In this document: positions 1 through 64,000 of the stretch, piece by piece
Numbering within the stretch: the stretch's first letter is position 1
Layout: the number at the start of each line of letters is the position of its first letter
NCBI GenBank assembly: GCA_944323745.1
Contig: CALUTQ010000002.1
Span: forward strand, 434,001-498,000
Direction of reading: 5' to 3'
Origin: Candidatus Avelusimicrobium pullarium
GTDB lineage: Bacteria; Elusimicrobiota; Elusimicrobia; Elusimicrobiales; Elusimicrobiaceae
Length of the DNA stretch: 64,000 nucleotides
Made by a program: the position numbers and the translations under genes
Notes under the pieces: generated by a model
Database searches by the model: none
What the model was told of the DNA's origin: nothing
What the model saw: only the letters and a program-made list of their open reading frames with translations

Positions 1-1
1 G

Positions 2-1450
2 GCTGCGGAAAAGTCCTACCTGATTATGTGTCTTTTGGAAGCCGTCAGCAAGGTAGCCAATGTAGCGGGTGTGTATAGCGCCTGCCTTAAAATTTGGGAT
101 CCGCGAGCCGTAAAAAAAATGGTCTTTGCACCGGTTGCCATTAACAACAGCCCGTATCAGAACAAAATTTATTGTAAAGACGCCAACGAACTGCTGCCGG
201 CCATTAAAGGAGACATTTTGTATTTAGACCCCCCCTATACGCCCACCCAATATAACTCTCAATATCACGTTTTGGAAACGATTGCCCGCAACGATCGCCC
301 CGCCGTTCACGGGGTGGGGGCACATCGGGATAATGACCGGCTTTCCAAATGGTGTAAAAAAGGCGAAGTGGAGTATGAATTTGAAAAATTAATCAAAAAT
401 GCCAATTTTAAGCATATTATTTTTTCCTATTCGGACAAAGGCATTATGTCGGCCCGATTTATTGAATGCGTTTTAAAGCGCTATGCAAAACCCGGTTCCT
501 ATGTGTTTAAAAAAATCTCTTTTGTTAAATACAAGTCATCCCGAAGCGTAGACAGAGAGAACAAATCCCACACTAAACACACCCCGCACTACGAATATTT
601 GTTCTACATAGAAAAGGCGGATAAAGCTAAGTATGTTTCCCCTCTAAATTACATCGGGGGAAAGTTTGAAACGCTGGATTTAATTTTAAACAATCTGCCT
701 GCCGGCATAACAACCTGTTACGATTTATTCGGCGGCGGCGCCACGGTAAGCCTCAATATGCCGGCCCGGAAAATAATCTATAACGACATTAATCACTACG
801 TCGCAGAGTTGCTTAAATATTTAAGCGAAACTTCGCCCGTTTCGGTCTATAAAGAAATACAAAAATATCAACGCAAATACGGTCTGCAAAAAGCCGCAAA
901 AAAAGCCTATTATTCGTTAAGGGATCAATACAACAAGACCCCGTCTCCGCTGCTTCTTTACCTGTTGATTTGTTACGGTTTTGAACATCAGATTCGCTTT
1001 AATTCCAAGCACGAGTTTAACAACCCGTGCGGCAATTCCGGTTTTAATGACGAAATGTACGAAAAACTCATTTCGTTTTACCTTTGTACGCAAGATAAAA
1101 AAATTGATTTTTTGACAGGAGATTTCTTTTCCTATTTGGACGTAATTCAAACGAGCGACTTTGTCTATTTAGACCCCCCTTATTTGGGCAACGACGGCGT
1201 CTATCAGGACGGGAAAAGAGGTTTTAAAGGGTGGGATAAAGCGCAGGAGCGGCAGCTTTACCGCTTTATGGAAGAACTGCATTCCCGCGGCATTCGCTTT
1301 ATGCTGTCAAATTACGCGCAACATTCGGCCGGCAAAAACACGGGGCTTCTTTCCTGGGCTAAAAAACACAAATTTAAAGTGGTGGAAGACCTTAAAACAA
1401 CCAAAAGAAACAGAACCCGCCGCAAAGAAATTGTGATAGTAAATTATTAA
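2..1450 (+). CDS. Fused two-domain D12-class adenine-N6 DNA methyltransferase (5' partial)
   Basis: The reading frame is open to the left edge, so the true start lies upstream. Two methylase units of the D12 (Dam/M.FokI) class lie in tandem. Counting from the ATG at 26, the first unit shows its catalytic DPPY at about residue 68; its SAM-binding motif is missing off the edge. The second unit has NYIGGKF near residue 209, the SAM-binding FGGGA near 235 and a second DPPY near 383. Fusions of this kind (M.FokI, M.StsI) methylate each strand of an asymmetric site, so I infer a type IIS modification enzyme. The next gene starts 12 nt downstream and encodes an HNH nuclease, the likely partner. The sequence is visibly more A+T-rich than genes to the right, suggesting acquisition. 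The class is clear; the recognition sequence cannot be read from here. Confidence 0.9.
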   Translation, partial: AAEKSYLIMCLLEAVSKVANVAGVYSACLKIWDPRAVKKMVFAPVAINNSPYQNKIYCKDANELLPAIKGDILYLDPPYTPTQYNSQYHVLETIARNDRPAVHGVGAHRDNDRLSKWCKKGEVEYEFEKLIKNANFKHIIFSYSDKGIMSARFIECVLKRYAKPGSYVFKKISFVKYKSSRSVDRENKSHTKHTPHYEYLFYIEKADKAKYVSPLNYIGGKFETLDLILNNLPAGITTCYDLFGGGATVSLNMPARKIIYNDINHYVAELLKYLSETSPVSVYKEIQKYQRKYGLQKAAKKAYYSLRDQYNKTPSPLLLYLLICYGFEHQIRFNSKHEFNNPCGNSGFNDEMYEKLISFYLCTQDKKIDFLTGDFFSYLDVIQTSDFVYLDPPYLGNDGVYQDGKRGFKGWDKAQERQLYRFMEELHSRGIRFMLSNYAQHSAGKNTGLLSWAKKHKFKVVEDLKTTKRNRTRRKEIVIVNY

Positions 1451-1462
1451 CGGACCGGCAAT

Positions 1463-2932
1463 ATGAACATAACAGTTAAAATATACAGCTGCTACCAACT
1501 CACCTATACACGTGTATACAAAAGGATACTCCGTCTCCTCTACGGCCCCGCTTTGGATGTGTCGCAGGTAAAGTTGGAAATTGAAAACACCTCGTCTGGA
1601 CATAACAATATACAATCGCAACGTCGGGTTACCGACTCCAGCATCTACCGAGGAAGAATCATCCGCGTGTATGAAGACGGCACTCTGGCCCATATTGTAG
1701 GTCTTACCAATACAAACTATGATGAAGACAGAAAATACGAATTTGAACAAGGCAATTCCAAGAAGGAAAAATCTTTATACGGTGTGGACGCTTATCACGC
1801 AAACACGTATTTGACGCAGGGAATCAATCAAATTTTCCAATATTATTTTGAACATAAAGACACTGCCAAATTATCTTTTTATCTCTTGGATACAGACAGC
1901 AAATATAATTATCCGAACAATCTATACAATATCCTTTCTTACAGAGAGTTGGAAACGATTGGTTTTAAAATTTTAAATATCGGCGATATTGATTTTTCCA
2001 AATACGAAAAATGCTGCAACAGCAAAATAAACCCAAATAACCTGATTTTCCCGTCCTTAAATAAATTATTGCGCGATATTGCCTATATTTCCGCCAAAAA
2101 CAGCGGCAATAACCCCTCCTTTATGCAATGCCAAGAGCAGGAAGTGGTAGACGCGACGGGAGAACGAAGTTATACGACGGAAAAATACATCTATACATTC
2201 AAGTCATTGTCCGCCCATCAATACGAAAGTCTGTTGCGTTGCTGGTGCTTAAAAGTGTTATCCGCGCAAGAACACACCGATATAGAATTTAGATTGGGCA
2301 AACAATATTTTGCTTTTAAAGAAGAAAAATTAAAAATTGCCGACCGTCTGTCCGCACCGGTAAAACAAATTTTTCAGTTGGCAAATTTGAATATTGACTA
2401 TGTAACCGACGAAAAATTTATGGACGAACAAAAAGAGGCGGAAAGCACTTATTTAAAATTCCAAGCAAAAAATCAACTGAGAAACCAAACTTTGTTCAGA
2501 AATAATATCAGAAAAAAGGGCATTCCGGCCGAATGTATCATCTGCGGTGCAGACGATACGCGCCTTTTAGATGCGGCGCATTTGTGGGAAGTGAGCCAAA
2601 TCAAACAAGCCACTGCACAAGAGATTAATGCTTTTGTGGAAGAAAACCGCTTGTATGATATTCTTACCGAAATCAGCAAACATTACAACGAACTTTTTTA
2701 CAAAAGATACTTTTTGGTTAATTCGGGCGACAACGGGGTCTGGTTGTGTAAAAATCACCATCGTCAATTTGATTTAAATTACTATTGTTTTGACTCCGAA
2801 GACGGCCGAGTAATTCTTAAATTTGACCAGCCTGCCACTGCGCAAAAATTTAAAGAAGAGTTAAAAAGACAAAACATCCTGCCCGAAATTTTGACTCCGT
2901 TGACCAAAGCCTTCTTACGAAAAAGAAATTAA
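1463..2932 (+). CDS. HNH restriction endonuclease, likely partner of the upstream methylase
   Basis: 489 residues. The C-terminal third carries a zinc-stabilised HNH nuclease: CIIC (C358/C361), AAH with H373 as candidate general base, and CKNHHRQFD (C429, H432, H433). The first 340 residues have no recognised domain and probably hold the DNA-recognition part. Placement 12 nt after the fused methylase and the same A+T-rich composition argue for one R-M operon. Type IIS enzymes with HNH catalytic domains are known (Eco31I, MnlI), and fused methylases commonly pair with such enzymes. I infer cleavage of unmodified DNA at an asymmetric site. No strong Shine-Dalgarno precedes the ATG, so the start is not certain. 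Confidence 0.8.
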   Translation: MNITVKIYSCYQLTYTRVYKRILRLLYGPALDVSQVKLEIENTSSGHNNIQSQRRVTDSSIYRGRIIRVYEDGTLAHIVGLTNTNYDEDRKYEFEQGNSKKEKSLYGVDAYHANTYLTQGINQIFQYYFEHKDTAKLSFYLLDTDSKYNYPNNLYNILSYRELETIGFKILNIGDIDFSKYEKCCNSKINPNNLIFPSLNKLLRDIAYISAKNSGNNPSFMQCQEQEVVDATGERSYTTEKYIYTFKSLSAHQYESLLRCWCLKVLSAQEHTDIEFRLGKQYFAFKEEKLKIADRLSAPVKQIFQLANLNIDYVTDEKFMDEQKEAESTYLKFQAKNQLRNQTLFRNNIRKKGIPAECIICGADDTRLLDAAHLWEVSQIKQATAQEINAFVEENRLYDILTEISKHYNELFYKRYFLVNSGDNGVWLCKNHHRQFDLNYYCFDSEDGRVILKFDQPATAQKFKEELKRQNILPEILTPLTKAFLRKRN

Positions 2933-2939
2933 GTTTTTG

Positions 2940-3500
2940 AACGTATTTTCTCAGGCGCAGTGCCGCACTTTAAATGGAGCTCATCCCCCCTGCCAAGGCG
3001 CTTTGTGTTCCGCTACGGCGGCAACCCAGCACCGCATCTGCTTCTATTAAATCTGTATCAGTAAGGCCACTACAACGCAACTAGAAGCGCTATCAGGCGC
3101 CTCAAAATTCTATTAAATCCGTATCAGCAAAGCCACTACAATCCACGCCTATTTGGAATGAATTTTACCTTATTTGTCGGTACCTAATAGGAAGCACCCA
3201 AAAGAAAAGACCCCAAAGGGCAGGAATATTTAATGCCGCGCATTCCGTTTGTGCCTTTCCGCCTCAGCCCAGGCACCCTTTAGGCTTATAATAGTATAGT
3301 TCAAAATAAACTATGTTTCAATTTTTAAATTACAGTATGCCTAAAATGATGTACGGCAAGCCCCTACAGCTCCTGCTTTTGGGCCCGCCGGAGAAAAAGC
3401 CCACCTGCCGGGCGCAAAAGGGGCAAGCGGCAAGTGCTCTGTGATAAACGGCACTCTATAAGCAGGCAAATTCCCGACGGAAGAATAGATTTGCAGGCAA
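2940..3500. other. Gene-free stretch between the R-M operon and tRNA-Val
   Basis: About 560 bp with no reading frame I can support. It holds a pair of degenerate 35-bp direct repeats (listed separately) and an A+T-rich patch near 3285-3320 containing TATAAT-like hexamers. It may be the scar of an insertion next to the tRNA gene, but no integrase remnant or tRNA-end duplication is visible. Confidence 0.5.
3042..3142. repeat. Pair of 35-bp direct repeats
   Basis: 3042-3076 and 3108-3142 match over 35 bp apart from a few transitions; both read TTCTATTAAATC, then GTATCAG, then GCCACTACAA. They are 66 bp apart and lie in non-coding DNA beside the R-M operon. Only two copies are present, so this is not a CRISPR array. 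Confidence 0.75.
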
Positions 3501-3501
3501 C

Positions 3502-3531
3502 AAAAAAGGCACTTCGCAAGAAGTGCCTTTT
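3502..3531 (-). terminator. Terminator of the tRNA-Val transcript
   Basis: Perfect 8-bp stem (GGCACTTC 3508-3515 with GAAGTGCC 3520-3527) and, on the minus strand, a six-U tract from 3502-3507, just downstream of the tRNA. Confidence 0.85.
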
Positions 3532-3535
3532 AAAA

Positions 3536-3611
3536 TGGTGGACCGGACAGGACTCGAACCTGTGACCTCCTGCGTGTAAAGCAGGCGCTCTACCAACTAA
3601 GCTACCGATCC
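3536..3611 (-). tRNA. tRNA-Val (anticodon UAC)
   Basis: Complete cloverleaf on the minus strand. The 7-bp acceptor stem GGATCGG pairs with CCGGTCC, the anticodon stem CCTGC/GCAGG encloses loop TTTACAC with anticodon TAC, and the T-arm carries GGTTCGAGTCC. A discriminator A and an encoded CCA complete 76 nt. A terminator follows. The anticodon reads GUA-type valine codons. Confidence 0.97.
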
Positions 3612-3788
3612 GTAAATCGTTACTTATTTATTTTAACAAATATTGCTGGCTCTTGGCTATGAAAATTATGTCTAACGACTGCAATAAAATGTCCTTCCCC
3701 AGGGTTATAAAAACAGGAGATGCTTCATGCGTATCCCCGTGTGAACGGTTTTCCTCCCCGCCAGGAGCGAAAGCCTTATGGTACCCTG

Positions 3789-3818
3789 CAAAAAAGCCCG
3801 GTTTATGCCGGGCTTTTC
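3789..3818 (-). terminator. Terminator after cinA
   Basis: GC-rich hairpin GCCCGG (3796-3801) / CCGGGC (3808-3813) followed on the minus strand by a U-run, just past the cinA stop. Confidence 0.85.
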
Positions 3819-3821
3819 CCT

Positions 3822-5063
3822 TTATATTTTTTCTTTTTGCACCTGCGCCAAAAGCATTTCCAATGCTTTCAAAGACGCTTTGGAAATATTGCGCTCCCGC
3901 GTGGCCGAAAAATGAAATTCCCGCGCGTATGCCCCTTGCGGGCCGGCAACGCCTATCCATACGGTGCCCACGGGTTTCTGCGCCGTACCGCCGTCAGGCC
4001 CGGCTACACCGGTGGTAGAAACGGCATAGTCAGCCCCTGTCAATTTACGCACGCCCTGCGCCATTTGAATGGCGACAGGTTCGCTGACGGCACCATATTT
4101 TTCCAAGTCCGTTTTTTGCACGCCGAGCACATTTTCTTTTACCTCATTGGCATAAGACACCACACCACCCAAAAAGTATTTAGACGCCCCCGGCACGGCG
4201 GTAATCAAATGGGCCACATTGCCGCCGGTGCAGCTTTCGGCGGCGGCTATCGTTACGCCCAACGCAGCTATTTTGCGCGCAAAAGACATTTCGGGCCCTT
4301 GACCGTCGTTTTCTTCCGTTTTCAAACCGGCCAGTGCGCCTTTTAATTTTTGCCAATATGCTTCCAGCTGGGCATTGCCGGCGCCTTTGGCTGTTAAACG
4401 CAGGCGCACAAACCCGGGCGAAGGCAAATAAGCCAACGCCAGGCCGGAAGGCAGCTCGTCTTCATAACTTTGCAAGCCCATAGCCAGTGTGCTTTCGGGC
4501 ACGTCAAACACCGTCAGCATTTTGTATTTAATCAGATCCCCCGCCAAATGTGTTTCCAGCCGGGGCAAAACTTCTTTCTGCAATAAATCTTCCGCCTCAA
4601 AAGGAACCCCGGGCAAAGAGACCAGCACTTTGCCGTTTTTTTCAAACCACATTCCGCTGGCGGTGCCTTTGCGGTTATGCAACAGAGTGCATTTTTCGGG
4701 CAGCAAAGCCTGATTTTTATTATACAGGTTCATTGTCCCCTTAGGATAATGCGAAACAAATTCTTCCACCCATTGATAGGCTTCTTGATTAAACACCAGC
4801 CGCGTGCCAAAATATTCGGCCAGCGTCTTTTTGGTCAGGTCGTCTTTAGTCGGCCCCAATCCGCCCGTCATAATTACGATATCGGCTTGTTTAAGCGCCT
4901 CGTCAGCCGCGGCCACAATGGCTTGCGGCGTATCCGCCACGGTTTGCATTTGCACCGTTTCTATGCCCACCTGCGCCAAAGCGGCGGCGGCATAGCGGGA
5001 ATTGGTATCCAAAATCTGGCCGAGCAAAATCTCGTCGCCAATGGTTACAATAATGGCTTTCAT
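3822..5063 (-). CDS. cinA: CinA: nicotinamide-nucleotide amidase / competence-damage inducible protein
   Basis: 413 residues, the usual length for full CinA. The N-terminal MoaB-like domain (about 1-170) opens with IVTIGDEILLGQILDTNS and carries MTGGLGPTKDD. The C-terminal amidase (PncC) domain from about residue 255 has AAAESCTGG with the family's catalytic serine, and STTGVAGPDGG. Known family members deamidate nicotinamide mononucleotide in NAD recycling, and some hydrolyse ADP-ribose. A TACAAT hexamer at 5070-5075 leaves exactly 6 nt before the ATG and there is no Shine-Dalgarno, so the mRNA is probably leaderless. It is divergent from the gene at 5138. Confidence 0.96.
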   Translation of the reverse strand: MKAIIVTIGDEILLGQILDTNSRYAAAALAQVGIETVQMQTVADTPQAIVAAADEALKQADIVIMTGGLGPTKDDLTKKTLAEYFGTRLVFNQEAYQWVEEFVSHYPKGTMNLYNKNQALLPEKCTLLHNRKGTASGMWFEKNGKVLVSLPGVPFEAEDLLQKEVLPRLETHLAGDLIKYKMLTVFDVPESTLAMGLQSYEDELPSGLALAYLPSPGFVRLRLTAKGAGNAQLEAYWQKLKGALAGLKTEENDGQGPEMSFARKIAALGVTIAAAESCTGGNVAHLITAVPGASKYFLGGVVSYANEVKENVLGVQKTDLEKYGAVSEPVAIQMAQGVRKLTGADYAVSTTGVAGPDGGTAQKPVGTVWIGVAGPQGAYAREFHFSATRERNISKASLKALEMLLAQVQKEKI

Positions 5064-5137
5064 AGTTTTATTGTATCACTTTGCAGAAAATGGACGCGCA
5101 AGAAACAAACACAAGAGCAATTTTCTATAATAAAATT

Positions 5138-5587
5138 ATGGATAAAAAAGAACAAGCGGCCGCTTTGTTTAAAAGCGGCTATAATTGTGCCCAGTCTGTA
5201 TTGCTGGCCTTTAAAGACGAGCTGAATTTAAACGAAGAAGAAGCCCTTAAGCTGGCATCTTCTTTTGGCGGCGGTATGGGCCGCCTGCGTGAAGTGTGCG
5301 GTGCGGTAAGCGGGTTGTTTATGGCCGCCGGCCTGAAATATGGCCCTGCCGATCCCAAAGACCACGCCGCCAAAACGGCGCATTATGCACTGATACAGGA
5401 ACTGGCCGAAAAATTCAAAAAAGAAAACGGCTCCATCATCTGCCGCGAATTACTGGGCTTAAGCGGCCCTCAAGGCCCCGAGCCGGAAAAACGCACCCCG
5501 CAGTATTACAAAGTGCGCCCTTGTGCCGAAAAAGTGGCCTTTGCCGCCGGCCTTATGGAAGAACTGCTAAAACAGCGCGGCAATTAA
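5138..5587 (+). CDS. C_GCAxxG_C_C family protein (putative redox protein)
   Basis: 149 residues. It has the spaced-cysteine pattern naming the family: YNCAQSVL near the N terminus, then VCGAVSG, CRELLG and a late C in VRPCAEKVA. A glycine-rich SSFGGGMG segment precedes the second cysteine. The family is common in anaerobes and has no settled function; a redox or metal-binding role is inferred from the cysteines. I chose the ATG at 5138 because TATAAT (5126-5131) lies 6 nt upstream, which would make the mRNA leaderless; a longer frame from 5081 reads across the promoter and is unlikely. Confidence 0.85.
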   Translation: MDKKEQAAALFKSGYNCAQSVLLAFKDELNLNEEEALKLASSFGGGMGRLREVCGAVSGLFMAAGLKYGPADPKDHAAKTAHYALIQELAEKFKKENGSIICRELLGLSGPQGPEPEKRTPQYYKVRPCAEKVAFAAGLMEELLKQRGN

Positions 5588-5591
5588 ATTT

Positions 5592-5614
5592 CCCCCGCTA
5601 TGCGGGGGTTTTTT
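5592..5614 (+). terminator. Terminator after the C_GCAxxG_C_C gene
   Basis: CCCCCGC / GCGGGGG hairpin followed by TTTTTT. Confidence 0.85.
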
Positions 5615-5663
5615 AATGCAAAAAACTCCTTTTGTTTGCGGGCTTGGTTTGCTACAAAGAGAT

Positions 5664-6197
5664 ATGCCGTCAAAAAAAGAAAACGCATTCAAACCCGGCC
5701 GTATTATTACCGTAAACGACAAAATGCAGCAAGGTTACCGCTATGTGCTGCTTTGCCGCCCCGGGCAAGATTTTGCACCCGATTTTACGCCGGAGTTAAC
5801 CCCCGCCCAAATGCTGCGCCGCGGCGTGTTTGAAGGGCATTATTTAAATGACTGTCAAAATGAATTTCCTGCTCAGTGGTTTGAAGGCGCCCGCTTATGC
5901 GCGCAAAAAGCGGACGTATCTTTGAACGCGTTTAAAATAAAAGCCCGCCAGCCGCTTTCCGTATGGAGACAAAAAGGCTGGATTATCGGCCCGGACGTAC
6001 GCGGCTGGTTTCAGTGGTATTGCCGCTATTATTTGGGCCGCCGCCTGCCGGAAATTGACCGTATACAAATCAAACGCTGGCGCGCTTTTAAACGCCATAA
6101 AGCCCAGGTGTTAAAACATTGCCCGCCCGGCCGCACGGACTGCCGCCCCCGCCAGCGCCAGGCGCTTTTGCAATGGGCGTATAACCCGGATTTTTAG
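5664..6197 (+). CDS. Conserved hypothetical protein (KPGRIITVNDKMQQGY family)
   Basis: 177 residues from the chosen ATG. It belongs to a family I recall as widespread but uncharacterised, with KPGRIITVNDKMQQGYRY near the N terminus, NDCQNEFPAQWFEGA, LSVWRQKGWI, GWFQWYCRYYLGRR and a C-terminal RPRQRQALLQWA. It is rich in Trp, Arg and Tyr, has no signal peptide or membrane segment, and is probably a cytosolic enzyme of unknown reaction. Another ATG at 5616 in frame sits directly behind the upstream terminator. I prefer 5664, which has TACAAA (5653-5658) 5 nt upstream and AGAGAT before the ATG. It converges on the kinase-like gene with a 1-nt gap. Confidence 0.75.
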   Translation: MPSKKENAFKPGRIITVNDKMQQGYRYVLLCRPGQDFAPDFTPELTPAQMLRRGVFEGHYLNDCQNEFPAQWFEGARLCAQKADVSLNAFKIKARQPLSVWRQKGWIIGPDVRGWFQWYCRYYLGRRLPEIDRIQIKRWRAFKRHKAQVLKHCPPGRTDCRPRQRQALLQWAYNPDF

Positions 6198-6198
6198 T

Positions 6199-6792
6199 TT
6201 ATTTTTTGTCGGACGTATCAAAAATAAAATCGGCACAGGAATACGTGTAATATTGGCTAAAATAGCGTTCTTCTTCCGGTATCCAGCGGTTGATAAACCC
6301 AATCAGTTTTTCTTTGCTTTCCCGCTTTTTCAGGCGGTCGTATTGGCTGTCCACGTTCAGTTTTAAAAACACTTTATAATCGTAATAGTCTTCCAGCGTA
6401 GGCAGCAGGCTGTACGTCCCTTCCACGATATACACTTTTTGCGGTTCAACAAGCTGCTCGCTTTTCCAGCGGTCGGCGTGAGCATCATAGGCACGATATA
6501 CAAGCGTTTGCCCCTGCACGGCAGGCTGCAGCACTTCTTCCTCCAAACGCGGCCAGTCCATATGTCCGCCCGGCATTTGCAAACGCTGCGGCGTGCGCAG
6601 GGCAAAAGGCAAATAAAAGTCGTCCATATGAAACACAGGCGCCTGCAAAGCCTGCCCCAAAGCATTGGCCAGCGTGGTTTTGCCCGAGGTACACGCCCCG
6701 TCTATGGCAATTAAAAACGGCCCCTGCACTTTGCACAGCAGCTTGCTAACTTCGGCAAGAACTTTAGGAAAAGGCTCTCTGGAAAATTGCAT
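6199..6792 (-). CDS. Uridine kinase-like P-loop protein
   Basis: 197 residues. Walker A is GACTSGKTT near residue 34, followed by the uridine-kinase-style HMDDFYLP, WPRLEEEVLQP and VYIVEGTYSLLP near residue 123. A basic DRLKKRESKEK segment suits a lid. The family phosphorylates nucleosides or related small molecules; the substrate cannot be assigned. The start codon lies directly behind the T-tract of the upstream gene's terminator, so any separate promoter would have to overlap that hairpin. Confidence 0.82.
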   Translation of the reverse strand: MQFSREPFPKVLAEVSKLLCKVQGPFLIAIDGACTSGKTTLANALGQALQAPVFHMDDFYLPFALRTPQRLQMPGGHMDWPRLEEEVLQPAVQGQTLVYRAYDAHADRWKSEQLVEPQKVYIVEGTYSLLPTLEDYYDYKVFLKLNVDSQYDRLKKRESKEKLIGFINRWIPEEERYFSQYYTYSCADFIFDTSDKK

Positions 6793-6822
6793 AAAAAAGG
6801 CGGCCCTTATAAGCGGGCCGCC
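6793..6822 (-). terminator. Terminator between the DUF362 gene and the kinase-like gene
   Basis: Eight-bp stem GGCGGCCC (6799-6806) / GGGCCGCC (6815-6822). On the minus strand it is followed by six Ts that run up to the ATG of the next gene. Confidence 0.8.
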
Positions 6823-6831
6823 GTGGCTTAT

Positions 6832-7941
6832 TTATTTAATTTCAATCAGTTCGTAATCGGTGTTTCCCAAGCCCATTTCACGCCCGTATTCCACGCACAC
6901 ACGCCAATTGGTGGCGGGGGTAACGTCGGTAAAATGATCCCCGTGCGTATGTTTGCGTTCGGCCAGCAGGCTGTTGGGCACAACGGGTTGGCGGTTGACC
7001 GCATCGCCGCAGGCGGTGTCCAGCGCTACCGGATCAAACGAAGCAAACATACCGATATCGGGCACGATGGGCACGTCATTTTCGGCGTGGCAGTCGCAAT
7101 AGGGCGAAATGTCTATGGCCAGACTGATGTGAAATTGCGGCCGTCCGTCCAAAACGGCTTTGGAATATTCCACAATTTTTTTGTTTAAAATATCGTTTGA
7201 TTCATCGTACGGCGTGGTTACCGCGTCCATCGGGCAGACGCCGATGCAGCGCCCGCAGCCCACGCATTTGTCGTGGTCAATGCTGGCTTTGCCGTTTTTC
7301 ACGTGCGGTGCGTCGTGGGCGCAAATGCGCACGCAGGCCCCGCAGCCGATGCATTTTTCCGTATGGACAAACGGCTTACCGGCGTTATGCATTTCCATCT
7401 TGCCGGCGCGAGAGCCGCAGCCCATACCGATATTTTTCAGTGCGCCGCCCATACCGGCGCATTCGTGTCCTTTAAAATGGCTTAATGAAATAATCACGTC
7501 CGCGTCCATAATCGCGTGGCCGATTTTGGCTTCTTTTACGTATTTTCCGCCGTGCACCGGCACCAGGGCTTCGTCGGTGCCTTTTAAGCCGTCGGCAATA
7601 ATAATTTGGCAGCCCGTGGTTTGCGGGGTGTAGCCGTTATACGCGGCGGACTCCAAATGGTCCAACGCGTTTTTGCGCCCGCCCACATACAGCGTGTTGC
7701 AATCGGTCAAAAAGGGTTTGCCGCCCAGTTTTTTGACTACCTCCGCCACGGCCGTGGCGTAATTGGGGCGCAAAAAAGCCAAGTTGCCCGGTTCGCCAAA
7801 GTGAATTTTAATGGCTACGAATTTATTTTTAAAATCTATTTTTTCTATGCCGGCAGCTTTAATCAGCCGCTGCAGTTTTTGGGGCAGGCCTTCGCCCAGT
7901 TTGGTACGCATACTGGTAAAATATACTTTTGATTTGCTCAT
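6832..7941 (-). CDS. DUF362 domain / 2x[4Fe-4S] ferredoxin protein
   Basis: 369 residues from the ATG at 7941, which has GGAGG upstream; a longer frame crosses the promoter. The N-terminal DUF362 part contains KIHFGEPGN, TDCNTLYVGGRKN and SHFKGHECAGMGG. A bacterial ferredoxin insert follows with CIGCGACVRIC and CVGCGRCIGVC, enough for two [4Fe-4S] clusters. DUF362 proteins are frequent in strict anaerobes and are presumed electron-transfer proteins; the partner is unknown. It is divergent from the aldo/keto reductase at 8006 and shares a palindromic -10 region with it. Confidence 0.9.
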   Translation of the reverse strand: MSKSKVYFTSMRTKLGEGLPQKLQRLIKAAGIEKIDFKNKFVAIKIHFGEPGNLAFLRPNYATAVAEVVKKLGGKPFLTDCNTLYVGGRKNALDHLESAAYNGYTPQTTGCQIIIADGLKGTDEALVPVHGGKYVKEAKIGHAIMDADVIISLSHFKGHECAGMGGALKNIGMGCGSRAGKMEMHNAGKPFVHTEKCIGCGACVRICAHDAPHVKNGKASIDHDKCVGCGRCIGVCPMDAVTTPYDESNDILNKKIVEYSKAVLDGRPQFHISLAIDISPYCDCHAENDVPIVPDIGMFASFDPVALDTACGDAVNRQPVVPNSLLAERKHTHGDHFTDVTPATNWRVCVEYGREMGLGNTDYELIEIK

Positions 7942-7959
7942 AGGTCCCTCCATTTTTTT

Positions 7960-7969
7960 ATTATATAAT
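7960..7969. promoter_or_regulatory. Palindromic bidirectional -10 element
   Basis: ATTATATAAT is its own reverse complement, so it gives TATAAT on both strands between the divergent DUF362 gene (start 7941) and reductase gene (start 8006). Both starts have a G-rich ribosome binding site downstream of it. Confidence 0.6.
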
Positions 7970-8005
7970 CTGTAAAGAATCTTTGCACATTTATCAGGGG
8001 GACGA

Positions 8006-8818
8006 ATGCAATACACGCGGCTTAAAAACGGGCACGAAATTCCGCTTATCGGTTTTGGCACCTATCAAATAGACGATGCGGCTTTGGCCGTGCAGACGGT
8101 ACAAACCGCCCTTGCGGCCGGCTACCGCCTGCTGGACACGGCAGCCTTTTACGGCAACGAAGAATATGTAGGCCAAGCCCTGCGCCAAAGCGGACTGAAA
8201 AGAAAAGACGTTTTTTTAAGCAGCAAAGTATGGAATGACCGCCACGGCTACGACCAGACCCTGCACGCGTTTGATGAGTCGCTGCAAAAATTGGGCACCG
8301 ATTATTTGGACCTTTACCTGATCCATTGGCCCAAAGAAAAAAATGCCGAAACCTGGCAAGCGCTTGAAACGCTGTATAAAGAAGGGCGCGTAAAGGCAAT
8401 TGGCGTTTCCAACTTTAAAGAACATCACTTGGACGAAATTTTGCAATCGGCCGATATAACCCCGATGGTAAATCAGGTGGAATTTCATCCGCTGTTCCAG
8501 CAAAAAACGCTGGCGGCCTACTGCCGCCGCTGGGACATAAAGCTGCAAGCCTGGAGCCCGCTTATGCGCGGGGAGGCCTTAAAACCGGCCGTTATCGGCG
8601 CACTGGCCAAAAAATACGGCAAAACCCCCTCACAAATCGTGCTGCGCTGGGACATACAAAAAGACGTTATTCCGCTGCCAAAGTCTTCGCATCTTTCCCG
8701 TATGAAAGAAAATTTAGGCGTGTTTGATTTTGAACTGTCTGCCGAAGACACAGCCCAAATAGACGCATTGGACCAAGGCAAACATCTGGGGGCAGACCCC
8801 GACCAGGTAAACTTTTAA
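8006..8818 (+). CDS. Aldo/keto reductase
   Basis: 270 residues, typical of the prokaryotic AKR5 subgroup. The catalytic tetrad is visible: Asp and Tyr in LLDTAAFYGNE, Lys in FLSSKVW and His in LYLIHWP. The NADPH-binding region is recognisable as VIPLPKSSHLSRMKENL near residue 225. Members reduce aldehydes and ketones such as methylglyoxal or 2,5-diketogluconate with NADPH; the substrate is not predictable. The ATG is preceded by GGGGG at a suitable distance. Confidence 0.95.
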   Translation: MQYTRLKNGHEIPLIGFGTYQIDDAALAVQTVQTALAAGYRLLDTAAFYGNEEYVGQALRQSGLKRKDVFLSSKVWNDRHGYDQTLHAFDESLQKLGTDYLDLYLIHWPKEKNAETWQALETLYKEGRVKAIGVSNFKEHHLDEILQSADITPMVNQVEFHPLFQQKTLAAYCRRWDIKLQAWSPLMRGEALKPAVIGALAKKYGKTPSQIVLRWDIQKDVIPLPKSSHLSRMKENLGVFDFELSAEDTAQIDALDQGKHLGADPDQVNF

Positions 8819-8835
8819 GTCCGCATCAGCCAATT

Positions 8836-8863
8836 AAAAACCGGCCCTTGCAGGCCGGTTTTT
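8836..8863. terminator. Bidirectional terminator between convergent genes
   Basis: CCGGCC / GGCCGG hairpin flanked by A5 on one side and T5 on the other, so it can serve both the reductase and the giant minus-strand gene. Confidence 0.85.
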
Positions 8864-8870
8864 GCGCAAA

Positions 8871-11800
8871 TTAACGTACCCAGCCGTTTTTATCGCGGTA
8901 TTTAAAATAGTTATTCAGCGCGCGGAGCAGATTTTCTTCCCCTTTCAATAAAGATAAATGCCGCGTGGAAAGGTAACCGTCAAACCCTTCCGCCAGCAAC
9001 TTGGCGCCGTCCACCACTTCATCGGGGAAGCTGCTGGAAGCAATTACGGCCGTATGATTATTGCCGTTTTGCCGCAGCCAAGACACCACATAGCGCGAGC
9101 TGCCGTCAGGAAAGTTCAAGTCCGTCAAAATTAAATCAAACTCTTTGCCGTTATGCAGCTGGGTCATAAATTCGTCTATGCCGCGGTAAAAAGACCACTC
9201 GGCATTTTCCCCGATATTGGCTTTTTTGAGCCAACCTTTATAATTTTCCACAATAAGTCCGTCATCATTTAAAACGGCCACCCGCAGATTTTTGGGCAAA
9301 GACGCCCGTTTGGCCTGCAGCCACTCGTCTTTTTTAGCGTAAGAAGCAAACTTTTTGGTGGTTTTATAGGCTTTGCCGCTCGGGTCGCGCAAGAAAAACT
9401 CCTTGTGGTTATACACGCGGTCCGGCCGTGTAAAAACAGGCGCTTCCAATACGCGCCCGCGCTGCAGGGGCAGCAGCGTTTCCACGGCATTGTCCAGCCA
9501 GTCCACTGCGCTTTGCAGGGCTTTGTCCTGCAGGTTCTTCTTTTGGAAAAAGAGCATTTTAGAGCGCAGATCCAGCATCCGGTCGCGCAAGGCACGCCGT
9601 TCCATCATATCCAAAGACGCCAAACGGTTTTTGGCGTAATAGAACGACGTGTTGACGTCTCTTTTTACGCCTTCAAAATCGCTGACTAATGCGCTATATT
9701 CCTGCTGCAGGGCCAGACGGCGCTTGGCCGAAAGTTTAGGCGCTTTCCAAGCCACGTCCTGCACCGGCGTTACGGACACCGGAATGCGGAAGAACGACGA
9801 TTCCACGCGCCCGTCAAAAGGTTTTACGCTGCGGTGTTCAAAAATGTATTTGGCCGCCGGCGAGGAAAAAACCGCTTTAAATTCTTCCGGTGCAAACACA
9901 GGCGTAATGCCCTTGGGATATTTGGGCACGCGGGCAAAGAGCTGGCTGGCCGTTTGGGCCACATAATCTACCCATTGTTTTTTGAGCAGTACAAAAGGTA
10001 CATAGTCTTCCTCAGAAAGCTTGGTTTGAATTTTTCCCCAAAAGAATCCGTCCGGTCCCACGCGGTCCGGTGGCAAAGAAGCCGCCTGCGCCAGCAGACG
10101 CGGAGAATTTTCTCTCCATTTGTTCATATTCAGCACATTTTCAGGGTAGCGGCTCTGTAAGTTGCGCAAATTGGCAAGCAGCACGTCGTTAGTGCGCGAT
10201 TGGGCCACCCCATACAGCATATTTAAATCTTGACGCAGGGAGAGCAGCGTTTTTTGCTCTTCGGGGGCGGCGCGTTTTATTTCGCCGTCCAAGCGGCGCA
10301 GGCTTTCCCGCAGCGGATAAATTTCTTTGCCGTCCACCCAGGCACGGGCCGCCAGCCCGTCGCCGTTATGGGTAATGCGCTGCAGCATTTTATCAAACAG
10401 TTTCTGCCGCACGGAGCCGGACACTGTTTGCGCCGGCAGCACTTCTTTTACGGAATGCTGCATCGGGGCGGCGGTAACAAACCAGTCCGTATTGGACAAG
10501 TTTTTAAATTCTTTTGCTTTTTGCAAATCGTCAAGCAATGCGCCCGAAAAACAGCTGTTTACATACACCGAATTGTGTTTGGAAGGCACCTTGGGCAATT
10601 GCTGCAAAAAGTCCTGCGCGGAGAATATTAAATTGGGCGAGGGCTCCCCGTCTATCATAATGGCTTTCCATTTTCTGCTGCGGGAAATGCCGCCGCGCGT
10701 ATGAAGCAAGAGCACGTTTTCCTGCCCTTCTTTAAACAGACGCAGTACATCTTCCATTGGCATAAATTGCGCTATTTTCGGGCGGAAAAAGCCAAACATC
10801 GTTTTGCGCGCCCAAGCCTGGTCCGGCCCCAAACCGTCCCCCCACAAAAACACGGCATTGGGTGTAGGCTCCAGCCGGGGAAAGTAAGCCAAACGGTTTT
10901 GCAGTTCCAGCAATTTACCGCCGTTAAGATAGCGGTCTTTATACAAAGCCCGTTTTAACGCATTATATTCTTTTAACTGCAGGGCAGAAAACGTCTCTTT
11001 CTGTTGACCGAGTTCCCGCAAATGCATACGCAAGGCCGAAGCGGCCGGCAAGGCGTCATCCGTCCACAAAAGGGAACCTTCCGCAGCAAATTCGTCGGAC
11101 CATTTTACGATGTTGGCAATTTCTCTGTCGGCGGCCGGATGCAAAGCGGCCGGCTGTGTGCGGCGCCATTGTTTGACTAAAAGCAAATATCGTTCCGCCA
11201 AGGCCCGACGGGAAGCCCTGTTAAAAAGACCGTTCTGCGCCCCCCGCACCGCAGGCACCCATCCTTCCGCCCCGGCCTGCTGGTTATACAAACGGTACAA
11301 TTGCTCCGCCGCGTCCGTCTGGCGTTCCAAGCGGGCATAAAGCGACACGTCCTGCAACGCTTCGCGCATAGCGGCGGGGTCATCTTTCAAATCGGCTATT
11401 TCCTTCACACCGCGGTCCGTCCATTTCTTTTTCAGCTCGCTCATTACGGAGCGGCCCTGCTGCAGGGACGGCCCCATATCCCGCACCGTCACATCCGCCA
11501 AAAGCTGCTGTTCCCAGCCGGCGGCATTCGTTTTTTGCAATTGTTTGATCTGCCCCAAACGCTGAGTGGCATATTCCAAATCTTTTGCGGCAGAGGCACT
11601 TAAACGCAGCGGGTTTTGGCCTTTTGCCGCCCCGCGGACGGCAGGGGCCGTTTTAAACAAATCAAACATCTCTTTAGCCGTATCGGCCACATAATCTACC
11701 CAGCGTTTTTCCAGCCGCAAAAACGGCGACAAATTGACCGCTACATCCACGGACCAGGGCTTAAAACCCCACAAGAATTCCCCTCCGTCCTTGGCGCTTA

Positions 11801-14800
11801 AGGCGCTGGCCAAGGCGGCTCTGTCGGCATATTCCACCGCCTTCGGATAATGCCAAATGAAAGTTTCCAACGCTCTTGCCAGCTGGCTCTGGTCGGTTGC
11901 TTCGGCAATGTCAAAAAGCATTTGCAAATCGTCCTGCAGGGCCTGCAAAGAAGGTTTCTTCTCGGCCGGCGCGGCGGCAATTTCCCTTTCCAAACGCTGC
12001 AGGCTGGCCCGCAGCGGATAAAGGTCTCTCCCGTCCACCCAGGCACGGGCCGCCAGCCCCGCCCCGTTATCGGTCATATTTATCAGCAATTTATTAAACA
12101 GCCGCTCCCGCGCGGTAACGCCGCTTACACGGGCCGGCACCGGCAGGGAAGAAGCCGGCTGCATCGGGGCGGAAAAAACGAACCAATTTGTCCGAAAAGC
12201 GGCCGGCGGATATTTTGCAAACAGGGCGGGCAAATCGTGAAACAACATCCCCGTTTGGCAGCTGTGAATGTAAACGGAGGTAAGCGGACTGTCCGCCGCC
12301 AAAGCGCCCTGTATTATCTTTTCGGCCGACAGGGTGGCCATAGGGCGTGTTTCCCCCGGTTTGGCCTGGCGCAAAATGCCTTTCCATTGTCCGTTTTGGG
12401 AAACATAACCGTGGCCGTTTACAAACAAAATATTTTCTTTGCCTTTTTGGAAAGCTGACGCAATTTCCTCAAAGGGCCGTGCGGTAAAACGGTTATTTAA
12501 CGGAAAACCGAACGGCGTTTTGCGCATCAGCAAATCGTAACCGAAAAAGCCGTCCCCCACCGCCCATACCGTATGGGGCGTTTTTTGGATAAACGGCAAA
12601 TTTAAAATTTGCAGTTGTAACAGGAACGCTTCATCCGGCCCCAAATAAGAAGTTTGCAATTGGCGCCAAATGCGGGCGGCTTCCTGCTGCTGCACGGGCG
12701 AAAGATTCCCCAACGTACGCAGCTGCTGCAGGCGTGCACGCATAGCATACAAAGAAGCGATGCCGTCTTCCGGCCACACACGCAGAGCGGGGTCTGCCAT
12801 ATCGTCGGCCAGTTTAACGGCGGCATAGAGTTTTTTGCTTAGCGTTGCTTTCAGCGGGTCGGAGCCTTGCGGCAAAGCGGCCAGCCGGCGCTGAATAAGC
12901 GCAATATTTTCTTCCGCCAGTTTTCTTCTGCCGTAAGCGGAAAACAAAAAATTATCTTTAGGCAAAGAAGCCAATAAATTTTCTTCCGGCAATTTGGCGG
13001 CTTGGCGCGCGGCCTGGTAAAAAGCAAGGTCTTTTTCCAGCTGGATATATTTATCTGCCTGAGCAAGGGCTTCTTTCATTTTTTGCGGGTTTTGGCCCAA
13101 TCTATTCAGCCACGTTTCCGGAATGCCTTTCCATTGGGTTTGCATTTGCTTCATCTGCTGCAGCGCTTGCACCGCGGCCGGACGCAAAGCTTGCACGGCC
13201 TGCGGCGTAAAAGCGGCTTTTTGGGCGGTGGTTTGCGCTGTCAAACGCAGCTGGCGCAAGCCAGGCCCCGCATCAGGCGCAGGCGTCACGGCGGCAGCAG
13301 AACCGGCGGGCAGGGCTTTTGTTGCAGAAGCAACGGAGACGGCCGGCTCTTTTAACGGAGCCATCAGCCGCACGCGCGGGGCAAAGGCCGTCTGCCAAAC
13401 ATGTTCCGCCGAGGCAAAGGCGGGGCGGGTTTCTATAGCCGTTACTTGAACAACAGGGAAAGAAGCCTTATGTTGTGCGTTCTGTTGCAAAGAAGCCAAT
13501 GTTTGGCTTAATTGGACTTTAACATTTTGCAACGTCTTGGTTTGTACAACGCGCATTTTTTTCAATCGGCCCGATAAAGACGCCAAGCGCCGCGCATCGG
13601 CCGTTACGCGGCCGGCACGTATGGCGTTGAAACCTCTTTTTAAAGACACGCCCCATTGCACGCCCTTAACGGCTGCCACCGGCAGGGCGGCGGTATAATA
13701 AATACCCAACCCCAAATCAACGGCGGCGGATACTTGGCGTACCGCCTGATAAATTTTTTGACCGGTTACTTTGCGCCGATAGGTACCGCTTTGGCGGTCA
13801 TACTTTTCAAATGAGGCTTCCGGCAAAGCAGGGAAGGAAATTTTTTCTTTTTCCAGACGGGCAATTTCGGCTTCCAGCCCCCAGCGTTCCGGCAGGCCTT
13901 GTTCGTCTGCGGCGGTAAAGTTTTCCAGCGGGTTGGCCAGCAGTTGCGCCCGTCGCGCAAGCAAAGGCTGCAGCTGCCGGTCTACTTGGCGGTTATGTTC
14001 CAAGGCCTGGCGGCGGCGCTCCTGCGCGGCGGCAAAATCTTTTTCAAACACGCCATAGAGCAAATTATCCAGCCGCAGTTCCGTTTCGGCGTTAAGGTCC
14101 CCCATTATGTTTTCAAAATACAAACGGGCGGTTAAAGAAGCCGGCGACAAATGCAGTTTGCGGGCCGCTTTTTGCAAGGGTTCCTCGGCCCCGTCACGCA
14201 CACCGGCAGACAAAGCACCCGCCAAAAAGGGCAGCAGCGTTTGGCAGCGTACGGAAGCAAAATACAGCTCGCCTTCGGCGCTCAGCGGCAGGCCGTCTTG
14301 TACGTCGCCCATTTGCACCTCGCAGCTGCCCAAACCGTATTCGGCCAGCAACGCCGCCGATTGAGCACTCGGGCGGCCTTCATTATAAAGCAGGCGGGCC
14401 ATTTCTTCCCACACATTGCCGTCGGCCTGTCCATATAAACCGGGCAAAACGCCCAAAGCGCTTACGTTGCCCAAATAGCGCCCGTTGCTGTATTGCACTT
14501 TATTGAGCCACCAACCCGTCATAAATACGTCAATTTTTTGCCAGAAGGTTTCCCCTTCCTGCTCCACGGCTTCTTCCAGTACGCGGTCTAACAAAGCTTC
14601 TTGTTTTAAATGCAGCAAAGCGGTTGTGCCCGTAAGCAATTCCCGCCCGATAAGCGCCTGGCGGACGTCTTCCTGCAAAACACGGGCTATTAAACGGGCG
14701 TCCTGCTCCGAAGACGCCAACAGGGCCAGCCCGTCCAGCGCGTCGGCGCGGCCCTCGCAGAACAAACGGTAGCCGCTGCCTTGACCGCAGCGGGCGGAAG

Positions 14801-15365
14801 AAGAAAGAATTTGGCGGAAAAGTTCTTTTAAGGCCGCCAGATCTTGTTTGGAAAACAAGGCATATTGCTGCTGCAGCGGCAGCATTTGGCGGGCGATTTC
14901 AAGCACGGTTTGCGTAACAATGGGGTAATAGGCGCCGTCGCGGTGATACAAGGCCATCATTTCGGCCAAAGCCGTGCGAATTTGTGCCAAATCCGCAGCC
15001 GACAAAGCCGTTTCTTGCGCAGCAGCGGAAGGCGGCTCGTCCTGGCCCTGCAAAAACGCCGTGCGCCATTGCTGTGCCTGACGGTAAACGGAGCTGTTGC
15101 GGTATAGGGCTAAATCGGTTAAATTGGCTTGGTGTATATTGGCGCTTTCGTAGGCGTTTTTGGGGGAAGGGTTGTTGTTTTTATACGAATCGTAAGCGCC
15201 TTGTTCGCCGCGGCGGGCCACGCGGCGCATCGTATTGGAAAGGTGATCCAGCCAGCCCGATTTTTCATAAAACGACGCGTTGGGCCTTTCCATAGCGAAA
15301 GCCCCGTTTGCCGCATACAAAAACAAAACGGACGTTAAAAATACAATGCAAGAACGGTAAATCAT
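8871..15365 (-). CDS. Giant exported protein with tandem caspase/CHAT-like repeats and a receiver-like C terminus
   Basis: 2164 residues. A Sec signal peptide of about 24 residues opens it. Residues 25-700 are mostly helical and coiled-coil-like with no family I recognise. Two related blocks of about 500 residues follow (roughly 740-1240 and 1310-1815), each ending in a WVDYVA segment. Block 1 has ILFVNGHGY (H985) and, 51 residues on, VYIHSCQTG (C1036), the His-Gly / Ser-Cys pattern of clan CD caspase or CHAT peptidases. In block 2 the Cys is kept (VYVNSCFSG, C1605) but the aligned His is Arg (R1557), suggesting an inactive copy. Residues about 2025-2164 resemble a response-regulator receiver: VAVLNDDG, ILTDLNF (D2082) and VIASSS, but the usual Lys is absent. 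A receiver in an exported protein is odd. The -10 is TATACT, 8 nt from the ATG. The gene is certain; the domain calls come from motifs only. Confidence 0.8.
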   Translation of the reverse strand: MIYRSCIVFLTSVLFLYAANGAFAMERPNASFYEKSGWLDHLSNTMRRVARRGEQGAYDSYKNNNPSPKNAYESANIHQANLTDLALYRNSSVYRQAQQWRTAFLQGQDEPPSAAAQETALSAADLAQIRTALAEMMALYHRDGAYYPIVTQTVLEIARQMLPLQQQYALFSKQDLAALKELFRQILSSSARCGQGSGYRLFCEGRADALDGLALLASSEQDARLIARVLQEDVRQALIGRELLTGTTALLHLKQEALLDRVLEEAVEQEGETFWQKIDVFMTGWWLNKVQYSNGRYLGNVSALGVLPGLYGQADGNVWEEMARLLYNEGRPSAQSAALLAEYGLGSCEVQMGDVQDGLPLSAEGELYFASVRCQTLLPFLAGALSAGVRDGAEEPLQKAARKLHLSPASLTARLYFENIMGDLNAETELRLDNLLYGVFEKDFAAAQERRRQALEHNRQVDRQLQPLLARRAQLLANPLENFTAADEQGLPERWGLEAEIARLEKEKISFPALPEASFEKYDRQSGTYRRKVTGQKIYQAVRQVSAAVDLGLGIYYTAALPVAAVKGVQWGVSLKRGFNAIRAGRVTADARRLASLSGRLKKMRVVQTKTLQNVKVQLSQTLASLQQNAQHKASFPVVQVTAIETRPAFASAEHVWQTAFAPRVRLMAPLKEPAVSVASATKALPAGSAAAVTPAPDAGPGLRQLRLTAQTTAQKAAFTPQAVQALRPAAVQALQQMKQMQTQWKGIPETWLNRLGQNPQKMKEALAQADKYIQLEKDLAFYQAARQAAKLPEENLLASLPKDNFLFSAYGRRKLAEENIALIQRRLAALPQGSDPLKATLSKKLYAAVKLADDMADPALRVWPEDGIASLYAMRARLQQLRTLGNLSPVQQQEAARIWRQLQTSYLGPDEAFLLQLQILNLPFIQKTPHTVWAVGDGFFGYDLLMRKTPFGFPLNNRFTARPFEEIASAFQKGKENILFVNGHGYVSQNGQWKGILRQAKPGETRPMATLSAEKIIQGALAADSPLTSVYIHSCQTGMLFHDLPALFAKYPPAAFRTNWFVFSAPMQPASSLPVPARVSGVTARERLFNKLLINMTDNGAGLAARAWVDGRDLYPLRASLQRLEREIAAAPAEKKPSLQALQDDLQMLFDIAEATDQSQLARALETFIWHYPKAVEYADRAALASALSAKDGGEFLWGFKPWSVDVAVNLSPFLRLEKRWVDYVADTAKEMFDLFKTAPAVRGAAKGQNPLRLSASAAKDLEYATQRLGQIKQLQKTNAAGWEQQLLADVTVRDMGPSLQQGRSVMSELKKKWTDRGVKEIADLKDDPAAMREALQDVSLYARLERQTDAAEQLYRLYNQQAGAEGWVPAVRGAQNGLFNRASRRALAERYLLLVKQWRRTQPAALHPAADREIANIVKWSDEFAAEGSLLWTDDALPAASALRMHLRELGQQKETFSALQLKEYNALKRALYKDRYLNGGKLLELQNRLAYFPRLEPTPNAVFLWGDGLGPDQAWARKTMFGFFRPKIAQFMPMEDVLRLFKEGQENVLLLHTRGGISRSRKWKAIMIDGEPSPNLIFSAQDFLQQLPKVPSKHNSVYVNSCFSGALLDDLQKAKEFKNLSNTDWFVTAAPMQHSVKEVLPAQTVSGSVRQKLFDKMLQRITHNGDGLAARAWVDGKEIYPLRESLRRLDGEIKRAAPEEQKTLLSLRQDLNMLYGVAQSRTNDVLLANLRNLQSRYPENVLNMNKWRENSPRLLAQAASLPPDRVGPDGFFWGKIQTKLSEEDYVPFVLLKKQWVDYVAQTASQLFARVPKYPKGITPVFAPEEFKAVFSSPAAKYIFEHRSVKPFDGRVESSFFRIPVSVTPVQDVAWKAPKLSAKRRLALQQEYSALVSDFEGVKRDVNTSFYYAKNRLASLDMMERRALRDRMLDLRSKMLFFQKKNLQDKALQSAVDWLDNAVETLLPLQRGRVLEAPVFTRPDRVYNHKEFFLRDPSGKAYKTTKKFASYAKKDEWLQAKRASLPKNLRVAVLNDDGLIVENYKGWLKKANIGENAEWSFYRGIDEFMTQLHNGKEFDLILTDLNFPDGSSRYVVSWLRQNGNNHTAVIASSSFPDEVVDGAKLLAEGFDGYLSTRHLSLLKGEENLLRALNNYFKYRDKNGWVR

Positions 15366-15403
15366 ATACAGTCAGTATATGTATTTAACGCCAATGCAAA
15401 CAA

Positions 15404-15440
15404 GGGTCTAAAGGCCCACGAAGCGGGTTCCTTTAGACCC
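15404..15440. promoter_or_regulatory. 11-bp inverted repeat between divergent genes
   Basis: GGGTCTAAAGG (15404-15414) and CCTTTAGACCC (15430-15440) form a perfect dyad with a 15-bp centre. The right arm covers the -35 position of the macrodomain gene, and the left arm lies just upstream of the giant gene's -35 position. No T-tract follows on either side, so an operator fits better than a terminator. Confidence 0.5.
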
Positions 15441-15464
15441 AGGAAAAAGTGCTATGATAAAATA

Positions 15465-15983
15465 ATGACCCGTTTACTGGCCCAACAGGCTGACATTACC
15501 CAAATGAAGGTAGACGCCATCGTAAACGCCGCCAACTGCACCCTGCTGGGCGGCGGCGGAGTGGACGGCGCCATACATCGCGCCGCCGGCCCCGAATTGC
15601 TGCAGGCGTGCCGTGCTTTAAACGGCTGCCCTACGGGACAGGCCAAAATTACCGCCGGCTTTAACCTGCCTGCACGATTTATTATCCACACGCCGGGCCC
15701 CGTTTGGCACGGCGGAAAGGCCAACGAAGAAGCCTTGCTGGCGGCCTGTTACCGCAACGCGCTGGAGCTGGCCAAACAGAACGGTGCACGCACGGTGGCT
15801 TTCCCGTGCATATCCACCGGCGTATATCGCTACCCGCGCCGGCTGGCGGCCCAAACGGCTCTGCAAACCGTGCGGCAGTTTATCGCCCGTTATCCGCAGG
15901 CTTTTGACGCCGTTTATTTTGTGTGCTTTTTGGCCGAAGATTTGGCCATTTACCAAACGCTTTTAAACCAAACCGTATGCTGA
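15465..15983 (+). CDS. Macrodomain protein (O-acetyl-ADP-ribose deacetylase type)
   Basis: 172 residues, a stand-alone macrodomain of the YmdB type. The family's ADP-ribose-binding segments are present: DAIVNAANCTLLGGGGVDGA near residue 20, PGPVWHGG near 70 and PCISTGVYRYP near 110. Relatives hydrolyse O-acetyl-ADP-ribose or remove ADP-ribose from targets in the cytosol. TATGAT (15453-15458) ends 6 nt before the ATG, so the mRNA is probably leaderless. It overlaps the glycosylase gene by 7 nt, implying translational coupling. Confidence 0.93.
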   Translation: MTRLLAQQADITQMKVDAIVNAANCTLLGGGGVDGAIHRAAGPELLQACRALNGCPTGQAKITAGFNLPARFIIHTPGPVWHGGKANEEALLAACYRNALELAKQNGARTVAFPCISTGVYRYPRRLAAQTALQTVRQFIARYPQAFDAVYFVCFLAEDLAIYQTLLNQTVC

Positions 15984-16495
15984 AAAGTTTTCCGCCGGTT
16001 ATCGGCCCTGATACACGTATTTTGATTATAGGCAGTATGCCGGGGGAGGCGTCTTTGCGCGCCCGGCAATATTACGCGTATAAATACAATCAGTTTTGGC
16101 GCATTATTTTTGACGTGTTTGAAAACGGCCGCCCGCCCCGCGATTACGCCGATAAACTGGCCGTCGTTCTGGCACACGGGTTAGGGCTGTGGGACAGCCT
16201 GGCCCGCTGCGAACGCACCGGCAGCCTTGACAGCGCCATCACGCGCCACCAAGCTAACGACTTTCCGACTCTGTTCCGCCAAAACCCCGCCGTACAGACC
16301 TTGCTTTTTAACGGACAGGCCGCATTTGGTTTTTATAAAAAAGCCTTCGGCGTGCCGCAAAAACCATTTTCCGTAATGCCTTCCACCAGCCCTGCCTATG
16401 CGGCCCGCACGTACGAACAAAAACTGGCCTGCTGGCGCGCCGCCCTTTGTCCGCGGCAAAACGCCCCCCTTGCGCAAAGGCATACATATTTATAA
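15977..16495 (+). CDS. DNA-deoxyinosine (hypoxanthine) glycosylase-like protein of the UDG superfamily
   Basis: 172 residues. The UDG-fold motif 1 appears as ILIIGSMPGEASLRARQYYA, with the following NQFWRIIFDVF typical of the hypoxanthine-DNA glycosylase branch. The C-terminal motif is VMPSTSPAYA. The family removes deaminated bases from DNA as the first step of base-excision repair. The start overlaps the macrodomain stop (ATGCTGA), so the two are probably co-translated. Pairing an ADP-ribose hydrolase with a repair glycosylase suggests shared regulation, but this is inferred only from the overlap. Confidence 0.87.
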   Translation: MLKSFPPVIGPDTRILIIGSMPGEASLRARQYYAYKYNQFWRIIFDVFENGRPPRDYADKLAVVLAHGLGLWDSLARCERTGSLDSAITRHQANDFPTLFRQNPAVQTLLFNGQAAFGFYKKAFGVPQKPFSVMPSTSPAYAARTYEQKLACWRAALCPRQNAPLAQRHTYL

Positions 16496-16548
16496 TCATT
16501 TTTTTATCTTGCGGTTACTTTTATATTTGCTTATGCTTTAAAGGATAT

Positions 16549-16986
16549 ATGGCTGAAATACACATTTTAATTATTCTTTTTTTCGTATCCGTAGAATCTG
16601 CCACCGTCATTCCGCCGCAGACCGATATTTTATTGCTGGCATTGTTTGCCGCCAAAAAATATTCCGTCATTTTGCTTTTGGCTTCGGCCGTGGCCGGCAG
16701 TATTATAGGAGGGTTTGTAAATTATTTTATCGGCCGCTATATACGCGTTTTTGAAAACAAAAAGTGGTTCCCCATTAAACAAAAATATTTAAAACAAACG
16801 GAAAATTTATTTCAAAAACACGGCCGCGTGGCTTTGCTTTTGGTAGGGATGCCCGTCGTAGGCGATGCGGTGGCCGTTACTGCCGGTATGCTGCACATCA
16901 ACCCGGTCCTGTTTGCCATATCTGCCGCCATCAGCCGGGCGGCGCGTTATACGTTTCTGTGGATTTTTTCGCTTTTGTCTTTATGA
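16549..16986 (+). CDS. YqaA/DedA-like small membrane protein
   Basis: 145 residues with three or four hydrophobic segments. It starts with a helix containing SVESATVIPPQTDILL and has the SNARE-associated/DedA landmarks GSIIGGFVNYFIGRY near residue 45 and MPVVGDAVAVTAGML near 105. Length matches YqaA-family proteins of about 140 residues. DedA-superfamily proteins move lipids across the inner membrane; the role of YqaA members is not established. I chose the ATG at 16549, preceded by AAAGGA; the longer frame overlaps the previous gene. Confidence 0.78.
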   Translation: MAEIHILIILFFVSVESATVIPPQTDILLLALFAAKKYSVILLLASAVAGSIIGGFVNYFIGRYIRVFENKKWFPIKQKYLKQTENLFQKHGRVALLLVGMPVVGDAVAVTAGMLHINPVLFAISAAISRAARYTFLWIFSLLSL

Positions 16987-17181
16987 AGCTTTTCCGTCGC
17001 TCTTGGTGTGTTTTTTACGCCGTGCCGGACGTTTGAGTTTTTTGGCGCAAGGGGTATTTGGGAAAAAGGAAATAATCTTCCAGTTTTGGTCTTTAAAAAA
17101 TTTGGCCATACTGCCGGCCGCCAATGCGGCGGCAGATTGATCATCGCACTGGCACGCATCGGCGCATTCTTTTTCTTTCAT
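16981..17181 (-). CDS. Small hypothetical protein, Lys-rich C terminus
   Basis: 66 residues beginning MKEKECADACQCDDQSAA and ending in a basic KKLKRPARRKKHTKSDGKAS tail. A G-rich ribosome binding site (GGGGGGG, AAGCG) precedes the ATG, and an A+T-rich promoter-like stretch lies near 17220-17260. Its last codons overlap the end of the convergent membrane-protein gene by 6 nt. The C-x3-C-x-C pattern near the start could bind metal. No family recognised; it may be real but is short. Confidence 0.4.
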   Translation of the reverse strand: MKEKECADACQCDDQSAAALAAGSMAKFFKDQNWKIISFFPNTPCAKKLKRPARRKKHTKSDGKAS

Positions 17182-17371
17182 CGCTTCCCCCCCAGGAATA
17201 AAGAACGAATAAAAACACAAATAATAATTATTAAAGATTATTTTTATATATTTTAAACATTATATATTAATTTTCCTCTTTTTTAACAAGTCCTTTTTTT
17301 AATTAGAAGGGTTTTTGCCAAGACAAAAACTTTTTTGCTACCATAAAACCAATACATTTTAGGAGTAAAAT

Positions 17372-17914
17372 ATGGAATTGGAACAAGTAATTTCCCGACG
17401 AAGAAGCATCCGCAAATATCAAAACAAACCCGTTGAACGCGAAAAAATAAACGCCTGTTTGGAAGCGGCCCGTCTGGCCCCTTCGGCCTGCAACTCGCAG
17501 CCGTGGCACTTTGTGGTGTTTGACGACCCGCAAATTAAAGACGCTTTTTGCAAAGAAGCCTTCAGCGGCGTATACGCTATAACCAAGTGGGCTGCCGCAG
17601 CACCGGTGATTATTGCCGTAGTGTCAGACGCAGGCAATTTTACCTCCCGCATAGGCAATTTTTTCCGTCGGACGGAGTTTTATCTGGTGGACCAGGGCAT
17701 TTCCTGCGAACATTTGGTTTTGCGCGCGCAGGACTTGGGCTTAGGCACCTGCTGGATAGGCTGGCTTAACGGCGATAAAGCCGCCAAATTTTTGCACTTG
17801 CCCAAAGGGAAAAAGGTGGAACATCTCATTGCGTTGGGCTACCCCGCCGAAGACCCTGCCCCGCGCCCGCGCCAAAAGCTGGAAGACATCGCCAGCTATA
17901 ACCAATACAAATAA
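17372..17914 (+). CDS. Nitroreductase-family FMN protein
   Basis: 180 residues. The FMN phosphate-binding motif RRRSIRKYQNKPVE is at residues 9-22, followed by ARLAPSACNSQPWHFVVF, and GLGTCWIGW near residue 125. The family uses FMN and NAD(P)H to reduce nitro groups, quinones or flavins, normally as a cytosolic dimer. TAGGAG precedes the ATG, so this gene has a normal leader. It stands alone between a short intergenic region and a terminator. Confidence 0.93.
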   Translation: MELEQVISRRRSIRKYQNKPVEREKINACLEAARLAPSACNSQPWHFVVFDDPQIKDAFCKEAFSGVYAITKWAAAAPVIIAVVSDAGNFTSRIGNFFRRTEFYLVDQGISCEHLVLRAQDLGLGTCWIGWLNGDKAAKFLHLPKGKKVEHLIALGYPAEDPAPRPRQKLEDIASYNQYK

Positions 17915-17915
17915 T

Positions 17916-17944
17916 AAAAATGCCCCTGTAACAGGGGCATTTTA
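17916..17944. terminator. Bidirectional terminator, nitroreductase / pilin
   Basis: TGCCCCTG / CAGGGGCA hairpin flanked by A5 and T4 between convergent genes. Confidence 0.85.
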
Positions 17945-17947
17945 AAA

Positions 17948-18442
17948 TTATTCTCTTTCGTTCCAAAGACCTTTAAAAGAGGAACAGACCGCTTTACCCA
18001 CATTATTACGCCCCGAACAAGTATATTCCATTGTACCATCCGATGAAAGAGATACAAACAAATAATAATCGCTTTGCAAAATATTTTTACCCAACTGCTG
18101 AATATAAAAAGTACATTGAGAGCTCTGTGAGTCTGCGCCACACGAACGGAAAGAATAATTGAAATGATCCGTGTTGTACTCTTTGCCGGACCATTCCCCA
18201 CCTGAAAATTCTATACCGGAGGCCTCCATAAACGCCCGTAAATCCAACGAAACAGGCAACCCATAACCTGACAGCTTATTTATCTGCAATGCTTTGTGCA
18301 CGCTATTTATAAAGGCCATTGCTTCAACAATACGTGCTTTTTCTACGGCTGCCGTATACTGCGGCAAAGCAATAGCCGATAAAATGCCGATGATTAAAAC
18401 CACAACTAACAGCTCTATTAACGTAAACCCTTTTTTTAACAT
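17948..18442 (-). CDS. Type IV pilin-like protein (short-leader copy)
   Basis: 164 residues with a five-residue leader MLKKG, prepilin-peptidase cleavage before FTLIEL, Glu5 of the mature protein and a long hydrophobic N-terminal helix ending ALPQY. The remaining part contains cysteines likely to form a C-terminal disulfide loop. It is assembled into a type IV pilus or type II secretion pseudopilus; which one is not clear. Unlike the other pilin genes here it has a conventional leader (TATAAT, then GAGGAAA) and lacks the start-codon palindrome. Confidence 0.92.
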   Translation of the reverse strand: MLKKGFTLIELLVVVLIIGILSAIALPQYTAAVEKARIVEAMAFINSVHKALQINKLSGYGLPVSLDLRAFMEASGIEFSGGEWSGKEYNTDHFNYSFRSCGADSQSSQCTFYIQQLGKNILQSDYYLFVSLSSDGTMEYTCSGRNNVGKAVCSSFKGLWNERE

Positions 18443-18493
18443 TTACTTTCCTCTCTTGGATAAATTATACAAAATACATATTTTTAAAGGAGT

Positions 18494-19720
18494 TCAAACA
18501 ATATTTGACACCCCGAATTTTTCTTTAAACCAGCCAAACACCCATTGCGGGTCGTAATCTATTATTTTTTTGTTGTGGCGGGTGTAACTTTCGGCCGGGG
18601 CAAAAATTTGTTTCTCCCGCGGCAAAAGCGGATAAATATAGTCCGTTACCACCTCAATATTGGGGTACCATAAATTGTGCACTTTCTTGTCTATCCAGTG
18701 CTGCAAGCCCAAATTGGGCAGTCCCAGCCCCGCCGACGCCGCCCAAAAGACGGAGTTGACCGCTATCACATACACGGGCATTTGCGCTTTAAGCAACGTA
18801 AGCAAGTGCCAGGTTTCGTTAATGGCAAATTTTTTGATGTCCACTTCGCAGTAATTGGGCTCGTCCAGCGGGCCGCCTTTGGTCACGCTCATTACAAAAT
18901 AACCGTCGGCCATCAGCAGCTGTGCCAGCTGTTTGAGGTGCGGGTAAACATAGTTGGAGCCGCGCGAATCTAACTGCAAGAACACAATGCCTTTTTTGCC
19001 GTCGGCGCGCTGTAAAATATTGTCCAAATATTCCTGCACCACAACGGCCGGTTTGGTCGGAAAATACATTTTGGGCGCCGGCACCTGCTGCGGCACGGGC
19101 AGACCAAAGGTTTCAAACAAACTTTTTACGCGGTGCTCTACGTGTATGCTGTAATCGTAATACACGGGCACGGCCAAAAAGCCTTCGGGAATGTCTTTAA
19201 AGGCGTCTTGGTAATTATAATTTTTCCAAATCAGCGGGTGGCGGTAGCCTTTAAAATAAAACACTTTTTCCACATTGGGGTTTGTTTGCAGCAGTTTGCC
19301 CACCAGCGGGGAATTGTTGCGGTCAAAGTCTGCCCCCACATAACCGTAAAAAGGCAGTTGCGGGTATTTCTTTTTTAAGGCTTCAAGCATAGGCGTGGTG
19401 TATAAATAATCGCCTATGCCCATAAAGAAAATAAGCGCCAGCCCCTTGACGTTTGGGTTGACGGACAGGGCTTTTTCAAAATCATAATACACGTGTTCGT
19501 GGCGGTAAAGCGGCCGTTTAATGCGGTACCACTGCGCGTCAAAAGGCAGGGTTTCTTTGGCAGGAGCGCCCAAAACCTGTTTTTTGTCAAACTGATACCA
19601 CACGGGGGTGCGGGTATGCACGAAAAAGAACACCTTGTGCCACAGCCAGCGCAGCGTTTCATACGCCACGCACAAAGGACGAACGGAACAAATAAACCGG
19701 TAGAAAGAAAATTGTTTCAT
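18494..19720 (-). CDS. GT9-like (heptosyltransferase-type) glycosyltransferase
   Basis: 408 residues. FFMGIGDYLYTTPMLEALKK near residue 100 matches the N-terminal loop of ADP-heptose transferases (GT9), and FLQLDSRGSNYVYPHLKQLA near 255 matches the start of their C-terminal domain. VNSVFWAASAGLGLPNLGL near 340 resembles the nucleotide-sugar pocket. A role in adding sugars to surface glycans is inferred; donor and acceptor are unknown. TACACT lies exactly 6 nt before the ATG, suggesting a leaderless mRNA. Confidence 0.75.
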   Translation of the reverse strand: MKQFSFYRFICSVRPLCVAYETLRWLWHKVFFFVHTRTPVWYQFDKKQVLGAPAKETLPFDAQWYRIKRPLYRHEHVYYDFEKALSVNPNVKGLALIFFMGIGDYLYTTPMLEALKKKYPQLPFYGYVGADFDRNNSPLVGKLLQTNPNVEKVFYFKGYRHPLIWKNYNYQDAFKDIPEGFLAVPVYYDYSIHVEHRVKSLFETFGLPVPQQVPAPKMYFPTKPAVVVQEYLDNILQRADGKKGIVFLQLDSRGSNYVYPHLKQLAQLLMADGYFVMSVTKGGPLDEPNYCEVDIKKFAINETWHLLTLLKAQMPVYVIAVNSVFWAASAGLGLPNLGLQHWIDKKVHNLWYPNIEVVTDYIYPLLPREKQIFAPAESYTRHNKKIIDYDPQWVFGWFKEKFGVSNIV

Positions 19721-19933
19721 TTGTTTAGTGTATCAAATATGCCGCTTGGCGCGCAGAAGACAAACGGCGCCGCCCCTGCGCCCTTACGCGCGCGTATTTG
19801 CGCGCGCGGGGTTAAAATTATACAATGTATGAGTCGTTAAATACTGTTTTGACTTTCTTATCCGACACCCTGTTTAACCGCCGCCCACACGGGCGGAAAA
19901 TCGTTTTATATTACCACAAAGGAGATTTACTCT

Positions 19934-22900
19934 ATGGCCAAACTAGTCGCTATGGACGGCAACGCGGCGGTATCCCACGTCGCGCACGCCACCAACGAAG
20001 TCATCGCGATTTACCCCATTACTCCGTCTTCTACGATGGGTGAAATCTGCGACGCAAAAAGCGCCAAAGGCGAAACCAACATTTGGGGCAACGTGCCCGT
20101 CGTAACGGAAATGCAATCCGAAGGCGGCGCTTCCGGCGCGGTGCACGGGTCTTTGACCGCCGGTGCGCTGACCACCACCTTCACCGCCTCTCAGGGCTTG
20201 CTGCTGATGATTCCGAATATGTACAAAATCGCGGGCGAACTGACCCCGACGGTTTTCCACGTGTCCGCCCGTGCCTTGGCCACGACGGCGCTGTCCATCT
20301 TCGGCGATCATTCCGACGTGATGTCCGTACGCCAGACCGGTTGGGCTATGCTGTGCTCCGACAATCCGCAGGAAGCTATGGATATGGCCTTAATCGCCCA
20401 GGCTTCCACCCTCAAGGCCCGCGTGCCTTTTGTGCACTTCTTTGACGGCTTCCGCACCAGCCACGAACTGAATATGGTGGAACCCCTGACCAAAGAGCAA
20501 ATGGCTGCTATGATTGACGAAAAAGCCATTGCCGCTCACAAAGCCCGCGGTTTGAACCCGGAACACCCCACCGTGCGCGGCACCGCCGCCAACCCGGACG
20601 TGTACTTCCAGTCCCGCGAAGCCGTGAACAAATTTTACAATGCCGTGCCCGAAATCGTAAAAAGCGAAATGGCCGCCTTTGAAAAACTGACCGGCCGCAA
20701 ATACGACCTGTTCCAATACGTCGGCGACCCCGATGCCGAAAGACTGGTCGTGGTAATGGGTTCCGGCGCCGACGTGGCGCAAATTGCCGCCGAAGCGATG
20801 CAGGGCCAGAAAGTGGGCGTACTTAAAGTTAAATTGTTCCGCCCCTTCAGCATTGCCGATTTTATCCGCGTCATCCCCAACACGGTCAAAAAAGTGGCCG
20901 TTTTGGACCGCACCAAAGAACCCGGCGCCTTGGGCGAACCGTTGTTCCAAGACGTTTGCGCTGCCTTCCTGACCGAAGAAGCCAAAGCCAAATTCCCGAC
21001 CACCCCGCTCATCATCGGCGGCCGCTACGGCATCGGTTCTAAAGACTTTACGCCTTCCGACGTAAAAGCCGTGTACGATAACTTGGCTTTGAAAGAACCC
21101 AAGAAAAACTTCACCGTCGGCATTAACGACGATTTGACTCACACCTCTCTGCCCGTTACCAAACTGGACAACAAAGCCGGCAACGATATTTTCGCCGCTA
21201 TGTTCTACGGGCTGGGCTCCGACGGTACGGTGGGTGCCAACAAAAACACGATGAAAATCATCAGCGCCAACGGTTTCTTTGCGCAGGGGTACTTTGTGTA
21301 CGACTCCAAGAAATCGGGCTCTATGACCACCTCTCACATTCGCTTCGGCAAAAAATATATCCGCGCTCCGTATTTGATTCAATCGGCCGACTTTATCGGC
21401 GTGCATATGTTTGACTTCTTGGACAAATACGATGTGCTGGGCAAAGCCAAAAACGGCGCTACGGTGCTGATTAACTCCCCGTACTCTGCCGAAGACGTGT
21501 GGAACCATTTGACGGCGGAAGTGCAGAAACAAATCATTGACAAAAAACTTAAAGTGTACGTCATTGACGCTTCCGACATCGCCTTGGCTACCGGTATGGG
21601 CAGCCGCACCAATACCATTATGCAGACGGCCTTCTTCGGCATTGCCGGCGTCATCCCGACCGATAAAGCCATTGCCGACATTAAAGAAGCCATCAAAAAA
21701 ACCTATTCCAAAAAAGGCGAAGAAATTGTGCAGAAAAACTACAAAGCCGTGGACGCGGCCCTGGCCGGCTTGCACGAAGTAAAATATCCGGCGCAAGTAA
21801 CCTCTAACCTGCACACCAAAGCCCCCGTCCCGGCCGATGCCCCCGCGTTTGTAAAAGACGTCTTGGGCGAAATGATTGCCGGCCGCGGCGATGAACTGCC
21901 GACCTCTGCTATGCCCGAAGGCGGCGTCTATCCTACCGGCACCACCCAGTATGAAAAACGCAACATCGCCATTCAGGTTCCGCAGTGGGACCCCAACACC
22001 TGCATTCAGTGCGGCTTCTGCTCTATGGTCTGCCCGCACGCGGCTATCCGCATTAAAGCCTATGACGGCGCGGCCTTGAAAGACGCCCCCAAGACCTTTA
22101 AATCTGCCGACGGCAAAGCCGACTTGGCCGGTTTGAAATTCACCGTGCAAGTGGCGGTGGAAGACTGCACCGGCTGCGGCGCTTGTATCTTTAACTGCCC
22201 GGCCAAAAACAAAGAAAATCCGGAAAAGAAAGCTATCAATATGGTGCACCAGCTGGAAGTGCGCGACAATGAAATTGACAACTTTGCCTTCTTCTTGGGC
22301 CTCAAACAGGCTGACGTAAAAACCAAGAAAGAAAGCGTCAAAGGTTCCCAGCTGCGCAAACCGTTGTTTGAGTTCTCCGGTGCGTGCGCCGGCTGCGGTG
22401 AAACCCCGTACGTCAAACTCTTGACCCAGTTGTTCGGCGACCGCTTGGCCGTGGCCAACGCAACGGGCTGCTCCTCCATTTACGGCGGCAACCTGCCCAC
22501 CACGCCGTACTGCAAACGCGACGACGGCAAAGGTCCCGCCTGGTCTAACTCTCTGTTTGAAGACAATGCCGAATTCGGTATGGGTATCCGCGTGGCTTAC
22601 GACCAGTTGAACAGCGACGCCAAAGCCTTGCTGAGTGAAGTAAAAGAAGGCTGCCTCAAAGACCACGCCGCCTTGGTGGACGCGCTTTTGAACAATGTGC
22701 AGAAAACCGACGAAGAAGTGGAACAACAGCGCAAAAACGTGGCCGAACTGAAAGCCGTCTTGGAAAAAACTGACTGCGAAAAAGGCAAACGCCTTTTGAG
22801 CTTTGCCGACTACCTGGTGCGCAAATCCGTGTGGATCTTGGGCGGTGACGGCTGGGCCTACGATATCGGCTACGGCGGTTTGGATCACGTCTTGGCCAGC

Positions 22901-23494
22901 GGCAAGAACGTCAAAGTCTTGGTGCTGGATACGGAAGTGTATTCCAACACGGGCGGCCAGATGTCCAAAGCCACCCCGTTGGGCGCCAAAGCCCTGTTTG
23001 CCGCCGGCGGCAAAACGATGCCGAAGAAAGACTTGGGTATGATTGCTATGACCTACGGCAACATCTATGTGGCTCAGGTGGCTATGGGTGCCAATATGAA
23101 CCAAACCATTCAGGCCTTGGCCGAAGCCGACGCTTACGACGGCCCGGCTTTGGTGATTGCCTACTCTCACTGCATTGCCCACGGTATTGATATGTCCAAA
23201 GGTATGGGCGAAGCCAAACGTGCCGTACAGGCCGGACGCTGGATCCTCTACCGCTTCAACCCGCAGGCCCGCTATGAAGGCAAAAACCCGCTGCACGTGG
23301 ACAGCCCGCTGACCGAGCCCACGCTGCCGCTGGCCGACTATATGAGCGGCGAAAACCGCTTCAAAGGCCTTATGCGCGACAATCCGGAATTGGCTAAAGA
23401 ACTGCTTAAACGTGCCGAGTCCGAATATGCCTGGAGACGCGACCTGTATAAACAACTGGCCGCTATCCAGCCTGCCGTGAAAGTAGAAAAATAG
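19934..23494 (+). CDS. nifJ: Pyruvate:ferredoxin (flavodoxin) oxidoreductase, single chain
   Basis: 1186 residues, the usual size of homodimeric PFOR with alpha, beta, gamma and delta parts fused. It oxidises pyruvate with CoA to acetyl-CoA and CO2, passing electrons to ferredoxin. Domain I opens with IAIYPITPSSTMGE. A two-cluster ferredoxin insert has CIQCGFCSMVC and CTGCGACIFNC near residues 690-750. The TPP domain includes FSGACAGCGETPY with cysteines for the proximal cluster, and ILGGDGWAYDIGYGGLDH near 975. Its codons are strongly biased toward NNC, as expected for a highly expressed enzyme. An AAAGGAGA ribosome site precedes the ATG and a strong terminator follows. Confidence 0.98.
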   Translation: MAKLVAMDGNAAVSHVAHATNEVIAIYPITPSSTMGEICDAKSAKGETNIWGNVPVVTEMQSEGGASGAVHGSLTAGALTTTFTASQGLLLMIPNMYKIAGELTPTVFHVSARALATTALSIFGDHSDVMSVRQTGWAMLCSDNPQEAMDMALIAQASTLKARVPFVHFFDGFRTSHELNMVEPLTKEQMAAMIDEKAIAAHKARGLNPEHPTVRGTAANPDVYFQSREAVNKFYNAVPEIVKSEMAAFEKLTGRKYDLFQYVGDPDAERLVVVMGSGADVAQIAAEAMQGQKVGVLKVKLFRPFSIADFIRVIPNTVKKVAVLDRTKEPGALGEPLFQDVCAAFLTEEAKAKFPTTPLIIGGRYGIGSKDFTPSDVKAVYDNLALKEPKKNFTVGINDDLTHTSLPVTKLDNKAGNDIFAAMFYGLGSDGTVGANKNTMKIISANGFFAQGYFVYDSKKSGSMTTSHIRFGKKYIRAPYLIQSADFIGVHMFDFLDKYDVLGKAKNGATVLINSPYSAEDVWNHLTAEVQKQIIDKKLKVYVIDASDIALATGMGSRTNTIMQTAFFGIAGVIPTDKAIADIKEAIKKTYSKKGEEIVQKNYKAVDAALAGLHEVKYPAQVTSNLHTKAPVPADAPAFVKDVLGEMIAGRGDELPTSAMPEGGVYPTGTTQYEKRNIAIQVPQWDPNTCIQCGFCSMVCPHAAIRIKAYDGAALKDAPKTFKSADGKADLAGLKFTVQVAVEDCTGCGACIFNCPAKNKENPEKKAINMVHQLEVRDNEIDNFAFFLGLKQADVKTKKESVKGSQLRKPLFEFSGACAGCGETPYVKLLTQLFGDRLAVANATGCSSIYGGNLPTTPYCKRDDGKGPAWSNSLFEDNAEFGMGIRVAYDQLNSDAKALLSEVKEGCLKDHAALVDALLNNVQKTDEEVEQQRKNVAELKAVLEKTDCEKGKRLLSFADYLVRKSVWILGGDGWAYDIGYGGLDHVLASGKNVKVLVLDTEVYSNTGGQMSKATPLGAKALFAAGGKTMPKKDLGMIAMTYGNIYVAQVAMGANMNQTIQALAEADAYDGPALVIAYSHCIAHGIDMSKGMGEAKRAVQAGRWILYRFNPQARYEGKNPLHVDSPLTEPTLPLADYMSGENRFKGLMRDNPELAKELLKRAESEYAWRRDLYKQLAAIQPAVKVEK

Positions 23495-23510
23495 TTTAAA
23501 GCAAAACAAA

Positions 23511-23547
23511 ACCCCCGGCTTATTACTAAGCCGGGGGTTTTTATTTT
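23511..23547 (+). terminator. Terminator after PFOR
   Basis: CCCCCGGCTT / AAGCCGGGGG hairpin followed by TTTTTATTTT. Confidence 0.9.
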
Positions 23548-23554
23548 AAGCGAA

Positions 23555-24115
23555 TCAGTTTACAGGAAAATACTCTTTTCCGTTTTCTTGTACAGACTCT
23601 GCTCCGTAAGTTTGACATAAATTATATCCCTCGCTCACCACACGGCACCAAATACCCCCTCTAAGTGCAAAAGGGCCGGAATAATCAAAATAAGCATCAA
23701 AAGCTACATTTTTATAATGGCTGGCCACCATATATCCCGTAGGCATATAGAAATTTCCCCAAGGGCAATTCCACGCAGCAGCCGTAACGACTCCCCCGCT
23801 GGAATCAGGCCAATTGCCTAACGTACACCCGCCGGAAGACAGATCCGCATCGTTCAATTCGGCAAAATTGGACGCATAGTATCCGTTGGCCATATAATAG
23901 AGTTCTTGGGCGTCTTTAATAGCCCGTAATTTAGGCAAAATATAAGAAGCCACTTTACTTTTATCTACAGCTCTTTCATACTGCGGCCAAGCCACCGCGG
24001 CCAAAATGCCGATGATTAAAACGACTACTAACAGCTCTATAAGCGTAAAGCCGCCAAAACGGCGTTTTGCGGCGTTTTTGGCGCAGGGGAATGATTTTTG
24101 ATAAATTTTGTCCAT
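23555..24115 (-). CDS. Type IV pilin-like protein A
   Basis: 186 residues. A long basic leader (MDKIYQK to KRRFGG, about 24 residues) precedes the processing site [12 protein letters not shown]. Glu5, the hydrophobic helix and AWPQY follow. The C-terminal part contains spaced cysteines. I chose the ATG at 24115: an in-frame TTG 6 nt upstream lies inside the -10-to-start gap. The promoter TTGACT / 16 bp containing T12 / TAAATT ends 6 nt before the ATG. It is the first of three pilin genes in a row on this strand whose first 130 bp are nearly identical, suggesting gene conversion. Confidence 0.93.
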   Translation of the reverse strand: MDKIYQKSFPCAKNAAKRRFGGFTLIELLVVVLIIGILAAVAWPQYERAVDKSKVASYILPKLRAIKDAQELYYMANGYYASNFAELNDADLSSGGCTLGNWPDSSGGVVTAAAWNCPWGNFYMPTGYMVASHYKNVAFDAYFDYSGPFALRGGIWCRVVSEGYNLCQTYGAESVQENGKEYFPVN

Positions 24116-24149
24116 ACGCAAAATTTATCAAAAAAAAAAAATGAGTCAA
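24099..24149 (-). promoter_or_regulatory. Pilin promoter with T12 spacer and start-codon palindrome (copy A)
   Basis: The -35 TTGACT is 24144-24149. The 16-bp spacer includes twelve Ts (24130-24141) and the -10 TAAATT is 24122-24127. Twelve-bp arms TGATAAATTTTG (24099-24110) and CAAAATTTATCA (24119-24130) form a dyad whose 8-bp centre holds the ATG. Confidence 0.75.
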
Positions 24150-24293
24150 GGCCTCGCCATACAAAGCCCGGCTCGTTATTTTCTCTAAGCAAACACAAAA
24201 AAAGTCCCTGTCTGCTAAACAAACAGGGGCTTTTATTTACCGGAAAAACCTAACAAATAAGCATTTGAAAAAAGACTTTTTAACGCCAACGTA

Positions 24294-24830
24294 TCAATAA
24301 TTCCAATCTGCTTTTCTTCCTATATAATAGGGCCTATTTGCATCATCTTTATATTTTTCCCATCCCATACTTTGAGCCAATTGTTCCCCTTTTTCATTAA
24401 ATACATAGCAAAAACCTCGCTTACCATTCCAGTGAAAATCACACTGAAACGCTGTATCTCCTGACAATTTCACATAGGTTCTTATATAATTCCCGCCTAC
24501 ATTGGAATATTGTTGCTTTCCTATATAGGCCGACTCATTGCCATTGTTTGAAATCGAGGAGGTCCAAATATCCAAATCGTCCAGTTTAGTGGCCGGTGTG
24601 CCCGCCGCCATTTGATGCAGCCTTAAAGAATTACGAATAGCATAAGCTTGCTGAGTTAACTCAGTCAAACGCGATTTTGCCACCGCTTTTTGATACTGCG
24701 GCAAAGCCATCGCGGCCAGAATGCCGATGATTAAAACGACTACTAACAGCTCTATAAGCGTAAAGCCGCCTAAACGGCGTTTTGCGACGTTTTTGGCGCC
24801 GAGGAATAATTTTTGATAAATCTTGTCCAT
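24294..24830 (-). CDS. Type IV pilin-like protein B
   Basis: 178 residues starting MDKIYQKLFLGAKNVAKRR, with processing at [12 protein letters not shown], Glu5 and ALPQYQKAV. The globular part is distinct from pilins A and C and has fewer cysteines, while the leader region and upstream DNA are almost identical to theirs. The ATG at 24830 follows the shared promoter; an in-frame alternative codon upstream falls between the -10 and the start. Assembly into a pilus or pseudopilus is inferred from the N-terminal helix; no assembly ATPase or prepilin peptidase gene is in the window. Confidence 0.93.
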   Translation of the reverse strand: MDKIYQKLFLGAKNVAKRRLGGFTLIELLVVVLIIGILAAMALPQYQKAVAKSRLTELTQQAYAIRNSLRLHQMAAGTPATKLDDLDIWTSSISNNGNESAYIGKQQYSNVGGNYIRTYVKLSGDTAFQCDFHWNGKRGFCYVFNEKGEQLAQSMGWEKYKDDANRPYYIGRKADWNY

Positions 24831-24864
24831 ATGCAAAATTTATCAAAAAAAAAAAATGAGTCAA
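24814..24864 (-). promoter_or_regulatory. Pilin promoter with T12 spacer and start-codon palindrome (copy B)
   Basis: -35 TTGACT 24859-24864, twelve Ts 24845-24856, -10 TAAATT 24837-24842 and ATG at 24830-24828. The dyad arms 24814-24825 and 24834-24845 have one mismatch. Confidence 0.75.
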
Positions 24865-24929
24865 GGCAGAGTGATTTTCCTCTGAATTTACGTTATACAT
24901 TTCCACTATGGAAATTTGGGTTTATATAA

Positions 24930-25430
24930 TTAATCAGACACGATATAACAATCATAGTACGCTTTGTGCCAATCATAACTACTATGCCCGCTGACGGATT
25001 GGCACAACCGGACAAAACGTTTGTTTGAAGGCCAAGCGCAACAATAGAATTTCTTTTCTTTATAGTCTAAATAATATTGGTATCTTTGCGCACCGTATGG
25101 TTCAAAATACATATAGTTGTCTGAAAGACGAACATACCTAGGATATGGCCCTGACAGATCCACTTTTACATCTAAATCATCCGAATCAGACGCATATTGC
25201 CCATTTGCCATATAATAGCGCTGCTGGGCATCCATAATGGCTTTCATCACAGGGGTATAACCGGCCCATTCCGCCTTATCTACCGCCAATTGGTATTGCG
25301 GCAAAGCAATAGCCGCCAAAATACCGATGATTAACACAACGACTAACAGCTCTATAAGCGTAAAGCCGCCTAAACGGCGTTTTGCGGCGTTTTTGGTGCC
25401 GAGGAATGATTTTTGATAAATTTTGTCCAT
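24930..25430 (-). CDS. Type IV pilin-like protein C
   Basis: 166 residues with leader MDKIYQKSFLGTKNAAKRR, cleavage at [12 protein letters not shown], Glu5 and ALPQYQLAV. The middle region YYMANGQYASDSDDLDV closely matches a segment in pilins A and D, so the conserved core extends past the N-terminal helix. Paired cysteines near the C terminus could close a D-region loop. It is the outermost of the three-gene pilin block, with its own copy of the T12 promoter and palindrome. Confidence 0.93.
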   Translation of the reverse strand: MDKIYQKSFLGTKNAAKRRLGGFTLIELLVVVLIIGILAAIALPQYQLAVDKAEWAGYTPVMKAIMDAQQRYYMANGQYASDSDDLDVKVDLSGPYPRYVRLSDNYMYFEPYGAQRYQYYLDYKEKKFYCCAWPSNKRFVRLCQSVSGHSSYDWHKAYYDCYIVSD

Positions 25431-25464
25431 ACGCAAAATTTATCAAAAAAAAAAAATGAGTCAA
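25414..25464 (-). promoter_or_regulatory. Pilin promoter with T12 spacer and start-codon palindrome (copy C)
   Basis: -35 TTGACT 25459-25464, twelve Ts 25445-25456, -10 TAAATT 25437-25442 and ATG at 25430-25428. Perfect 12-bp dyad arms lie at 25414-25425 and 25434-25445. Confidence 0.75.
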
Positions 25465-25585
25465 GGCTCGCTGAAAAATAGGCCTTTTTTTATAAAAGAC
25501 CTAGGCCCAAAAGCCCTTGTTTGCTTGGCTTGACAAGCGCATAATATAGATAAGGGAAGCAATTTTTATCCCAAGGAGAGACGTG

Positions 25586-26419
25586 ATGAAAAAAGCAACG
25601 GTTATTTCTTCTGTTTTAATCAGCCTGTTGACCACGGCTTTGCCGGCGGCGGCACAGCGTACAGAGGCGCAAAAAGATGCAATGCTAAAAGGGTTTGAAC
25701 AGGCCTTTGTACAGCAAATACCCTCTATGTGCTTAAACGGGTTTTGCTTTCAAGACACGACGGAAGCGCTGGCTTACTGCCAAGGCTTTGCACAAGAAGC
25801 CGCCAAAACGAACCATTTTCCCGCCGCGGCGCAAAACACTTTAAACAACACGTTAAACACCTGCACACAATTGCTTCAGCAAACCTCTAAAACGGCGGTC
25901 TGCCTGACGCAGGAACGCCAAGCCAAAGCACAGGAACAAGGCCGAAAAAGTCTGCTTTCGCTGCTGGCGGAAGGAAATCAGTACCGCGGACAAAGCAATT
26001 ACGTTGACGGCTACCGCCAGCTGGGCCAAGCCGCCGCACAAGGGGCACAGGCCGTTGCGCAAGCTTATAAGGACGGCTATCAAAATATGGCAGAAGGCTA
26101 TCAAAAAGTAAGCTACACCGACGGTTACCGCCAGATGGGGCAGCTCGTGGCCGACACCTATAAACAAGGCTATCAAAATATGGCAGAAGGCTATCAAAAA
26201 GTAAGCTACACCGACGGTTACCGCCAGATGGGGCAAATCGTGGCCGACACCTATAAACAAGGCTATCAAAATATGGCGGAAGGCTATCAAAAAGTAAGCT
26301 ATACCGACGGCTACCGTCAACTTTGGCAAGCCATTAAAAATTTTATTAAAGAGGGCTGCCGCGCCAAAGCCAAAGGAGATTTAATTTTGTGGCAGGAATA
26401 TCAAAAAAAACATCATTAA
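25586..26419 (+). CDS. Exported protein with three 32-residue tandem repeats
   Basis: 277 residues. Signal peptide of about 23 residues ending PAAA. The middle is Gln/Ala-rich with four cysteines (MCLNGFC, AYC, TCTQ). From about residue 160 a 32-residue unit containing KQGYQNMAEGYQKVSYTDGY repeats three times; at DNA level the period is 96 bp and the copies are almost identical, so recent expansion is likely. Function unknown; the Tyr/Gly/Gln-rich repeats suggest a surface or fibrous role. AAGGAGAG precedes the start; GTG at 25583 is an alternative three bases upstream. Confidence 0.85.
   Translation: MKKATVISSVLISLLTTALPAAAQRTEAQKDAMLKGFEQAFVQQIPSMCLNGFCFQDTTEALAYCQGFAQEAAKTNHFPAAAQNTLNNTLNTCTQLLQQTSKTAVCLTQERQAKAQEQGRKSLLSLLAEGNQYRGQSNYVDGYRQLGQAAAQGAQAVAQAYKDGYQNMAEGYQKVSYTDGYRQMGQLVADTYKQGYQNMAEGYQKVSYTDGYRQMGQIVADTYKQGYQNMAEGYQKVSYTDGYRQLWQAIKNFIKEGCRAKAKGDLILWQEYQKKHH
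26073..26330 (+). repeat. 96-bp tandem coding repeat, about 2.7 copies
   Basis: Units begin at 26073, 26169 and 26265 with GGCTATCAAAATATGGC. They differ by only a few bases and stay in frame in the exported repeat protein. Confidence 0.9.
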
Positions 26420-26433
26420 AAAATTCCTCTCTT

Positions 26434-26468
26434 AAAAACCCGGCAGCTCAAAACACTGCCGGGTTTTT
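26434..26468 (+). terminator. Terminator after the repeat protein
   Basis: CCCGGCAG (26439-26446) / CTGCCGGG (26456-26463) hairpin followed by TTTTT. Confidence 0.85.
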
Positions 26469-26522
26469 CATATAAGAAAGCCCGATTTTATATAATTTAT
26501 ACATCTTGTTTAAGGACGTTTT

Positions 26523-27257
26523 ATGAAAAAGCTGATTATTGCGCTTCTTGCCTTGTTTGCTATCGCCTGTTATGTTTGGTATGACCAAGGACTGCAGGAA
26601 CAAACGGCCCAAACGCTTATTTGGGCCGCCTATGACGGCAATTTGGCCGAGGTCAAGAATGCATTGGAAGATGGCGCCACCCTAAACTGGCTGATGTATA
26701 TTGACGACCCGGAAAGGGACTATCATAACGCCGCAATGACGCCGCTTTTGGCGGCCGCTTCCGGCGGAAATACAAAAATTTTACGCCATTTAATCAAAAA
26801 AATGGGTCAAAACCCCAACCAAACCAATGCGCTGGGCTGGACCCCGCTTTTTGTGGCCACACGCGACGGCCACGCCGAAGCGGCCGCCCAACTGGTGCTG
26901 ATGGGGGCCAACCCCAACGCCGCCACGCAAAACGGCGCCACGGCCCTTATGCTGGCGGTTTTGTCGCCCTTTCCGACGCAAAAACAGCGTCTTTCCTTGT
27001 TGGAATATTTACTCAAAAAAAAGGCGGACCCCAATTTATACACCCGCTGGCAAACCGACGCTTTGTACTATGCACTTACCGCCAATCAAGACCCTGCCGT
27101 CGTCAGTCTGCTGCTTAAATACGGGGCCGACCCCTGCCGCACCTATCAGGGGCAAACGCCAGCAGATTTAGCCCGTAAAAACAAAAACAAGTCCGCTCTT
27201 TTGCCTTTGGTAAACAGCGCACGGCAAGCCTGTCCAAAAGCTTCCGGCACAAAATAA
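26523..27257 (+). CDS. Membrane-anchored ankyrin-repeat protein
   Basis: 244 residues. The N-terminal hydrophobic segment MKKLIIALLALFAIACYVW is either an uncleaved anchor or a weak lipobox (AIAC). Four to five ankyrin units follow, with AMTPLLAAASGG, GWTPLFVATRDGHAEAA, GATALMLAV and YGADPCRTYQGQTPADLA. Ankyrin stacks bind other proteins; the periplasmic partner is unknown. AAGGA precedes the ATG and TATAAT lies about 30 bp upstream, so it has its own promoter. Confidence 0.88.
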   Translation: MKKLIIALLALFAIACYVWYDQGLQEQTAQTLIWAAYDGNLAEVKNALEDGATLNWLMYIDDPERDYHNAAMTPLLAAASGGNTKILRHLIKKMGQNPNQTNALGWTPLFVATRDGHAEAAAQLVLMGANPNAATQNGATALMLAVLSPFPTQKQRLSLLEYLLKKKADPNLYTRWQTDALYYALTANQDPAVVSLLLKYGADPCRTYQGQTPADLARKNKNKSALLPLVNSARQACPKASGTK

Positions 27258-27365
27258 GCACGCAAAACCATTTGCGTTCGTCGGCAAACGACATATCTGG
27301 CGCAACGGTCTTTGTCGTCAAAAGGCCGGTTTTAAGTGCAAAAATTTTATCTGTGCCACCAAAAT

Positions 27366-27397
27366 AAAAAAGCCCGCAGGCTCTCTGCGGGCTTTTT
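27366..27397. terminator. Bidirectional terminator, ankyrin gene / DnaJ-like gene
   Basis: AGCCCGCAG / CTGCGGGCT hairpin with A-rich and T-rich flanks between convergent genes. Confidence 0.85.
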
Positions 27398-27411
27398 AAC
27401 AATACGTTTGA

Positions 27412-28401
27412 TTAGCTGATTTGCGCCAACTTGGTAAACAAATCTTTTTGTTCTTTGGTCAGCGTGCGCGGCACGTCAATAGTCAGCGTAACAAACAGGC
27501 TGCCTTTGCTGTTTAAGCCTTTGCCGCTGAGTTTAAGTTTTTTGCCGTTATGCGTGCCCGCAGGGACTTTTACCTTAACGGGGCCGTCCAGCGTAGGCAC
27601 ATAAATGGTGCCGCCCAAGGCCGCCGTCCACGGCATAAGGGTAACGGGCACGTACAAATCGTCCCCTTCCAAACGGAACGTCAGGTGCGGGCGGATTTTA
27701 ATGGTTAAATACAAATCTCCGTTCCCGCGCGGCGTCGGGTTACCCAAGCCTTTCAGTTTGATGCGCTTTCCTTCGCCCACGCCGGCAGGCAGTTTTACCG
27801 TCACGTTGCGCCCGCCCGGCAAGGTAAGCTGCATTTGTCCGCCGCGGTGTGCGTCTTCCAAGTTCAAGGCCAGTTCAGCGTCCATATCACCGCTGCGTTG
27901 GCTTGTTCCTGCGGTGCGGCGGCCGGTGCCGCCAAAGCCGGAGAAACCGCCCATTCCGCCCATACCGCCAAAAATGCTTTGGAAGAAATCGCTAAAGTCG
28001 GCACCGCCAAAATCACCGCCGCCGTTAGAGCTGAAATTATAATAGGTGTTACCGTTGCCGCCGGCGTATTGCTGATACGCCCCGCCAAACGGGTTGCCAC
28101 CGCCGTAATAAGAGGAAGAAGACCGCGTCCGTCCGCCGGCGGAAGCTCCGCCGCCGCGGGCATAATTTTGGTAGCCTTCCTGCCCGACTTGGTCATAAAT
28201 GGCGCGTTTTTGTTTATCCGAAAGCACCGCATAGGCTTCGTTGACGTCTTTAAATTTTTCCGTCATAGCAGCCTTTTCGCTTTCCGGGTGCAAGTCCGGG
28301 TGGTATTTGCGTGCGGCCACTTTAAACGCCTTTTTAATTTCGGCGTCGGTGGCGTTTTTGTTTACGCCTAAAATTTTATAGTAATCTTTATATTCCGCCA
28401 T
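27412..28401 (-). CDS. cbpA: CbpA-type DnaJ co-chaperone
   Basis: 329 residues. J domain at 1-70 with the HPD signature in KYHPDLHPES, then a Gly/Phe/Ser-rich linker (about 80-165), then two C-terminal substrate-binding beta domains (LPGGRNVTVKLPAGVGEGKR and VKVKVPAGTHNGKKLKLSGK). The CxxCxGxG zinc finger of DnaJ proper is absent, which places it with class B proteins such as CbpA. It stimulates DnaK ATPase and holds unfolded clients. AAGGGGG precedes the ATG; no heat-shock element is obvious. Confidence 0.93.
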   Translation of the reverse strand: MAEYKDYYKILGVNKNATDAEIKKAFKVAARKYHPDLHPESEKAAMTEKFKDVNEAYAVLSDKQKRAIYDQVGQEGYQNYARGGGASAGGRTRSSSSYYGGGNPFGGAYQQYAGGNGNTYYNFSSNGGGDFGGADFSDFFQSIFGGMGGMGGFSGFGGTGRRTAGTSQRSGDMDAELALNLEDAHRGGQMQLTLPGGRNVTVKLPAGVGEGKRIKLKGLGNPTPRGNGDLYLTIKIRPHLTFRLEGDDLYVPVTLMPWTAALGGTIYVPTLDGPVKVKVPAGTHNGKKLKLSGKGLNSKGSLFVTLTIDVPRTLTKEQKDLFTKLAQIS

Positions 28402-28450
28402 AGTTTCCCCCTTCTGTTTCCCATTTTATATAATTTCCGTGGGGGTTACA

Positions 28451-29782
28451 ATGTTACTGGGAACCGGAAAAGGCAACAGCAAAACACCGCTTCGGCTGCT
28501 GTGGACGGCCGAGGGAACATCTTCTTTAGTCAACCAGTTTATGCAGCTTTTGCTGCCTTGGTACGTGCTGAGCACTACCGGCAGCCTGATGTGGACGGGC
28601 TTTGTGGCGTTTTGCTCCCTGCTGCCCAACGTTTTTTCTTCCCTTTTTGGCGGACAGGTTATAGACCGTTTGGGCCGTTCCAAAACAATGCTGGGCTGCG
28701 AACTGACACAGTTTATTTTGCTGGCTTGCATTCCGGTGTTAATTATTTGGAAGGCGGACTATCCGTGGCTTATCGGCCTGATTATTTTTATCACTTCTAT
28801 TTTTGACGCACCCGGCCAGCTGGCGCGCACGGCGCTGGCACCCACATTCTCACGCTATGCCGAGGTGCCCCTTTCGCGCGCCACCGGCGTGGTGGAAGCT
28901 TTAGACGGCATTATGGCCGTTGTCGGGCCGCTTGCGGGCGGACTGCTGATTGCCGCGGCCGGGCTCTACAGCGCTTGGCTGGCGGTGGCGGCAATGTGCT
29001 TGGTCATCGTGCTTTTAAGCCTTAAAATTTACAGCCGACGCAACAAACGTTTGGTGCCCAACGCCACCACCTTCCGCCAAGCAGGGCAACTGCTTAAGCA
29101 AGACGGCGTGCTGCGGCAAAGCATTTTGTTTACAATGCCCTTTTTTATTTTGGGTCAATCGTGGGAGCTGCTGCTGGTGCCGGGATACATTTACCAGCAC
29201 GGCTACGGCTCTGTTTATTTGGGTTTGCTGGGGGCCTCGTTTGGCTTGGGGGCATTTATCGGGGCTTTGCATTTTGCCAATGCGGCGCGCAAATTTAAAT
29301 TTTTCACCCTGCTTACGGCCAACTATTTAGCCTATTTGCTTTCCGTTTTAGTGCTTTATTTAAACCTGCCAAAACCGCTGGTGCTGGGGGCCACCGTGGT
29401 GTGCGGGGTGCCGTTTGGCGCGTTTTCGGCTATGATTTCCACCCTCATTTTATTGCGCGCGCCAGAAGACATACGCGGCAAAATATTGGGGCTTTTTGGT
29501 ACGGCATCTTATACGATAGAAAGTTTATGCGTGCTGCTTATCGCCGTATTAATGCACTTTTGGGGACTGCAAAACGCGCTGTATATTATTGCATTGATTT
29601 TTGGCGGTCTGGTGCTGTGGAGCATATGGGCCCGAAAAGAAAGCGACTTTTGGGCCGCTACCGCCGGCCGTGCCCCGCTGCCGGCTTCTGCACCGAAACG
29701 GAAAAAGAAACAACAAATGCTTTTGGAATATAAGCCCGCCGTGCAGGTGCGCCGCACGGGGCACTTTACGCAAACCAAATAG
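28451..29782 (+). CDS. MFS transporter (MFS_3-like exporter)
   Basis: 443 residues with about 11-12 hydrophobic helices. The helix 2-3 loop motif appears as FGGQVIDRLGRSKTML, and helix 4 contains DAPGQLARTALAPTFSRYA, both usual in the enterobactin-exporter-like branch. Substrate unknown. The C terminus is a basic tail (KRKKKQQ). TATAAT at 28429-28434 puts the transcript start near 28441, so I prefer the ATG at 28451 with GTGGGGG just upstream; a GTG at 28439 would lie at or before the transcript start. Confidence 0.88.
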   Translation: MLLGTGKGNSKTPLRLLWTAEGTSSLVNQFMQLLLPWYVLSTTGSLMWTGFVAFCSLLPNVFSSLFGGQVIDRLGRSKTMLGCELTQFILLACIPVLIIWKADYPWLIGLIIFITSIFDAPGQLARTALAPTFSRYAEVPLSRATGVVEALDGIMAVVGPLAGGLLIAAAGLYSAWLAVAAMCLVIVLLSLKIYSRRNKRLVPNATTFRQAGQLLKQDGVLRQSILFTMPFFILGQSWELLLVPGYIYQHGYGSVYLGLLGASFGLGAFIGALHFANAARKFKFFTLLTANYLAYLLSVLVLYLNLPKPLVLGATVVCGVPFGAFSAMISTLILLRAPEDIRGKILGLFGTASYTIESLCVLLIAVLMHFWGLQNALYIIALIFGGLVLWSIWARKESDFWAATAGRAPLPASAPKRKKKQQMLLEYKPAVQVRRTGHFTQTK

Positions 29783-29857
29783 ACGCCTGAAAACAAAACT
29801 ATTTACAAAGCATTTTTTTTTAAGTAAAATAAATATGTCGGAAGTAAACAGATTTAT

Positions 29858-29929
29858 TCCCCGATAGCTCAATGGTGGAGCGACCGGCTGTTAACCGGTA
29901 GGTTGTAGGTTCGAGTCCTACTCGGGGAG
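29858..29929 (+). tRNA. tRNA-Asn (anticodon GUU)
   Basis: Acceptor TCCCCGA pairs with TCGGGGA, the anticodon stem CCGGC/ACCGG frames loop TGTTAA with GTT, and the T-arm reads GGTTCGAGTCC. The 72 nt end in discriminator G; unlike the tRNA-Val here, CCA is not encoded. The phage/toxin island starts just downstream. Confidence 0.95.
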
Positions 29930-29941
29930 CTCTTACAATAC

Positions 29942-29974
29942 AAGCCCCTTTTTACAATAGAAGGGGCTTTTTTA
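29942..29974 (+). terminator. Terminator of tRNA-Asn
   Basis: AGCCCCTT / AAGGGGCT hairpin followed by TTTTTT directly after the tRNA. Confidence 0.9.
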
Positions 29975-30066
29975 TGCCCATTTTCCCTATACAGAAGGGG
30001 AATAAAAAGGAAATAATGCGAAACGTGTGGAATGCTTTTTTTGCTAAAAAAACGCTACCAAAAAAG

Positions 30067-30789
30067 CTACCGATTTTTTACAGCTATATCCATATTTTTA
30101 CGCAACGCAAATTCTTCCTTCTTCCCTTTATTCCAGTTTTGCACCGGGCGCAAATAGCCCACCACGCGGCTGTAAACCTCGCATTTTGTGCCGTGGCACG
30201 CGGCCTGCTCTTCCTTGTACTTTGTCATCTGGCCCTGATAATAATTGTCATAAATGTCCGTGCTGCCCTGCGCGCTCGATCCGGTGTAGCCATTCAACGG
30301 GTTAAACGCACTAAAAATGCCCAAATTGTTTTGAATTTCCTGGTTGCGCGCCTGCTGCCCGGCCTGCTGCGCCTGATACATTGCCTGTTGGCGGGCGTCG
30401 TTTTGCGTTTGGGCCATATCGCTCATCGCGCGGGAATACGCTTCACTTCCCACGGGTATGCCCTGGTTTACCAGCCTGTCCTGCAAGTTATTGCTTTGCC
30501 GTTCAAATATCGGTTCATATCGGTCGGAAAACGCATTGTACACGCTCTCGGCCGCCTGTTTGTCCGCATTCGTGCCGCCAAAAAGGTTGCCCAAAACGCC
30601 CTGCAATTGGCTGCCATAGTTGGTGTTTAACGTATTGGTGTTGGGGTCCCACTGCAAGCCGGCCAGACCGTTATTGACGTTGTAGCGCCCCTGATTTAAA
30701 GTCCACTGATACGTTTTCTTCGCTTCGTTCATATCATAGGTGGGCACGTCTCCGCCGCCCCCGCCAAACAAATTTCCCAAAAAGCCCAT
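30067..30789 (-). CDS. Phage virion-like protein with an NrdD glycyl-radical-like C-terminal tail
   Basis: 240 residues. It starts MGFLGNLFGGGGG. The middle (about 85-145) carries RYEPIFERQSNNLQDRLVNQ, GIPVGSEAYSRAMSD and a Gln/Ala-rich helix, a pattern I associate with internal or tail proteins of short-tailed phages. From residue 198 the sequence changes: C198, C203, then EVYSRVVGYLRPVQNWNKGK and EEF. This matches the C terminus of anaerobic ribonucleotide reductase NrdD, where RVxGY holds the radical glycine; the equivalent here is G211. No other NrdD sequence is present. AAGGAGG precedes the ATG. It may be a functional fusion, a spare-part radical domain, or a recombination scar. Confidence 0.7.
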   Translation of the reverse strand: MGFLGNLFGGGGGDVPTYDMNEAKKTYQWTLNQGRYNVNNGLAGLQWDPNTNTLNTNYGSQLQGVLGNLFGGTNADKQAAESVYNAFSDRYEPIFERQSNNLQDRLVNQGIPVGSEAYSRAMSDMAQTQNDARQQAMYQAQQAGQQARNQEIQNNLGIFSAFNPLNGYTGSSAQGSTDIYDNYYQGQMTKYKEEQAACHGTKCEVYSRVVGYLRPVQNWNKGKKEEFALRKNMDIAVKNR

Positions 30790-30862
30790 TTTCTGCCTCC
30801 TTTTCTGTTTTTTCCGTCTAAAAATACTTGACTTTTCGCCATTTTTTGCCTATACTGTTTTT

Positions 30863-30917
30863 AGGGATTTCTTAAGCCAGTCTGCATCACTGGTGCAAGA
30901 AATCTCTTCTTTTTTTA
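30863..30917 (+). ncRNA. Hairpin RNA cassette R1
   Basis: Promoter TTGACT (30828-30833), 17-bp spacer, TATACT (30851-30856); +1 is A30863. The outer stem includes GATTTCTT (30866-30873) / AAGAAATC (30897-30904), the inner stem CCAGT (30877-30881) / ACTGG (30889-30893), and a T-run ends it. The next bases encode, on the minus strand, only the last codons of a toxin-like module (RLGIDIKQL, stop). Confidence 0.7.
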
Positions 30918-30958
30918 TAGTTGTTTTATATCTATCCCTAACCGCTCGGTTTTACTGA
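30918..30958 (-). pseudogene. Remnant of a toxin-like C terminus (last codons only)
   Basis: Read on the minus strand, this stretch ends TERLGIDIKQL and a stop codon next to the T-run of cassette R1. It aligns with the C termini AKRLGIDISKL (gene ending 31799) and AKRLGIKIPK (gene ending 31037). Everything upstream of these codons has been replaced by the promoter of cassette R2. Confidence 0.6.
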
Positions 30959-30994
30959 TTTGACAAAGCGCCTTATCTCCGCTATACTATACTT

Positions 30995-31043
30995 AGGCGC
31001 CCAAAGCGGGTCTTGATCACCCGTGTAGGGTGCCCTTTATTTT
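30995..31043 (+). ncRNA. Hairpin RNA cassette R2
   Basis: Promoter TTGACA (30960-30965), 17 bp, TATACT (30983-30988); +1 is A30995. Outer stem GGCGCCC (30996-31002) / GGGTGCC (31028-31034), inner stem GCGGGT (31006-31011) / ACCCGT (31019-31024), then TTTATTTT. Its T-run overlaps the stop codon of the convergent toxin-like gene at 31037. Confidence 0.72.
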
Positions 31044-31627
31044 GGTATTTTTATTCCTAATCTTTTTGCCACCTCTGGATGTTCAACTAAATACTTCGCT
31101 ACATTCGAATTGACATTGTAGAGCACCCGTCCTGTTTCGTCTTCCGCCACCTGTATACCGCGATTATCTTTTTCAAACCAGTGAAACTTTTCAAAATCGT
31201 CCTCGCGTCCTTTTAAACGGGGTTGAATATGGTGTTTCCCCGTGGCATAAATATCCGGCACGTCAGGCAACATATCATAATTTTCCCGTTTGTTAAATTC
31301 TTTTATTTTCTTCCAACTTTTGCCCGTTACCGCCGCATCAGGGTGCCCTTCTCTTTTCAGCGGTCCGCGCGCACGCAAAGCGTTAAACTGTTCTTTGCCA
31401 TATCGCAAATCTTCCTGCCATTGCGCCCTGCTGCGTTTTGGATATTGTGCCCGTACAGCTGCCGCCTTGGCAGGCGCTTGCCTAGGTTTGAGCCGAAAGG
31501 GCCTCTCTAGCATTTTCAGCAGGCCGCTCATTTTTAAGGCTTTGCCCACAACGGCCTCCAGCAGTATATTGCCCGCCATTTCTGCCGCAAACGCCCCATA
31601 CGGGTTTTCATAACGCACGTCGCGCAA
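31037..31627 (-). CDS. Toxin-like C-terminal module, likely frameshifted from its N-terminal part
   Basis: About 196 residues if read from the first in-frame start. No family recognised. The N-terminal part has a short hydrophobic stretch (AFAAEMAGNILLEAVVGKAL); the C-terminal 85 residues contain YDMLPDVPDIYATGKHHIQP, FHWFEKDNRG and LYNVNSNVAKYLVEHPEVA. The C-terminal part recurs in the next two minus-strand fragments, as expected for exchangeable C-terminal effector domains. Upstream, at 31628-31680, lies a second copy of the virion-protein start (MGFLGNLFGGGGG) in a different frame, so the original fusion appears broken by a frameshift. Toxin activity is inferred from context only. Confidence 0.5.
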   Translation of the reverse strand: MRDVRYENPYGAFAAEMAGNILLEAVVGKALKMSGLLKMLERPFRLKPRQAPAKAAAVRAQYPKRSRAQWQEDLRYGKEQFNALRARGPLKREGHPDAAVTGKSWKKIKEFNKRENYDMLPDVPDIYATGKHHIQPRLKGREDDFEKFHWFEKDNRGIQVAEDETGRVLYNVNSNVAKYLVEHPEVAKRLGIKIPK

Positions 31628-31644
31628 ACCTTGCTTAAAGGCCC

Positions 31645-31680
31645 GCCGCCCCCGCCAAACAAATTTCCCAAAAAGCCCAT
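31645..31680 (-). pseudogene. Duplicated 5' end of the virion-like gene
   Basis: This segment and the adjoining upstream DNA to about 31741 repeat 30753-30850 with few differences, including the ribosome site, ATG at 31680 and the codons for MGFLGNLFGGGGG. The frame does not continue into the toxin-like gene that follows. Confidence 0.7.
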
Positions 31681-31753
31681 TTTCTGCCTCCTTTTCTGTT
31701 TTTCCCGTCTAAAAATACTTGACTTTTCGCCATTTTTGGCTTATATTATTTAT

Positions 31754-31800
31754 AGGAGCACAAGTGCGTCTGAACACGCATACGTGTTCCTTCTTTTTTT
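31754..31800 (+). ncRNA. Hairpin RNA cassette R3
   Basis: Promoter TTGACT (31719-31724), 17 bp, TATATT (31742-31747); +1 is A31754. Outer stem GGAGCAC (31755-31761) / GTGTTCC (31784-31790), inner stem GTGCGT (31764-31769) / ACGCAT (31776-31781), then a T-run ending at the stop codon of the convergent gene at 31799. Confidence 0.72.
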
Positions 31801-32053
31801 ACAACTTACTTATATCTATTCCTAACCTTTTTGCCACCTCTGGATGTTCAACTAAATACTTCGCTACATTCGAATTGACATTGTAGAGCACCCGTCCTGT
31901 TTCGTCTTCCGCCACCTGTACCCCTCGGTTACCCTTCTGAAACCAGTGGAACTGCTGCAAATCGTCACTTCTGCCTTTGTATAGTCCGCGAGGAGGGTAA
32001 TATGTGCCGGTCGCATAAATATCCGGGACATCAGGTAACATATCGTATTTTTC
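31799..32053 (-). pseudogene. Orphan toxin-like C-terminal module
   Basis: The frame is open to 32116, but only from YDMLPDVPDIYATG onward does it match the module ending at 31037 (FHWFQKGNRGVQV, LYNVNSNVAKYLVEHPEVA). Residues before that are antisense to the promoter of cassette R4 and are not coding. The junction falls at TTTTCCCGT, which also occurs in the intact module (31281-31289) and in the promoter region at 31700, pointing to a deletion by short homology. Confidence 0.6.
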
Positions 32054-32101
32054 CCGTCTAAAAATCTTGACTTTTCGCCATTTTTGGCCTATACTGTTTT
32101 T

Positions 32102-32157
32102 AGGGATACCTCCCAAGGCTACAACCCTTGGGACACGCAGGTATCCCTTTTTTATTT
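32102..32157 (+). ncRNA. Hairpin RNA cassette R4
   Basis: Promoter TTGACT (32067-32072), 17 bp, TATACT (32090-32095); +1 is A32102. Outer stem GGGATACCT (32103-32111) / AGGTATCCC (32139-32147), inner stem CCCAAGG (32112-32118) / CCTTGGG (32126-32132), T6. The T-run touches the stop codon of the convergent fragment at 32152. Confidence 0.74.
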
Positions 32158-32388
32158 GTTTATTTTGTTTATATGTTCCAACAACTCGCGCATTTCCGGA
32201 TGTTTCATCAAATACTCTTCTACATCCGCGTTTACATTGTATAAAGCACGACCGTTGGGGCCTTCCCCCACCTGAATTCCTTGGTTTCCCTTTTGTGCCG
32301 CTCCGGCCACGCTGGCGGCGTTGTCATCGCCTATCGCGCTCCAAAGCGGCCGTCCGTACTTTATCAAAGCTTCTGCCAAATCTCCCAT
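32152..32388 (-). CDS. Small toxin-like module, third relative
   Basis: 78 residues: MGDLAEALIKYGRPLWSAIG then KGNQGIQVGEGPNGRALYNV and NADVEEYLMKHPEMRELLEH. The second half aligns with the C termini of the two preceding modules, but the first half differs. It may be a trimmed effector domain or a short independent protein. GGACTTATG context gives a weak ribosome site. No function can be assigned. Confidence 0.45.
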   Translation of the reverse strand: MGDLAEALIKYGRPLWSAIGDDNAASVAGAAQKGNQGIQVGEGPNGRALYNVNADVEEYLMKHPEMRELLEHINKINK

Positions 32389-32400
32389 AAGTCCGTTCCT

Positions 32401-32709
32401 TTATGCCAAGTTTTTGCTTTGTTCAAAAAATACGTCATAACCCAAAATTTTGGCTTCGCTGTTGTTGGTGGTGCCGCTTACGCCAAAACTAAAATACATT
32501 CCCTGGCTCATTCTTGGGATAATGCGTTTTTTTACCGCGGCCGCCAGCGTGTAGCCTTTGCGTGTGCACAGGCTGCCGCCCTGCACCACCATATTTTCCA
32601 GCACGCGGGCAAAACGCGGGTCCATACCCACCAAATTATCGCGTGTGTTCCAGCCAAACACGGGGGCAGCAAAAGCGGCGTTTCTGCGGTGCCTTCTTTG
32701 TCGCGCAAG
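32401..32709 (-). pseudogene. Internally deleted phage structural protein
   Basis: On the minus strand the frame reads RRNAAFAAPVFGWNTRDNLV, GMDPRFARVLENMVVQGG and RKGYT, close to the GWNARD...M.P..A..L.N...RKGY start I recall from virion structural proteins of short-tailed phages. After KKR it jumps to a different-looking C terminus (MYFSFGVSGTTNNSEAKILG). Typical relatives are several hundred residues, so most of the gene is missing. Confidence 0.55.
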
Positions 32710-32791
32710 GGGTAATTTGAAGCAGTAGTTTAAGTAATTTATTCATATCGTTTCCCTTGAAAAATACGTACTTTTTCGCTATACTGTTTAT

Positions 32792-32917
32792 GAGAGAAGG
32801 TCGCGCTTTGGGCGTTACAGCCGGGGATAATCAAATATTTGATTATTGCATGGCCTCTGCCTTTTCTCTATGTTACCTACGGGTTCGGCTTTTGCTCCTC
32901 GTAGGTTTTATTTTTTT
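32792..32917 (+). ncRNA. Hairpin RNA cassette R5 (long form)
   Basis: Promoter TTGAAA (32757-32762), 17 bp, TATACT (32780-32785). Outer stem AGAGAAGG (32793-32800) / CCTTTTCTCT (32860-32869) with inner hairpin TAATCAAATATTTGATTA (32828-32845). A second hairpin ACCTACG (32875-32881) / CGTAGGT (32900-32906) and a T-run follow. The terminator overlaps the stop codon of the PBECR-like gene at 32908. Confidence 0.65.
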
Positions 32918-33447
32918 ATATACATTAGCTGCGTTATTAACTTTGGGGGTTTTGTCTTTGTAATAGCCTCTAGATAAAAATATTTTTTATTCCCTATTTT
33001 CTTTTCATAGACCAAAACTTTAAGCCTCTGCTTAACCGTTACCTGCTTTGAAAGCGTTAAACGATCATAGCCTCTTACAATTCTCGGAATTAAGGCAATA
33101 TCTTTTTTGGTTAACAATGCCTGTCCGCGTTTTTTCTCTGCGGCTAAGTTTTGACCATGCTGTTTATAAGCATGTCTTACGCCGCTGGGCGTTATTGTAT
33201 GTTTGGCTCCTTTTAAATTTAACCCGCTAATCCGGCGTAATTGAGCGACTTCTTTTCCTTTTACGGTTTGAAAAGCAAGAGCCTTTGATTTAGCGTGTTT
33301 ACCTGCTTTTACTTCTTCAAAAAGGTTTTCTGCTTTCGTAACAAACGTAGGGCTTACTTTGCGGATATTTGCTTGATAAGCCGCTTCGTCTGTATCTATA
33401 TTTTCATCTTCCAGCCACTCTATGCCGCATTGGCAACCCCAGCGCAA
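32908..33447 (-). CDS. PBECR-type phage toxin nuclease domain protein
   Basis: 179 residues. The C-terminal half resembles the PBECR group (phage Barnase-EndoU-ColicinE5/D-RelE-like nucleases) found as toxin tips of phage MuF proteins: TITPSGVRHAYKQHGQN, LLTKKDIALIPRIVRGYDR, LVYEKKIGNKKYFYLEAITK and a final LITQLMYIKK. The His pair (H119-like position and KQHG) fits an RNase-type site. The N-terminal part (KVSPTFVTKAENLFEEVKAG) looks like a MuF-toxin linker, and no upstream MuF body is present, so it is an orphan tip. The family call is from memory of motifs. No immunity-protein gene follows its stop; cassette R5 converges on it instead. Confidence 0.62.
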   Translation of the reverse strand: MRWGCQCGIEWLEDENIDTDEAAYQANIRKVSPTFVTKAENLFEEVKAGKHAKSKALAFQTVKGKEVAQLRRISGLNLKGAKHTITPSGVRHAYKQHGQNLAAEKKRGQALLTKKDIALIPRIVRGYDRLTLSKQVTVKQRLKVLVYEKKIGNKKYFYLEAITKTKPPKLITQLMYIKK

Positions 33448-33452
33448 GTGAC

Positions 33453-33511
33453 CGCTGCAGCAAAATCAAAAGTCTTTCAATGCCCGAAAATTATTTTTGG
33501 CCCGCTTGTTT
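33453..33511 (+). repeat. Direct repeat upstream of cassettes R6 and R7, copy 1
   Basis: About 60 bp from CGCTGCAGCAAAATC through CCCGCTTGTTT recurs at 34065-34123 with a one- or two-base indel. Each copy ends in the -35 of a hairpin RNA cassette. Confidence 0.8.
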
Positions 33512-33540
33512 TTCTTTTGATTATTGGCTATACTATTTTT

Positions 33541-33649
33541 AGGCATACTCTTTCCGCAGGGGTTGTAACCCACGACAGAGGTGCCGTTTATAGAACTTCC
33601 ATTGAACGCGGATTGTGACCGCGGTAAACCTTGGAAGTTCTTTTTATTT
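33541..33649 (+). ncRNA. Hairpin RNA cassette R6 (two hairpins)
   Basis: Promoter TTGTTT (33506-33511), 17 bp, TATACT (33529-33534); +1 is A33541. The first hairpin is closed by GGCA/TGCC around GGGTTGTAACCC. The second has outer stem AGAACTTCCA (33592-33601) / TGGAAGTTCT (33632-33641) and inner stem CGCGG (33607-33611) / CCGCG (33619-33623) with loop ATTGTGA, then T5. Confidence 0.68.
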
Positions 33650-34064
33650 CTATCATTTTCTATTTACGTTGTTATGCTGCCGAACAGGGGACTAATCATC
33701 ACGCGCATAAACTTCCGCATAGAAAACGCCTTGACGTGCATCGTGGGGTGAGTAGAGCCTCTTTTCGGAAAATTCCGCTGCGATGTCCTTGGGGCATATC
33801 CGGGACTAATTTTCCGGAAAAATAAATAATATTTTTTGCAGAAATTCTTCTGCATTCAGGTTTATATTGCGCAGTTTCCTATATCGCGGCGTGTTTTTCA
33901 TACGAAGAAACATTGCCTTTCTTCCTGTGGGGAAGGGCTCCTCTTTTGATACGAACTCCAAAAGGTAAAGTCATTGCTGCGCTGGCAAAATGGGGAGAAC
34001 ACTACCGCAGTGCCGTTGAAAAAACACACAATAAAACATAATTATTTCTTCCGGCGTAAACGGC
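33650..34064. other. Gene-poor stretch with gene fragments
   Basis: No complete gene. On the minus strand near 33693-33810 a fragment reads EFSEKRLYSPHDARQGVFYA and EVYARDD before a stop. On the plus strand about 33834-34035 is an open frame without a start codon ending KGKVIAALAKWGEHYRSAVE. Both look like broken coding sequence. 34010-34055 resembles 34664-34705 (imperfect direct repeat). Confidence 0.4.
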
Positions 34065-34123
34065 CGCTGCAGCAAAATCAAAAAGTCTTTCAATGCCCGA
34101 AAATTATTTTTGGCCCGCTTGTT
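34065..34123 (+). repeat. Direct repeat upstream of cassettes R6 and R7, copy 2
   Basis: Second copy of the 60-bp segment at 33453-33511; it ends in the TTGTTT -35 of cassette R7. Confidence 0.8.
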
Positions 34124-34152
34124 TTATTTCTGATTATTGGCTATACTGTTAT

Positions 34153-34254
34153 TAACCTTGGTTATGCCCCTCTTGGTGGAGGGATCACCAGCAACCGAGG
34201 TTTTTGTCTCCATAGGACGCGGATTGTAACCGTGCCACCCTTTGGAGACTTTTT
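34153..34254 (+). ncRNA. Hairpin RNA cassette R7 (two hairpins)
   Basis: Promoter TTGTTT (34118-34123), 17 bp, TATACT (34141-34146); +1 is A34153. Hairpin 1: AACCTTGGTT (34153-34162) / AACCGAGGTT (34192-34201) enclosing CCCTC (34167-34171) / GAGGG (34178-34182). Hairpin 2: GTCTCCA (34205-34211) / TGGAGAC (34242-34248) enclosing CGCGG / CCGTG with loop ATTGTAA, then T6. The stems differ from R6 but pair in the same places. Confidence 0.7.
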
Positions 34255-34680
34255 TCTGTATCCTTCTTCAAAAAACTCCCAGGGGCTGGCATTGTAAATA
34301 TGCCCGTTCTTATTTGTCCCTACTGCCACATCCGGTCCATATTGGGTTTGTACCGGATGTATCTCATATATATATTTTGGCGAACCTGCGTTTATGGTAT
34401 GTAGCGGTTTTTGAGATGTCATTCCATCCAAATTTTCCAATATTTCCACTTTACGGCTATTTGCCGCAGAGCCCATCATTTTGTTTATGGCGCGTCTGGA
34501 AATATTCTTATTGTTTATTAATTTTTGTTGGACCTGTTTTCGGTAGGCATTGCCTTCTTTTTTCGTCAGAGGCCCCAAAATATTGGCAAAAGCACCTCCG
34601 GCGCCGCGGATGTCCACATAGGCAGAAGGCGGCAAAGCCTGTGCTTTGGCACATATTGCAGCACCGTTGAAAAAATACAA
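34162..34680 (-). CDS. Toxin-like module of unknown type, 3' end read through a cassette
   Basis: 172 residues as an open frame. The plausible body is NILGPLTKKEGNAYRKQVQQ, AINKMMGSAANSRKVEI, IYEIHPVQTQYGPDVAVG and NGHIYNASPWEFFEEGY. The last 25 residues or so are antisense to cassette R7 and are probably not native; sister modules stop at the cassette T-run, so this one seems to have lost its stop codon. The first 20 residues form a hydrophobic, signal-like stretch. No family recognised. Confidence 0.45.
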   Translation of the reverse strand: MYFFNGAAICAKAQALPPSAYVDIRGAGGAFANILGPLTKKEGNAYRKQVQQKLINNKNISRRAINKMMGSAANSRKVEILENLDGMTSQKPLHTINAGSPKYIYEIHPVQTQYGPDVAVGTNKNGHIYNASPWEFFEEGYRKKSPKGGTVTIRVLWRQKPRLLVIPPPRGA

Positions 34681-34691
34681 AATAAAAATAA

Positions 34692-34952
34692 TTACTTTTT
34701 CCAGCGTTTAAGACGGCTTAAGGCGGCCGTCATAATGGCGCGGGCTTTGGCGGGAAGCATTTTGGGATGAGCCTGCAAAATAAAAGGAAGGCAGGAATTG
34801 ACCATTTCTTCCAAAGTAATATCGGCCGTAAAATCTCCGTCGCGGTAGCAATAAATGCAATAGTCAGCACTGTAAGAGCCGTCTGCTTCTGTGCCGTAGA
34901 GTTCTTTTTCTTCCCCCAGCGGCATACCGCAGCTTTGACAAAGTTTAGGCAT
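34692..34952 (-). CDS. Putative zinc-ribbon domain protein
   Basis: 86 residues. MPKLCQSCGMPLGEEKELYG opens with a C-x2-C knuckle and YCIYCYRDGDF gives the second C-x2-C, the layout of the small zf-ribbon_2 family. TLEEMVNSCLPFI and a helical basic C terminus follow. Function unknown in the family. AGGAGG sits in good position before the ATG at 34952, with TATATT a short distance upstream. It marks the right edge of the phage/toxin island. Confidence 0.82.
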   Translation of the reverse strand: MPKLCQSCGMPLGEEKELYGTEADGSYSADYCIYCYRDGDFTADITLEEMVNSCLPFILQAHPKMLPAKARAIMTAALSRLKRWKK

Positions 34953-35039
34953 AATTCCTCCTGACAATATATATTGTAATTCTTTTTACGGCTTGCCGCT
35001 TTTATACAGAAAAAGATAGACTATGAAAACGGAGGAATT

Positions 35040-35438
35040 ATGACCCAAATTGACGTTGTATATTTAGGCGACGGCCAGACCGAGCTGACCCACGGGCCCA
35101 GCGGGGCCAAAATCGTTACCGACCTACCGCCCGACAACGGCGGCAAGGGACGTATGTTTTCCCCCACAGATCTGCTGGCGGGTGCTTTGGCCGCGTGCAT
35201 AGAAACCATTATGGGCAAAATGGCCCAACGCGCCGGAGACGACCTGACCGGTATGAAAATACAAATAGACAAAATTATGGCCGCCAACCCGCGCCGCATA
35301 GGCGAGTTTGTGCTGGACATCACCTTTCCTGCCCATTTTACGCAGGAAAAGAAGGAACGCTATGCAGGCGCCGTCAATGCCTGCCCCGTTCATCAAAGTT
35401 TACGCGCGGACATTAAAACGACCGTGCACATTCATTAA
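35040..35438 (+). CDS. OsmC-family peroxiredoxin-like protein 1
   Basis: 132 residues of the OsmC/Ohr fold. The two family cysteines are in LAACIETIM (about residue 51) and NACPVHQSL (about 117). It carries the SPTDLLAGALAAC start of the long central helix. OsmC proteins reduce organic hydroperoxides with thiols in the cytosol. GGAGG precedes the ATG. It forms a pair with a second OsmC gene 11 nt downstream; the two proteins are only distantly similar. Confidence 0.9.
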   Translation: MTQIDVVYLGDGQTELTHGPSGAKIVTDLPPDNGGKGRMFSPTDLLAGALAACIETIMGKMAQRAGDDLTGMKIQIDKIMAANPRRIGEFVLDITFPAHFTQEKKERYAGAVNACPVHQSLRADIKTTVHIH

Positions 35439-35449
35439 GGAGGATTTGT

Positions 35450-35839
35450 ATGGCAGATACCATTCATTGCAATTATACCGGCAATATGCGGGTGGAAATG
35501 ACCAAACAAGGCATTAAAGACATCCTGCACACCGCTCACGACGATGCGGGCGAATATGTTACCCCGGGGGATATGCTGCTTAGCGCCTTGGGCGCCTGCA
35601 CGCTGACGATGATGAGCGTGGTGGCGATGAAAGCCAAGCAGAATATGGACGGCACCAAAATTGACGTTAGCGGCGTGTTCGGCCCCAATGCCGGCGGGCT
35701 GGAAGAAGTGCATTTGAAAGTCACCTTCCCCGACCACGTGGACGCCGAAATGCGCAAACGCTATTTGGCAATGGTCAACATTTGCCCCGTGCACAAGAGC
35801 CTCAATCACGACATTAAATTCAGCGTGGAAAGCAACTGA
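35450..35839 (+). CDS. OsmC-family peroxiredoxin-like protein 2
   Basis: 129 residues. TPGDMLLSALGACTLTMMSV holds the first cysteine and NICPVHKSLNHD the second, as in OsmC-family hydroperoxide reductases. AAGGAGGA lies just upstream of the ATG, and the 11-nt gap to the preceding OsmC gene indicates one transcript. A terminator follows at 35856. Whether the two form heterodimers is unknown; OsmC proteins are normally obligate homodimers with active sites at the interface. Confidence 0.9.
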   Translation: MADTIHCNYTGNMRVEMTKQGIKDILHTAHDDAGEYVTPGDMLLSALGACTLTMMSVVAMKAKQNMDGTKIDVSGVFGPNAGGLEEVHLKVTFPDHVDAEMRKRYLAMVNICPVHKSLNHDIKFSVESN

Positions 35840-35855
35840 CGGTTTTTCTTTCCAA

Positions 35856-35883
35856 AACCCGCCCAAACAGGGCGGGTTTTTTG
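35856..35883 (+). terminator. Terminator after the OsmC pair
   Basis: AACCCGCC / GGCGGGTT hairpin followed by a T-run. Confidence 0.85.
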
Positions 35884-35929
35884 TTTACGGCGGCAGATAA
35901 GCTGCTGGCAAAACTGCTAAAATATAAGT

Positions 35930-37216
35930 ATGAAATTTTCTCTTATCAGTTTGGGCTGTCCTAAAAACTTAACCAACAGCGAAGAATTTTCCGCCCGTCT
36001 TATCGGCTTGGGGCACGAATTGCTTTTGTCACCGGAAGGGGCGGACGTACTTATCGTCAACACGTGCGGGTTTATTGCCTCTGCCGTGGAAGAAGCCGAA
36101 AACGCCATACGCGAAGCTTTGGAACTTAAAAAACAAGGCCTCGTCAAACGCGTGGCCGTAACGGGCTGTTTGGTGGAACGCTACAAAGACAAAATTTTAA
36201 AGGACTTTCCGGAAACGGACCTGGTGTTTTCCATCGCCGGACAAGAGAAAATAGAAGACACCCTGCGCCACAGCGGTCTTTTGCTTAGTCCGCTGCCCAA
36301 AACGCTGTATCTGCCCGAATATAAAATGAGCCTTACCGCCCCGCATACGGCCTATTTAAAAGTGGCCGACGGCTGCAACAACCGCTGCGCTTATTGCACC
36401 ATTCCGTTTTTGCGCGGGCCGTACCGCTCCAAACCCAAAGAGGACATTTTGCGCGAAGCCGACCTGATGGCCCGGCACGGCGTAAAAGAAATTTCGCTCA
36501 TCGCGCAAGACACCACCTCTTACGGGCAAGATTTGTACGGCAAACCTTGTCTGACGGAACTGATGAAAGAACTGCTTAAAAACCGCCGCATCAAGCGTTT
36601 GCGCATTATGTATGGTTATCCGCACCGCGTAACGCAGGAACTGGCCGATTTAATGGCCTCTACGCCGCGTATTTTTCATTATATAGACATTCCGCTGCAG
36701 CATATTGCCGACCCGGTGCTTAAACGGATGAACCGTCACTGCGGGGCCGCGCAGATACGCGCCACGCTGGATATGCTTAAAAAAACGGTAAAGGATGTTT
36801 CCCTGCGCACTAATTTTATCGTCGGCTTCCCCGGCGAAACGGAACAGGACTTTAAAGAACTGCTGCAATTTGTAAACGATTATGAGTTTGACAATATGGG
36901 CGTTTTTGAATTCTTCCGCGAGCAAGGCACCGCCGCTTACGGCCTGCCCGACCAAATTGCGCCCGAAGTAAAAAAAGAACGCCGCCTGCGGCTGGAAGAA
37001 GCGCAAAGCCGCGTTATTGACCGCATTAATAAACGCCTTTTGGGCACTACGTTGGAGGCTATTTCCGACGGGGAGACTTTCGGCCGCACCTATAAAGACG
37101 CGCCCGACATTGACGGACAGGTTACTTTCACCCGCCCCGTCCCCGCCGGACGCATTTTTAAAGCCAAAGTAGTTAAAGCGAAAGGATACAAAAGGACGTT
37201 GGAACCAATTAAATAA
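35930..37216 (+). CDS. rimO: RimO: ribosomal protein S12 methylthiotransferase
   Basis: 428 residues. The N-terminal UPF0004 domain has SLGCPKNLTNSE, NTCGFI and VTGCLVERY, giving the three auxiliary-cluster cysteines. The radical-SAM motif is CNNRCAYC near residue 148, followed by IPFLRGPYRSK. A C-terminal TRAM domain covers about the last 65 residues. The SLGCPKN start is the RimO rather than MiaB signature. It adds a methylthio group to an aspartate of ribosomal protein S12. TAAAAT (35918-35923) ends 6 nt before the ATG, suggesting a leaderless transcript. Confidence 0.96.
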   Translation: MKFSLISLGCPKNLTNSEEFSARLIGLGHELLLSPEGADVLIVNTCGFIASAVEEAENAIREALELKKQGLVKRVAVTGCLVERYKDKILKDFPETDLVFSIAGQEKIEDTLRHSGLLLSPLPKTLYLPEYKMSLTAPHTAYLKVADGCNNRCAYCTIPFLRGPYRSKPKEDILREADLMARHGVKEISLIAQDTTSYGQDLYGKPCLTELMKELLKNRRIKRLRIMYGYPHRVTQELADLMASTPRIFHYIDIPLQHIADPVLKRMNRHCGAAQIRATLDMLKKTVKDVSLRTNFIVGFPGETEQDFKELLQFVNDYEFDNMGVFEFFREQGTAAYGLPDQIAPEVKKERRLRLEEAQSRVIDRINKRLLGTTLEAISDGETFGRTYKDAPDIDGQVTFTRPVPAGRIFKAKVVKAKGYKRTLEPIK

Positions 37217-37219
37217 AAA

Positions 37220-37244
37220 TCCCGCTCTAAAGAGCGGGGTTTTT
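37220..37244 (+). terminator. Terminator after rimO
   Basis: CCCGCTCT / AGAGCGGG hairpin then TTTTT. The T-run begins the 89-bp pilin-type direct repeat. Confidence 0.85.
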
Positions 37245-37280
37245 AAGAAGAGAAATGATTTTTTGATAAATTTTGCTCAT
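37227..37280 (-). pseudogene. Truncated pilin 5' end
   Basis: Minus-strand ATG at 37280 reads MSKIYQKIISLLKNPAL and stops inside the rimO terminator. Its first 13 residues are identical to pilin D, whose 5' end is repeated here exactly. The signal-processing site and the whole pilin body are missing. Confidence 0.75.
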
Positions 37281-37328
37281 ATGCAAAATTTATCAAAAAA
37301 GGCAAAACGAACGCAAGCCCTTCTGAAA
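37240..37328. repeat. 89-bp direct repeat, left copy
   Basis: Identical to 37924-38012. It contains the promoter, palindrome and first codons of a pilin gene. Together the copies bracket pilin D with a 684-bp period. Confidence 0.95.
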
Positions 37329-37370
37329 TAAGTTCCTTTCTTTCTGGATATTAGGGAACGTTCTTAGCCT

Positions 37371-37964
37371 TTACGGAAGATAGAAAGCATTTACCCCGCC
37401 TAACGGGCCGGCATAAGTGGCACCTATAACTTTGGTACAATAATCTCCGCGAGAACCTTCAAACAAAACACCACAGCAAGTTCTTTCTACACAAATAACT
37501 GAACCGTTTGCTATACCCGAAGTATTCTTACCTAAAAAAGCAAATCCTCCGCCTTTATATTTACCTGTCAGTCTGCCTAAATATACTCCTTCTACCCCCA
37601 CATTGCGGTTGGCATCTACCAACTGAACAGACCACTCACCGTCAGAGCGGACATCGCTGGAATTATTGAAATATTTATCTGTACCTGTCCAAGGAACAGT
37701 TACGTCTAAATCGTCAAATTTTTCGGCATATTTTCCATTAGCCATATAATAACGTTGATTGGCGTCTCCGACGCTTCGCAATAAAGACAGAACTTGGCCT
37801 GCGCGCGATTTTTCTACGGCTTTTTCATATTGCGGCAGGGCAATAGCAGCCAGTATGCCGATAATTAACACCACCACCAAAAGTTCAATCAGCGTAAAAC
37901 CGTTTAGGTTACGTTTAGCAGATTTTTTAAGAAGAGAAATGATTTTTTGATAAATTTTGCTCAT
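37371..37964 (-). CDS. Type IV pilin-like protein D
   Basis: 197 residues. Leader MSKIYQKIISLLKKSAKRN, processing at [12 protein letters not shown], Glu5, ALPQYEKAVEKSR and the shared YYMANGKYAEKFDDLDV. Later cysteines (VICVERTCCGV, YCTKV) suggest disulfides. It lies alone between rimO and the PLD lipoprotein. Its promoter differs from A-C: the palindrome and TAAATT are kept, but the T-tract is six Ts rather than twelve and the -35 is a weak TTGCGT with an 18-bp spacer. An exact 89-bp direct repeat flanks the gene. Confidence 0.93.
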   Translation of the reverse strand: MSKIYQKIISLLKKSAKRNLNGFTLIELLVVVLIIGILAAIALPQYEKAVEKSRAGQVLSLLRSVGDANQRYYMANGKYAEKFDDLDVTVPWTGTDKYFNNSSDVRSDGEWSVQLVDANRNVGVEGVYLGRLTGKYKGGGFAFLGKNTSGIANGSVICVERTCCGVLFEGSRGDYCTKVIGATYAGPLGGVNAFYLP

Positions 37965-38012
37965 ATGCAAAATTTATCAAAAAAGGCAAAACGAACGCAA
38001 GCCCTTCTGAAA
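37924..38012. repeat. 89-bp direct repeat, right copy (contains the pilin D start)
   Basis: Covers the pilin D promoter, palindrome (arms 37948-37959 and 37968-37979) and first codons. Identical to 37240-37328. Confidence 0.95.
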
Positions 38013-38054
38013 AGAACCGGCAAACACGTTTTTATGTCGGTCTTTTTGAACGCT

Positions 38055-40082
38055 TTATAACTGATTAGTCAGCGCGCCGACTACAAAAGAGGCCCAGCCC
38101 ACTTCCCGTTCGCGGGTCATTTCTTCCGAGAAGGCAAAATCTTTTTCAAATAAGCGTTCTTCCAATTCCTGCACAAAAGACGGGTCGTATATACCCAAGC
38201 TCATTTCCTGGTTTACAAACAGGCTCATTTTGTCAAAATTAGCCGAGCCTACCACCGCCCACCCGTCATACAAAGCGGCTTTAATGTGGCTCATCCCTTT
38301 ATAAAAATACACCCGTACGCCGTTGCGCCAAAGTTTGTTGGCCATAATTTGGTTATTGGCGTCCATAATGCCCACGTCGTTTTCCCCGGGTAAAATAACG
38401 CGCACGTCCACCCCGCGCCCGCGGGCTTTGATCAGTTCGCCCACAATGCGGTCGTCGGAAAAATAGGCATTTTCTATATAAATGCGCCGCTTAGCCCGTT
38501 TGATAGCTTCCAGCTGCGCTTTAAAAATTTCCGCCTGAGAAGGTTTTGTGTACATCAAACGCACATCAATCATACCGGGTTTTTCTTCGTTGCCTTTGCG
38601 CTGGCGTTTGCTGAACAATTTACGCCAAGCCGCGGCATAATCGCCGCCCCAGCCGTTAAAGGACCAAGCTTCATAAAAATTTTTTACCAGCCGCCCCACT
38701 ACCGGCCCGCGCAAGGCCACCATCATATCGTGCCAGGTATAGCGGTATTCCTCGCCAATATTCATCCCGCCGGTATAGGCCAGTTCGCGGTCTATCAGAT
38801 ACACTTTGGTATGGTCAAACGTGGCCCAGGTGTTATAGTGGGTGCGGGCTTTGGCGTGCGAATCTTTGCGAATGTAGCTTTTAATGCTTTTGGGCATTAC
38901 AAAGTCTTCCTTAAAACTAAGCTCCGGCACTTTGGCGGAGTTAAGCACGGTGTTTAACTCGTCGGTCAGCACACGTACGTCCACGCCTTCGGCAGCGCGC
39001 ACTTTAAGCAAATCGGCTATTTTGAGGCCGTACGGGTCCGTGCCAAAAATATACACCCGTGTAAAAATGGAATGTTTCGCCCGCTGCGCGGCCAAAATAA
39101 AATGCGGAAAAAACTCGTCCCCGTCTATCAGCAGTTTTACTTCTGCCTTATAATTTTGCTTGGTAATATTTTTATCTAGCCACGCATTAAACGCCTTCAG
39201 ATCCATTTCCTGCCCGCTGGTGTTAAGCGCAGGTATTTGTTCCAAATCTCTATATACAGGCGGCAGGGCCGTGTATACGGAAGATACCCCCAACGAAAAC
39301 AACCGAAACGTAGACGTAAACGGTGCTTTAATCACCCCGAACAGATGGCTTTTAACAAAGAAAGACCATAAAAAAGTGGTAGAAAAGCCCAGCTGGGTCA
39401 TTTCTTTTTCCAGCTCATAGTACGGCGGCAGCTGCAGGGCCGTCATCAGGCCTTTTTCTATATCCACATACATAAAAGGCGTAAGCGGAATGCTGTCCAA
39501 ACGCAGCAAAAAGCGCGTGTAGGGGGCACCGGAAGCTTCTATTTGTTGTTTGAGATTTGCAAAAAGCAAACGGTCAAACTCCGCCGCGTCCACTTTGCCC
39601 ACAATACGCACATCCGCAGGCGCGTCGGCCAAGTCCACTAAGTCCGGCTTGCCGTCTTCGCGCCGGTAGAGCATTGTTTCGTAGGTACGCACGAACAAGA
39701 TGCGCCCCTCCCCCGGGTTTGGCGGCAGGAGCGAAACGACCACCTCCCGCACCACTTCGCCCCATTCTTTACCCACCAGCACCACCGGCAGGGCACGGGT
39801 AAATTTATCGTCGGCAGAAGCGCGTTTCGGTTTTAGCAAAGAATAGCCCAGCGGGTCGTTTTCGTCCGGTACGGCGGACGCGACAAAATAAAACGGCGTA
39901 TCCTCATACACATACCGGATGTAAATATCGTCTTTATAAACAAAAGCTTTTTGGGGAACAGTTTCGTGCTGTTCAATAGAACGCATTGCCTGCCGTTTTT
40001 GTAAAGCGGCAGAAGAACAAGCACACAATAATGCGGCACTTGTCAGAATAAATAAAAAACGGAACGGGCGGAAAAAATGCAT
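38055..40082 (-). CDS. Phospholipase D-family (cardiolipin synthase-like) lipoprotein
   Basis: 675 residues. A lipobox (ALLCAC) after a 21-residue signal predicts lipid attachment. Two HKD catalytic half-sites lie in the second half: DHTKVYLIDRELAYTGGMNI near residue 425 and HIKAALYDGWAVVGSANFDK near 600. The first 280 residues are not recognised. PLD enzymes with paired HKD motifs hydrolyse or transfer phosphodiesters; cardiolipin synthesis is one option, but the long N-terminal extension and lipidation are unlike ClsA. TACAAT (40088-40093) lies 5 nt before the ATG, close to the leaderless spacing. Confidence 0.88.
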   Translation of the reverse strand: MHFFRPFRFLFILTSAALLCACSSAALQKRQAMRSIEQHETVPQKAFVYKDDIYIRYVYEDTPFYFVASAVPDENDPLGYSLLKPKRASADDKFTRALPVVLVGKEWGEVVREVVVSLLPPNPGEGRILFVRTYETMLYRREDGKPDLVDLADAPADVRIVGKVDAAEFDRLLFANLKQQIEASGAPYTRFLLRLDSIPLTPFMYVDIEKGLMTALQLPPYYELEKEMTQLGFSTTFLWSFFVKSHLFGVIKAPFTSTFRLFSLGVSSVYTALPPVYRDLEQIPALNTSGQEMDLKAFNAWLDKNITKQNYKAEVKLLIDGDEFFPHFILAAQRAKHSIFTRVYIFGTDPYGLKIADLLKVRAAEGVDVRVLTDELNTVLNSAKVPELSFKEDFVMPKSIKSYIRKDSHAKARTHYNTWATFDHTKVYLIDRELAYTGGMNIGEEYRYTWHDMMVALRGPVVGRLVKNFYEAWSFNGWGGDYAAAWRKLFSKRQRKGNEEKPGMIDVRLMYTKPSQAEIFKAQLEAIKRAKRRIYIENAYFSDDRIVGELIKARGRGVDVRVILPGENDVGIMDANNQIMANKLWRNGVRVYFYKGMSHIKAALYDGWAVVGSANFDKMSLFVNQEMSLGIYDPSFVQELEERLFEKDFAFSEEMTREREVGWASFVVGALTNQL

Positions 40083-40201
40083 ATTTTATTGTACCAAAAC
40101 CGCCTCTCTTTCGGCATTTGTTTGACTTCGGCACACGTCCGCCGTCTAATCAAACCTTGTTGGGCGGGCACGGCTTGCAGCAGGCGTGTTATAATAAATA
40201 T

Positions 40202-40942
40202 ATGACAAACACATTTAAAAACCCTTATTTTAACGAAATTGTACGCCTGCTGACGTATCTGGAAAATACCCAGCAGCCCGCTATGCAAAAAGCGGCCCAA
40301 GCCGTGGCCGATTGTCTGGAACATAACGGCATTATTCATACCTTCGGCTGCGGCCACAGCGGCAGCGCCGCCCTGGAGCCGTTCCACCGCAGCGGCTGTT
40401 TTGCCGCCGTGGACGCCGTATTGGACCCGGGGTTAATGTTCCAACTGGGGGCACACCCCGGCACGGCATTGGAACGCTTAGAAGGTTATTCGCCCATCAT
40501 CTTTAAACGCCACGATTTGCGCCAAGGCGATGTGCTGTTTGTGTTTTCCAACTCGGGGCGCAACCCTGCGGGTATAGATGCGGTGCTCTACGCCAAAGAA
40601 AAAGGCGTTTTGACAATTGCCGTCACGGCAGCCAAAGCACACAGCCAAAGCAAAAGCCGCCATTCCAGCGGGCTGCTGCTCAAGGATGCGGCCGACATTG
40701 TGCTTGATAACGGTGCCGGCAAAAATGAGACTTGCCTGACGTTGGACGATTTGGAATTGGCGCCCATCTCCACCATCGGCGCCTGCGCCGTGCTGCACAG
40801 CGTTCTTTTTCAGGCGGCGCAGCTGCTGCAGGCAAAAGGCGTTCCGCCGCCCGTATACAAAAGCAGCAATGCGGCCGGCAACGACGACTACAACACCGCA
40901 CTGGCAGAAAAATATAAAGGACGCATCAAACATTTGGACTAA
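40202..40942 (+). CDS. SIS-domain protein (UPF0309-like)
   Basis: 246 residues. SIS fold with IIHTFGCGHSGSAALEPFHR near residue 39, VLFVFSNSGRNPAGIDAVLY near 105 and a C-terminal STIGACAVLHSVLFQAAQLL. Matches the UPF0309 group, presumed sugar-phosphate isomerases or binders. I chose the ATG at 40202: TATAAT (40190-40195) leaves 6 nt, giving a leaderless mRNA, whereas a frame opening at 40118 would span the promoter. Divergent from the PLD lipoprotein, with the two -10 elements about 100 bp apart. Confidence 0.88.
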   Translation: MTNTFKNPYFNEIVRLLTYLENTQQPAMQKAAQAVADCLEHNGIIHTFGCGHSGSAALEPFHRSGCFAAVDAVLDPGLMFQLGAHPGTALERLEGYSPIIFKRHDLRQGDVLFVFSNSGRNPAGIDAVLYAKEKGVLTIAVTAAKAHSQSKSRHSSGLLLKDAADIVLDNGAGKNETCLTLDDLELAPISTIGACAVLHSVLFQAAQLLQAKGVPPPVYKSSNAAGNDDYNTALAEKYKGRIKHLD

Positions 40943-40945
40943 ACA

Positions 40946-40972
40946 AAAACCCGCCACAAGGCGGGTTTTTTA
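40946..40972 (+). terminator. Terminator after the SIS gene
   Basis: ACCCGCC / GGCGGGT hairpin followed by TTTTT. Confidence 0.85.
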
Positions 40973-41078
40973 GTTGCCGACGACATAAATTTATTTTTCC
41001 CGTTGAAAACCGTCAAAAAATAAGTATACTGATAATAAGCCGTTTATTTTTCCACTTATCTTCTGCAAGGAGCCGCGA

Positions 41079-41462
41079 ATGAAAATTACCTTTGAAGGAA
41101 ACAAAAAGGTGAAGGTGCACGTCAAAAATTTTGACGTATGGACCGATCAACCCAAAGAACAGGGCGGCGATGGTTCCGCCCCTACGCCGATTGATTTGTT
41201 TTTAGCCTCACTGGGCAGCTGCAGCGGGGTGTTTGTACTGAATTTTTTAAAACAGCACAATTTGCCCGAAAGCGTTTATTTAACGCTGGATCCTGTGTGG
41301 AACATCAACGAATATGTAATTGATAAAATTAATGTCGTAATTCACGTGCCGGCCGGCTTTCCGGAAAAGTATGAGCACGCGCTTATTGAAGTGGCCAAGC
41401 GCTGTTTGGTAGCGCGCCACGTAAAAGTGGAACACGACATTACACTTGTGCGCGACGCTTAA
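41079..41462 (+). CDS. OsmC-family protein 3 (YhfA-like)
   Basis: 127 residues. TPIDLFLASLGSCSGVFVLN holds the first cysteine and EVAKRCLVARHVKVE the second. The divergent second motif (no CPVH) places it with YhfA-like members rather than the pair at 35.0-35.8 kb. Activity on hydroperoxides is likely but not certain. AAGGAGCC precedes the ATG, and TATACT-like DNA lies 60 bp upstream. Confidence 0.88.
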   Translation: MKITFEGNKKVKVHVKNFDVWTDQPKEQGGDGSAPTPIDLFLASLGSCSGVFVLNFLKQHNLPESVYLTLDPVWNINEYVIDKINVVIHVPAGFPEKYEHALIEVAKRCLVARHVKVEHDITLVRDA

Positions 41463-41476
41463 AAATTTACCCGCAA

Positions 41477-41504
41477 AAACCCCGCCTTCCGGCGGGGTTT
41501 TTTT
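41477..41504. terminator. Bidirectional terminator between OsmC 3 and the aminotransferase
   Basis: ACCCCGCC / GGCGGGGT hairpin with A5 and T7 flanks between convergent genes. Confidence 0.85.
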
Positions 41505-41515
41505 ATGCATAAAAC

Positions 41516-42727
41516 TCAGGCCAAAGCCCGTTTAATGGTGGCGGCCAAGCGTTTAACGCCTTCTTCAATCTGTTCAAAAGAAGAATAAGAAAAGTTAAGG
41601 CGGAAGTCGTTGCGGCGTGCGTCGCGCGGCGGATAAAAGTCCACCCCGGCCACATAGGCCACGTGTTCTTCCAACGCGGTGTTTAGCATTTCCGTGGCGT
41701 CAATTTTTTCGGGCAGCGTCACCCACAGGAAAAGCCCCCCTTCGGGCTTCGTCCACTTAACGCCGGCGGGCATATATTTTTCCAGCATTTGCAGCATTGT
41801 ATCGCGTTTTTTGTGGTACACTTCCACCACTTCGGCCACGTGTTTAAGCAAATAACCGCCTTTCAGATAAGCGGCCGTCGCCAGCTGCAAAATAGGCGCC
41901 GTGCACAGATCCATAGCCTGTTTCAGCACCACGAATTTTTGGATAATTTCTTCCGGCCCCAAAATGTAGCCCAGGCGGAACCCCGGCACAAACACCTTAG
42001 AAAATGTAAACAGCGTAATCACGTTGCCGCGGCCGCCGTCAAGTTTGTAAAACGTTTGCGGCGCTTGTCCTTCAAAACGCACCTGACGGTACGGGGAATC
42101 TTCCACAATCAGCGTGCCGTATTTTTCGGCCAGTTTTAAAATCTCTTTGCGGCGCTCTTGCGGAATGGTCGTTCCGCTGGGGTTTTGGAAATCCGGCACC
42201 AAATAGATAAATTTGCACACGCGGCCGGCAGCCTGCAACTCTTTTAATTTTTTCTCTATGGCCTCGGGCAGCACGCCTTGGTCGTCACTTTCGGCGCCGA
42301 AAATATCGGCACCGGAGGCTTCAAACGCTTGCAAAGCCCCCAAATACGTAGGCGAAGCGGTAATAATGGCATCGCCGCGGTTTAAAAATACGCGCGCCGT
42401 CATATCCAACGCTTGCTGGGAAGCCGAAACAATAAGCAATTGTTCCTGCGTAGTGTCAATAGCTTCGGTTTCTTTTAAAAGTTTAATCAGTTCTTCCTTC
42501 AGTTCCGCGCAGCCTTCCGTCGTGCCGTATTGCAGGGTCTGGCGCGGGTAACGCTGGACCACGTCTTTCATAATATCGGCAATGATTTGAGACGGAAACA
42601 ACGTAGGATCGGGCAAACCGCCGGCAAAAGAAATGATGTTGGGTTTGGTAATTACTTTAAGCAACTCACGAATGGCGGAAGCCTTGATGCTGTTGGCTGT
42701 TTGGGAATATAATTTTTTGTAATCCAT
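41516..42727 (-). CDS. PLP-dependent class I/II aminotransferase (LysN-like)
   Basis: 403 residues, fold-type I. FAGGLPDPTLFP near the N terminus, YGTTEGCAELKEELIKLL, YLVPDFQNPSGTT with the PLP-contacting Asn, and TLFTFSKVFVPGFRLGYI containing the Schiff-base lysine are typical of 2-aminoadipate and related aminotransferases. Substrate not assigned. It is the last gene of a run nadA-nadC-aminotransferase; the 24-nt gap to nadC has a GAGAGG ribosome site, so co-transcription is likely. Why an aminotransferase travels with NAD synthesis is unclear. Confidence 0.9.
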   Translation of the reverse strand: MDYKKLYSQTANSIKASAIRELLKVITKPNIISFAGGLPDPTLFPSQIIADIMKDVVQRYPRQTLQYGTTEGCAELKEELIKLLKETEAIDTTQEQLLIVSASQQALDMTARVFLNRGDAIITASPTYLGALQAFEASGADIFGAESDDQGVLPEAIEKKLKELQAAGRVCKFIYLVPDFQNPSGTTIPQERRKEILKLAEKYGTLIVEDSPYRQVRFEGQAPQTFYKLDGGRGNVITLFTFSKVFVPGFRLGYILGPEEIIQKFVVLKQAMDLCTAPILQLATAAYLKGGYLLKHVAEVVEVYHKKRDTMLQMLEKYMPAGVKWTKPEGGLFLWVTLPEKIDATEMLNTALEEHVAYVAGVDFYPPRDARRNDFRLNFSYSSFEQIEEGVKRLAATIKRALA

Positions 42728-42751
42728 TCTGTTCTACACCTCTCACGCAAA

Positions 42752-43585
42752 CTATTTCAGATATTCAATAATTTTAAGACTTAAATCTTTGGCGGGCACC
42801 GAATGCGTCAGCGCCCCGCTGGAAATAACGTCCGGCTTGGCCTGGCAATACGCGGCCAAGTTTTGCTTATTCACGCCGCCGGAAATTTCCGTAATGGCGC
42901 GGCCGGCAATAAACTGCACCGCTTCGGCGGCTTGCTGCGGCGTCATATTGTCCAGCATAATAATATCGGCCCCGGCCTGCAGGGCTTCTTTTACCTCGTC
43001 CAAATTGGTGGTTTCCACTTCAATTTTTGGCGTATGGCCGATGGCGTTTTTAATACGGTTGACCGCCGCCGTAATAGAGCCGGCCGCCGCAATATGATTG
43101 TCTTTAATCATCACACTGTCCGACAAAGACATACGGTGGTTGCGGGCCCCGCCGCAGCGCACGGCATATTTATCCAGCTTGCGCATACCGGGTTGGCTTT
43201 TGCGGGTGTCTACAATCATCACGCCGTACGGTTTGGCCATTTCGGCATATTCGCGGCTGGCGGTGGCAATGCCGCTCATACGCTGCATAAAGTTAAGGGC
43301 CGTTCTTTCGCCTTTTAAAATGCTTAAGGTGCGGCCTTCCAGCTCCAGCACTTTTTCGCCTTTTTTCACAAAATCGCCGTCGTTTTTTAAAGGGCGGAAC
43401 GATAAGGTTTCATCCACCAGCCAAAACGTTTGGCGGGCAATATCCATTCCGCTTAGCACCAAATCTTCTTTGGCTACCACCACCGCGCGGGCGCGGTCCT
43501 GCGGGGTAAAAATGTTATCGGAGGTAATGTCCCCCAAGCCCAGGTCTTCTTCCAAGGCCAGCTGTATAATTTTTTCTATAATCAT
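42752..43585 (-). CDS. nadC: NadC: nicotinate-nucleotide pyrophosphorylase (carboxylating)
   Basis: 277 residues. Quinolinate phosphoribosyltransferase motifs: EEDLGLGDITSDN at the start, ERTALNFMQRMSGIAT, IVDTRKSQPGMRKLDKYAVR, RCGGARNHRMSLSD, VEVETTNLDE-like substrate strands, and IMLDNMTPQQAAEAV. It makes nicotinate mononucleotide from quinolinate and PRPP, releasing CO2. Its ATG overlaps the nadA stop (ATGA), so the two are translationally coupled. Confidence 0.96.
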   Translation of the reverse strand: MIIEKIIQLALEEDLGLGDITSDNIFTPQDRARAVVVAKEDLVLSGMDIARQTFWLVDETLSFRPLKNDGDFVKKGEKVLELEGRTLSILKGERTALNFMQRMSGIATASREYAEMAKPYGVMIVDTRKSQPGMRKLDKYAVRCGGARNHRMSLSDSVMIKDNHIAAAGSITAAVNRIKNAIGHTPKIEVETTNLDEVKEALQAGADIIMLDNMTPQQAAEAVQFIAGRAITEISGGVNKQNLAAYCQAKPDVISSGALTHSVPAKDLSLKIIEYLK

Positions 43586-44628
43586 TTCGTCATCTCAAAC
43601 ATTTGCTGCAAAGATTTACGCGCCCGGGCGATTACCTCGTCCGGCAAGCTGACTATCTGTTCCGGCTTAGGGGCACTGAGCGCCTGAAAGGTGTTGAGCA
43701 GCGTATTTTTTTTCATATACGCGCAAGTGCCGTAGGGCCAGATAAAGGTTTTGTCTTTATATTCGGCTTCCAGCCGGTTGACTAGGCCAAACTCCGTCAA
43801 AACGCCGAAAAGTTTGTCTTTAGAGGCGGCCACATAATCGGTCATTGCTTTGGTGCTGCCCACATAATCGGCCGCGGCGCACACGTCGGGGCGACATTCG
43901 GGGTGGGCCATTATTTTAATGCCCGGGTATTGGCGGCGCAGGGCTTCAATGTCTTGCGGTGTGTATTTGTCGTGCACACAGCAGGAGCCGCCGGAAGCAA
44001 TAATTTTTTTATGGATGCCGCGGCGTTTTAAATCGGCCTCTATATTTTGTGCCATCAGCAAATCCGGCACAAAAATCAGTTCTTTTTGCGGCATATTGGC
44101 GGCAATGTCAAACACATTGCCGGAGGTAACGCACACGTCGCTTTCCGCCTTTACGCCGGCCGTGCTGTTAACATAACAAAGCACCGGCACGCCCGGGTGG
44201 GCGGCTTTCAGTTTGCGCACATCTTCTTCGGTAATAGCGTCGGCCAAAGTGCAGCCTGCGTGGCCGGCAGGGATAATGACTTGTTTGGAAGGATTTAAAA
44301 TTTTGGCTGTTTCCGCCATAAACCACACGCCGGCAAACACAATAATGTCGGCAGACACAGTTTCCGCTTTGCGGCTTAAGGCATAGGAATCACCGCTGAA
44401 ATCGGCCACGCCGTACACCAATTCCGGCACGGTATATGAATGGGCCAGAATAACGGCGTTTTTTTCTTTTTTCAGCCGGTTAATCGCCAGTGTGTAGGGG
44501 GCTGCCTGCCGGCAGTCCTGCAAGGTCCATTTTACGCCTTTACTGCGAGAGACGGAACCAAGAAGCCCATAGAGTCTATGGGCTTCTTGTTCCAATGATT
44601 CTTTATTTTCTGCTTCTTGCAAAACCAT
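43582..44628 (-). CDS. nadA: NadA: quinolinate synthase
   Basis: 348 residues. Motifs include AVILAHSYTVPELVYGVADF, GDSYALSRKA, VWFMAETAKILNPSK, CYVNSTAGVKAESDVCVTS and AHPECRPDVC, with cysteines for the single catalytic [4Fe-4S] cluster. It condenses iminoaspartate with dihydroxyacetone phosphate. Iminoaspartate must come from an aspartate oxidase or dehydrogenase; no nadB is in this operon. The start lies 5 nt past the stop of the lipoprotein gene, so one transcript probably covers four genes. Confidence 0.96.
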   Translation of the reverse strand: MVLQEAENKESLEQEAHRLYGLLGSVSRSKGVKWTLQDCRQAAPYTLAINRLKKEKNAVILAHSYTVPELVYGVADFSGDSYALSRKAETVSADIIVFAGVWFMAETAKILNPSKQVIIPAGHAGCTLADAITEEDVRKLKAAHPGVPVLCYVNSTAGVKAESDVCVTSGNVFDIAANMPQKELIFVPDLLMAQNIEADLKRRGIHKKIIASGGSCCVHDKYTPQDIEALRRQYPGIKIMAHPECRPDVCAAADYVGSTKAMTDYVAASKDKLFGVLTEFGLVNRLEAEYKDKTFIWPYGTCAYMKKNTLLNTFQALSAPKPEQIVSLPDEVIARARKSLQQMFEMTK

Positions 44629-44633
44629 ATTTC

Positions 44634-45020
44634 TTACATTTCCGCGGCCATTTCTGCCCCTTGTTCATCGGGCAGGGCTTCCTGGTCGGTTACCGGCGCG
44701 GCAGCATCGGCGGGCAAGGGGTTGCCCTCTCCGTCCACCACGGTTTTTTGCACCGTCATCTTGCGGGCGGGTTTTTGGCCGGCTTTGCGGGTTGTGCTTT
44801 GAATATACGAAGACCCGCTGACTTGTTCTTCATACGGGGCCACGCGGTCATACCCGTCGTTAGGAACGACTAAATTGTCAAACTCTTGGTCCACAATTTG
44901 ATATTTGGCATACTGGTCCGTCAACGTTTCTTGCGGTTGGGCCGTTTGCGCTTTGTCGGAAGAAGAAGCACATCCGACGGCTAATGCACCCAATGCGGCG
45001 AACAGAAAAAGTTTTTTCAT
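44634..45020 (-). CDS. Small lipoprotein of unknown function
   Basis: 128 residues. Signal MKKLFLFAALGALAVGC with lipobox LAVGC predicts a lipid-anchored protein. The mature part is acidic, Gln/Ala/Pro-rich and probably disordered, with no recognised domain. AAGGAGA precedes the ATG and an A+T-rich promoter region lies near 45055-45080. It is the first gene of the run leading into nadA. Confidence 0.8.
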   Translation of the reverse strand: MKKLFLFAALGALAVGCASSSDKAQTAQPQETLTDQYAKYQIVDQEFDNLVVPNDGYDRVAPYEEQVSGSSYIQSTTRKAGQKPARKMTVQKTVVDGEGNPLPADAAAPVTDQEALPDEQGAEMAAEM

Positions 45021-45197
45021 AAACCCGTCTCCTTTGTTTCGACTTTACGGTCTGATATTATTGTATAAATTATATCGTTCCGTTTGCCAGTATTTTAAAT
45101 ATTTTCGTTCCTGCTTTTCAAGACTTTAGCCAACGGTAAAATATTTTTTGCTAAAATAAGCACTGTACCCTTTCCACTTTTACCAAGCGGAGAAATT

Positions 45198-46598
45198 ATG
45201 GAATTGTTATTAAATTGCATTAACGCCCTCAATAATTTAATTTGGGGACCGCCGATGATTTTGCTTATTTTCGGCCTGGGGCTTTATTTTACCTTTCGAT
45301 TGGGCTTTATTCAAAAGAACACGTTTAAGGCAATTAAACTTTCCGTACAAAAAGACAGCGGACAGGGAACCGTCAGCAGTTTCGGTTCTTTAGCGGTAAT
45401 GGTAGGCGCTACCGTGGGAACGGGCAGCATTTTGGGCGTTACCACCGCCGTGGCGGAAGGCGGCCCCGGAGCCATATTTTGGATGGTGCTGGCCGGCGTG
45501 CTGAACTTTGCCGTTAAATATTGCGAATGCACCATAGCCGTTAAATACCGCGTGCGCAGGGAAGGCGAATACGTGGGCGGGCCGATGTACGTAATGGCAC
45601 GGGTACTTAAAATGAAATGGCTGGCGGTTGTATTTGCCATAGGCACTTTGTCTATGGCTATTACCGCAGGGGCAATGCTGCAGGCAAACTCTATAGCCGA
45701 TGTGCTGCGCGAAGGATACAGCTTAAACCCCTGGATAATCGGCCTGCTGGTGGCTGTTTTTACGGCCGTGGTGACTATCGGCGGCGTAAAACGCATTGCG
45801 GCCTATTCCGAATGGCTGGTGCCTGTTATGGGCGGCGTATATTTGCTGCTGGCCCTTATTGTGGTATGTATGAATATCCCCAAAATTCCGCACGCGCTGT
45901 GGGCGGTGCTGGCAGGGGCTTTTACGGGCAAAGCCGCTATAGGCGGGGCGGCCGGCAGTGCGGTATATGCGCTGTTTACGTCGGCCGTTAATGCCATTGG
46001 CATCGGGGTTTCGCGCAGTGTAATGTGCACCGAAGCCGGCCTGGGCAGCGCCGCTATTGCCGCTTCCGCCGCTAAAACCAAAGGGGCCGTACATATGGGG
46101 ATGGTGTCGGCTACGTCGGTTTTTTGGACGATTTTTATCTGCGTGCTTTCCGGCCTGGTCGTAGTGCTGGCCGGCGATTGGCAAAACCCCGACGTCTATG
46201 CCGCCAATTTGTGCAACAGCGCCTTTAAAACCGTGCCTTATATCGGCACGCCGGTATTGATTTTCTCGCTGATTATTTTTTCCTTCACCACGATTATCGG
46301 CTGGTCGTATTACGGGGAAAAAGCCCTGCAGTTTTTAGGCGGCGGAAAATGGGCCAAGGGCTGGCGCGTATTTTACGTATTGGTCTGTATGGTGGGCGGC
46401 GGACTGGGAACGGCTTTTTCTTTAGGGTGGAAAATGGCCCCCAATGCCTTTGAAATCGGTTTAAGCACCCGCTTTGCCTGGGGCTTGGCCGTACTGACGA
46501 TGACGATTATGACGCTGCCGAACTTATATATGCTGTGGCGCCTGCGGCATAAATTAGTCAATGAAACAAAACGCCATATGGCTAACCTGTTTAACTAA
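45198..46598 (+). CDS. AGCS-family sodium:alanine/glycine symporter
   Basis: 466 residues with about 10-11 membrane helices. Family signatures: FGSLAVMVGATVGTGSILGV near residue 60, FWMVLAGVLNFAVKYCECTI, EGEYVGGPMYVM and the conserved GIGVSRSVMCTEAGLGSAAI near 270. It imports alanine or glycine with Na+. AAGCGGAGA lies before the ATG. Single-gene unit with a terminator. Confidence 0.95.
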   Translation: MELLLNCINALNNLIWGPPMILLIFGLGLYFTFRLGFIQKNTFKAIKLSVQKDSGQGTVSSFGSLAVMVGATVGTGSILGVTTAVAEGGPGAIFWMVLAGVLNFAVKYCECTIAVKYRVRREGEYVGGPMYVMARVLKMKWLAVVFAIGTLSMAITAGAMLQANSIADVLREGYSLNPWIIGLLVAVFTAVVTIGGVKRIAAYSEWLVPVMGGVYLLLALIVVCMNIPKIPHALWAVLAGAFTGKAAIGGAAGSAVYALFTSAVNAIGIGVSRSVMCTEAGLGSAAIAASAAKTKGAVHMGMVSATSVFWTIFICVLSGLVVVLAGDWQNPDVYAANLCNSAFKTVPYIGTPVLIFSLIIFSFTTIIGWSYYGEKALQFLGGGKWAKGWRVFYVLVCMVGGGLGTAFSLGWKMAPNAFEIGLSTRFAWGLAVLTMTIMTLPNLYMLWRLRHKLVNETKRHMANLFN

Positions 46599-46630
46599 AA
46601 AATTCCCGCCCCTGACAGGGCGGGAATTTT
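46599..46630. terminator. Bidirectional terminator, symporter / MscS gene
   Basis: AATTCCCGCCC / GGGCGGGAATT hairpin with A and T flanks between convergent genes. Confidence 0.9.
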
Positions 46631-46652
46631 GTCTGTAAACTTTATTTCGGGG

Positions 46653-47933
46653 TTATTTTCTTTCTTCCTGCAGCACTCCCCAGGAAGCCCCCTGTGTCGT
46701 CAACGTAAAATTGCGCCCCGCCGGTTGCTGGAACGGATAGAGTTCAAACTCCGGCATTACGGAATACAAGTGGTCAAACACGTCGGACTGTATATTTTCG
46801 TATTTTCCCCAGTCCGTGGTAGCCGTAAAGCAATACACCTCCAGCGGAAGGCCGGTAGTGGTAGGGTCCAGCTGGCGCACCATACAGGTTTGCTGATGGT
46901 CAATCGTCGGCAAACTTTGCAAATAGGCCAGCGCATAGGCGCGGAACGTGCCCACATTGGTCAGGTGGCGGCCGTTTAGGATATTGTCTTTGACATCGGC
47001 GCTTTCGTTATAGGTACGCACCTCTTTTATTTTTTCTTCCAAATAACCGGAAATCAAGCGTATTTTTTGCAGGCGTTCCAACAGACGCTTATCCAAAAAT
47101 TTAATCGTGCCTACGTCAATATTAATAGCGCGTTTGATGCGTCTGGCGCCGCTTTGCACCATTCCGCACCAGTTTTGGAACGGCTGGGACACCAAATCAT
47201 ACGCCGGAATATTGATGATGGTATTGTCAAAATTCTGCACGCGCACGGTGGTAAGCGTAATGTCTATCACCGTACCGTCGGCCCCGTGGGAAGGCATTGT
47301 AATCCAGTCCCCTATTTTAAGCAGGCGGTTGCTGGCCAGCTGTATGCCGGCGGCAAAGCCCAAAATAGGGTCTTTAAAAATCAGCATAAACACGGCAGCC
47401 GCGGCAGACAAGCCGGTAATGACATACATCGGTTTTTTGCTGATTAAAATGGACACCACCACCAGCGCCGCCAGCAAATAGACCACAATTTTCCCCGCTT
47501 GGAACACCCCGCGGAGCGGCACATTGGGGTTGCGGCCGTACAAATGGTCCAAAATGTCAAAAACGGACACAAACAGCGCCATAAAACAGCCCACCACGTA
47601 AATGCCCACCAGCCGCGAGACGATGCCTTCCAGCGCGGCCCCTTCGGCCGGCACAAACACCGGATAGAGGTTTATGGCCACAATGGCGGAAATAACATAT
47701 CCGCCCGCCACCAAAAAGCGGGCATATTTAACGGCTTTGATTAACTTGGGGAAGCGTTTTTCCATAAAACCGCTGCCCACAAACAGCAGCAATATCCATT
47801 TAAATACGCGGGCCGTCAAATAAATAATCACACCAAAAATGACTACGCTGAGCAATTCCGACACCATCGCCCAGGCTTTATCGGAAAGAAAACTTAAAGA
47901 AGAAAACCATTTCGTCAGCATTTCGGCAAACAT
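46653..47933 (-). CDS. MscS-family mechanosensitive channel (YbdG-like)
   Basis: 426 residues. Five N-terminal helices, then the pore helix region ITGLSAAAAVFMLIFKDPIL GF-type segment near residue 190, then the beta domain QLASNRLLKIGDWITMP and FDNTIINIPAYDLVSQPFQN. The latter resembles YbdG/MscM members (LSNWRGM-like motif). It releases solutes upon hypo-osmotic stress. CGGAGG precedes the ATG; the upstream region is shared with the divergent lipoprotein at 47988. Confidence 0.92.
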   Translation of the reverse strand: MFAEMLTKWFSSLSFLSDKAWAMVSELLSVVIFGVIIYLTARVFKWILLLFVGSGFMEKRFPKLIKAVKYARFLVAGGYVISAIVAINLYPVFVPAEGAALEGIVSRLVGIYVVGCFMALFVSVFDILDHLYGRNPNVPLRGVFQAGKIVVYLLAALVVVSILISKKPMYVITGLSAAAAVFMLIFKDPILGFAAGIQLASNRLLKIGDWITMPSHGADGTVIDITLTTVRVQNFDNTIINIPAYDLVSQPFQNWCGMVQSGARRIKRAINIDVGTIKFLDKRLLERLQKIRLISGYLEEKIKEVRTYNESADVKDNILNGRHLTNVGTFRAYALAYLQSLPTIDHQQTCMVRQLDPTTTGLPLEVYCFTATTDWGKYENIQSDVFDHLYSVMPEFELYPFQQPAGRNFTLTTQGASWGVLQEERK

Positions 47934-47987
47934 AACCGCCTCCGTTCATCCGTGTTTTTTAACAGAAAAGTTATTATAATTAAGTGT

Positions 47988-48869
47988 ATGAAAAAAGTTT
48001 TAATTTTGGCAATGTTATTTTTGGGTCTGTCTGCCTGTTATACCCCGCTAAACAACTCCGGCGTGGCCACCACCAAAGCGTGGCTGGATATCCCCGCCAA
48101 AAAGACGGATTTTGACGGCAAGCAGTTTGATTCCTGCTACCAATTCCGCCTGCATTTTGTGCCGCAGGAAGCCCAAGCCGCGCTGGACCTGCAAGACGCC
48201 TGCATAGACACCTGCTGCTGGAGAAGCGAAAAAGATGAAGTAGTGCTGGATTTCAACAAAAATTTTGAACGTAACCTAAAATATTACGGACGGGCCGATA
48301 AATTTACCCCCGCCAAAATTACCTTAAAAGTATCCCATTCTTCTTTGCTTAACACCACGGGCGTAAAGGTTTCCCCGCGCGGGGCTATCAGCAACAACGG
48401 CACCGTTAAGTTGAAACGGGAAACGGTGGAAGACCCCACCCGTCTGGCACAAATAGAAAACGCCGCCCGCCTGCTGCAGGTGCGCCGCAATGCCCGCCTG
48501 ACCGACGAACGCACCCGTCGGGCCGAACAAGACGCGTTAGCCTCGTATGACGACCCTGCCGTGCAAAAGCGCGCCCAAGAACTGGTACAAAAAACGGAAG
48601 GCACCCGCATAGACCGCTATTTTTATAATTTAAACAAAACCTACAGCCGCAAAGGATACGTTTTTATGCTCAGCGACCGTTTTTATACTGCCAAACCGAT
48701 AGGCGATTATCTGTTCCGCGTCGTCTGTAAAGCACAAGTACGAAGCGGCGTGAGCAGTGCCGCGCTTCAAAACCGCACCGTCAGCTGCGGCACCTGGCAG
48801 GCCGATTTAACAGAGCAAACCGTCCGTCCGTTAGACGGCACCGCCCGTAAAATAAAAGCATTAAACTAA
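47988..48869 (+). CDS. Lipoprotein of unknown function
   Basis: 293 residues. Signal MKKVLILAMLFLGLSAC with lipobox GLSAC. The mature protein has six cysteines, four in CIDTCCWR and nearby, and a charged helical middle (RLTDERTRRAEQDALAS). No domain recognised. TATAAT (47975-47980) ends 7 nt before the ATG, so the transcript probably begins at or next to the start codon. An upstream in-frame ATG at 47952 would lie before the promoter. Divergent from the MscS gene. Confidence 0.82.
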   Translation: MKKVLILAMLFLGLSACYTPLNNSGVATTKAWLDIPAKKTDFDGKQFDSCYQFRLHFVPQEAQAALDLQDACIDTCCWRSEKDEVVLDFNKNFERNLKYYGRADKFTPAKITLKVSHSSLLNTTGVKVSPRGAISNNGTVKLKRETVEDPTRLAQIENAARLLQVRRNARLTDERTRRAEQDALASYDDPAVQKRAQELVQKTEGTRIDRYFYNLNKTYSRKGYVFMLSDRFYTAKPIGDYLFRVVCKAQVRSGVSSAALQNRTVSCGTWQADLTEQTVRPLDGTARKIKALN

Positions 48870-48880
48870 ATGATTTAAAA

Positions 48881-48910
48881 GCCCCGCTGGATAAAGCGGG
48901 GCTTTTATAA
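48881..48910 (+). terminator. Terminator after the lipoprotein
   Basis: AAGCCCCGCT / AGCGGGGCTT hairpin then TTTATAA. A second hairpin at 48926-48955 (ACCCCTCC / GGCGGGGT) serves the convergent pilin E. Confidence 0.85.
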
Positions 48911-48964
48911 TACGTTACGAGAAACGAACCCCTCCTTGAGGGCGGGGTTTTGTTTTTCTGTAAA

Positions 48965-49609
48965 TTACATTCGGTACTCCAAGCAATTGCCCGTACCGCC
49001 GGCACATAAACTGACGTCTGAAGTACCGACCAATTGCCCTCCCATACTTTTGATAAGGTTTTGTATTTCTTTATTACCGGCTCTTGCCGTACAGATGGTT
49101 TCAGAAGGATGTTGTCTGTAATAAGGAGTATTGCTAACGGCCCCCTCCAAGCCACGGTAACAATGCACAATATTGTCATTACTCCAAGAAAGCCAGGCGT
49201 TTACATAGGTTCGACTAATGCGAAAACCACCTGTTGTCCCAATTTGTGTCCCACCGTACGAACCGCCAAAGCGGCATTTGTCGTTTAGTGCCTGGTAATC
49301 TTCGGTAGAGCCGTCATCGTGCACAGGATGAGCACAGGAGAACTGCCAGTCCAATTCGTCAAAACGGTAGGCATAGCGGCCATTGGCCATATAGTACATT
49401 TCCTGCGCTTTTTTTAAGCCGTCCAAATACACAAACACCTGCGCCATCTGGGCGTGACGCACGCTTTTTTGATATTGCGGCAAAGCCACTGCCGCCAATA
49501 TGCCGATAATCAGCACCACCACCAGAAGCTCAATAAGCGTAAAACCGCCAAAAAGACTCTTTACGCGTGTTTTACCGTCGGATGTCTTTTTTTGATAAAT
49601 TTTGCTCAT
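48965..49609 (-). CDS. Type IV pilin-like protein E
   Basis: 214 residues, the largest pilin here. Leader [19 protein letters not shown], processing [12 protein letters not shown], Glu5, [15 protein letters not shown] and [17 protein letters not shown]. Several cysteines in the C-terminal domain ([28 protein letters not shown]) imply two disulfides. The T12 promoter and start-codon palindrome match copies A-C although the gene is 24 kb away, so these genes are probably co-regulated. Confidence 0.93.
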
Positions 49610-49643
49610 AGGCAAAATTTATCAAAAAAAAAAAACAAATCAA
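49593..49643 (-). promoter_or_regulatory. Pilin promoter with T12 spacer and start-codon palindrome (copy E)
   Basis: -35 TTGATT 49638-49643, twelve Ts 49624-49635, -10 TAAATT 49616-49621 and ATG 49609-49607. Dyad arms 49593-49604 and 49613-49624 are perfect over 12 bp. Confidence 0.75.
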
Positions 49644-49714
49644 CCCCCCGCCTGCAGACACAAAAAAACAACGCAGCAGAAATGCTGCGTTGTTTTTACT
49701 GAAAAGAAAACCGA

Positions 49715-50260
49715 TTAATAAACGGAATTCCAGTCCCTCGTCGTCAACACAAAATGGACACGGCGGTTGGTCATACGTCCTTCTTTACTGGTGTCGAGCG
49801 TCAGCGGGCGGTCGGAGCCGTATGAATGAATGCGGATACGGTCGGCCAGTACGCCGCGGCTGACCAGATAGGACTTCATTGCCGAAGCGCGCGAAGCCCC
49901 CAGCCAATAGTTGTAGTCTTTATCGCCCACAATATCGGTATTGCCTTCAATAATCAGCTTCATACTGGGGTGGGCATTAAGCACATTGGCCAATTTGTCC
50001 AAAAACTCGTATGAATAATCGGGCGGGCGGATAGAGTCAAATTTATACGTAATGTCGGGCAGTTTCATACTGTCGGCCATTTCGGCTTCCGTCTGGGCCA
50101 GCAGTTTGGCATTTTTGTCGGCCTCAATTTTAATAATCGGGTCCCGCTCCGGCAGACGCGGGATATCGGCTTCTTCCACTTCCGCCGGCCGGTTGGAAGC
50201 ACAGGCGGCCAGCAGCAGGGCAAACATTCCGACGGACAAGCATTTAAAAATTTTCTTCAT
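49715..50260 (-). CDS. OmpA/Pal-like lipoprotein
   Basis: 181 residues. Lipobox LLAAC after a 19-residue signal. The C-terminal OmpA domain carries LIIEGNTDIVGDKDYNYWLG, ASRASAMKSYLVSRGV and the late R in MTNRRVHFVL, the peptidoglycan-binding pattern. It probably links the outer membrane to the cell wall. GGAGGAA precedes the ATG. Lies next to the DnaA-box region. Confidence 0.92.
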   Translation of the reverse strand: MKKIFKCLSVGMFALLLAACASNRPAEVEEADIPRLPERDPIIKIEADKNAKLLAQTEAEMADSMKLPDITYKFDSIRPPDYSYEFLDKLANVLNAHPSMKLIIEGNTDIVGDKDYNYWLGASRASAMKSYLVSRGVLADRIRIHSYGSDRPLTLDTSKEGRMTNRRVHFVLTTRDWNSVY

Positions 50261-50677
50261 TGTTCCTCCTTATCGTTACCGGCTGTGCCAAAACGCACGC
50301 CAATAAGGCAAAATACTCTTTTCAAGATTATAGCAAAACCTTTCCCACATAAAGCAAATAAAACATTTTTTATAACTTATCAGATTTATCCACAAGATGT
50401 GGAAAACCTGTGGATAACCTGCCTTTTACTCTACAAAAACGCGGTCCGAAAAAATTTTTAACGGTCAATTGGGCTTTTGTGTCCGCAAAGCTGTGGATAA
50501 CCCGCAAAAACTGTGGATAACTCTGCTTTTGTATAGCTAAAATTTAATTTTTCGGGCGTAAGCTCCGTCGGAGAAATGCTCTTTAGGCACTTTTTACGCT
50601 TTTTGGGGCCTTTTTAAAAAAACTGTTGACAAGTTGCAAAAATTTTATCTCAAAAACGCCCAAAAAGCCTTTTTTGC
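50261..50677. other. Intergenic DnaA-box cluster, candidate origin of replication
   Basis: Four perfect boxes TTATCCACA: plus strand 50386-50394; minus strand 50409-50417, 50492-50500 and 50512-50520. A one-mismatch box lies at 50398-50406. A fifth perfect box is at 50715-50723, inside the 3' end of the esterase gene. The region is A+T-rich with blocks near 50450-50460, 50538-50552 and 50611-50650 that could unwind. No gene is seen. dnaA and dnaN are not in the window. Confidence 0.6.
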
Positions 50678-51640
50678 TTATTTTTTAAGCCTGATTTTGG
50701 CTTTAAATTGTTTTTTATCCACAGAACCGCTTATTTTGACTTTTCCGGCCGCCGCACCCGAAATAGGGGCCAACGTGCCCGCAGCGGCATTCCAGTCCAA
50801 ATAATGCGGGCTTATGCGCAAAGAAAGCGGAATATAATCAAACACCTTTCCGTTTTTAAGCGTGGCCTGCACACGCAGGCGGGCGGAGTTATCTTCATTT
50901 AAATACAAGACCTCCGGCTCCGTCCGGCTTTTCAGTTTTTTTACGCTAAGCTGTTCTGCCGGCGCAAATAAATAATCTAAATCTATGGCTTCGGGCAATT
51001 TGGCAAAGTCGCCCAAAACCGTTACATAGTCCGGCCCATACACACGATTCATATCCTGCAGGGTTTGCTGCCATACGGCGGCCTGTTCCTGCTCTCCGGC
51101 CAGCAGCACACGCAAACCGGCCGCCGCACCGGCCAACGACACCGGCTCGGTACCGCCGTTTAAAATAATCGCTTTGGTAAAAAGTTCTTTTTTGGCCAGC
51201 AATGCCGCCAAGGCTTTGGCACCCGTCGGGCCGGCAGCCGCCACACCGCGCCAGGCCGGGCTGTCTTTTGTTAAATAGTTGACGTCAATATACGGCACCA
51301 ACTCACGGGAAATAAAAGCGGCTATTTTATCCGTATCAGCCAGTTCCGTTTCGTCAAAATTAATGCCTACCAAAATGGCTTTTTGCGTATGGCGGTCCAA
51401 ACACGCCTGCACGGCAGGTGCGTCTTTGGGGATGGCCCCCAGCAAATACACCACCGGATAGTGTTTGCTCAGCGGAATGGCGGGTTCCGGCAGAAAAACG
51501 GTGACCGTTTTGTCGTTGCCCATAATGGCGGAAGGAAAATTTAAAAAAGTTTCACGTCCGGGGTTAATCAGCATCAAAGGCTCGCCGCAAAAGGCAAGCA
51601 CGGGCAGCAAAAAGGCTGCTAAAAGAAACAATTTTTTCAT
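50678..51640 (-). CDS. Exported esterase-like alpha/beta hydrolase, nucleophile apparently lost
   Basis: 320 residues. Signal peptide of about 18 residues (LAFCGEP). The layout follows the esterase D / Fes-like family: TVTVFLPEPAIPLSKHYPVV YLLG-type first strand, VGINFDETELADTD and ELVPYIDVNYLT. Where the family has the nucleophile elbow GxSxGG, this protein reads AAAGPTGAKALA with no serine. It is therefore probably not an ordinary serine esterase. A beta-rich C-terminal domain (from about residue 235) follows. TACAAT lies exactly 6 nt before the ATG (leaderless type). Confidence 0.75.
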   Translation of the reverse strand: MKKLFLLAAFLLPVLAFCGEPLMLINPGRETFLNFPSAIMGNDKTVTVFLPEPAIPLSKHYPVVYLLGAIPKDAPAVQACLDRHTQKAILVGINFDETELADTDKIAAFISRELVPYIDVNYLTKDSPAWRGVAAAGPTGAKALAALLAKKELFTKAIILNGGTEPVSLAGAAAGLRVLLAGEQEQAAVWQQTLQDMNRVYGPDYVTVLGDFAKLPEAIDLDYLFAPAEQLSVKKLKSRTEPEVLYLNEDNSARLRVQATLKNGKVFDYIPLSLRISPHYLDWNAAAGTLAPISGAAAGKVKISGSVDKKQFKAKIRLKK

Positions 51641-51652
51641 AAAAGTATTGTA

Positions 51653-51809
51653 ACAAAAAAACGCCGTTCTGTTTAGCCTATTTGGCCGGTTTTCACCGAC
51701 GTAGGCTGGGCCTTACGGCCCCCCGTCTTGGGCATCTTGGACGGCGTTTACCCGTTTCAGACCCAATGCTTTTGTGGGTCCAAAGACCCTTGTTTTGGCT
51801 GTTTCAAAC
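51653..51809 (-). ncRNA. Candidate structured RNA ending in an intrinsic terminator
   Basis: On the minus strand a TATACT (51821-51816) could start an RNA near 51809. Closing stem AACGCCGT (51748-51741) / ACGGCGTT (51667-51660) runs into seven Ts. Inside are TAGGCT/AGCCTA arms (51702-51707, 51675-51680) enclosing CGGT/ACCG, and GGGCC/GGCCC (51708-51712, 51717-51721). Another hairpin (GACCCA/TGGGTC, 51760-51780) lies 5' of it. No known RNA family recognised. Confidence 0.45.
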
Positions 51810-51858
51810 CGCTAAAGTATAGTAAAGAAAGATACTTTTGATTTTATTGGAGCCTTTT

Positions 51859-52020
51859 ATGATTAAAAAAACCCCCAGTCTGCGTTTTCTGCTTGCCTTG
51901 GGCGGCAAAAAAGTGGTGGTCGTGCAAAACCAGCAAGACCTTCAGGTGTACAGTGACCAAGCCCCCCGCAGCGGCCACGTGTTTGTAGAACGCATTTCTA
52001 ACGCCATAGCCGCCAGATAA
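51859..52020 (+). CDS. Small hypothetical protein
   Basis: 53 residues, MIKKTPSLRFLLALGGKKVV then QNQQDLQVYSDQAPRSGH. No signal peptide, no recognised family. GGAG is well placed before the ATG, and TTGGCT-17 bp-TATAGT (about 51795-51823) could be its promoter. Real translation is plausible from the ribosome site, but the size leaves doubt. Confidence 0.5.
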   Translation: MIKKTPSLRFLLALGGKKVVVVQNQQDLQVYSDQAPRSGHVFVERISNAIAAR

Positions 52021-52080
52021 TATCCTTTTAGCCTTTTTGCCGCGGCGGGACCGGCTGCGGCAAAATGCTATAATAAGGAT

Positions 52081-53124
52081 ATGAAAAAAAATCTTTTCAA
52101 TGTCACGCTTTTAGCTGTATTTTTGTGCGGCAATACATTTGCATTTGCACAAAACAATCTTTCCGCTTTTTTGCCTTTGCTGCAAGCTCCTGCCCGCACA
52201 GCGGCCCAAAACCAGCAGGTTTTAAATCTTTTTGCTTCGTCCAAAGACCCCAATACCGTCTTTGCCGCAGGCGCCAGCCTGGTGCGCATTCCTCCTTCTT
52301 CGGCGCAGGAAGCCAAATTGCTTAATATCATCATCAAAGATGACAATATGCTTAAAAAGGTGTTTGCGGCCGTTATTTTGACCTCTATGGGCAGTATGCA
52401 CGCGGAATTGTCCTCCCTGCTGCAGGATGCCGTTTCCAGCCAAGATCACGCCGTACGCGCCTATGCGGCCAGCGCCTATACGATTTTAAACCCGCAGGAC
52501 AAAAACCATACCGAAGAAATTATTAATTTGTATATTTACGACCCCGCTTTTGCCCAACGCGCAATGAACCTGCTTGCCGATAATGAAAAAGACACCCTGA
52601 ACTATTTAAAAGACGCTTCCAAATCTGCAGACGGCCAGGTGCGGGCCGCCGCGGCCGAGTGGCTGGGCGACTTGCAAACCCAAAACGCCGCCAAACAATT
52701 GTTAAAAATGGCAAAAACGGAACAAGATCAGCAGGCCATTTCTGCCATTGCTTCGGCCTTAGCCAAAAATAAACAATGGACCTTGCAAGACACCGTAAAA
52801 GGCCTTAAAACGCGCTATACGCAGCCGCAGGCCGCCACCTATGCATTGGCCCTCGGGTTTATGACAGGAAGCGCCATAGAGCCCGTTAAACAGGGCTTGG
52901 CGGACGACAATATCAACATCCGTATCAATGCCGCACGCGCCGCCGCTTATATGGCCGGTGTACTGGCCAGCACGGACGCCGGTTTGTATACCGATGACAA
53001 AGCCTTTGATATCACGCTGTTAAAGGGGCTTATCCCCCAATTAAACGCAATGGCCAGACGGGATAAATCTTCCGTTCAGGCTTATGCGGAAAACGCTTTA
53101 AAACAAATAGCCAAATTAATGTAA
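52081..53124 (+). CDS. Exported HEAT-like repeat protein
   Basis: 347 residues. Signal peptide (about 22 residues, FAFAQ). The remainder is a helical solenoid: VRAYAASAYTILNP, VRAAAAEWLGDLQTQNAAKQ, INIRINAARAAAYMAGVLAS and a final VQAYAENALKQIAKLM are HEAT-type pairs. Likely a protein-binding scaffold in the periplasm. TATAAT (52069-52074) ends 6 nt before the ATG. The gap AAGGAT also looks like a ribosome site, but a promoter this close leaves no room for a leader. dut follows 4 nt after the stop. Confidence 0.8.
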   Translation: MKKNLFNVTLLAVFLCGNTFAFAQNNLSAFLPLLQAPARTAAQNQQVLNLFASSKDPNTVFAAGASLVRIPPSSAQEAKLLNIIIKDDNMLKKVFAAVILTSMGSMHAELSSLLQDAVSSQDHAVRAYAASAYTILNPQDKNHTEEIINLYIYDPAFAQRAMNLLADNEKDTLNYLKDASKSADGQVRAAAAEWLGDLQTQNAAKQLLKMAKTEQDQQAISAIASALAKNKQWTLQDTVKGLKTRYTQPQAATYALALGFMTGSAIEPVKQGLADDNINIRINAARAAAYMAGVLASTDAGLYTDDKAFDITLLKGLIPQLNAMARRDKSSVQAYAENALKQIAKLM

Positions 53125-53128
53125 TTTT

Positions 53129-53545
53129 ATGAAAGTTAAAAAACTACATCCCGACGCTTTACTGCCCCAGCGGGCTCACGCCACCGATTCCGGCGCCGAT
53201 TTGTTTGCGCTGCAGCGCACGGAGCTTTCGCCGCGCGCCATTACCCACGTACACACGGGTATTGCGGTGGAATTGCCGGAGGGAACTTCCGGCATTATTT
53301 GGGGCAAAAGTTCCGTAGAAAGCAAGGGCATAAAAGCAATGGCCGGCTTGGTGGACGCCCCTTACCGCGGAGAGCTGATTGTGTGTATGTATAATTTAAA
53401 CGATACACCCTTTATTTTTGAAAAAGGCCAAAAAGTGGCACAACTGGTTGTTTTGCCTACGCTTTATCCGGAATTTGAAGAAGTGAAGGAACTTTCCGGC
53501 ACGAGCCGCGGAACAGGCGGTTTTGGCAGCACGGGCAGCAAATAA
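53129..53545 (+). CDS. dut: Dut: dUTP diphosphatase
   Basis: 138 residues. All trimeric dUTPase motifs are visible: HATDSGADLFAL (I), WGKSSVESKG (II), GLVDAPYRGEL (III), KGQKVAQLVV (IV) and SRGTGGFGSTG (V). It converts dUTP to dUMP, preventing uracil incorporation. Placed 4 nt after the HEAT-like gene, so it is likely co-transcribed from the promoter at 52069. Confidence 0.97.
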   Translation: MKVKKLHPDALLPQRAHATDSGADLFALQRTELSPRAITHVHTGIAVELPEGTSGIIWGKSSVESKGIKAMAGLVDAPYRGELIVCMYNLNDTPFIFEKGQKVAQLVVLPTLYPEFEEVKELSGTSRGTGGFGSTGSK

Positions 53546-53567
53546 CTCCCTTTTTCTGCTGCAAAAA

Positions 53568-53596
53568 CCCCGCTTTTGGTAAAAGCGGGGTTTTGT
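53568..53596 (+). terminator. Terminator after dut
   Basis: AACCCCGCTTTT / AAAAGCGGGGTT hairpin, then TTGT. Confidence 0.85.
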
Positions 53597-53627
53597 ACTT
53601 TAAACAATACACCTATAAAAAACCCCT

Positions 53628-53652
53628 CAGTTTTGCTGAGGGGTTTTGTGTG
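53628..53652 (-). terminator. Terminator of the six-gene membrane-protein operon
   Basis: ACCCCTCAG / CTGAGGGGT hairpin with, on the minus strand, a T6 tract, immediately past the stop of the last operon gene. Confidence 0.85.
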
Positions 53653-56600
53653 TTACCAAATAGACGAGTAAGTATCTTTTTTGAAACGAGTATTGCACTT
53701 TATGTTATTTCCGTTGCTGGGCTTTATATCGTCTATGTCAACGGAGCACAAGGCCTTAATATAAGCCTGCACATCCTCGTACGCTATCGTTCCGCCCAAG
53801 CCGCAAGAACCGGAAGGCTGGAAAACATTTTTGTATTTCTCGTGGTACTTGTTTCTGTTGTACGAATCCAAGGTCCTATTGGTAGATATTTTACCCATCG
53901 TGTCCTCATCCCAGGCTTCAGCACGCTGGAACTTAACCTCGCTGGCTATTGCCTTGAGCGGGAAGTCTTTCCAAACCCCAGCAGCCAAGACGGCTTCAAA
54001 AGGCTGGCGATCCGTTTGGATAGACGCCAAGTCTCCCAGCTTTTGATAGTTCCAGTTATAGTGACCATAGTGGTATTTCTTGTTCTGCTTGACTTCTGCT
54101 CCGCCATCGCAGCCGTAGAAACGCTTATCCAGAACCGTCTTGCCGTTTTCCTTTTTATACAGCGCAGGGAAGAACGAAGAATCAGGGCCTACAAAGGCGG
54201 CAAAAGTACCAAACATATTATTGCCGTTCTCACCGTCTTTAGAGTTGGCGCCAATCGTCTTACCCAAGGCACACGCGGCATTTAACGCAAGCTCGCCTTT
54301 TACGATACTCATTGCATCCAGCAAGTTGGCTACCGTAATAGAATCTTCATCATATTGCAAGCTGTTGTTTTTGTCTTTGTTGGCCGCATTATACTTCTCT
54401 TGAGCGGATTTAAGCAGTGCCCTTACATCATCATCCACCGCCACCAACCGCTTGTTTTCTATATCCTTGAGCGAGGGGCAGACGCCAAAAGCCGGCATGT
54501 TCGGCGCAGGCGTTTGCGCTAAACGAGCATTCACATCCAACAGTTCCGTATCATCTTGCGGAATAAACGGAATGCTGTTAAAGAAGCTCACCGTTTGAAA
54601 CGCAGGAGTCTGCTTGCCTTGCGGGCAATTCGGATCCGTTTTGACATAAGAGCCCCACGTTCCATTCTGTTGGCAAGTTCTCTGAATCTCGCATTTATCG
54701 CCGTCAACAGACGTTTCCGTTGCTCCAGGCGAGCACTGCGTCTGGGTGCTGGGCACCTGTTCCACCACATATTCGCCCAAATATTCCTCGGAGTCCATAG
54801 AAAGCTGGTCGCCGAAGCTCGCTTTCCACTTAGCGGTAATTCCGCCCGCCTCTGCGGCTTTAACCAACGCCTGGCGTTGGGAATCACTGAGCGGTTTAAA
54901 CTCATAAGTAGCCGTAGCCTGACCGCCGGCACTTTGGACGTTTCCGTCGTGTTTTACAGGGACGCCGACAATGCCTGCTTCCGGAATATCCAGCGTTACC
55001 TTAATATTGCCGGCCGTTTTACCGTGCACCTCCGGATCAAAGGTCAACGTGGCAGCAATGCTTTCCGGCGAATCAATCACCAAGGCCGTAATACGGAAAT
55101 TAGAGAAAGAACACGCCGTTCTGATGGCATTTTCTTTTCCGTCATTGGCCATTGCCGTTCTGCTGGAGCCGTCAACTCCGCGGACCGTACCGGCATAGCG
55201 GCGGGTTTTGTCTTTAAATTTCTCCGTATCTTTAGACAAATTGCCTTTGCGCAAAACATAATATGTTTCAAAGTCAGCATACGTGATGGGCAATACGTCC
55301 ACCGGCATATTCTTGACCTTGACCTGATTATGCTCCGCGTCTTCAGACAGATTTTTACCCTTGGAAAGCTTATTCTTCATTGCATAGCCTTCAATAAAGT
55401 ACAAATGCAAGGCGCTAAAAGCTTCTTCGGGGGAAACTTCCTGCCCGTCTTTGGTCAAACCCAAGCCGCTCAGTACATTCATCGTCTTGGCTTTAAAGTC
55501 CATCCAGTCAAACACACTGCTTTCCGCCACATAAATTACACAAGAATCATTAACGTCGTTGCGCTGCAAGTCATCGTAAAGACCTCCGGCGTAACTGCTT
55601 CTTGCTTTTTTCGTCGCATCAAACTGTCTGACGTCGGATTCACCGCCATTGGCTTTCTCACCGGCGGCAACACTTTGTTTGTTGGGGTTCTTTTTGCCAA
55701 TGCCGCACAAATAATGAGAGCCGTTGTTGTCAAACGGAACGTAGTTTTTGACAACCACTGCAATATACTTATTCCATTTCCCCGCTTTGCCATTGGCCTG
55801 CAGTTCAAAATTGCGGGTAGTGTCAACTGCTTGGCAGTTAAAGCGGTCTCTTAACTGAGCAGGCCCCCGTGAGGCAAGTCCGTTTCCAAACACGCCATTG
55901 CTTAAGCAGTCAATACGGGCGGCAATAGGCCCTAAGTTTTGCCCGCCTTCTTTGCCTTCTTTCCACGGGTCTTGTATGCCGTCTTTCACTTTATAGCCAT
56001 AGAAAGCGCGGCACTGGTCTTTATTGAAAGGAATAGTAGGATAAGCCACTTTCCAATCAGCTTCTTCCAAACCACCGCACTCAGCCGGTTTTCCATAGCC
56101 TTCTCTTACACCCAAGAAGCGCCCTGCCGTGCAGTCATCGGTGCCCATCACTACGCAGCAGCCAAGGTTTGTTGCTGCCGTAGCCAAGGCTTGAATAAGC
56201 GGCTCTACCAGGTTTTTTCTCCACAGGAAGTATTTCCATTCCCAGGCTTTCTGCGAGCGTTCCTTCATCATATCCCACCACCAAGGAGTCATACCTTTGT
56301 AGTCAATGACGTGTTCCATCTTGCCCGCTCCGCTACCGGGAGCAAACTCACCCGTGCCGATACCGCCGAGGCGGCCGGTTTCCACCGGTTTGAACATAGC
56401 GTCGCGCAGCGCTTGTGCGGCATTTGCTTTGCTTAAGGCATCGCGGGACGCACGTGCCTGAGCGGCACTGCCCTGCCCAAAATAAGAACGGGACGGCGTA
56501 TCCGCCGCGCGCAACGGCTGCAAAGACACCGGTTTGGTGCCTTGTCTGGGCCCGCCGGAAGAATCTTCTCTGGCGGCCGCTTTCAGGTTAGCCCCGCCGA

Positions 56601-57186
56601 AACGGCCAAAACCGGCACCGCCGCCGCTGGCACGCGTCATAGACGCAGAGCCCAGCTCGTTAATCTTGGTGGCTTGGCGCTGGAAAGCCGCGCGGGTGGC
56701 AGGGGGTACCGTTTGACGATAATCGGAAGCAGGCGGGGTATAGGTGTCTTCCAACCCGTCTCTGCTGCTGAAGTCTTCATACGGCGGCAAAACGTCTGCT
56801 TCCTCCTCCTCATCGCTTCCCCAGCCTTTAATCAAGCTAAACGGATCACGCCCCGTTAACTGGGCGATTTGTCCGTTCGGATCCTCCACGCTGGGTTCAT
56901 ACCCAAAGCGTTCGGGGTCGAAAATAGTGTCCTCTGAACCGGGAGGAATGATGGGTTCCTCATTCATACTGCCGCTGTACTTGTACAGGAACGGAAGCAT
57001 CAGCAAAGCGGCGGCGGCAGCCACAAAGAAAGGCGCGTCACGCTTGGTGCGTTCAAACAACGTCTTTTTGGGCTTGCCGTTGCTGCCGATTTTGGAGGAA
57101 ACACGCTTAGAGAACGGATTAAAAGCAGGCTTGCTGTTTTTAATCTTATCGCTAAACGTGAATGAATCCTTTTTATTCTCAGGCAT
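53653..57186 (-). CDS. Large membrane-anchored protein, operon gene 6
   Basis: 1177 residues. Cytosolic basic N terminus, one membrane helix (about 50-70, FFVAAAAALLMLPFLYKYSG), then an acidic/Pro-rich stretch (GSDEEEEADVLPPYEDF) and a Ser/Gly/Ala-rich region with INELGSASMTRASGGGAGF and LGGIGTGEF. The remaining 850 residues are periplasmic and contain many spaced cysteines, suggesting disulfides (CCVVMGTDDC, CEIQRTCQQNGTW, GSCGLGG). No family recognised. The motifs RASG and ALRDAM...LGGI recur in the products at 59097 and 60612, so these are probably parts of one assembly. Confidence 0.75.
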   Translation of the reverse strand: MPENKKDSFTFSDKIKNSKPAFNPFSKRVSSKIGSNGKPKKTLFERTKRDAPFFVAAAAALLMLPFLYKYSGSMNEEPIIPPGSEDTIFDPERFGYEPSVEDPNGQIAQLTGRDPFSLIKGWGSDEEEEADVLPPYEDFSSRDGLEDTYTPPASDYRQTVPPATRAAFQRQATKINELGSASMTRASGGGAGFGRFGGANLKAAAREDSSGGPRQGTKPVSLQPLRAADTPSRSYFGQGSAAQARASRDALSKANAAQALRDAMFKPVETGRLGGIGTGEFAPGSGAGKMEHVIDYKGMTPWWWDMMKERSQKAWEWKYFLWRKNLVEPLIQALATAATNLGCCVVMGTDDCTAGRFLGVREGYGKPAECGGLEEADWKVAYPTIPFNKDQCRAFYGYKVKDGIQDPWKEGKEGGQNLGPIAARIDCLSNGVFGNGLASRGPAQLRDRFNCQAVDTTRNFELQANGKAGKWNKYIAVVVKNYVPFDNNGSHYLCGIGKKNPNKQSVAAGEKANGGESDVRQFDATKKARSSYAGGLYDDLQRNDVNDSCVIYVAESSVFDWMDFKAKTMNVLSGLGLTKDGQEVSPEEAFSALHLYFIEGYAMKNKLSKGKNLSEDAEHNQVKVKNMPVDVLPITYADFETYYVLRKGNLSKDTEKFKDKTRRYAGTVRGVDGSSRTAMANDGKENAIRTACSFSNFRITALVIDSPESIAATLTFDPEVHGKTAGNIKVTLDIPEAGIVGVPVKHDGNVQSAGGQATATYEFKPLSDSQRQALVKAAEAGGITAKWKASFGDQLSMDSEEYLGEYVVEQVPSTQTQCSPGATETSVDGDKCEIQRTCQQNGTWGSYVKTDPNCPQGKQTPAFQTVSFFNSIPFIPQDDTELLDVNARLAQTPAPNMPAFGVCPSLKDIENKRLVAVDDDVRALLKSAQEKYNAANKDKNNSLQYDEDSITVANLLDAMSIVKGELALNAACALGKTIGANSKDGENGNNMFGTFAAFVGPDSSFFPALYKKENGKTVLDKRFYGCDGGAEVKQNKKYHYGHYNWNYQKLGDLASIQTDRQPFEAVLAAGVWKDFPLKAIASEVKFQRAEAWDEDTMGKISTNRTLDSYNRNKYHEKYKNVFQPSGSCGLGGTIAYEDVQAYIKALCSVDIDDIKPSNGNNIKCNTRFKKDTYSSIW

Positions 57187-57288
57187 AACAGCCTCCTGTA
57201 AATTTCACGTCTATTGGCCGGCAAACATCACCGGGTACTGCCAAGACCTTAACGGCCGCTCGGACACGTCAAGGCCGGATACTGCCTA

Positions 57289-58806
57289 CTACATAGAAAG
57301 CCAACTGGTGTTTGCTTCTGTCACCGGGAAGAAATCGTTGCTTCCGGCTCCTTCGCCGCTGCTATCGCTTACATTAAAACTATTAAAAACTTCTTCGTCT
57401 GTCAACCCGTCTATCACTTCGTCGCGGGCGGCTTCCAAGGCGGCAATTTCTTCTTCCGTGGCGCCCGCAGCCTGCGCTTGGGCCAATGCGTCACAGGCGG
57501 CTTCCAAATCACTGGCATAAGAATCAAGACGCACGGTTTCGCAACGCCCTTCGCTGACTAGCTTTACCCCGCAAGCCATTTTCATATTGCCGAAAATTTC
57601 TTTTACGTCACGGCAATTGGTTTGCACTTTAATTAAATCTTCTTTCCACGTCTGTATGCCGTCCCCGCAGGAACGGGGCACCGACCCGCGTATTTGCTGC
57701 ACCAACCCCTTTGCTTCATCCAATTTAGGGGCTAAATTGCTGTTGGCCTCTGTCGTCAAATCACGGCATTGTTGTTCCGTAAGCAATTGTTGGTTGACGT
57801 CTTCAAAATCGCCAATCGTTTCATCCCCTGTCAGGCCAATGCCTGTCCCTGCACCGGACGAATCATACACTTTTTTGGGTATTTCCATTGCCATATATCC
57901 GGCCGAGGCCAACTGCTTTTTTAACATTAAATACTGCGCTCTGTTGGCGGCTTTGGAAAGCAGCCACACGGTGGCCAGGTCCCGCTGGGGTTTGTCCCCC
58001 GCGGTCAAAGAGCCAGACAAATTGCTCAGCGGCGAGGGAATTTGAGAGGCATCTTTCAAGGCCCCGTCCAACTGGCTGTTGGTCAGCAAAGAAGCTTTAT
58101 CCACGGCCAGCCCCAACCAATCTACCGACGCAGCTCCTGCAATATTGCCCGACTTGACCAGCCAAGCCGTATTAGAGGAGCCTTTTACCGTTATGTCTTC
58201 TGCAGCGGCACGGACGGCTACATCGGCATCTGTACCAAAATAAACTTCTTCGGCATTTTTGGCTGCCGTTGCCGCTTTGGCCGCCTGACTCCATCCGTTA
58301 ACCGTGCCATTGACGGCGGCACCGCCCTGCTGCTCGTTAGCACTGTAAGCCCCGTACAAACCGTCCGGCGACAGACCCTTTGCGCGGCGGGCGGCATTCA
58401 CGGCACGTAAATCAAACAAGCCGGACTTTGGCCCCGACGCATTAAAACCCTGCGGTTGGTTTCTGTTAAAGAGCGAATATTCTTCGTTACCGTACCAACT
58501 ACCCGATAAATGACGGCGGTCCGCGTCGCCAGCCCACGTCAAGAGTGTACGGAAAAAACTCATAGACTGGGTGTCCTGCGCGCTAAACCCCATCAGCCAC
58601 GACAAATTACGAAGCACCGGTATATGACCCACCGGTATTATAAATATAACACAAAACAGGAAAAAAACAAGAGCCAGCCCAACCAGCAGACGCCGGCGGT
58701 TATGGCGTTTGTCTGCCTGCGTATTGGACGAAACCGGCTTAAGCTCCGGCTGTTTGTCCCCCGCTGCTGGCAAACGCACTATGGAATTGTTTTTTTCCTG
58801 TTTCAT
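57289..58806 (-). CDS. Membrane-anchored protein, operon gene 5
   Basis: 505 residues. Basic N terminus (DKRHNRRR), one membrane helix (about 38-60, LLVGLALVFFLFCVIFIIPV) and a large periplasmic part with paired cysteines near the C terminus (QQCRDL, RSCGDG, TNCRDV, MACGV, GRCET, EAACD). The Cys-rich region resembles none I know. It ends 102 nt before the next operon gene. A structural or adhesin-like role is possible but not supported by a domain. Confidence 0.72.
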   Translation of the reverse strand: MKQEKNNSIVRLPAAGDKQPELKPVSSNTQADKRHNRRRLLVGLALVFFLFCVIFIIPVGHIPVLRNLSWLMGFSAQDTQSMSFFRTLLTWAGDADRRHLSGSWYGNEEYSLFNRNQPQGFNASGPKSGLFDLRAVNAARRAKGLSPDGLYGAYSANEQQGGAAVNGTVNGWSQAAKAATAAKNAEEVYFGTDADVAVRAAAEDITVKGSSNTAWLVKSGNIAGAASVDWLGLAVDKASLLTNSQLDGALKDASQIPSPLSNLSGSLTAGDKPQRDLATVWLLSKAANRAQYLMLKKQLASAGYMAMEIPKKVYDSSGAGTGIGLTGDETIGDFEDVNQQLLTEQQCRDLTTEANSNLAPKLDEAKGLVQQIRGSVPRSCGDGIQTWKEDLIKVQTNCRDVKEIFGNMKMACGVKLVSEGRCETVRLDSYASDLEAACDALAQAQAAGATEEEIAALEAARDEVIDGLTDEEVFNSFNVSDSSGEGAGSNDFFPVTEANTSWLSM

Positions 58807-58815
58807 AAAACCTGC

Positions 58816-59100
58816 CTAATTAAGAACAGACGACTGCGCCTGACCGGCTACGCGCCCCTGATTGTACTCCCTGCGCAGTTTCTGTTCCTGCATTCTTTTT
58901 TCGTACTCTAACAGCCGTTGCTGTCGCTCACGCATAGATTGTTCCCGTGCTTTTAAATAAATCACTTCTCTCTGCGCGCGACGATACTGGCTATTAAAAT
59001 GCACATAAGCGACTATCCCGCTTGTAATAATAATGAGCAATATAGCCCACGCAAAAACTCTTTTTAATAAGATGTCTACCTGTGCCATAGGCTGCCTCAT
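58816..59100 (-). CDS. Small membrane protein with a coiled coil, operon gene 4
   Basis: 94 residues. One membrane helix (about 13-32, VFAWAILLIIITSGIVAYVH) followed by a charged helix (QREVIYLKAREQSMRERQQR) likely to form a coiled coil. The layout recalls FtsL/FtsB- or PilN-type assembly proteins, but no family motif is present. The ATG at 59100 overlaps the previous stop (ATGA); a second ATG at 59088 has GAGG at good spacing and may be the real start. Confidence 0.7.
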   Translation of the reverse strand: MRQPMAQVDILLKRVFAWAILLIIITSGIVAYVHFNSQYRRAQREVIYLKAREQSMRERQQRLLEYEKRMQEQKLRREYNQGRVAGQAQSSVLN

Positions 59101-60596
59101 TTATTATCCAGAGTACCCGTTTCATCATTTGATGCGGCAATACTCTTGCCGGAGTCCACTGCCCCTTTAACGATACCGCCCACGGCAGCCATTCCGGTGG
59201 TCACCACAGCCGCTCTTACTCCCATACCCAGCCAAGAGAAGACTTTGGCATAGATTTTGGCAAGCCAATTGGTAACTGTGGGGCTAAACATAGCCAAAGA
59301 TACACCGGTAGCAAACAATGCACCGCCGCCGATAAACGCCCAAGCGTCCCCTGGCCAGCCGTATTTATCAGCATAGCGGAAAGCATCCACCAAATACAAG
59401 GCGATGACCGCCAGCATAACACCGCCCAAAATGTATGCAGCCGCCGTCGCCCACGGCCAAGGTACTTTTTTCAAAGCCGCAATGGTCAGCATCGCAGCAA
59501 CGGTAGTAAACAACAGAGAAATCAAATTGGTTGCCAAACGATCTCTATGGGCTTTGCGTTCCTGCTCGGTGGTATCTATTTCCTCTACGGCTTGCCCGAG
59601 TGCGGCTTCCTGCCCTTGAAGCTTATCTTCAAAAGAAGCATCACTGCTGCCGGCAAATTCATTGGCGGTTTCACCCACCACTTGAATTCCGCCGGACAGT
59701 TTTTCCTTGGCCATAAAGGGGCTGGCCCCTTCGTTGGCAGCACGGTCTTTATTAGCCGCTACCTTGGAAGACGCCAACGCAATGTCGCGCAGACTGCGCC
59801 CTTCTTTAGAGTTACTCCCTTGTCCGATACGCGTGCGGGTATTGCCGGCTATAAAAGAAGAAGACGAAGATGCCGCGCCGCGTATATTGCCGTTAGACGC
59901 CAGTAACGTGCTACCTTTGGGCATAGCCCCGCTTAACGTGTAACCATCCGACGTACCCAAAGCCGAAGCGCGGGACGCAGCAGCGCTTTGACCGGAACGG
60001 GAAGAAGAAGTGCCGCCAAATCCCCCGCTGCTGGAAGAACCCATATTGCTGCCGCTGGCTTTGGCAATAGACGCGCGTTGCAGCCCGCCGGGTTTTTCTT
60101 CGCCCAATTTATTAATTTGCGTTTTTTGCGCTTGCTGGGCTGCTGCTGCCCCTACGGCAGATCCGTCGGCAGACACATTGCCCGTTAAGGGCTTGCCGTC
60201 CGGCCCTACTTGCGCCGCGGCATTGGCCCCCATCCCCAGGCCGGCTTCGCCGGAACCCAAGGCATAGCTGGGCACGGAAATGTTGTTTAATGCATTCACC
60301 GCTCCTTCCCCGCCGTCAAACAAGGTGCCTTCTTTTGCCGCAATTTCTTCTGCCGTGGCAAACTGAACATTGCCCGTATCAAAATTAATACCGGAATATT
60401 CAGCCGGCAAAGCACCGCCCGTTGACATAATAGAGCTTAAAGAGCGAATTTGTTGCTCTTGAGCCGCAGGGGTATTGGAGGCGAAGTTATAGACGTTAAA
60501 GCCAATCAACCCCACCGTTACCGCCATACCGGCCGTTCTGCCCGCGCTGACACTGATAGCGCCAATACGGCTGGTTAAGAATTTTAATATCCGCAT
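59097..60596 (-). CDS. Membrane-anchored Ser/Gly/Ala-rich protein, operon gene 3
   Basis: 499 residues. The N-terminal segment (MRILKFLTSRIGAISVSAGR) leads into a membrane helix; four or so more hydrophobic helices lie at about 360-470. The Ser/Gly-rich middle carries QINKLGEEKPGGLQRASIAK and, near residue 295, NEGASPFMAKEKLSGGIQVV. Both stretches have counterparts in operon genes 2 and 6. No known domain. Overlaps the next gene by 4 nt. Confidence 0.75.
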   Translation of the reverse strand: MRILKFLTSRIGAISVSAGRTAGMAVTVGLIGFNVYNFASNTPAAQEQQIRSLSSIMSTGGALPAEYSGINFDTGNVQFATAEEIAAKEGTLFDGGEGAVNALNNISVPSYALGSGEAGLGMGANAAAQVGPDGKPLTGNVSADGSAVGAAAAQQAQKTQINKLGEEKPGGLQRASIAKASGSNMGSSSSGGFGGTSSSRSGQSAAASRASALGTSDGYTLSGAMPKGSTLLASNGNIRGAASSSSSFIAGNTRTRIGQGSNSKEGRSLRDIALASSKVAANKDRAANEGASPFMAKEKLSGGIQVVGETANEFAGSSDASFEDKLQGQEAALGQAVEEIDTTEQERKAHRDRLATNLISLLFTTVAAMLTIAALKKVPWPWATAAAYILGGVMLAVIALYLVDAFRYADKYGWPGDAWAFIGGGALFATGVSLAMFSPTVTNWLAKIYAKVFSWLGMGVRAAVVTTGMAAVGGIVKGAVDSGKSIAASNDETGTLDNK

Positions 60597-60611
60597 ATTG
60601 GTCTCCTTATT

Positions 60612-62090
60612 TTATTCTCCATAGTGAGATTTCAAATCGCCTTCATAAAAAGTTTTGCCCCAAACAGAGTTTTTGAACTCCTCTTTTTCTTCTTCCGTAG
60701 GCTGCGTCCAGTTTTTATCAGAGAAAGCACCCGGCACCCCCCAATAACGCACGCTGAATCTTTCGGTAAAATCTTTGGGACCGCCCGGGATGGCAATATT
60801 TCTAAATGCCGTTCTTACAACAGATTCAGAAAGATTGGCAAAGCTTCCCACGGTATTCTTCGTTTCGTAATCAGATTCACCCCAGGAATCTCTAAAAGAT
60901 TCCACTTTATTAAGCATCTTTTTCTTGGCTCTGAGTTGCGCTAAATACCCTACCACGTTAATACCCCAGATCCAACTCCACGTGTTGCATTTTTTTACAA
61001 ACTCTCTTAAATCACGCCGAAGTTCTTCTTTTGCTTCTTCGTAGGTAACCACTTCTGCGCCGGTTTGATTCAGGCTGTCACCCAAAGCGGAAATGGCGTC
61101 ATCCGTAAAATCGCTGGAGCTGGCCGCACCGCCGGCAAGGGCTTCCCCGCCGTCCAAGCGAATGCCGCCCGATAAGCGGGTGCTGGCCATAAAGGCACGG
61201 GCGCCTTCGTTAGCGGAACGATTGCTGTGACGGGAAATTTCAACCGACTGTTTCTGCAAGGTTTCCAGCGAGTTGTCCCCTCTCATCCGGTTCCCTTGCC
61301 CGATAACCGAGCCTCTGCTCCCGTCAAATTTAGCTACTTGCGTAGCAGCCCCTAAGGCAGAAGGAACTGCGGCCTGCGCACCCCCCAATACGCCGGAAGA
61401 ACTGACACCTTGCCCTTCGCGTGCATACTGACCGCTTTGCAGCGGCGTAGAATTTAAATTGTTTCCGGAGGCGCGGGCCATTCCTTCGGCCATACCAAAC
61501 TGGCCGCCGCCCTGGCCTTTCATAGCGGCTGCCACTTTGGCGGCATTTCCGGTTCCGTCTGCCGTCGCAGCGGCCTCGGCGGCTTGTTTCTGAGCCGCAA
61601 TAGAAGCCTGAATGTCCGCAATTTGTTTTTGCACCGCACTCATATCACCCGACATTGCGCCGCCCATTTCTTTGGCCACATTGCCGCCCATACCCAAACC
61701 GCCGGAAGCACCGTCCATTTTATAGGCGCTTATATTCTGCTCCTGCTGGACAAAAGCAGCCCCCTCTGCAATCTGTTGGGCAGATTGAGCATCAGCCTGC
61801 ATTAATTGCAAATCTTTGGAAAGCGTGGTCTTAATACCGGAATGAATCTCTCCGCCTTCGCCATAAGAACCGCTGCCATAAACACCGCCTGCGGCGCCGG
61901 CTACAAAGACTACATCCTGATCCGCCGCATTGGAAGAAAAAACCGTATTTAAATTCGGCTGGGAAGAAGACCCCATCATCTGCCAAGCGGCAATGCCGGC
62001 CACCCCTACGGCGGCGGACAGTCCTACTGCCTGCATAGCAGACAAGGACCATTTACCTGCCTTGTTTTTTAAGAATTGAATAATTTTCAT
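60612..62090 (-). CDS. Membrane-anchored Gly/Ala-rich protein, operon gene 2
   Basis: 492 residues. N terminus MKIIQFLKNKAGKWSLSAMQ is alignable with operon gene 3 and followed by a membrane helix. A long Ala/Gln-rich stretch (KQIADIQASIAAQKQAAEAA) is probably coiled coil. Near residue 300 it has NEGARAFMASTRLSGGIRLD, the same motif at the same distance as in operon gene 3, so the two are paralogues. The C-terminal 130 residues are charged and Trp-containing. No family recognised. Confidence 0.75.
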   Translation of the reverse strand: MKIIQFLKNKAGKWSLSAMQAVGLSAAVGVAGIAAWQMMGSSSQPNLNTVFSSNAADQDVVFVAGAAGGVYGSGSYGEGGEIHSGIKTTLSKDLQLMQADAQSAQQIAEGAAFVQQEQNISAYKMDGASGGLGMGGNVAKEMGGAMSGDMSAVQKQIADIQASIAAQKQAAEAAATADGTGNAAKVAAAMKGQGGGQFGMAEGMARASGNNLNSTPLQSGQYAREGQGVSSSGVLGGAQAAVPSALGAATQVAKFDGSRGSVIGQGNRMRGDNSLETLQKQSVEISRHSNRSANEGARAFMASTRLSGGIRLDGGEALAGGAASSSDFTDDAISALGDSLNQTGAEVVTYEEAKEELRRDLREFVKKCNTWSWIWGINVVGYLAQLRAKKKMLNKVESFRDSWGESDYETKNTVGSFANLSESVVRTAFRNIAIPGGPKDFTERFSVRYWGVPGAFSDKNWTQPTEEEKEEFKNSVWGKTFYEGDLKSHYGE

Positions 62091-62217
62091 AAAGTGCTCC
62101 TGTCTTTTATTATTCCGTTGCTAATCTCCAACTACACCTGCTTGTACGTTAAATGTCATTTTCGTAATGGGTTCCATATTTACGCGGTAGGGCAGAGAAC
62201 GCAGTCCACAAAACCGC

Positions 62218-63801
62218 TCAGCCGCCATTGCCGCCACCGCCGTTATAACCGCCGTAGCCGTTATAACCGCCGTAACCGTTATAACCGCCGTAACCGTTAT
62301 AACCGACATACCCTCCATAGCCGTTATATCCGTTATAACCTCCATAGTTGTTAAACCCGTTTCTTACGTTGTTTTTAGCCTGCCGCTTGGCCGCACTCCA
62401 CTGATCGGGATGTGCATCTTTTCTGTCTCTTACAAATTCCTTATAACTCATATCCTTATAAGTGTTATTAAATTGTGTTACTGCGTCTTGCCCGGGTTGC
62501 CCTAATTGGAGCGTCTTGCCTGTTTCTGTACTGTTAACCGTTTGTCCGTTACAAGAATAGGAAAAACCTTTGCCATCCGCAGCAGGCGTTTTAGTAATGC
62601 CGGCTACATCTAACTGCTCAGCAGTTAACTTATCCAAATTGGCAGCAGAAATTTTTCCACCCTCCTCCATAGGCACCATTCGGTTGTTCCAATCATTGGC
62701 AATCTGTCCTTCAAAGATAGCATTGGCTTGCGCGTTGCTTTTCATTGCATCATTAATCGCATTGCCCGCCCATTGTTTTAACAAATTCATCCCCAAATCC
62801 AAGGCTTTAGTTGCAAATTGCTCCAACAAAACTTTCCACAGACTTTTTTTATCTTCTTCTTTGGCTTCTTCTTCTCCCTCTTTCTGGGCTTCCTTCAAAG
62901 CATCATCAAAAGCACCGGTATCTACGCTGCTGACGGGGGCATTTGTATCCAAATTCAAACCGGACGCTTTGCTTAAGTCCACGGCACCGCTGTCATCCAG
63001 AAAGGCCTCGCTGCCTTTTACATTGCCGCCCATCATCGCTTTTTTGGCATTTAACAGTTTGTTGTCCTTCAAGCCTGCTGCGGCACGGCTGCCGGTAGCC
63101 GCTTGGAACAGTGCCTTGCGGGCATCGCCCGAACCGGGGCCTTGCGGAGTAAAACGGTCACTGCCTTTTTCCTGACTTTTAAAATTGGAAAAATCGCCGC
63201 TGGGACCGAACGTGCCGCTAATGCCGCTGCCGCTGCCGCTTTTTAAGCTGGCGCTGTTTAAACTGTTTACCTGCGTAGGCGTAACGGTTCTGTTGCTGCC
63301 TACGCCGCCGTAATAGCGGCCGGGAACGTATTGCGATGCGGTAGAAGAGGCCGAAGTGTCAAGCTCGGCGGCCGCCGCTTCAGCATCTTCTGCCTGGCGG
63401 GCTTCTTTTTCCTCTTTCGTATACAAGCCGCCCGATTTGGCATTTTGCATATCCGGATATTTGGAAGCCAGCAAATATTGTTCGGCTTCATCGGAAGAAA
63501 AGGGCATATTGGCCAAGTCGTATCCGCGCGTCTGCAAATCGGCAAAAGCATCTTCCCCGCCGGAGGAAGCCGCCGTGGCAAACATCACCAAAGCCACCAA
63601 AATCACCACGGCAATGGCGCCAAAGGTGTAGGCCTGTTTACGATCCATTTTGTTTAATTTGGCCCACGTTTTGCTCAAAGCGGCAAAGGGGGCGGGTTTC
63701 TTATTCTGCCCCGTTTGCCCGACGGCTGCGGCTGCCGGCTTTTTTTCTTCATTATTCTGTTTGCCGGAGCGGACTTTGCTTTTATTAAACAGGTTAAACA
63801 T
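62218..63801 (-). CDS. Membrane-anchored protein with YNGYGG repeats, operon gene 1
   Basis: 527 residues. Basic cytosolic start, one membrane helix (about 58-80, AYTFGAIAVVILVALVMFAT), a Ser/Gly-rich middle with ARKALFQAATGSRAAAGLKD, a helical region (KSLWKVLLEQFATKALDLGM) and a C-terminal run of YNGYGG-type units ending GGGGNGG. The C-terminal repeats suggest an exposed flexible tail. AAAGGGG lies before the ATG. It is the promoter-proximal gene of the operon. Confidence 0.75.
   Translation of the reverse strand: MFNLFNKSKVRSGKQNNEEKKPAAAAVGQTGQNKKPAPFAALSKTWAKLNKMDRKQAYTFGAIAVVILVALVMFATAASSGGEDAFADLQTRGYDLANMPFSSDEAEQYLLASKYPDMQNAKSGGLYTKEEKEARQAEDAEAAAAELDTSASSTASQYVPGRYYGGVGSNRTVTPTQVNSLNSASLKSGSGSGISGTFGPSGDFSNFKSQEKGSDRFTPQGPGSGDARKALFQAATGSRAAAGLKDNKLLNAKKAMMGGNVKGSEAFLDDSGAVDLSKASGLNLDTNAPVSSVDTGAFDDALKEAQKEGEEEAKEEDKKSLWKVLLEQFATKALDLGMNLLKQWAGNAINDAMKSNAQANAIFEGQIANDWNNRMVPMEEGGKISAANLDKLTAEQLDVAGITKTPAADGKGFSYSCNGQTVNSTETGKTLQLGQPGQDAVTQFNNTYKDMSYKEFVRDRKDAHPDQWSAAKRQAKNNVRNGFNNYGGYNGYNGYGGYVGYNGYGGYNGYGGYNGYGGYNGGGGNGG
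62227..62345 (-). repeat. Tandem YNGYGG-coding repeats
   Basis: Repeating units of TATAACGGTTACGGCGGT type encode the Tyr/Gly/Asn-rich C terminus of operon gene 1; about six near-identical units. Such tracts can expand or contract. Confidence 0.85.
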
Positions 63802-63913
63802 AATATAACCCCTTTATTTAGATATAAAAATTCACTCTTGCTGACCCGTATAATAACTTCTTATACGCTCAAACACAGAGTTTAAATTTTGCGCGCGGCA
63901 TTGCGCTACTATT

Positions 63914-63942
63914 AGTATAAACGGTTTTAGTGCCTTTGTCAA
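63914..63942 (-). promoter_or_regulatory. Near-consensus promoter of the six-gene operon
   Basis: On the minus strand TTGACA (63942-63937), 17-bp spacer, TATACT (63919-63914). Predicted start near 63907 gives a leader of about 105 nt before the ATG at 63801, longer than for most genes here. Confidence 0.8.
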
Positions 63943-64000
63943 GCACAAATTGGTTCATCTAAAATACGCCGCGTAACGGGGCAGGCTTATTGTTTATCAG

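Follow-up and report, generated by a model that had tools for sequence, protein, structure and literature searches.

The gene and its genomic context

The gene occupies positions 8871 to 15365 of the window, by which we mean the whole 64,000-nucleotide stretch of DNA that was analysed. It lies on the minus strand, as do all features described below, and encodes with an ATG start a putatively exported protein of 2164 amino acids. Computation confirmed the ORF as it had been proposed in a first-pass annotation, and H985, C1036, C1605 and D2082 as well as the Arg residue at position 1557 were all found where that annotation had placed them. The source is a gut bacterium of the Elusimicrobiota, a phylum that has received little study. 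The genome holding the window has a size of 1.6 Mb, and its closest named relatives are Candidatus Avelusimicrobium as well as uncultured Elusimicrobiales of animal guts.

Several genomes within the genus encode long homologues, with sequence identities from 72% down to ~35%. Orthologues were found at the same locus of related genomes, and the place of the gene was conserved wherever both flanks were readable, revealing synteny within Candidatus Avelusimicrobium. One flank carries genes for an aldo/keto reductase and/or a DUF362 protein, the other genes for a macro-domain, a UDG-like and/or a VTT-domain protein. Some orthologues stop right after the second of the two caspase-like units described below and are devoid of the C-terminal receiver. 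We considered whether these genomes might encode the receiver in a gene of its own further downstream, but rejected this: the ORFs end after unit 2 and the conserved neighbour follows next, which shows that the receiver is absent from that locus. A match to an Antarcticirhabdus protein (L060, E 4e-5) covered only residues 1882-1984 and was set aside as a chance coiled-coil similarity.

The protein begins with a predicted signal peptide (residues 1-24, MIYRSCIVFLTSVLFLYAANGAFA, positions 15294-15365) that has a KD value of 1.88 and equivalents in the orthologues. It is followed by an N-terminal domain (residues 25-440, positions 14046-15293) which looks all-helical by eye and is shared with other exported proteins of 1400-1870 amino acids, one of them encoded in the same genome.

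The caspase-like units and their catalytic positions

The presence of two repeats about 570 residues apart, as noted in the first-pass annotation, was borne out. The repeat unit is ~550 residues long, and a repeat profile also detected the two copies in orthologues, with E < 1e-160. According to this profile, two units are present in the 2164-residue protein and in 7 of 9 homologues taken from GTDB contigs, and a single unit in the two more distant ones. Unit 1 (residues 731-1240, positions 11646-13175) consists of a helical part (residues 731-894) and a predicted clan CD core (residues 895-1240); unit 2 comprises residues 1306-1815 (positions 9921-11450). An attempt to assign the units to a family by sequence only was abandoned, as profile searches of Pfam, NCBIfam and PDB yielded no useful unit match. 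None of 18 units matched a clan CD Pfam family (CHAT, C11, C13, C14, C25 or C80) at E-values up to 10.

An AlphaFold (AF2) model of unit 1 built with the 18 unit sequences had a pLDDT of 86.4 and a pTM of 0.82, and a second AlphaFold model reached a pLDDT of 83. Foldseek E-values for unit 1 were weak (best 0.012). In a second structural alignment the top matches were the caspase-like domain of Raptor (Z 11.6), MALT1 (Z 10.5), caspases, legumain and PIG-K, all of which share one fold. Unit 2, modelled separately, matched legumain (4nol_A) with a Z-score of 11.0 over 162 residues. With Z-scores of ~9-11.6 to caspases, MALT1, legumain, Raptor and PIG-K, the models thus predict a caspase-hemoglobinase fold. 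Structure prediction in this way agreed with the earlier proposal of caspase-like units and of a CheY-like C terminus, which is treated below. The additional label CHAT could not be upheld over other clan CD families, since no clan CD Pfam family was found at threshold and the closest solved structures were Raptor, MALT1, caspases and legumain; CHAT was not among the fold matches listed, which by itself excludes nothing.

The catalytic positions of the units were compared in an alignment. In unit 1, the putative catalytic residues H985 (motif NGHG, positions 12411-12413) and C1036 (motif HSCQTG, positions 12258-12260) fall, by their place in the sequence, after successive predicted core strands of the model. 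His was present at the former position in 16 of 18 units and Cys at the latter in all 18, so that the conservation expected by the first-pass annotation was indeed observed. The set compared includes units with only 24-33% identity to unit 1. Both residues also occur in each of five distant paralogues of the genus. At least two of these have clear signal peptides; they are encoded next to each other in the source genome, are 822 and 843 codons long and show the motif LDSC at the Cys. One of these two showed a weak match to Peptidase_C13 (E 0.087); no such hint was obtained for the units themselves. Two positions ahead of the Cys, most of the 18 units have His or Asn, from which no substrate preference can be read.

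In unit 2, the Cys is retained (C1605, positions 10551-10553) and the His is replaced by R1557 (positions 10695-10697), leaving the dyad incomplete. Unit 2 had already been described as degenerate. This description holds for the Arg at the His position, but the exchange was limited to repeat 2 of the source protein and of its 72%-identical relative, the only two of 18 units concerned; unit 2 of other orthologues has His. The conservation of the dyad in the units and in the five distant paralogues suggests that unit 1 is probably a working peptidase and that unit 2 appears to have decayed recently, in the source lineage only.

An alternative view is that the protein serves as a structural scaffold at the surface or in the periplasm, with the caspase and receiver folds all acting as inactive binding modules comparable to the caspase-like domain of Raptor. 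This domain is in fact the best fold match, and the loss of the His in unit 2 as well as the long helical parts would suit such a role. It is, however, hard to explain without catalysis why His and Cys persist in almost every unit and in the five distant paralogues, and we consider an entirely inactive scaffold unlikely.

The units share with clan CD peptidases such as caspases (C14), MALT1 and legumain (C13), and with Raptor, the caspase-hemoglobinase fold and the order of a His followed by a Cys after the next core strand. They differ from these proteins in having no sequence match to any family, in their tandem arrangement, in their length of 550 residues with a long helical part and in their predicted export. 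In addition, they do not possess an acidic residue two positions before the Cys, which is present in the LDSC motif of the two paralogues from the same genome. The caspase units were detected in the genus of the source, a gut genus, and in no other among 295 genomes drawn from the whole phylum. They add to clan CD an unassigned family whose dyad has been maintained in tandem repeats as well as in distantly related paralogues.

The C-terminal receiver and its exported relatives

Receiver domains are regarded as cytosolic parts of phosphorelays. The C-terminal domain of the protein (residues 2026-2164, positions 8874-9290) is preceded by a helical connector recognised in the model (residues 1850-2019, positions 9309-9818), which travels with the receiver in stand-alone proteins. 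The model of the C terminus shows the alternating strand-helix order of CheY and superimposes on CheY with a Z-score of 12.2 and an rmsd of 2.3 over 127 residues. Pfam Response_reg matched all 18 members of the alignment with a best E-value of 1.5e-13, the source protein itself (E 2e-5) staying below the gathering score. The first-pass annotation had postulated a receiver with an acidic pocket, the phospho-acceptor Asp and no conserved Lys. The fold, the acceptor position D2082 (positions 9120-9122) and the lack of the Lys, which is replaced by T2134, were confirmed, whereas the acidic pocket (N2033-D2034, positions 9264-9269) turned out to be only half conserved: the first acid is replaced by N2033, and the metal-binding second acid, D2034, is kept. 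The domain thereby corresponds to the description of a pseudo-receiver, that is, a receiver fold in which one or more of five active-site residues are missing (PMC12632262). It is the most conserved part of the protein, with identities of 90, 67, 66 and 44% to four orthologues, compared to 73, 56, 55 and 19% for core 1 and 76, 48, 47 and 39% for core 2.

The distribution of the receiver was surveyed in 66 genomes of the genus with the C-terminal 295 residues as query and a cut-off of E <= 1e-25. Matches were obtained in 43 genomes, 7 of which contained the fused form and 36 stand-alone receivers of ~350-540 residues, with one to five of the latter per genome, often in arrays. One such array is flanked by a DUF1646 gene on one side and by genes of the hydrogenase/NADH-dehydrogenase type on the other. 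The caspase units were found in 14 of the 66 genomes, and not one of these was among the 36 with stand-alone receivers. If kinship is disregarded, the chance of a zero overlap is ~2e-6; shared ancestry may be behind this mutual exclusion. With no overlap between the 36 and the 14 genomes, no partnership in trans is visible, and the absence of the receiver from half of the genomes with caspase units shows that the protease part can do without it. The receiver module was not found in phage records.

The active-site positions were readable in 81 receivers of the family, 73 from the source genus and 8 from a sister genus. Asp was invariant in all 81 at both the second pocket position and the acceptor position, and Ser or Thr occupied the switch position in 76. 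The first pocket position was acidic in none of them (Asn in 71), and the Lys was lost in 80, being present in a single receiver. Six cytosolic receivers of the source genome, which carry no signal peptides, retained the complete active-site set. According to a review of bacterial pseudo-receivers, the second of the two pocket residues is a direct metal ligand and the first contacts the metal via water, and usual pseudo-receivers have lost the second acid in ~80% and the first in only ~20% of cases (PMC12632262). Like these pseudo-receivers, the exported receivers miss part of the five-residue active site, but they keep the second acid and lose the first in 81 of 81 cases. This reversal of the usual pattern of loss favours a metal-dependent role, and we infer that the receiver fold may have taken on a new role outside the cytosol, as a module that depends on metal and not on phosphorylation. 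In comparison to CheY-like receivers (PF00072), the source receiver shares the CheY fold, the acceptor Asp, the second pocket Asp and the Ser/Thr switch, but it is presumably exported, has lost the first acid and the Lys, and scores below the Pfam gathering threshold.

Export had been proposed on account of the signal peptide and gains support from signal peptides predicted for the orthologues and for almost all of the stand-alone relatives. Under a strict signal-peptide rule, 54 of 64 stand-alone ORFs passed, as against none of the six cytosolic receivers and 54 of 217 ORFs taken as background. Seven of the ten stand-alone ORFs that failed looked signal-peptide-like by eye, and the N termini of the other three were broken or missing. 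A looser rule was abandoned, as it accepted half of the background ORFs. These signal peptides are the basis on which we place the protein outside the cytosol.

Some doubt about the topology of the fused form arises from a weak hydrophobic stretch at residues 548-566 (positions 13668-13724, KD 1.49), which is conserved in the orthologues. If it were a membrane helix, which is possible but unlikely, the C-terminal half of the protein could be cytosolic and a histidine kinase could phosphorylate the receiver and thereby switch the protease. The hydrophobicity and conservation of the stretch and the retention of D2082 in every family member would agree with such an arrangement. The stretch contains, however, an Asp and a Pro and is barely more hydrophobic than residues 367-385. 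Moreover, the stand-alone relatives have a signal peptide only and no second such stretch outside the receiver core, and the receiver no longer has the Lys and the first acid on which normal phosphotransfer depends. A cytosolic, phosphorylated receiver is thus very unlikely.

A possible role of the exported protein

We propose, with a probability of roughly 55%, that the protein is an exported modular cysteine-protease scaffold with a working unit 1, a pseudo-enzyme unit 2 and a metal-dependent receiver outside any phosphorelay. After cleavage of the signal peptide the protein would reside in the periplasm or beyond, where the helical N-terminal domain would present the two caspase-fold units. 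Unit 1 would act as a clan CD cysteine peptidase via H985 and C1036; unit 2, having kept the fold and the Cys and lost the His in the source lineage, would most likely be its pseudo-enzyme partner and inactive as a peptidase. The receiver would serve as a Ca2+- or Mg2+-dependent binding or regulatory module outside the cytosol, and might do the same job in the stand-alone exported receivers. A metal-dependent module is suggested by the retention of D2034, D2082 and the Ser/Thr switch together with the loss of one acid and the Lys; in the fused form, the receiver might regulate the protease.

Polymorphic toxins offer another model, in which the protein would be toxin-like and the caspase units would process or release a C-terminal effector. 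In these exported proteins, caspase-like domains, single or arrayed, are found upstream of C-terminal toxin domains (PMC3482391), a placement inside large exported proteins that the units share, and the middle part of the protein differs between lineages. In contrast to such toxins, the C terminus of the source protein has a receiver fold, with no toxin domain or recognised immunity gene found; the flanking genes code for the aldo/keto reductase, DUF362, macro-domain, UDG and VTT proteins, all of them from housekeeping families. Several orthologues end with a caspase unit, the locus is syntenic and the receiver evolves slowly, all of which makes a toxin highly improbable.

Besides the modular protease scaffold favoured here, the exported receivers are of interest in their own right. 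The review of pseudo-receivers states that their switching mechanisms are unknown and makes no mention of periplasmic or extracellular ones (PMC12632262). Our literature search, which covered a minority of subscription journals, found no relevant paper on periplasmic, secreted or exported receiver domains. More than 100 exported receivers in one lineage represent a natural experiment on the receiver fold without phosphotransfer. All of those sampled keep the metal ligands and nearly all have lost the Lys, and pseudo-receiver switching can be tested directly in a family with one such clearly preserved feature.

The exported receiver had been noted in the source protein. Its export is supported, yet it is not a one-off: the domain occurs family-wide, also in separate exported proteins and in fusions to unrelated trypsin-like proteases. 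Very tentatively, and as a scenario that we hold to be rather doubtful in this broad form, the Elusimicrobiaceae might have taken the receiver fold beyond the cytosol to serve in a family of exported metal-dependent switches, both alone in arrays and as C-terminal control modules of caspase-like and trypsin-like proteases. A receiver of this kind also forms the C terminus of two exported proteins from the sister genus, 2354 and 2372 codons long, which carry two trypsin-like domains mid-protein instead of caspase units. Two giant ORFs, cut off by the ends of their contigs so that the N termini are missing, contain two and four receivers, respectively.

Caspase-like units and stand-alone receivers in the genus

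Across the 66 genomes of Candidatus Avelusimicrobium, no genome with caspase-like units had stand-alone exported receivers, and none with such receivers had the units. In the stretches L036, L037, L038, and L103, the stand-alone exported receivers form arrays of two to five at one site, flanked by a DUF1646 gene and by hydrogenase/NADH-dehydrogenase-type genes.

Related proteins in the source genome

A 1770-codon paralogue of the 2164-residue protein (contig C1, 628126-633435; L039:6126-11435) has only the N-terminal domain in common with it, and its middle and end had no match in Pfam. Beyond the window, two adjacent genes (contig C2, about 129500-134600; L096:527-5534) encode exported proteins of 822 and 843 codons, each with a C-terminal caspase-like domain that retains both His and Cys, the latter within LDSC.

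Giant proteins with receivers

Two exported giants of the sister genus, of 2354 (L091:9113-16174) and 2372 codons (L092:1960-9075), each contain a pair of trypsin-like domains and end in a receiver; judged only by eye, HTDIGAN in their intervening parts resembles a kinase-like catalytic loop, and other stretches there look ADP-ribosyltransferase-like. Two further giant ORFs, both interrupted by a contig end, contain four (~6700 codons; L094, genome G140, contig C11) and two (~5600 codons; L093, G255, C16) receiver-like repeats, which share the signature of Asn replacing the first acidic pocket residue before a retained Asp.

What the first reader, a model, noticed from the sequence alone, without database searches (positions are those of the whole stretch)
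50386..50723. Cluster of five perfect DnaA boxes: candidate oriC
TTATCCACA occurs at 50386, 50409 (minus), 50492 (minus), 50512 (minus) and 50715, plus TTTTCCACA at 50398 (minus), within 340 bp of A+T-rich DNA lacking genes. A chance 9-mer cluster of this density is very unlikely. It could be the origin, or a DnaA-titration or DnaA-regulated site. The absence of dnaA/dnaN nearby does not exclude an origin.
Basis: partly seen in the sequence, partly recalled or inferred. Interest (0 to 1): 0.62.

Follow-up and report, generated by a model that had tools for sequence, protein, structure and literature searches.

The report
Conserved DnaA-box array, not oriC
A tight cluster of binding sites for the replication starter protein DnaA sits about halfway along one chromosome arm in a family of mostly uncultured bacteria, keeps its layout across many species, is not where replication starts, and probably helps control when replication starts.

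Summary
The boxes are real: five perfect TTATCCACA plus one TTTTCCACA at the stated coordinates, far above chance. It is not oriC. Own-genome GC skew flips from minus to plus at C1:221-225 kb, on dnaA. The cluster lies about 438 kb away, 54% along a replichore if the two contigs join head to tail. In the single-contig relative G090 dnaA is at base 889 and the array at 338.7 kb. Comparison shows an ordered array: a +,-,- triple, a -,- pair 20 nt apart, a weak box at about +132 and a distal + box. 48 of 58 same-genus genomes carry the triple, and 9 of the other 10 carry the array upstream of the same ompA-like gene. It recurs in other Elusimicrobiaceae, once away from that gene. The exact triple is otherwise an oriC module beside dnaA in Firmicutes. 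Best reading: an origin-like DnaA assembly site outside the origin, controlling the DnaA pool (datA/DARS/DnaA-box-cluster class). Binding and function are untested; regulation of the ompA-like gene remains the main rival.

The parts
50386..50394 (+). DnaA box 1 (TTATCCACA), first of the +,-,- triple
   Evidence: mean pairwise identity 0.95 over 21 rows; within 2 mismatches in 47 of 49 same-genus arrays
50398..50406 (-). DnaA box 2 (TTTTCCACA here; TTATCCACA in many relatives), facing box 1 with a 3-bp gap
50409..50417 (-). DnaA box 3, 2-bp gap after box 2
50427..50435 (.). TACTCTACA, conserved 9-mer of unknown role next to the triple
   Evidence: alignment; mean pairwise identity 0.82
50492..50500 (-). 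DnaA box 4, first of the pair spaced 20 nt start to start
50512..50520 (-). DnaA box 5, second of the pair
50565..50571 (.). CCGTCGG near-palindrome, conserved, role unknown
   Evidence: identity 0.81
50624..50632 (-). weak DnaA box (TTGTCAACA on minus; TTGTCCACA in G231, G184, G113, G260, G009)
   Evidence: identical in 21 of 21 aligned rows; within 2 mismatches at +130 to +138 in 48 of 49 arrays; TTGTCCACA forms seen
50715..50723 (+). DnaA box 6, inside the 3' end of the esterase-like gene
   Evidence: within 2 mismatches in 35 of 49 arrays
50327..50334 (-). ATTATAGC (TATAAT-type -10 on minus), likely promoter of the ompA-like gene
   Evidence: 21 of 21 identical, 61 alignment; promoter role inferred
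49715..50260 (-). OmpA-family lipoprotein gene, usual left neighbour of the array
   Evidence: PF00691 E=3.8e-14; adjacent in 20 of 20 relatives; lipoprotein signal read from the sequence
50678..51640 (-). esterase-like gene, usual right neighbour
   Evidence: PF00756 E=5.1e-7; adjacent in 20 of 20 relatives

Best explanation
It is a non-origin DnaA-binding control locus: a roughly 340-bp array of six strong and at least one weak DnaA box with fixed order, orientation and spacing, kept about mid-way along a replichore. Shown by computation: the boxes, their conserved geometry, the conserved locus, and that it is not at the replication origin. Inferred: DnaA (canonical, with its box-binding domain) binds and forms an ordered, perhaps looped, oligomer there, and when the fork duplicates the locus the free or ATP-bound DnaA pool changes, which sets initiation timing at the dnaA-linked origin. 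I think the most likely mode is a sink or inactivating platform (like datA or the Bacillus DnaA-box clusters), with reactivation of ADP-DnaA (like DARS) next. HU may bend the roughly 98 bp between box 1 and the pair (speculative).
For: Perfect-box cluster far beyond chance. Boxes 1-5 and the weak box are 93-100% identical pairwise over 21 species, against 43% for spacers and 27% expected from composition. Triple in 48 of 58 same-genus genomes, reversed control 0; 9 of the remaining 10 have the array upstream of ompA. Inter-box offsets vary by only a few bases in most genomes while flanking proteins differ widely (esterase 34-84% identical). The same geometry in other genera. Single-contig genome G090: densest TTATCMACA cluster of the genome, at 0.206 of the genome from dnaA. 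Same orientation relative to skew in 4 of 4 genomes checked. In G204 the array has other neighbours (Fe-ADH, tRNA-Ser, fmt), so it is not simply part of the ompA gene. The exact triple is used at oriC, beside dnaA, in Firmicutes, so such a layout plausibly supports DnaA assembly. DnaA here is canonical: DnaA_N, AAA+ and DnaA_C. E. coli DARS1/2 cores share the +,-,- order.
Against: No binding, footprint or mutant data exist here. The array sits upstream of the ompA-like gene in nearly all cases, so local transcription control is not excluded. Three genomes with that ompA-like gene (G073, G254, G139) show no strong box cluster upstream and no such pair within 2 mismatches anywhere, so the array is dispensable in some lineages. 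G204 is a single MAG contig with a slightly different pair. Triple gaps are 3 and 2, not the 5 and 3 of DARS, and most other-genus (g12) arrays lack box 3 and often box 2. One HU/IHF-family protein per genome does not show that IHF exists. TTATCMACA counts in own genome (38) are no higher than the reversed control (36).
Confidence: 0.6

Rival explanations
1. DnaA-regulated promoter: the array lets DnaA switch the ompA-like lipoprotein gene (and perhaps the esterase gene) with the cell cycle.
For: Array is upstream of the ompA-like gene in 20 of 20 loci and at most further loci; a TATAAT-type -10 is identical in 21 of 21 rows; the -10 to array distance falls mainly at about -144, -156 and -166, roughly one helical turn apart, though this may only reflect clades.
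Against: Array-to-gene distance varies widely (first upstream box 57 to 258 bp; -10 offset down to -282) while inter-box spacing is nearly fixed; one genome keeps the array without the gene beside it; some keep the gene without the array; the array extends into the esterase gene.
Confidence: 0.22
2. Replication origin, either the main one or a second or dormant one.
For: Same exact triple is an oriC module next to dnaA in at least 58 of 70 non-Elusimicrobia loci; A+T-rich; boxes denser than at dnaA.
Against: Skew flips at dnaA; skew keeps one sign around the array in G000, G016:C1, G035:C1 and G090; replichores of 807 and 809 kb balance on a dnaA-linked origin under the head-to-tail contig order; dnaA-side boxes are conserved too.
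Confidence: 0.06
3. True DARS: the array reactivates ADP-DnaA by the head-to-head box I/II mechanism of E. coli (a sub-case of the DnaA-pool class, so this number overlaps with the best explanation).
For: Same box order and orientation as DARS1 and DARS2 cores; fraction of genome from the origin is 0.21 in G090 and 0.27 here, near the 0.21 that PMC5010248 gives for a DARS2 insertion at the same relative distance from oriC as the wild-type site (passages).
Against: Gaps 3 and 2 instead of 5 and 3; box 3 and often box 2 missing in most g12 arrays; the same triple is an oriC module elsewhere; Fis and IHF sites not tested.
Confidence: 0.2
4. Binding site of another protein, or chance.
For: TACTCTACA and CCGWCGG are conserved too and are not evident DnaA boxes.
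Against: The repeated unit is the textbook DnaA consensus and statistics exclude chance.
Confidence: 0.03

Closest known systems
E. coli DARS1 / DARS2
   Same: Non-coding DnaA-box locus far from oriC; three-box core in order +,-,-
   Different: Gaps 3/2 instead of 5/3; extra 20-nt tandem pair and distal box; no DNA similarity claimed; no IHF/Fis sites shown
E. coli datA
   Same: Non-coding, strong-box cluster outside oriC
   Different: Box layout differs: in the fetched datA region boxes within one mismatch lie at 2178+, 2245+, 2407+, 2419- of L359
B. subtilis DnaA-box clusters outside oriC
   Same: Multiple boxes in clusters away from the origin; removal of six gives early initiation (PMC5295017 and PMC13220808, passages)
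   Different: The cited primary paper calls them oriC-proximal (title seen in the reference list; paper not read); one array per genome here, mid-replichore, with fixed geometry
Firmicutes oriC upstream of dnaA
   Same: Identical triple TTATCCACA-N3-TGTGGATAA-N2-TGTGGATAA
   Different: There it adjoins dnaA; here it is hundreds of kb from dnaA and from the skew minimum

Membership tests
Chromosomal oriC | Lies at the GC-skew minimum | tested here: not met
   Skew sign switch at C1:221-225 kb (dnaA), array in uniformly negative skew; same conclusion in G090
Chromosomal oriC | Cluster of DnaA boxes in A+T-rich DNA | tested here: met
Chromosomal oriC | Replication starts there (coverage peak, nascent strands) | not testable with these tools
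   No reads available
E. coli-type DARS | Three-box core in order +,-,- | tested here: met
   absent from most g12 arrays
E. coli-type DARS | Core spacing of DARS1/DARS2 (5 and 3 bp) | tested here: not met
   3 and 2 bp here
E. coli-type DARS | Promotes ADP release from DnaA | not testable with these tools
   Needs biochemistry
E. coli-type DARS | IHF and Fis sites (DARS2) | not tested
   One HU/IHF-family protein per genome; sites not modelled
datA | Box layout of datA | tested here: not met
datA | Promotes DnaA-ATP hydrolysis with IHF | not testable with these tools
   Needs biochemistry
DnaA-box cluster outside oriC (general class) | Several strong DnaA boxes, mainly intergenic, away from the origin | tested here: met
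DnaA-box cluster outside oriC (general class) | Binds DnaA in the cell and affects initiation timing | not testable with these tools
   Needs ChIP and mutants

The most novel reading that the evidence does not exclude
Elusimicrobiaceae carry a dedicated, origin-like DnaA array, one per genome and mid-replichore, built from oriC-type modules, which acts as a replication timer with a mechanism distinct from datA and DARS: a DnaA-control locus of its own kind outside the Proteobacteria.
Probability: 0.3. Interest if true: 0.75.

Novelty: new variant of a known kind. Interest (0 to 1): 0.5.

Why it matters
Chromosomal loci that control DnaA are best known from E. coli and its relatives, and a 2026 review says datA and DARS are absent from B. 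subtilis and that nucleotide-state regulators there are unknown (PMC13220808, passages). A rigid, conserved DnaA array mid-replichore in another phylum would show that such timers arose more widely, and it makes sharp, testable predictions about box order and spacing. If G090 is Elusimicrobium minutum Pei191, as its recalled size suggests, a cultured organism carries it.

Tried and rejected
oriC reading: rejected on skew and dnaA position. Rfam over 49600-51800: three matches, all below gathering score and none overlapping the array, so no known RNA. Strict DARS membership: rejected on spacing. datA layout: not matched. A variable-gap triple search gave 25 of 294 genomes and added no clear second family. 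In G073, G254, G139 and G070 I looked for a relocated array and found no 20-nt pair; the box list was cut short by the tool, so smaller clusters in G070, G073 and G246 were not fully read. Five of 70 non-Elusimicrobia triple loci were not resolved as oriC (L182, L202, L204, L211, L217). One search used overlapping search windows for boxes 2 and 3, so its box 2 counts are unreliable and are not used. Rows dropped: 7 of 65 genomes had no qualifying pair (G006, a G001 fragment, G073, G254, G139, G164, G162). A DARS biochemistry paper was not held.

Full report
Observation. The six sites exist as described. The window holds six perfect boxes against 0.28 expected, and no shuffle of 100 reached that. 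The genome (G000, 1,615,768 bases, two contigs) holds 26 perfect boxes, with 24 for the reversed control, so boxes are not generally enriched; five of the 26 lie within 338 bp here. The Poisson chance is about 1.4e-14 for one such stretch and about 2e-8 over all start positions. The DNA is 63% A+T against 50% for the window.

Not the origin. dnaA lies at C1:222 kb, with dnaN beside it and ParA- and ParB-like genes within 10 kb (names from reading the translations). GC skew was sampled in 40 stretches of 10 kb plus the window and refined around dnaA. It is negative in the samples up to C1:221 kb (one 2-kb step at 211 kb is slightly positive), positive from C1:223 kb, and changes back near C2:115 kb. 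With C1 and C2 joined head to tail this gives arms of 809 and 807 kb. The join is my assumption; with C2 reversed the arms would be unequal but the minimum would still be at dnaA. The array at C2:484.4-484.7 kb is about 438 kb from dnaA, 54% of that arm, in negative skew on both sides. In relatives G016 (contig C1, 11 samples, all positive but one at -0.002) and G035 (contig C1, positive from 10 to 410 kb) the array also sits inside an arm. G090 is a single contig of 1,643,562 bases: dnaA at 889, skew positive from 1 to about 800 kb and negative from 900 kb, array at 338,694-338,884, 0.206 of the genome from dnaA. The orientation of the array relative to skew sign is the same in all 4 genomes checked (G000, G016, G035, G090). 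Boxes in and around dnaA, notably near the dnaA-dnaN gap, are themselves conserved in this genus.

Anatomy. A 21-row alignment (20 relatives found by the box pair, plus the window) shows boxes at about -106(+), -94(-), -83(-), 0(-), +20(-) and +223(+) relative to 50492. A further site, TGTTGACAA on the plus strand, is identical in all 21; it reads TGTGGACAA in G231, G184, G113, G260 and G009, which marks it as a weak DnaA box. Mean pairwise identity is 0.93-1.00 for boxes 1-5 and the weak box, 0.86 for box 6, 0.43 for spacers, 0.27 expected from composition. Two other motifs are conserved, TACTCTACA (0.82) and CCGWCGG (0.81); their role is unknown. ATTATAGC, a TATAAT-type -10 for the ompA-like gene, is identical in 21 of 21. 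In 49 same-genus arrays box 1 is within two mismatches in 47, box 3 in 48, the weak box in 48 and box 6 in 35. Many of these loci were found by the pair or the triple, so boxes used for finding them are present by construction; the 9 genomes reached through the ompA-like protein carry no such bias and show the same layout.

Distribution. The box pair with exactly 11 bp between occurs in 29 of 61 genomes, 29 of 37 in the same genus (own included) and 0 of 24 in the other family of the order. The triple, up to 3 mismatches, occurs in 52 of 294 phylum genomes: 48 of 58 same genus (own included), 1 of 21 other genera of the family, 0 of 46 in the other family of the order, and 3 of the remaining 169; reversed control 0. 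Of the 10 same-genus genomes without the triple, 9 have the array upstream of the ompA-like gene; the tenth, G033, has no close ompA match. The ompA-like and esterase-like neighbours flank the array in 20 of 20 relatives (HEAT gene 20 of 20, dUTPase 19 of 20, one contig ending early), although the esterase is only 34-84% identical. Loci named in the public collection with the same neighbours are titled Elusimicrobium, Elusimicrobiales or Elusimicrobiaceae, which places the lineage. Other genera: both g13 genomes (G090, G208); in g12, G063, G067, G095, G097, G101, G177, G248 and G258 at the ompA-like gene, G204 elsewhere; a weaker array in G168. No array was found in G073, G254 or G139, and no pair in G070, G246, G263 or G292 (these four loci were not read). 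In G204 the array lies between an iron-containing alcohol dehydrogenase gene and a tRNA-Ser plus fmt, with no close ompA match on that 14-kb contig. This is one MAG contig, so it is a pointer rather than proof that the array is independent of ompA.

The triple elsewhere. Ten are Elusimicrobia at the ompA locus. Of the other 70, 58 have dnaA or dnaN beside the triple, and 7 more have genes that I read as jag, yidC and rnpA, the usual dnaA neighbours (names from reading, not from a call). Five remain unresolved (L182, L202, L204, L211, L217). So this triple is an oriC module in Firmicutes, mostly Lachnospiraceae, that stands alone in Elusimicrobiaceae.

Comparison with DARS and datA. In E. coli MG1655 the DARS1 region has boxes +,-,- with gaps 5 and 3, and DARS2 the same. 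The DARS2 place is confirmed by primer text quoted in PMC4585315 (passage); the DARS1 place is recalled. DARS boxes I and II oppose each other and drive ADP release by head-to-head contact (PMC8682772, passages). Our triple has the same order and orientation but gaps 3 and 2, so I do not file it as a DARS. The datA region has a different layout (its place is recalled). The exact triple being an oriC module shows that the +,-,- order alone is not diagnostic of DARS. Removing six DnaA-box clusters in B. subtilis gives early initiation (PMC5295017 and PMC13220808, passages), and a section heading of PMC12371093 says DARS1, DARS2 and datA account for a large fraction of the E. coli chromosome's titration power (outline; one other section read).

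Mechanism. DnaA of this genome has the N-terminal, AAA+ and box-binding domains, so TTATCCACA should be its site (established for DnaA generally). A rigid layout over 330 bp with freely drifting spacers suggests a structured DnaA complex rather than loose binding. I put a DnaA-pool control locus at 0.6, split between sink or inactivation (more likely) and reactivation. The DARS-type rival listed at 0.2 is a sub-case of that class, so these two numbers overlap. Promoter control of the ompA-like gene is at 0.22; the variable array-to-gene distance and the G204 case weigh against it, but the near-constant neighbourhood weighs for it.

Novelty. Paper searches: 'Elusimicrobi' with 'DnaA box' gave 2 papers, neither on such a locus by title and abstract start; 'Elusimicrobium minutum' with 'origin of replication' gave 1; 'DnaA-reactivating sequence' with 'DARS' and 'phylum' gave 1 review; 'DARS-like' or 'datA-like' with DnaA gave 3 (listing only). 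None reports this element as far as those listings and passages show; subscription papers are mostly not held.

Noticed in passing
G000:C1:445337-448837 (minus), locus L357: A second DnaA-type AAA+ protein, 1166 aa, matches Bac_DnaA at residues 779-935 but has no DnaA_C box-binding domain. A large-frame second match occurs in nearly all genomes; in the other family of the order the frame is about 540-700 aa.
   Followed up: partly
G090:C1:1066269-1066715 and G067:C1:86947-87411: A third, short DnaA-type AAA+ protein (257 and 231 aa frames), Hda-like in size; only two DnaA-domain matches were found in own genome.
   Followed up: no
L109 (G022) 2508-2536 and G090:C1:1899-1928: A tandem box pair (20 nt apart in G022, 21 nt in G090) also lies on the dnaA-dnaN side in these genomes, so the array shares a module with the lineage's own origin region.
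   Followed up: partly
L182 and L204 (Armatimonadetes MAG LacPavin_0818_WC50_MAG_59_12): One MAG has two exact triples on two contigs with no dnaA match nearby.
   Followed up: no
window 50427-50435 and 50565-50571: TACTCTACA and CCGWCGG are conserved between the boxes and are not obvious DnaA boxes.
   Followed up: no
window 53653-57186 (minus): 1177-aa open frame with no Pfam match.
   Followed up: no
G204:C21:3956-4236 (L374): Array with the family geometry in a different gene context (Fe-ADH, tRNA-Ser, fmt), suggesting the array or the flanks have moved.
   Followed up: partly

What the first reader, a model, noticed from the sequence alone, without database searches (positions are those of the whole stretch)
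53653..63942. Six-gene operon of unfamiliar membrane-anchored proteins sharing motifs
Genes at 63801, 62090, 60596, 59100, 58806 and 57186 (all minus) follow a TTGACA-17-TATACT promoter and end at a terminator at 53628. Each has a single N-terminal membrane helix (gene 3 has more) and large Ser/Gly/Ala-rich or Cys-rich outside parts. Motifs recur: NEGAxxFMAxxxLSGGI near residue 300 in genes 2 and 3, a looser form in gene 6; RAS(G) after IN[KE]LG in genes 3 and 6. Genes 2 and 3 share N termini. This looks like one multi-protein envelope complex or secretion apparatus that I cannot match to a known system.
Basis: partly seen in the sequence, partly recalled or inferred. Interest (0 to 1): 0.7.

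Follow-up and report, generated by a model that had tools for sequence, protein, structure and literature searches.

The report
Tad-pilus accessory operon with RNA leader
In gut bacteria of the family Elusimicrobiaceae, six genes for unfamiliar membrane-anchored proteins sit directly behind a complete Tad (sticky-pilus) gene cluster and are switched on from a promoter followed by a previously undescribed, folded RNA element that stays with these genes even where they have scattered around the chromosome.

Summary
The six genes, promoter and terminator are real and at the stated positions. The 'unknown envelope system' is the downstream end of a Tad (type IVc) pilus locus that the window cut off: 195 bp upstream of gene 1, same strand, come TadE-like, TadG-like, Flp, TadC, TadB, a TadZ-TadA fusion, secretin, RcpC, TadE and Flp genes. 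The six proteins match no Pfam or NCBIfam family or PDB sequence. The set occurs only in Elusimicrobiaceae, whereas Tad is nearly phylum-wide. Genes 2 and 3 are paralogues with an invariant glycine in a prepilin-like N-terminus, but no Glu5. A short RAS-G motif is shared by genes 1, 3 and 6; the NEGA...SGG motif is only genes 2/3. Ten of 18 base pairs covary, no Rfam family matches, and 73 of 79 family genomes carry it against 0 of 215 others. It sits directly before gene 1, or before gene 6 where the operon has split (Elusimicrobium minutum), and it led blindly to the operon in a further genus. Best reading: a lineage-specific accessory module of the Tad pilus under a new cis-regulatory RNA.

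The parts
63914..63942 (-). Promoter of the six-gene operon, TTGACA-17-TATACT
   Evidence: 11 of 12 consensus matches; identical in 9 of 9 loci of the genus and near-identical before other leader copies
63822..63884 (-). Structured RNA leader in the 5' UTR (models R1/R2); core stem-loop 63835-63880 followed by a conserved U run
   Evidence: 10 of 18 pairs covary, covariation score 0.482 against 0.191 in shuffles; core fold z -3.48; no Rfam match; 73 of 79 family genomes
62218..63801 (-). Gene 1 (527 aa): cytoplasmic tail, one membrane helix (60-78), conserved D-L-A-x-[ML]-P-F...K-x-x-R-Q-x-x-D block, RAS-G motif, Gly/Tyr-rich tail in this genome
   Evidence: homologues in genera g1, g2, g3, g4
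60612..62090 (-). Gene 2 (492 aa): paralogue of gene 3; prepilin-like N-terminus with invariant Gly; Ser/Gly/Ala-rich
59097..60596 (-). Gene 3 (499 aa): paralogue of gene 2 with extra C-terminal membrane helices (357-403)
58816..59100 (-). Gene 4 (94 aa): one membrane helix plus charged, coiled-coil-like part; overlaps gene 3 by 4 bases
   Evidence: (DivIC only below its cut-off); syntenic small ORFs in relatives
57289..58806 (-). Gene 5 (505 aa): one membrane helix (41-59), C-terminal helical Cys-containing domain with invariant Cys347, 380, 398, 412, 422
53653..57186 (-). Gene 6 (1177 aa): conserved cytoplasmic tail (KKDSFTFSDKIK...), one membrane helix, PWWWDMMKER segment, large Cys-rich ectodomain with a predicted Ig-like domain at about 694-804
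   Evidence: homologues in genera g1, g2, g3, g5
53618..53648 (-). Intrinsic terminator after gene 6 (CCCCTCAG...CTGAGGGG + T run)
   Evidence: sequence (approximate ends)

Best explanation
The operon is a lineage-specific accessory module of the Tad (type IVc) pilus of Elusimicrobiaceae. Shown: it lies directly downstream, on the same strand, of a complete Tad locus ending in TadG-like and TadE-like genes; its gene order is conserved; it has its own conserved promoter followed by a new, covarying structured RNA leader; and where the operon has been split in genus g3, both the g1-headed unit and g6 carry a leader and the genes are all retained. Inferred: the proteins are inserted in the inner membrane with large periplasmic or surface parts and work with the Tad machine. 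Genes 2/3, with an invariant Gly after a short basic leader, would be processed by the single prepilin peptidase and act as pseudopilin-like subunits; gene 6 (very large, Cys-rich, Ig-like domain) would be the scaffold or tip/adhesin part; genes 1, 4 and 5 would be partners. Also inferred: the RNA leader is a cis-regulatory element (attenuator, riboswitch or protein-binding site) that co-ordinates this module separately from the core pilus genes.
For: Upstream genes: RcpC/CpaB E 6e-29 (TIGR03177, above cut-off), secretin E 8e-43, TadA-type ATPase E 2e-99 fused to a TadZ-like ParA domain, two T2SSF platform genes, TadE E 7e-12 and a second TadE-like protein 195 bp before gene 1. RcpC-to-gene 6 distance 22-25 kb, same strand, in 28 of 31 one-contig genomes. 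Synteny g1-g6 across genera g1 and g2. In other Elusimicrobiales the slot after TadE also holds membrane-anchored Ser/Gly/Ala-rich proteins (genus g6 L076; family f2 L159 and L080). In the E. minutum-sized genome G034 the families g1, g2/3, g5 and g6 and a g4-like ORF persist at three separate loci, with a leader before g1 and before g6. Invariant Gly12 and Phe294 are the only invariant columns of 31 gene 2/3 proteins; one Peptidase_A24 gene in each of four genomes tested. Leader: covariation, family-wide distribution, position just before g1 or g6 in 35 of 36 distinct copies examined, blind prediction of the operon in genus g4.
Against: Tad loci exist almost phylum-wide (237 of 294 genomes) without these genes, so the module is not needed for Tad as such. 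In E. minutum and several genus-g2 genomes the genes are unlinked from Tad, so part of the link rests on synteny in the other genera. Genes 2/3 lack Glu5 and give no Pfam class III signal match. Structure predictions are poor overall (pLDDT about 50). No ligand or mechanism for the leader is known; the U run starts a few bases after the stem, which is atypical for a terminator.
Confidence: 0.68

Rival explanations
1. The six genes encode an independent envelope complex (own secretion or surface assembly) that merely lies beside Tad; the leader RNA and promoter mark it as its own regulatory unit.
For: Own promoter and leader; unlinked from Tad in E. minutum and some genus-g2 genomes; Tad without the module in most of the phylum.
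Against: Same-strand adjacency kept in genus g1 and part of g2 and visible in g4; analogous proteins in the same slot after TadE in other Elusimicrobiales; no ATPase, channel or secretin of its own among the six genes.
Confidence: 0.24
2. The products are diverged members of known T2SS, T4P, T9SS or similar component families.
For: Gene 4 has sub-threshold hits to GspM (E 0.006) and DivIC (E 0.0025); genes 2/3 look like prepilins at the N-terminus.
Against: No hit above any curated cut-off for any product or for divergent homologues; no PDB sequence match for the gene 6 profile and only chance-level ones for the gene 2/3 profile.
Confidence: 0.05
3. Within the Tad reading, the leader is only a passive 5' stabiliser or weak terminator hairpin, not a regulatory sensor.
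For: It is a single stem-loop followed by a conserved U run and a nearby Shine-Dalgarno-like sequence.
Against: Invariant or near-invariant irregular positions (UUGAG / GGUCA) around a freely varying, covarying inner stem over several genera, and retention of a separate copy by each half of the split operon, go beyond what a passive hairpin needs.
Confidence: 0.3

Closest known systems
Tad/Flp (type IVc) pilus locus
   Same: Upstream genes carry the defining parts: Flp-like prepilins, TadE, TadG-like, RcpC/CpaB, secretin, TadZ+TadA ATPase, TadB and TadC platform, TPR protein; Tad systems in Elusimicrobia are already reported (PMC6668835).
   Different: TadZ and TadA are fused in one ORF; a two-component/HAMP regulatory block sits inside the locus; six extra membrane-anchored proteins follow TadE under their own promoter and RNA leader.
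Prepilins / pseudopilins (class III signal peptides)
   Same: Genes 2/3: short basic leader, invariant Gly, then a hydrophobic stretch.
   Different: No Glu at +5, no Pfam class III signal hit, very large Ser/Gly/Ala-rich bodies, and C-terminal membrane helices in gene 3.
Riboswitch / attenuator leaders in Rfam
   Same: Conserved bases in an irregular internal loop, covarying stem, position between promoter and start codon, U run after the stem.
   Different: No match to any of 4227 Rfam 15 families for three divergent copies; limited to one bacterial family and one gene set.

Membership tests
Tad/Flp pilus locus (upstream cluster) | RcpC/CpaB | tested here: met
   TIGR03177 101 bits against cut-off 71; PF16976 55 bits against 28.8
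Tad/Flp pilus locus (upstream cluster) | TadA ATPase, TadB/TadC platform, secretin | tested here: met
   T2SSE 211 bits, T2SSF twice, Secretin 146 bits; TadA family model TIGR03819 is the best NCBIfam hit, 333 bits, just under its cut-off 373
Tad/Flp pilus locus (upstream cluster) | Flp/TadE prepilins and a prepilin peptidase | tested here: met
   TadE PF07811 45.7 bits; Flp-like ORFs with GQxxIEY and sub-threshold class III signal hits; one Peptidase_A24 elsewhere in the genome
Core Tad components (the six proteins themselves) | Match to a Tad, Rcp or Flp family | tested here: not met
   No such hit for any of the six
Prepilin/pseudopilin (genes 2 and 3) | Conserved Gly at the cleavage site after a basic leader | tested here: met
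   Gly12 invariant in 31 sequences; basic residues before it in the alignment
Prepilin/pseudopilin (genes 2 and 3) | Glu at +5 | tested here: not met
   Absent in the alignment; some pseudopilins lack it (own knowledge), so this lowers but does not exclude the reading; not filed as a member
T2SS GspM or DivIC (gene 4) | Curated cut-off reached | tested here: not met
   16.2 bits against 60; 18.0 against 28.9
Known Rfam RNA families (leader) | Score above a family's gathering threshold | tested here: not met
   Best hits 13-20 bits, all far below gathering scores; none in the window besides two tRNAs
Cis-regulatory structured RNA (general kind) | Covarying conserved structure between promoter and coding start, tied to one gene set | tested here: met
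Riboswitch | Ligand-dependent change in expression | not testable with these tools
   needs in-line probing and reporter assays

The most novel reading that the evidence does not exclude
The leader is a new riboswitch-like or protein-sensing RNA class that forms a small RNA regulon: one signal sets the level of the Tad accessory module independently of the core pilus genes, and the split units in genus g3 (leader-g1-g2/3-g4 and leader-g6) stay co-ordinated because each kept a leader copy. The six proteins would then be a new kind of pilus-associated surface assembly.
Probability: 0.4. Interest if true: 0.78.

Novelty: new variant of a known kind. Interest (0 to 1): 0.62.

Why it matters
It places several new protein families, conserved across a family of gut bacteria that very probably includes the cultured Elusimicrobium minutum, in the context of a known machine, the Tad pilus, and so makes their function testable. 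It also adds a strongly supported, undescribed structured RNA whose copies track the gene set through operon splitting and tandem duplication. That is a natural test that an RNA leader belongs to a function rather than to a chromosomal position, and the RNA can be used as a search tag, as it already was for genus g4. If the leader proves to sense a ligand, it would be a new riboswitch class with a surface-attachment output.

Tried and rejected
Family and structure searches of the six products gave nothing usable: Pfam/NCBIfam, PDB sequences. AlphaFold2 models of gene 6 and gene 5 were low-confidence (only 10 and 8 sequences were allowed), and fold searches gave only a generic Ig-like match for gene 6 residues 694-804 (Z 8.7) and nothing for gene 5. 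By eye, the C-terminus of gene 6 in E. minutum looked OmpA-like; Pfam did not support this, so it was dropped. Profile-profile comparison found no overall homology between genes 1, 2/3, 5 and 6; a first shuffle test of shared motifs timed out and was replaced. The gene 1-6 models did not match the membrane-anchored proteins in the same slot of genus g6 or family f2, so those are called analogous, not homologous. Weak leader-model hits outside the family (E 0.002-0.05) look like chance. Literature: Tad in Elusimicrobia is reported (PMC6668835), but nothing on these genes or this RNA was found in the open library.

Full report
OBSERVATION. The six ORFs are present at the stated coordinates and closely spaced (127, 15, -4, 9 and 102 bases apart). 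The promoter TTGACA-17-TATACT is at 63942-63914, and a clean terminator follows gene 6 (sequence). Hydrophobicity gives one N-terminal helix in genes 1, 4, 5 and 6, a weaker one in gene 2, and extra helices in the last third of gene 3.

ORGANISM AND DISTRIBUTION. The window lies at G000:C2:434001-498000 in a 1.6-Mb genome. Its nearest named relatives are Candidatus Avelusimicrobium and uncultured Elusimicrobiales. Of 294 genomes sampled from the phylum, gene 6 occurs in 73, all of the window's own family, and the gene 2/3 family in 70, in two genera only at that sensitivity. Tad RcpC occurs in 237. Gene order g1-g2-g3-g4-g5-g6 is conserved through much of the genus, with small differences. In the sister genus g2 it is g1-g1'-g2/3-g4-g5-g6.

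WHAT LIES NEXT TO IT. The window ends inside a much longer same-strand cluster. Directly upstream are a TadE-like gene (63997-64527 in extended window coordinates), a TadG-like gene, an Flp-like pilin, response-regulator and histidine-kinase genes, a thioredoxin-like protein, a HAMP protein, a TPR protein, TadC, TadB, a 760-aa TadZ-TadA fusion, a secretin, RcpC, TadE and two Flp-like pilins. This is a complete Tad pilus locus; the prepilin peptidase is elsewhere, one in each of four genomes tested. RcpC and gene 6 are 22-25 kb apart on the same strand in 28 of 31 genomes where both lie on one contig. In other Elusimicrobiales the place after TadE also holds membrane-anchored Ser/Gly/Ala-rich proteins, not detectably homologous.

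THE PROTEINS. None matches a known family. Genes 2 and 3 are paralogues. Over 31 members only two columns are invariant: a Gly in a basic N-terminus followed by a hydrophobic stretch, as in prepilins but without Glu5, and a Phe near residue 294. Genes 1, 6 and some 2/3 members share a short motif near residues 140-190 (roughly T-x-[IV]-x-x-[LM]...S-[ML]...ASG) well above locally shuffled controls; the NEGA...SGG motif is confined to genes 2/3. Gene 6 has a strongly conserved cytoplasmic tail and a PWWWDMMKER segment; its model is poor except for an Ig-like region at 694-804. Gene 5 has five invariant cysteines.

THE RNA LEADER. Comparing upstream regions showed that the promoter is followed by a nearly invariant frame, ACTCTGTGTTTGAGCG-[variable stem]-CGGGTCAGCAAGAGT, then a U run. 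In 21 leaders of the genus the inner stem varies with compensation. A covariance model built on these found further copies. In 52 distinct sequences 10 of 18 pairs change on both sides, 96% of cells pair, and the covariation score is 0.482 against 0.191 +/- 0.010 in shuffles and at most 0.155 in slid controls. That alignment was fitted to the model and so leans towards it; the first one was not. The outer stem also covaries between genera (ACTCT/AGAGT, GCTCC/GGAGC). The core folds better than all 200 shuffles (z -3.48). Rfam has no match.

THE LEADER TRACKS THE GENES. A second model finds it in 73 of 79 Elusimicrobiaceae genomes and, above chance level, in none of 215 others; one convincing copy per genome in genus g1, one or two in g2 and two in g3. 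Of 36 distinct copies examined, 32 lie just before g1, three just before g6, and one is separated from g1 by a 136-aa ORF. In G034, whose size (1,643,562 bp) is that of E. minutum Pei191 (from memory), the operon is in pieces: leader-g6 at 646 kb, leader-g1-g2/3-g4 at 711 kb, g5 at 773 kb, Tad at 1.28-1.31 Mb. Where g1 is duplicated in genus g2, each copy has its own leader. In genus g4, where the gene 2/3 search had failed, the leader hit led to a g1 homologue (E 8e-37), a g2/3-like ORF, a small ORF and g5, right behind a TadE-like end.

MECHANISM. Shown: adjacency to Tad, conserved order, own promoter, structured leader, joint retention. Inferred: the proteins extend the Tad machine in the envelope, genes 2/3 as pseudopilin-like subunits and gene 6 as a large scaffold or adhesin; the leader adjusts expression of this module. 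Whether the leader senses a metabolite, a protein or only transcription or translation state is open. A GGDEF-type ORF lies further upstream (L064:10838-12337, read by eye), so a cyclic dinucleotide is a possible signal, but no known c-di-GMP riboswitch model matched.

COMPARISON AND NOVELTY. The Tad locus is known, and Tad systems in Elusimicrobia have been reported (PMC6668835). The accessory families and the RNA are, as far as these libraries go, undescribed. I rate the whole as a new variant of a known kind.

Noticed in passing
window 63822-63884 (-): New covarying structured RNA leader, part of the answer but not of the finding as given; it tracks g1/g6 through operon splitting and duplication.
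   Followed up: yes
L063:13945-16227 (-), just beyond the window: TadZ-like ParA/MinD domain and TadA secretion ATPase are fused in one 760-aa ORF; similar-sized ORFs with the same start recur in the related Elusimicrobiota Tad loci read here.
   Followed up: partly
L064:5772-10589 and L063:18792-19760 (-): A 1605-aa secreted-looking protein and a 322-aa outer-membrane-like protein directly precede the Flp pilin genes; the 322-aa one recurs in relatives (L067, L068, L072) and has no Pfam match.
   Followed up: no
L063:7606-8565 (-): Thioredoxin-like protein with a C-P-F-G / C-P-Y-G motif inside the Tad locus, conserved in relatives, no Pfam match; possibly relevant to the Cys-rich gene 5/6 ectodomains.
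   Followed up: no
L159:13428-14750 and L080:2409-3596: In family f2 the slot after TadE holds another membrane-anchored Ser/Gly-rich protein family (29% identical to each other over 129 aa), followed by a PDZ/protease-like gene.
   Followed up: partly
L136:1605-2015: A 136-aa ORF that by eye resembles a DUF559-type endonuclease-like protein sits between the leader and g1 in genome G181.
   Followed up: no
window 52081-53545 (+): HEAT-repeat protein and dUTPase-like gene pair, convergent to the operon, conserved next to it in close relatives only.
   Followed up: no
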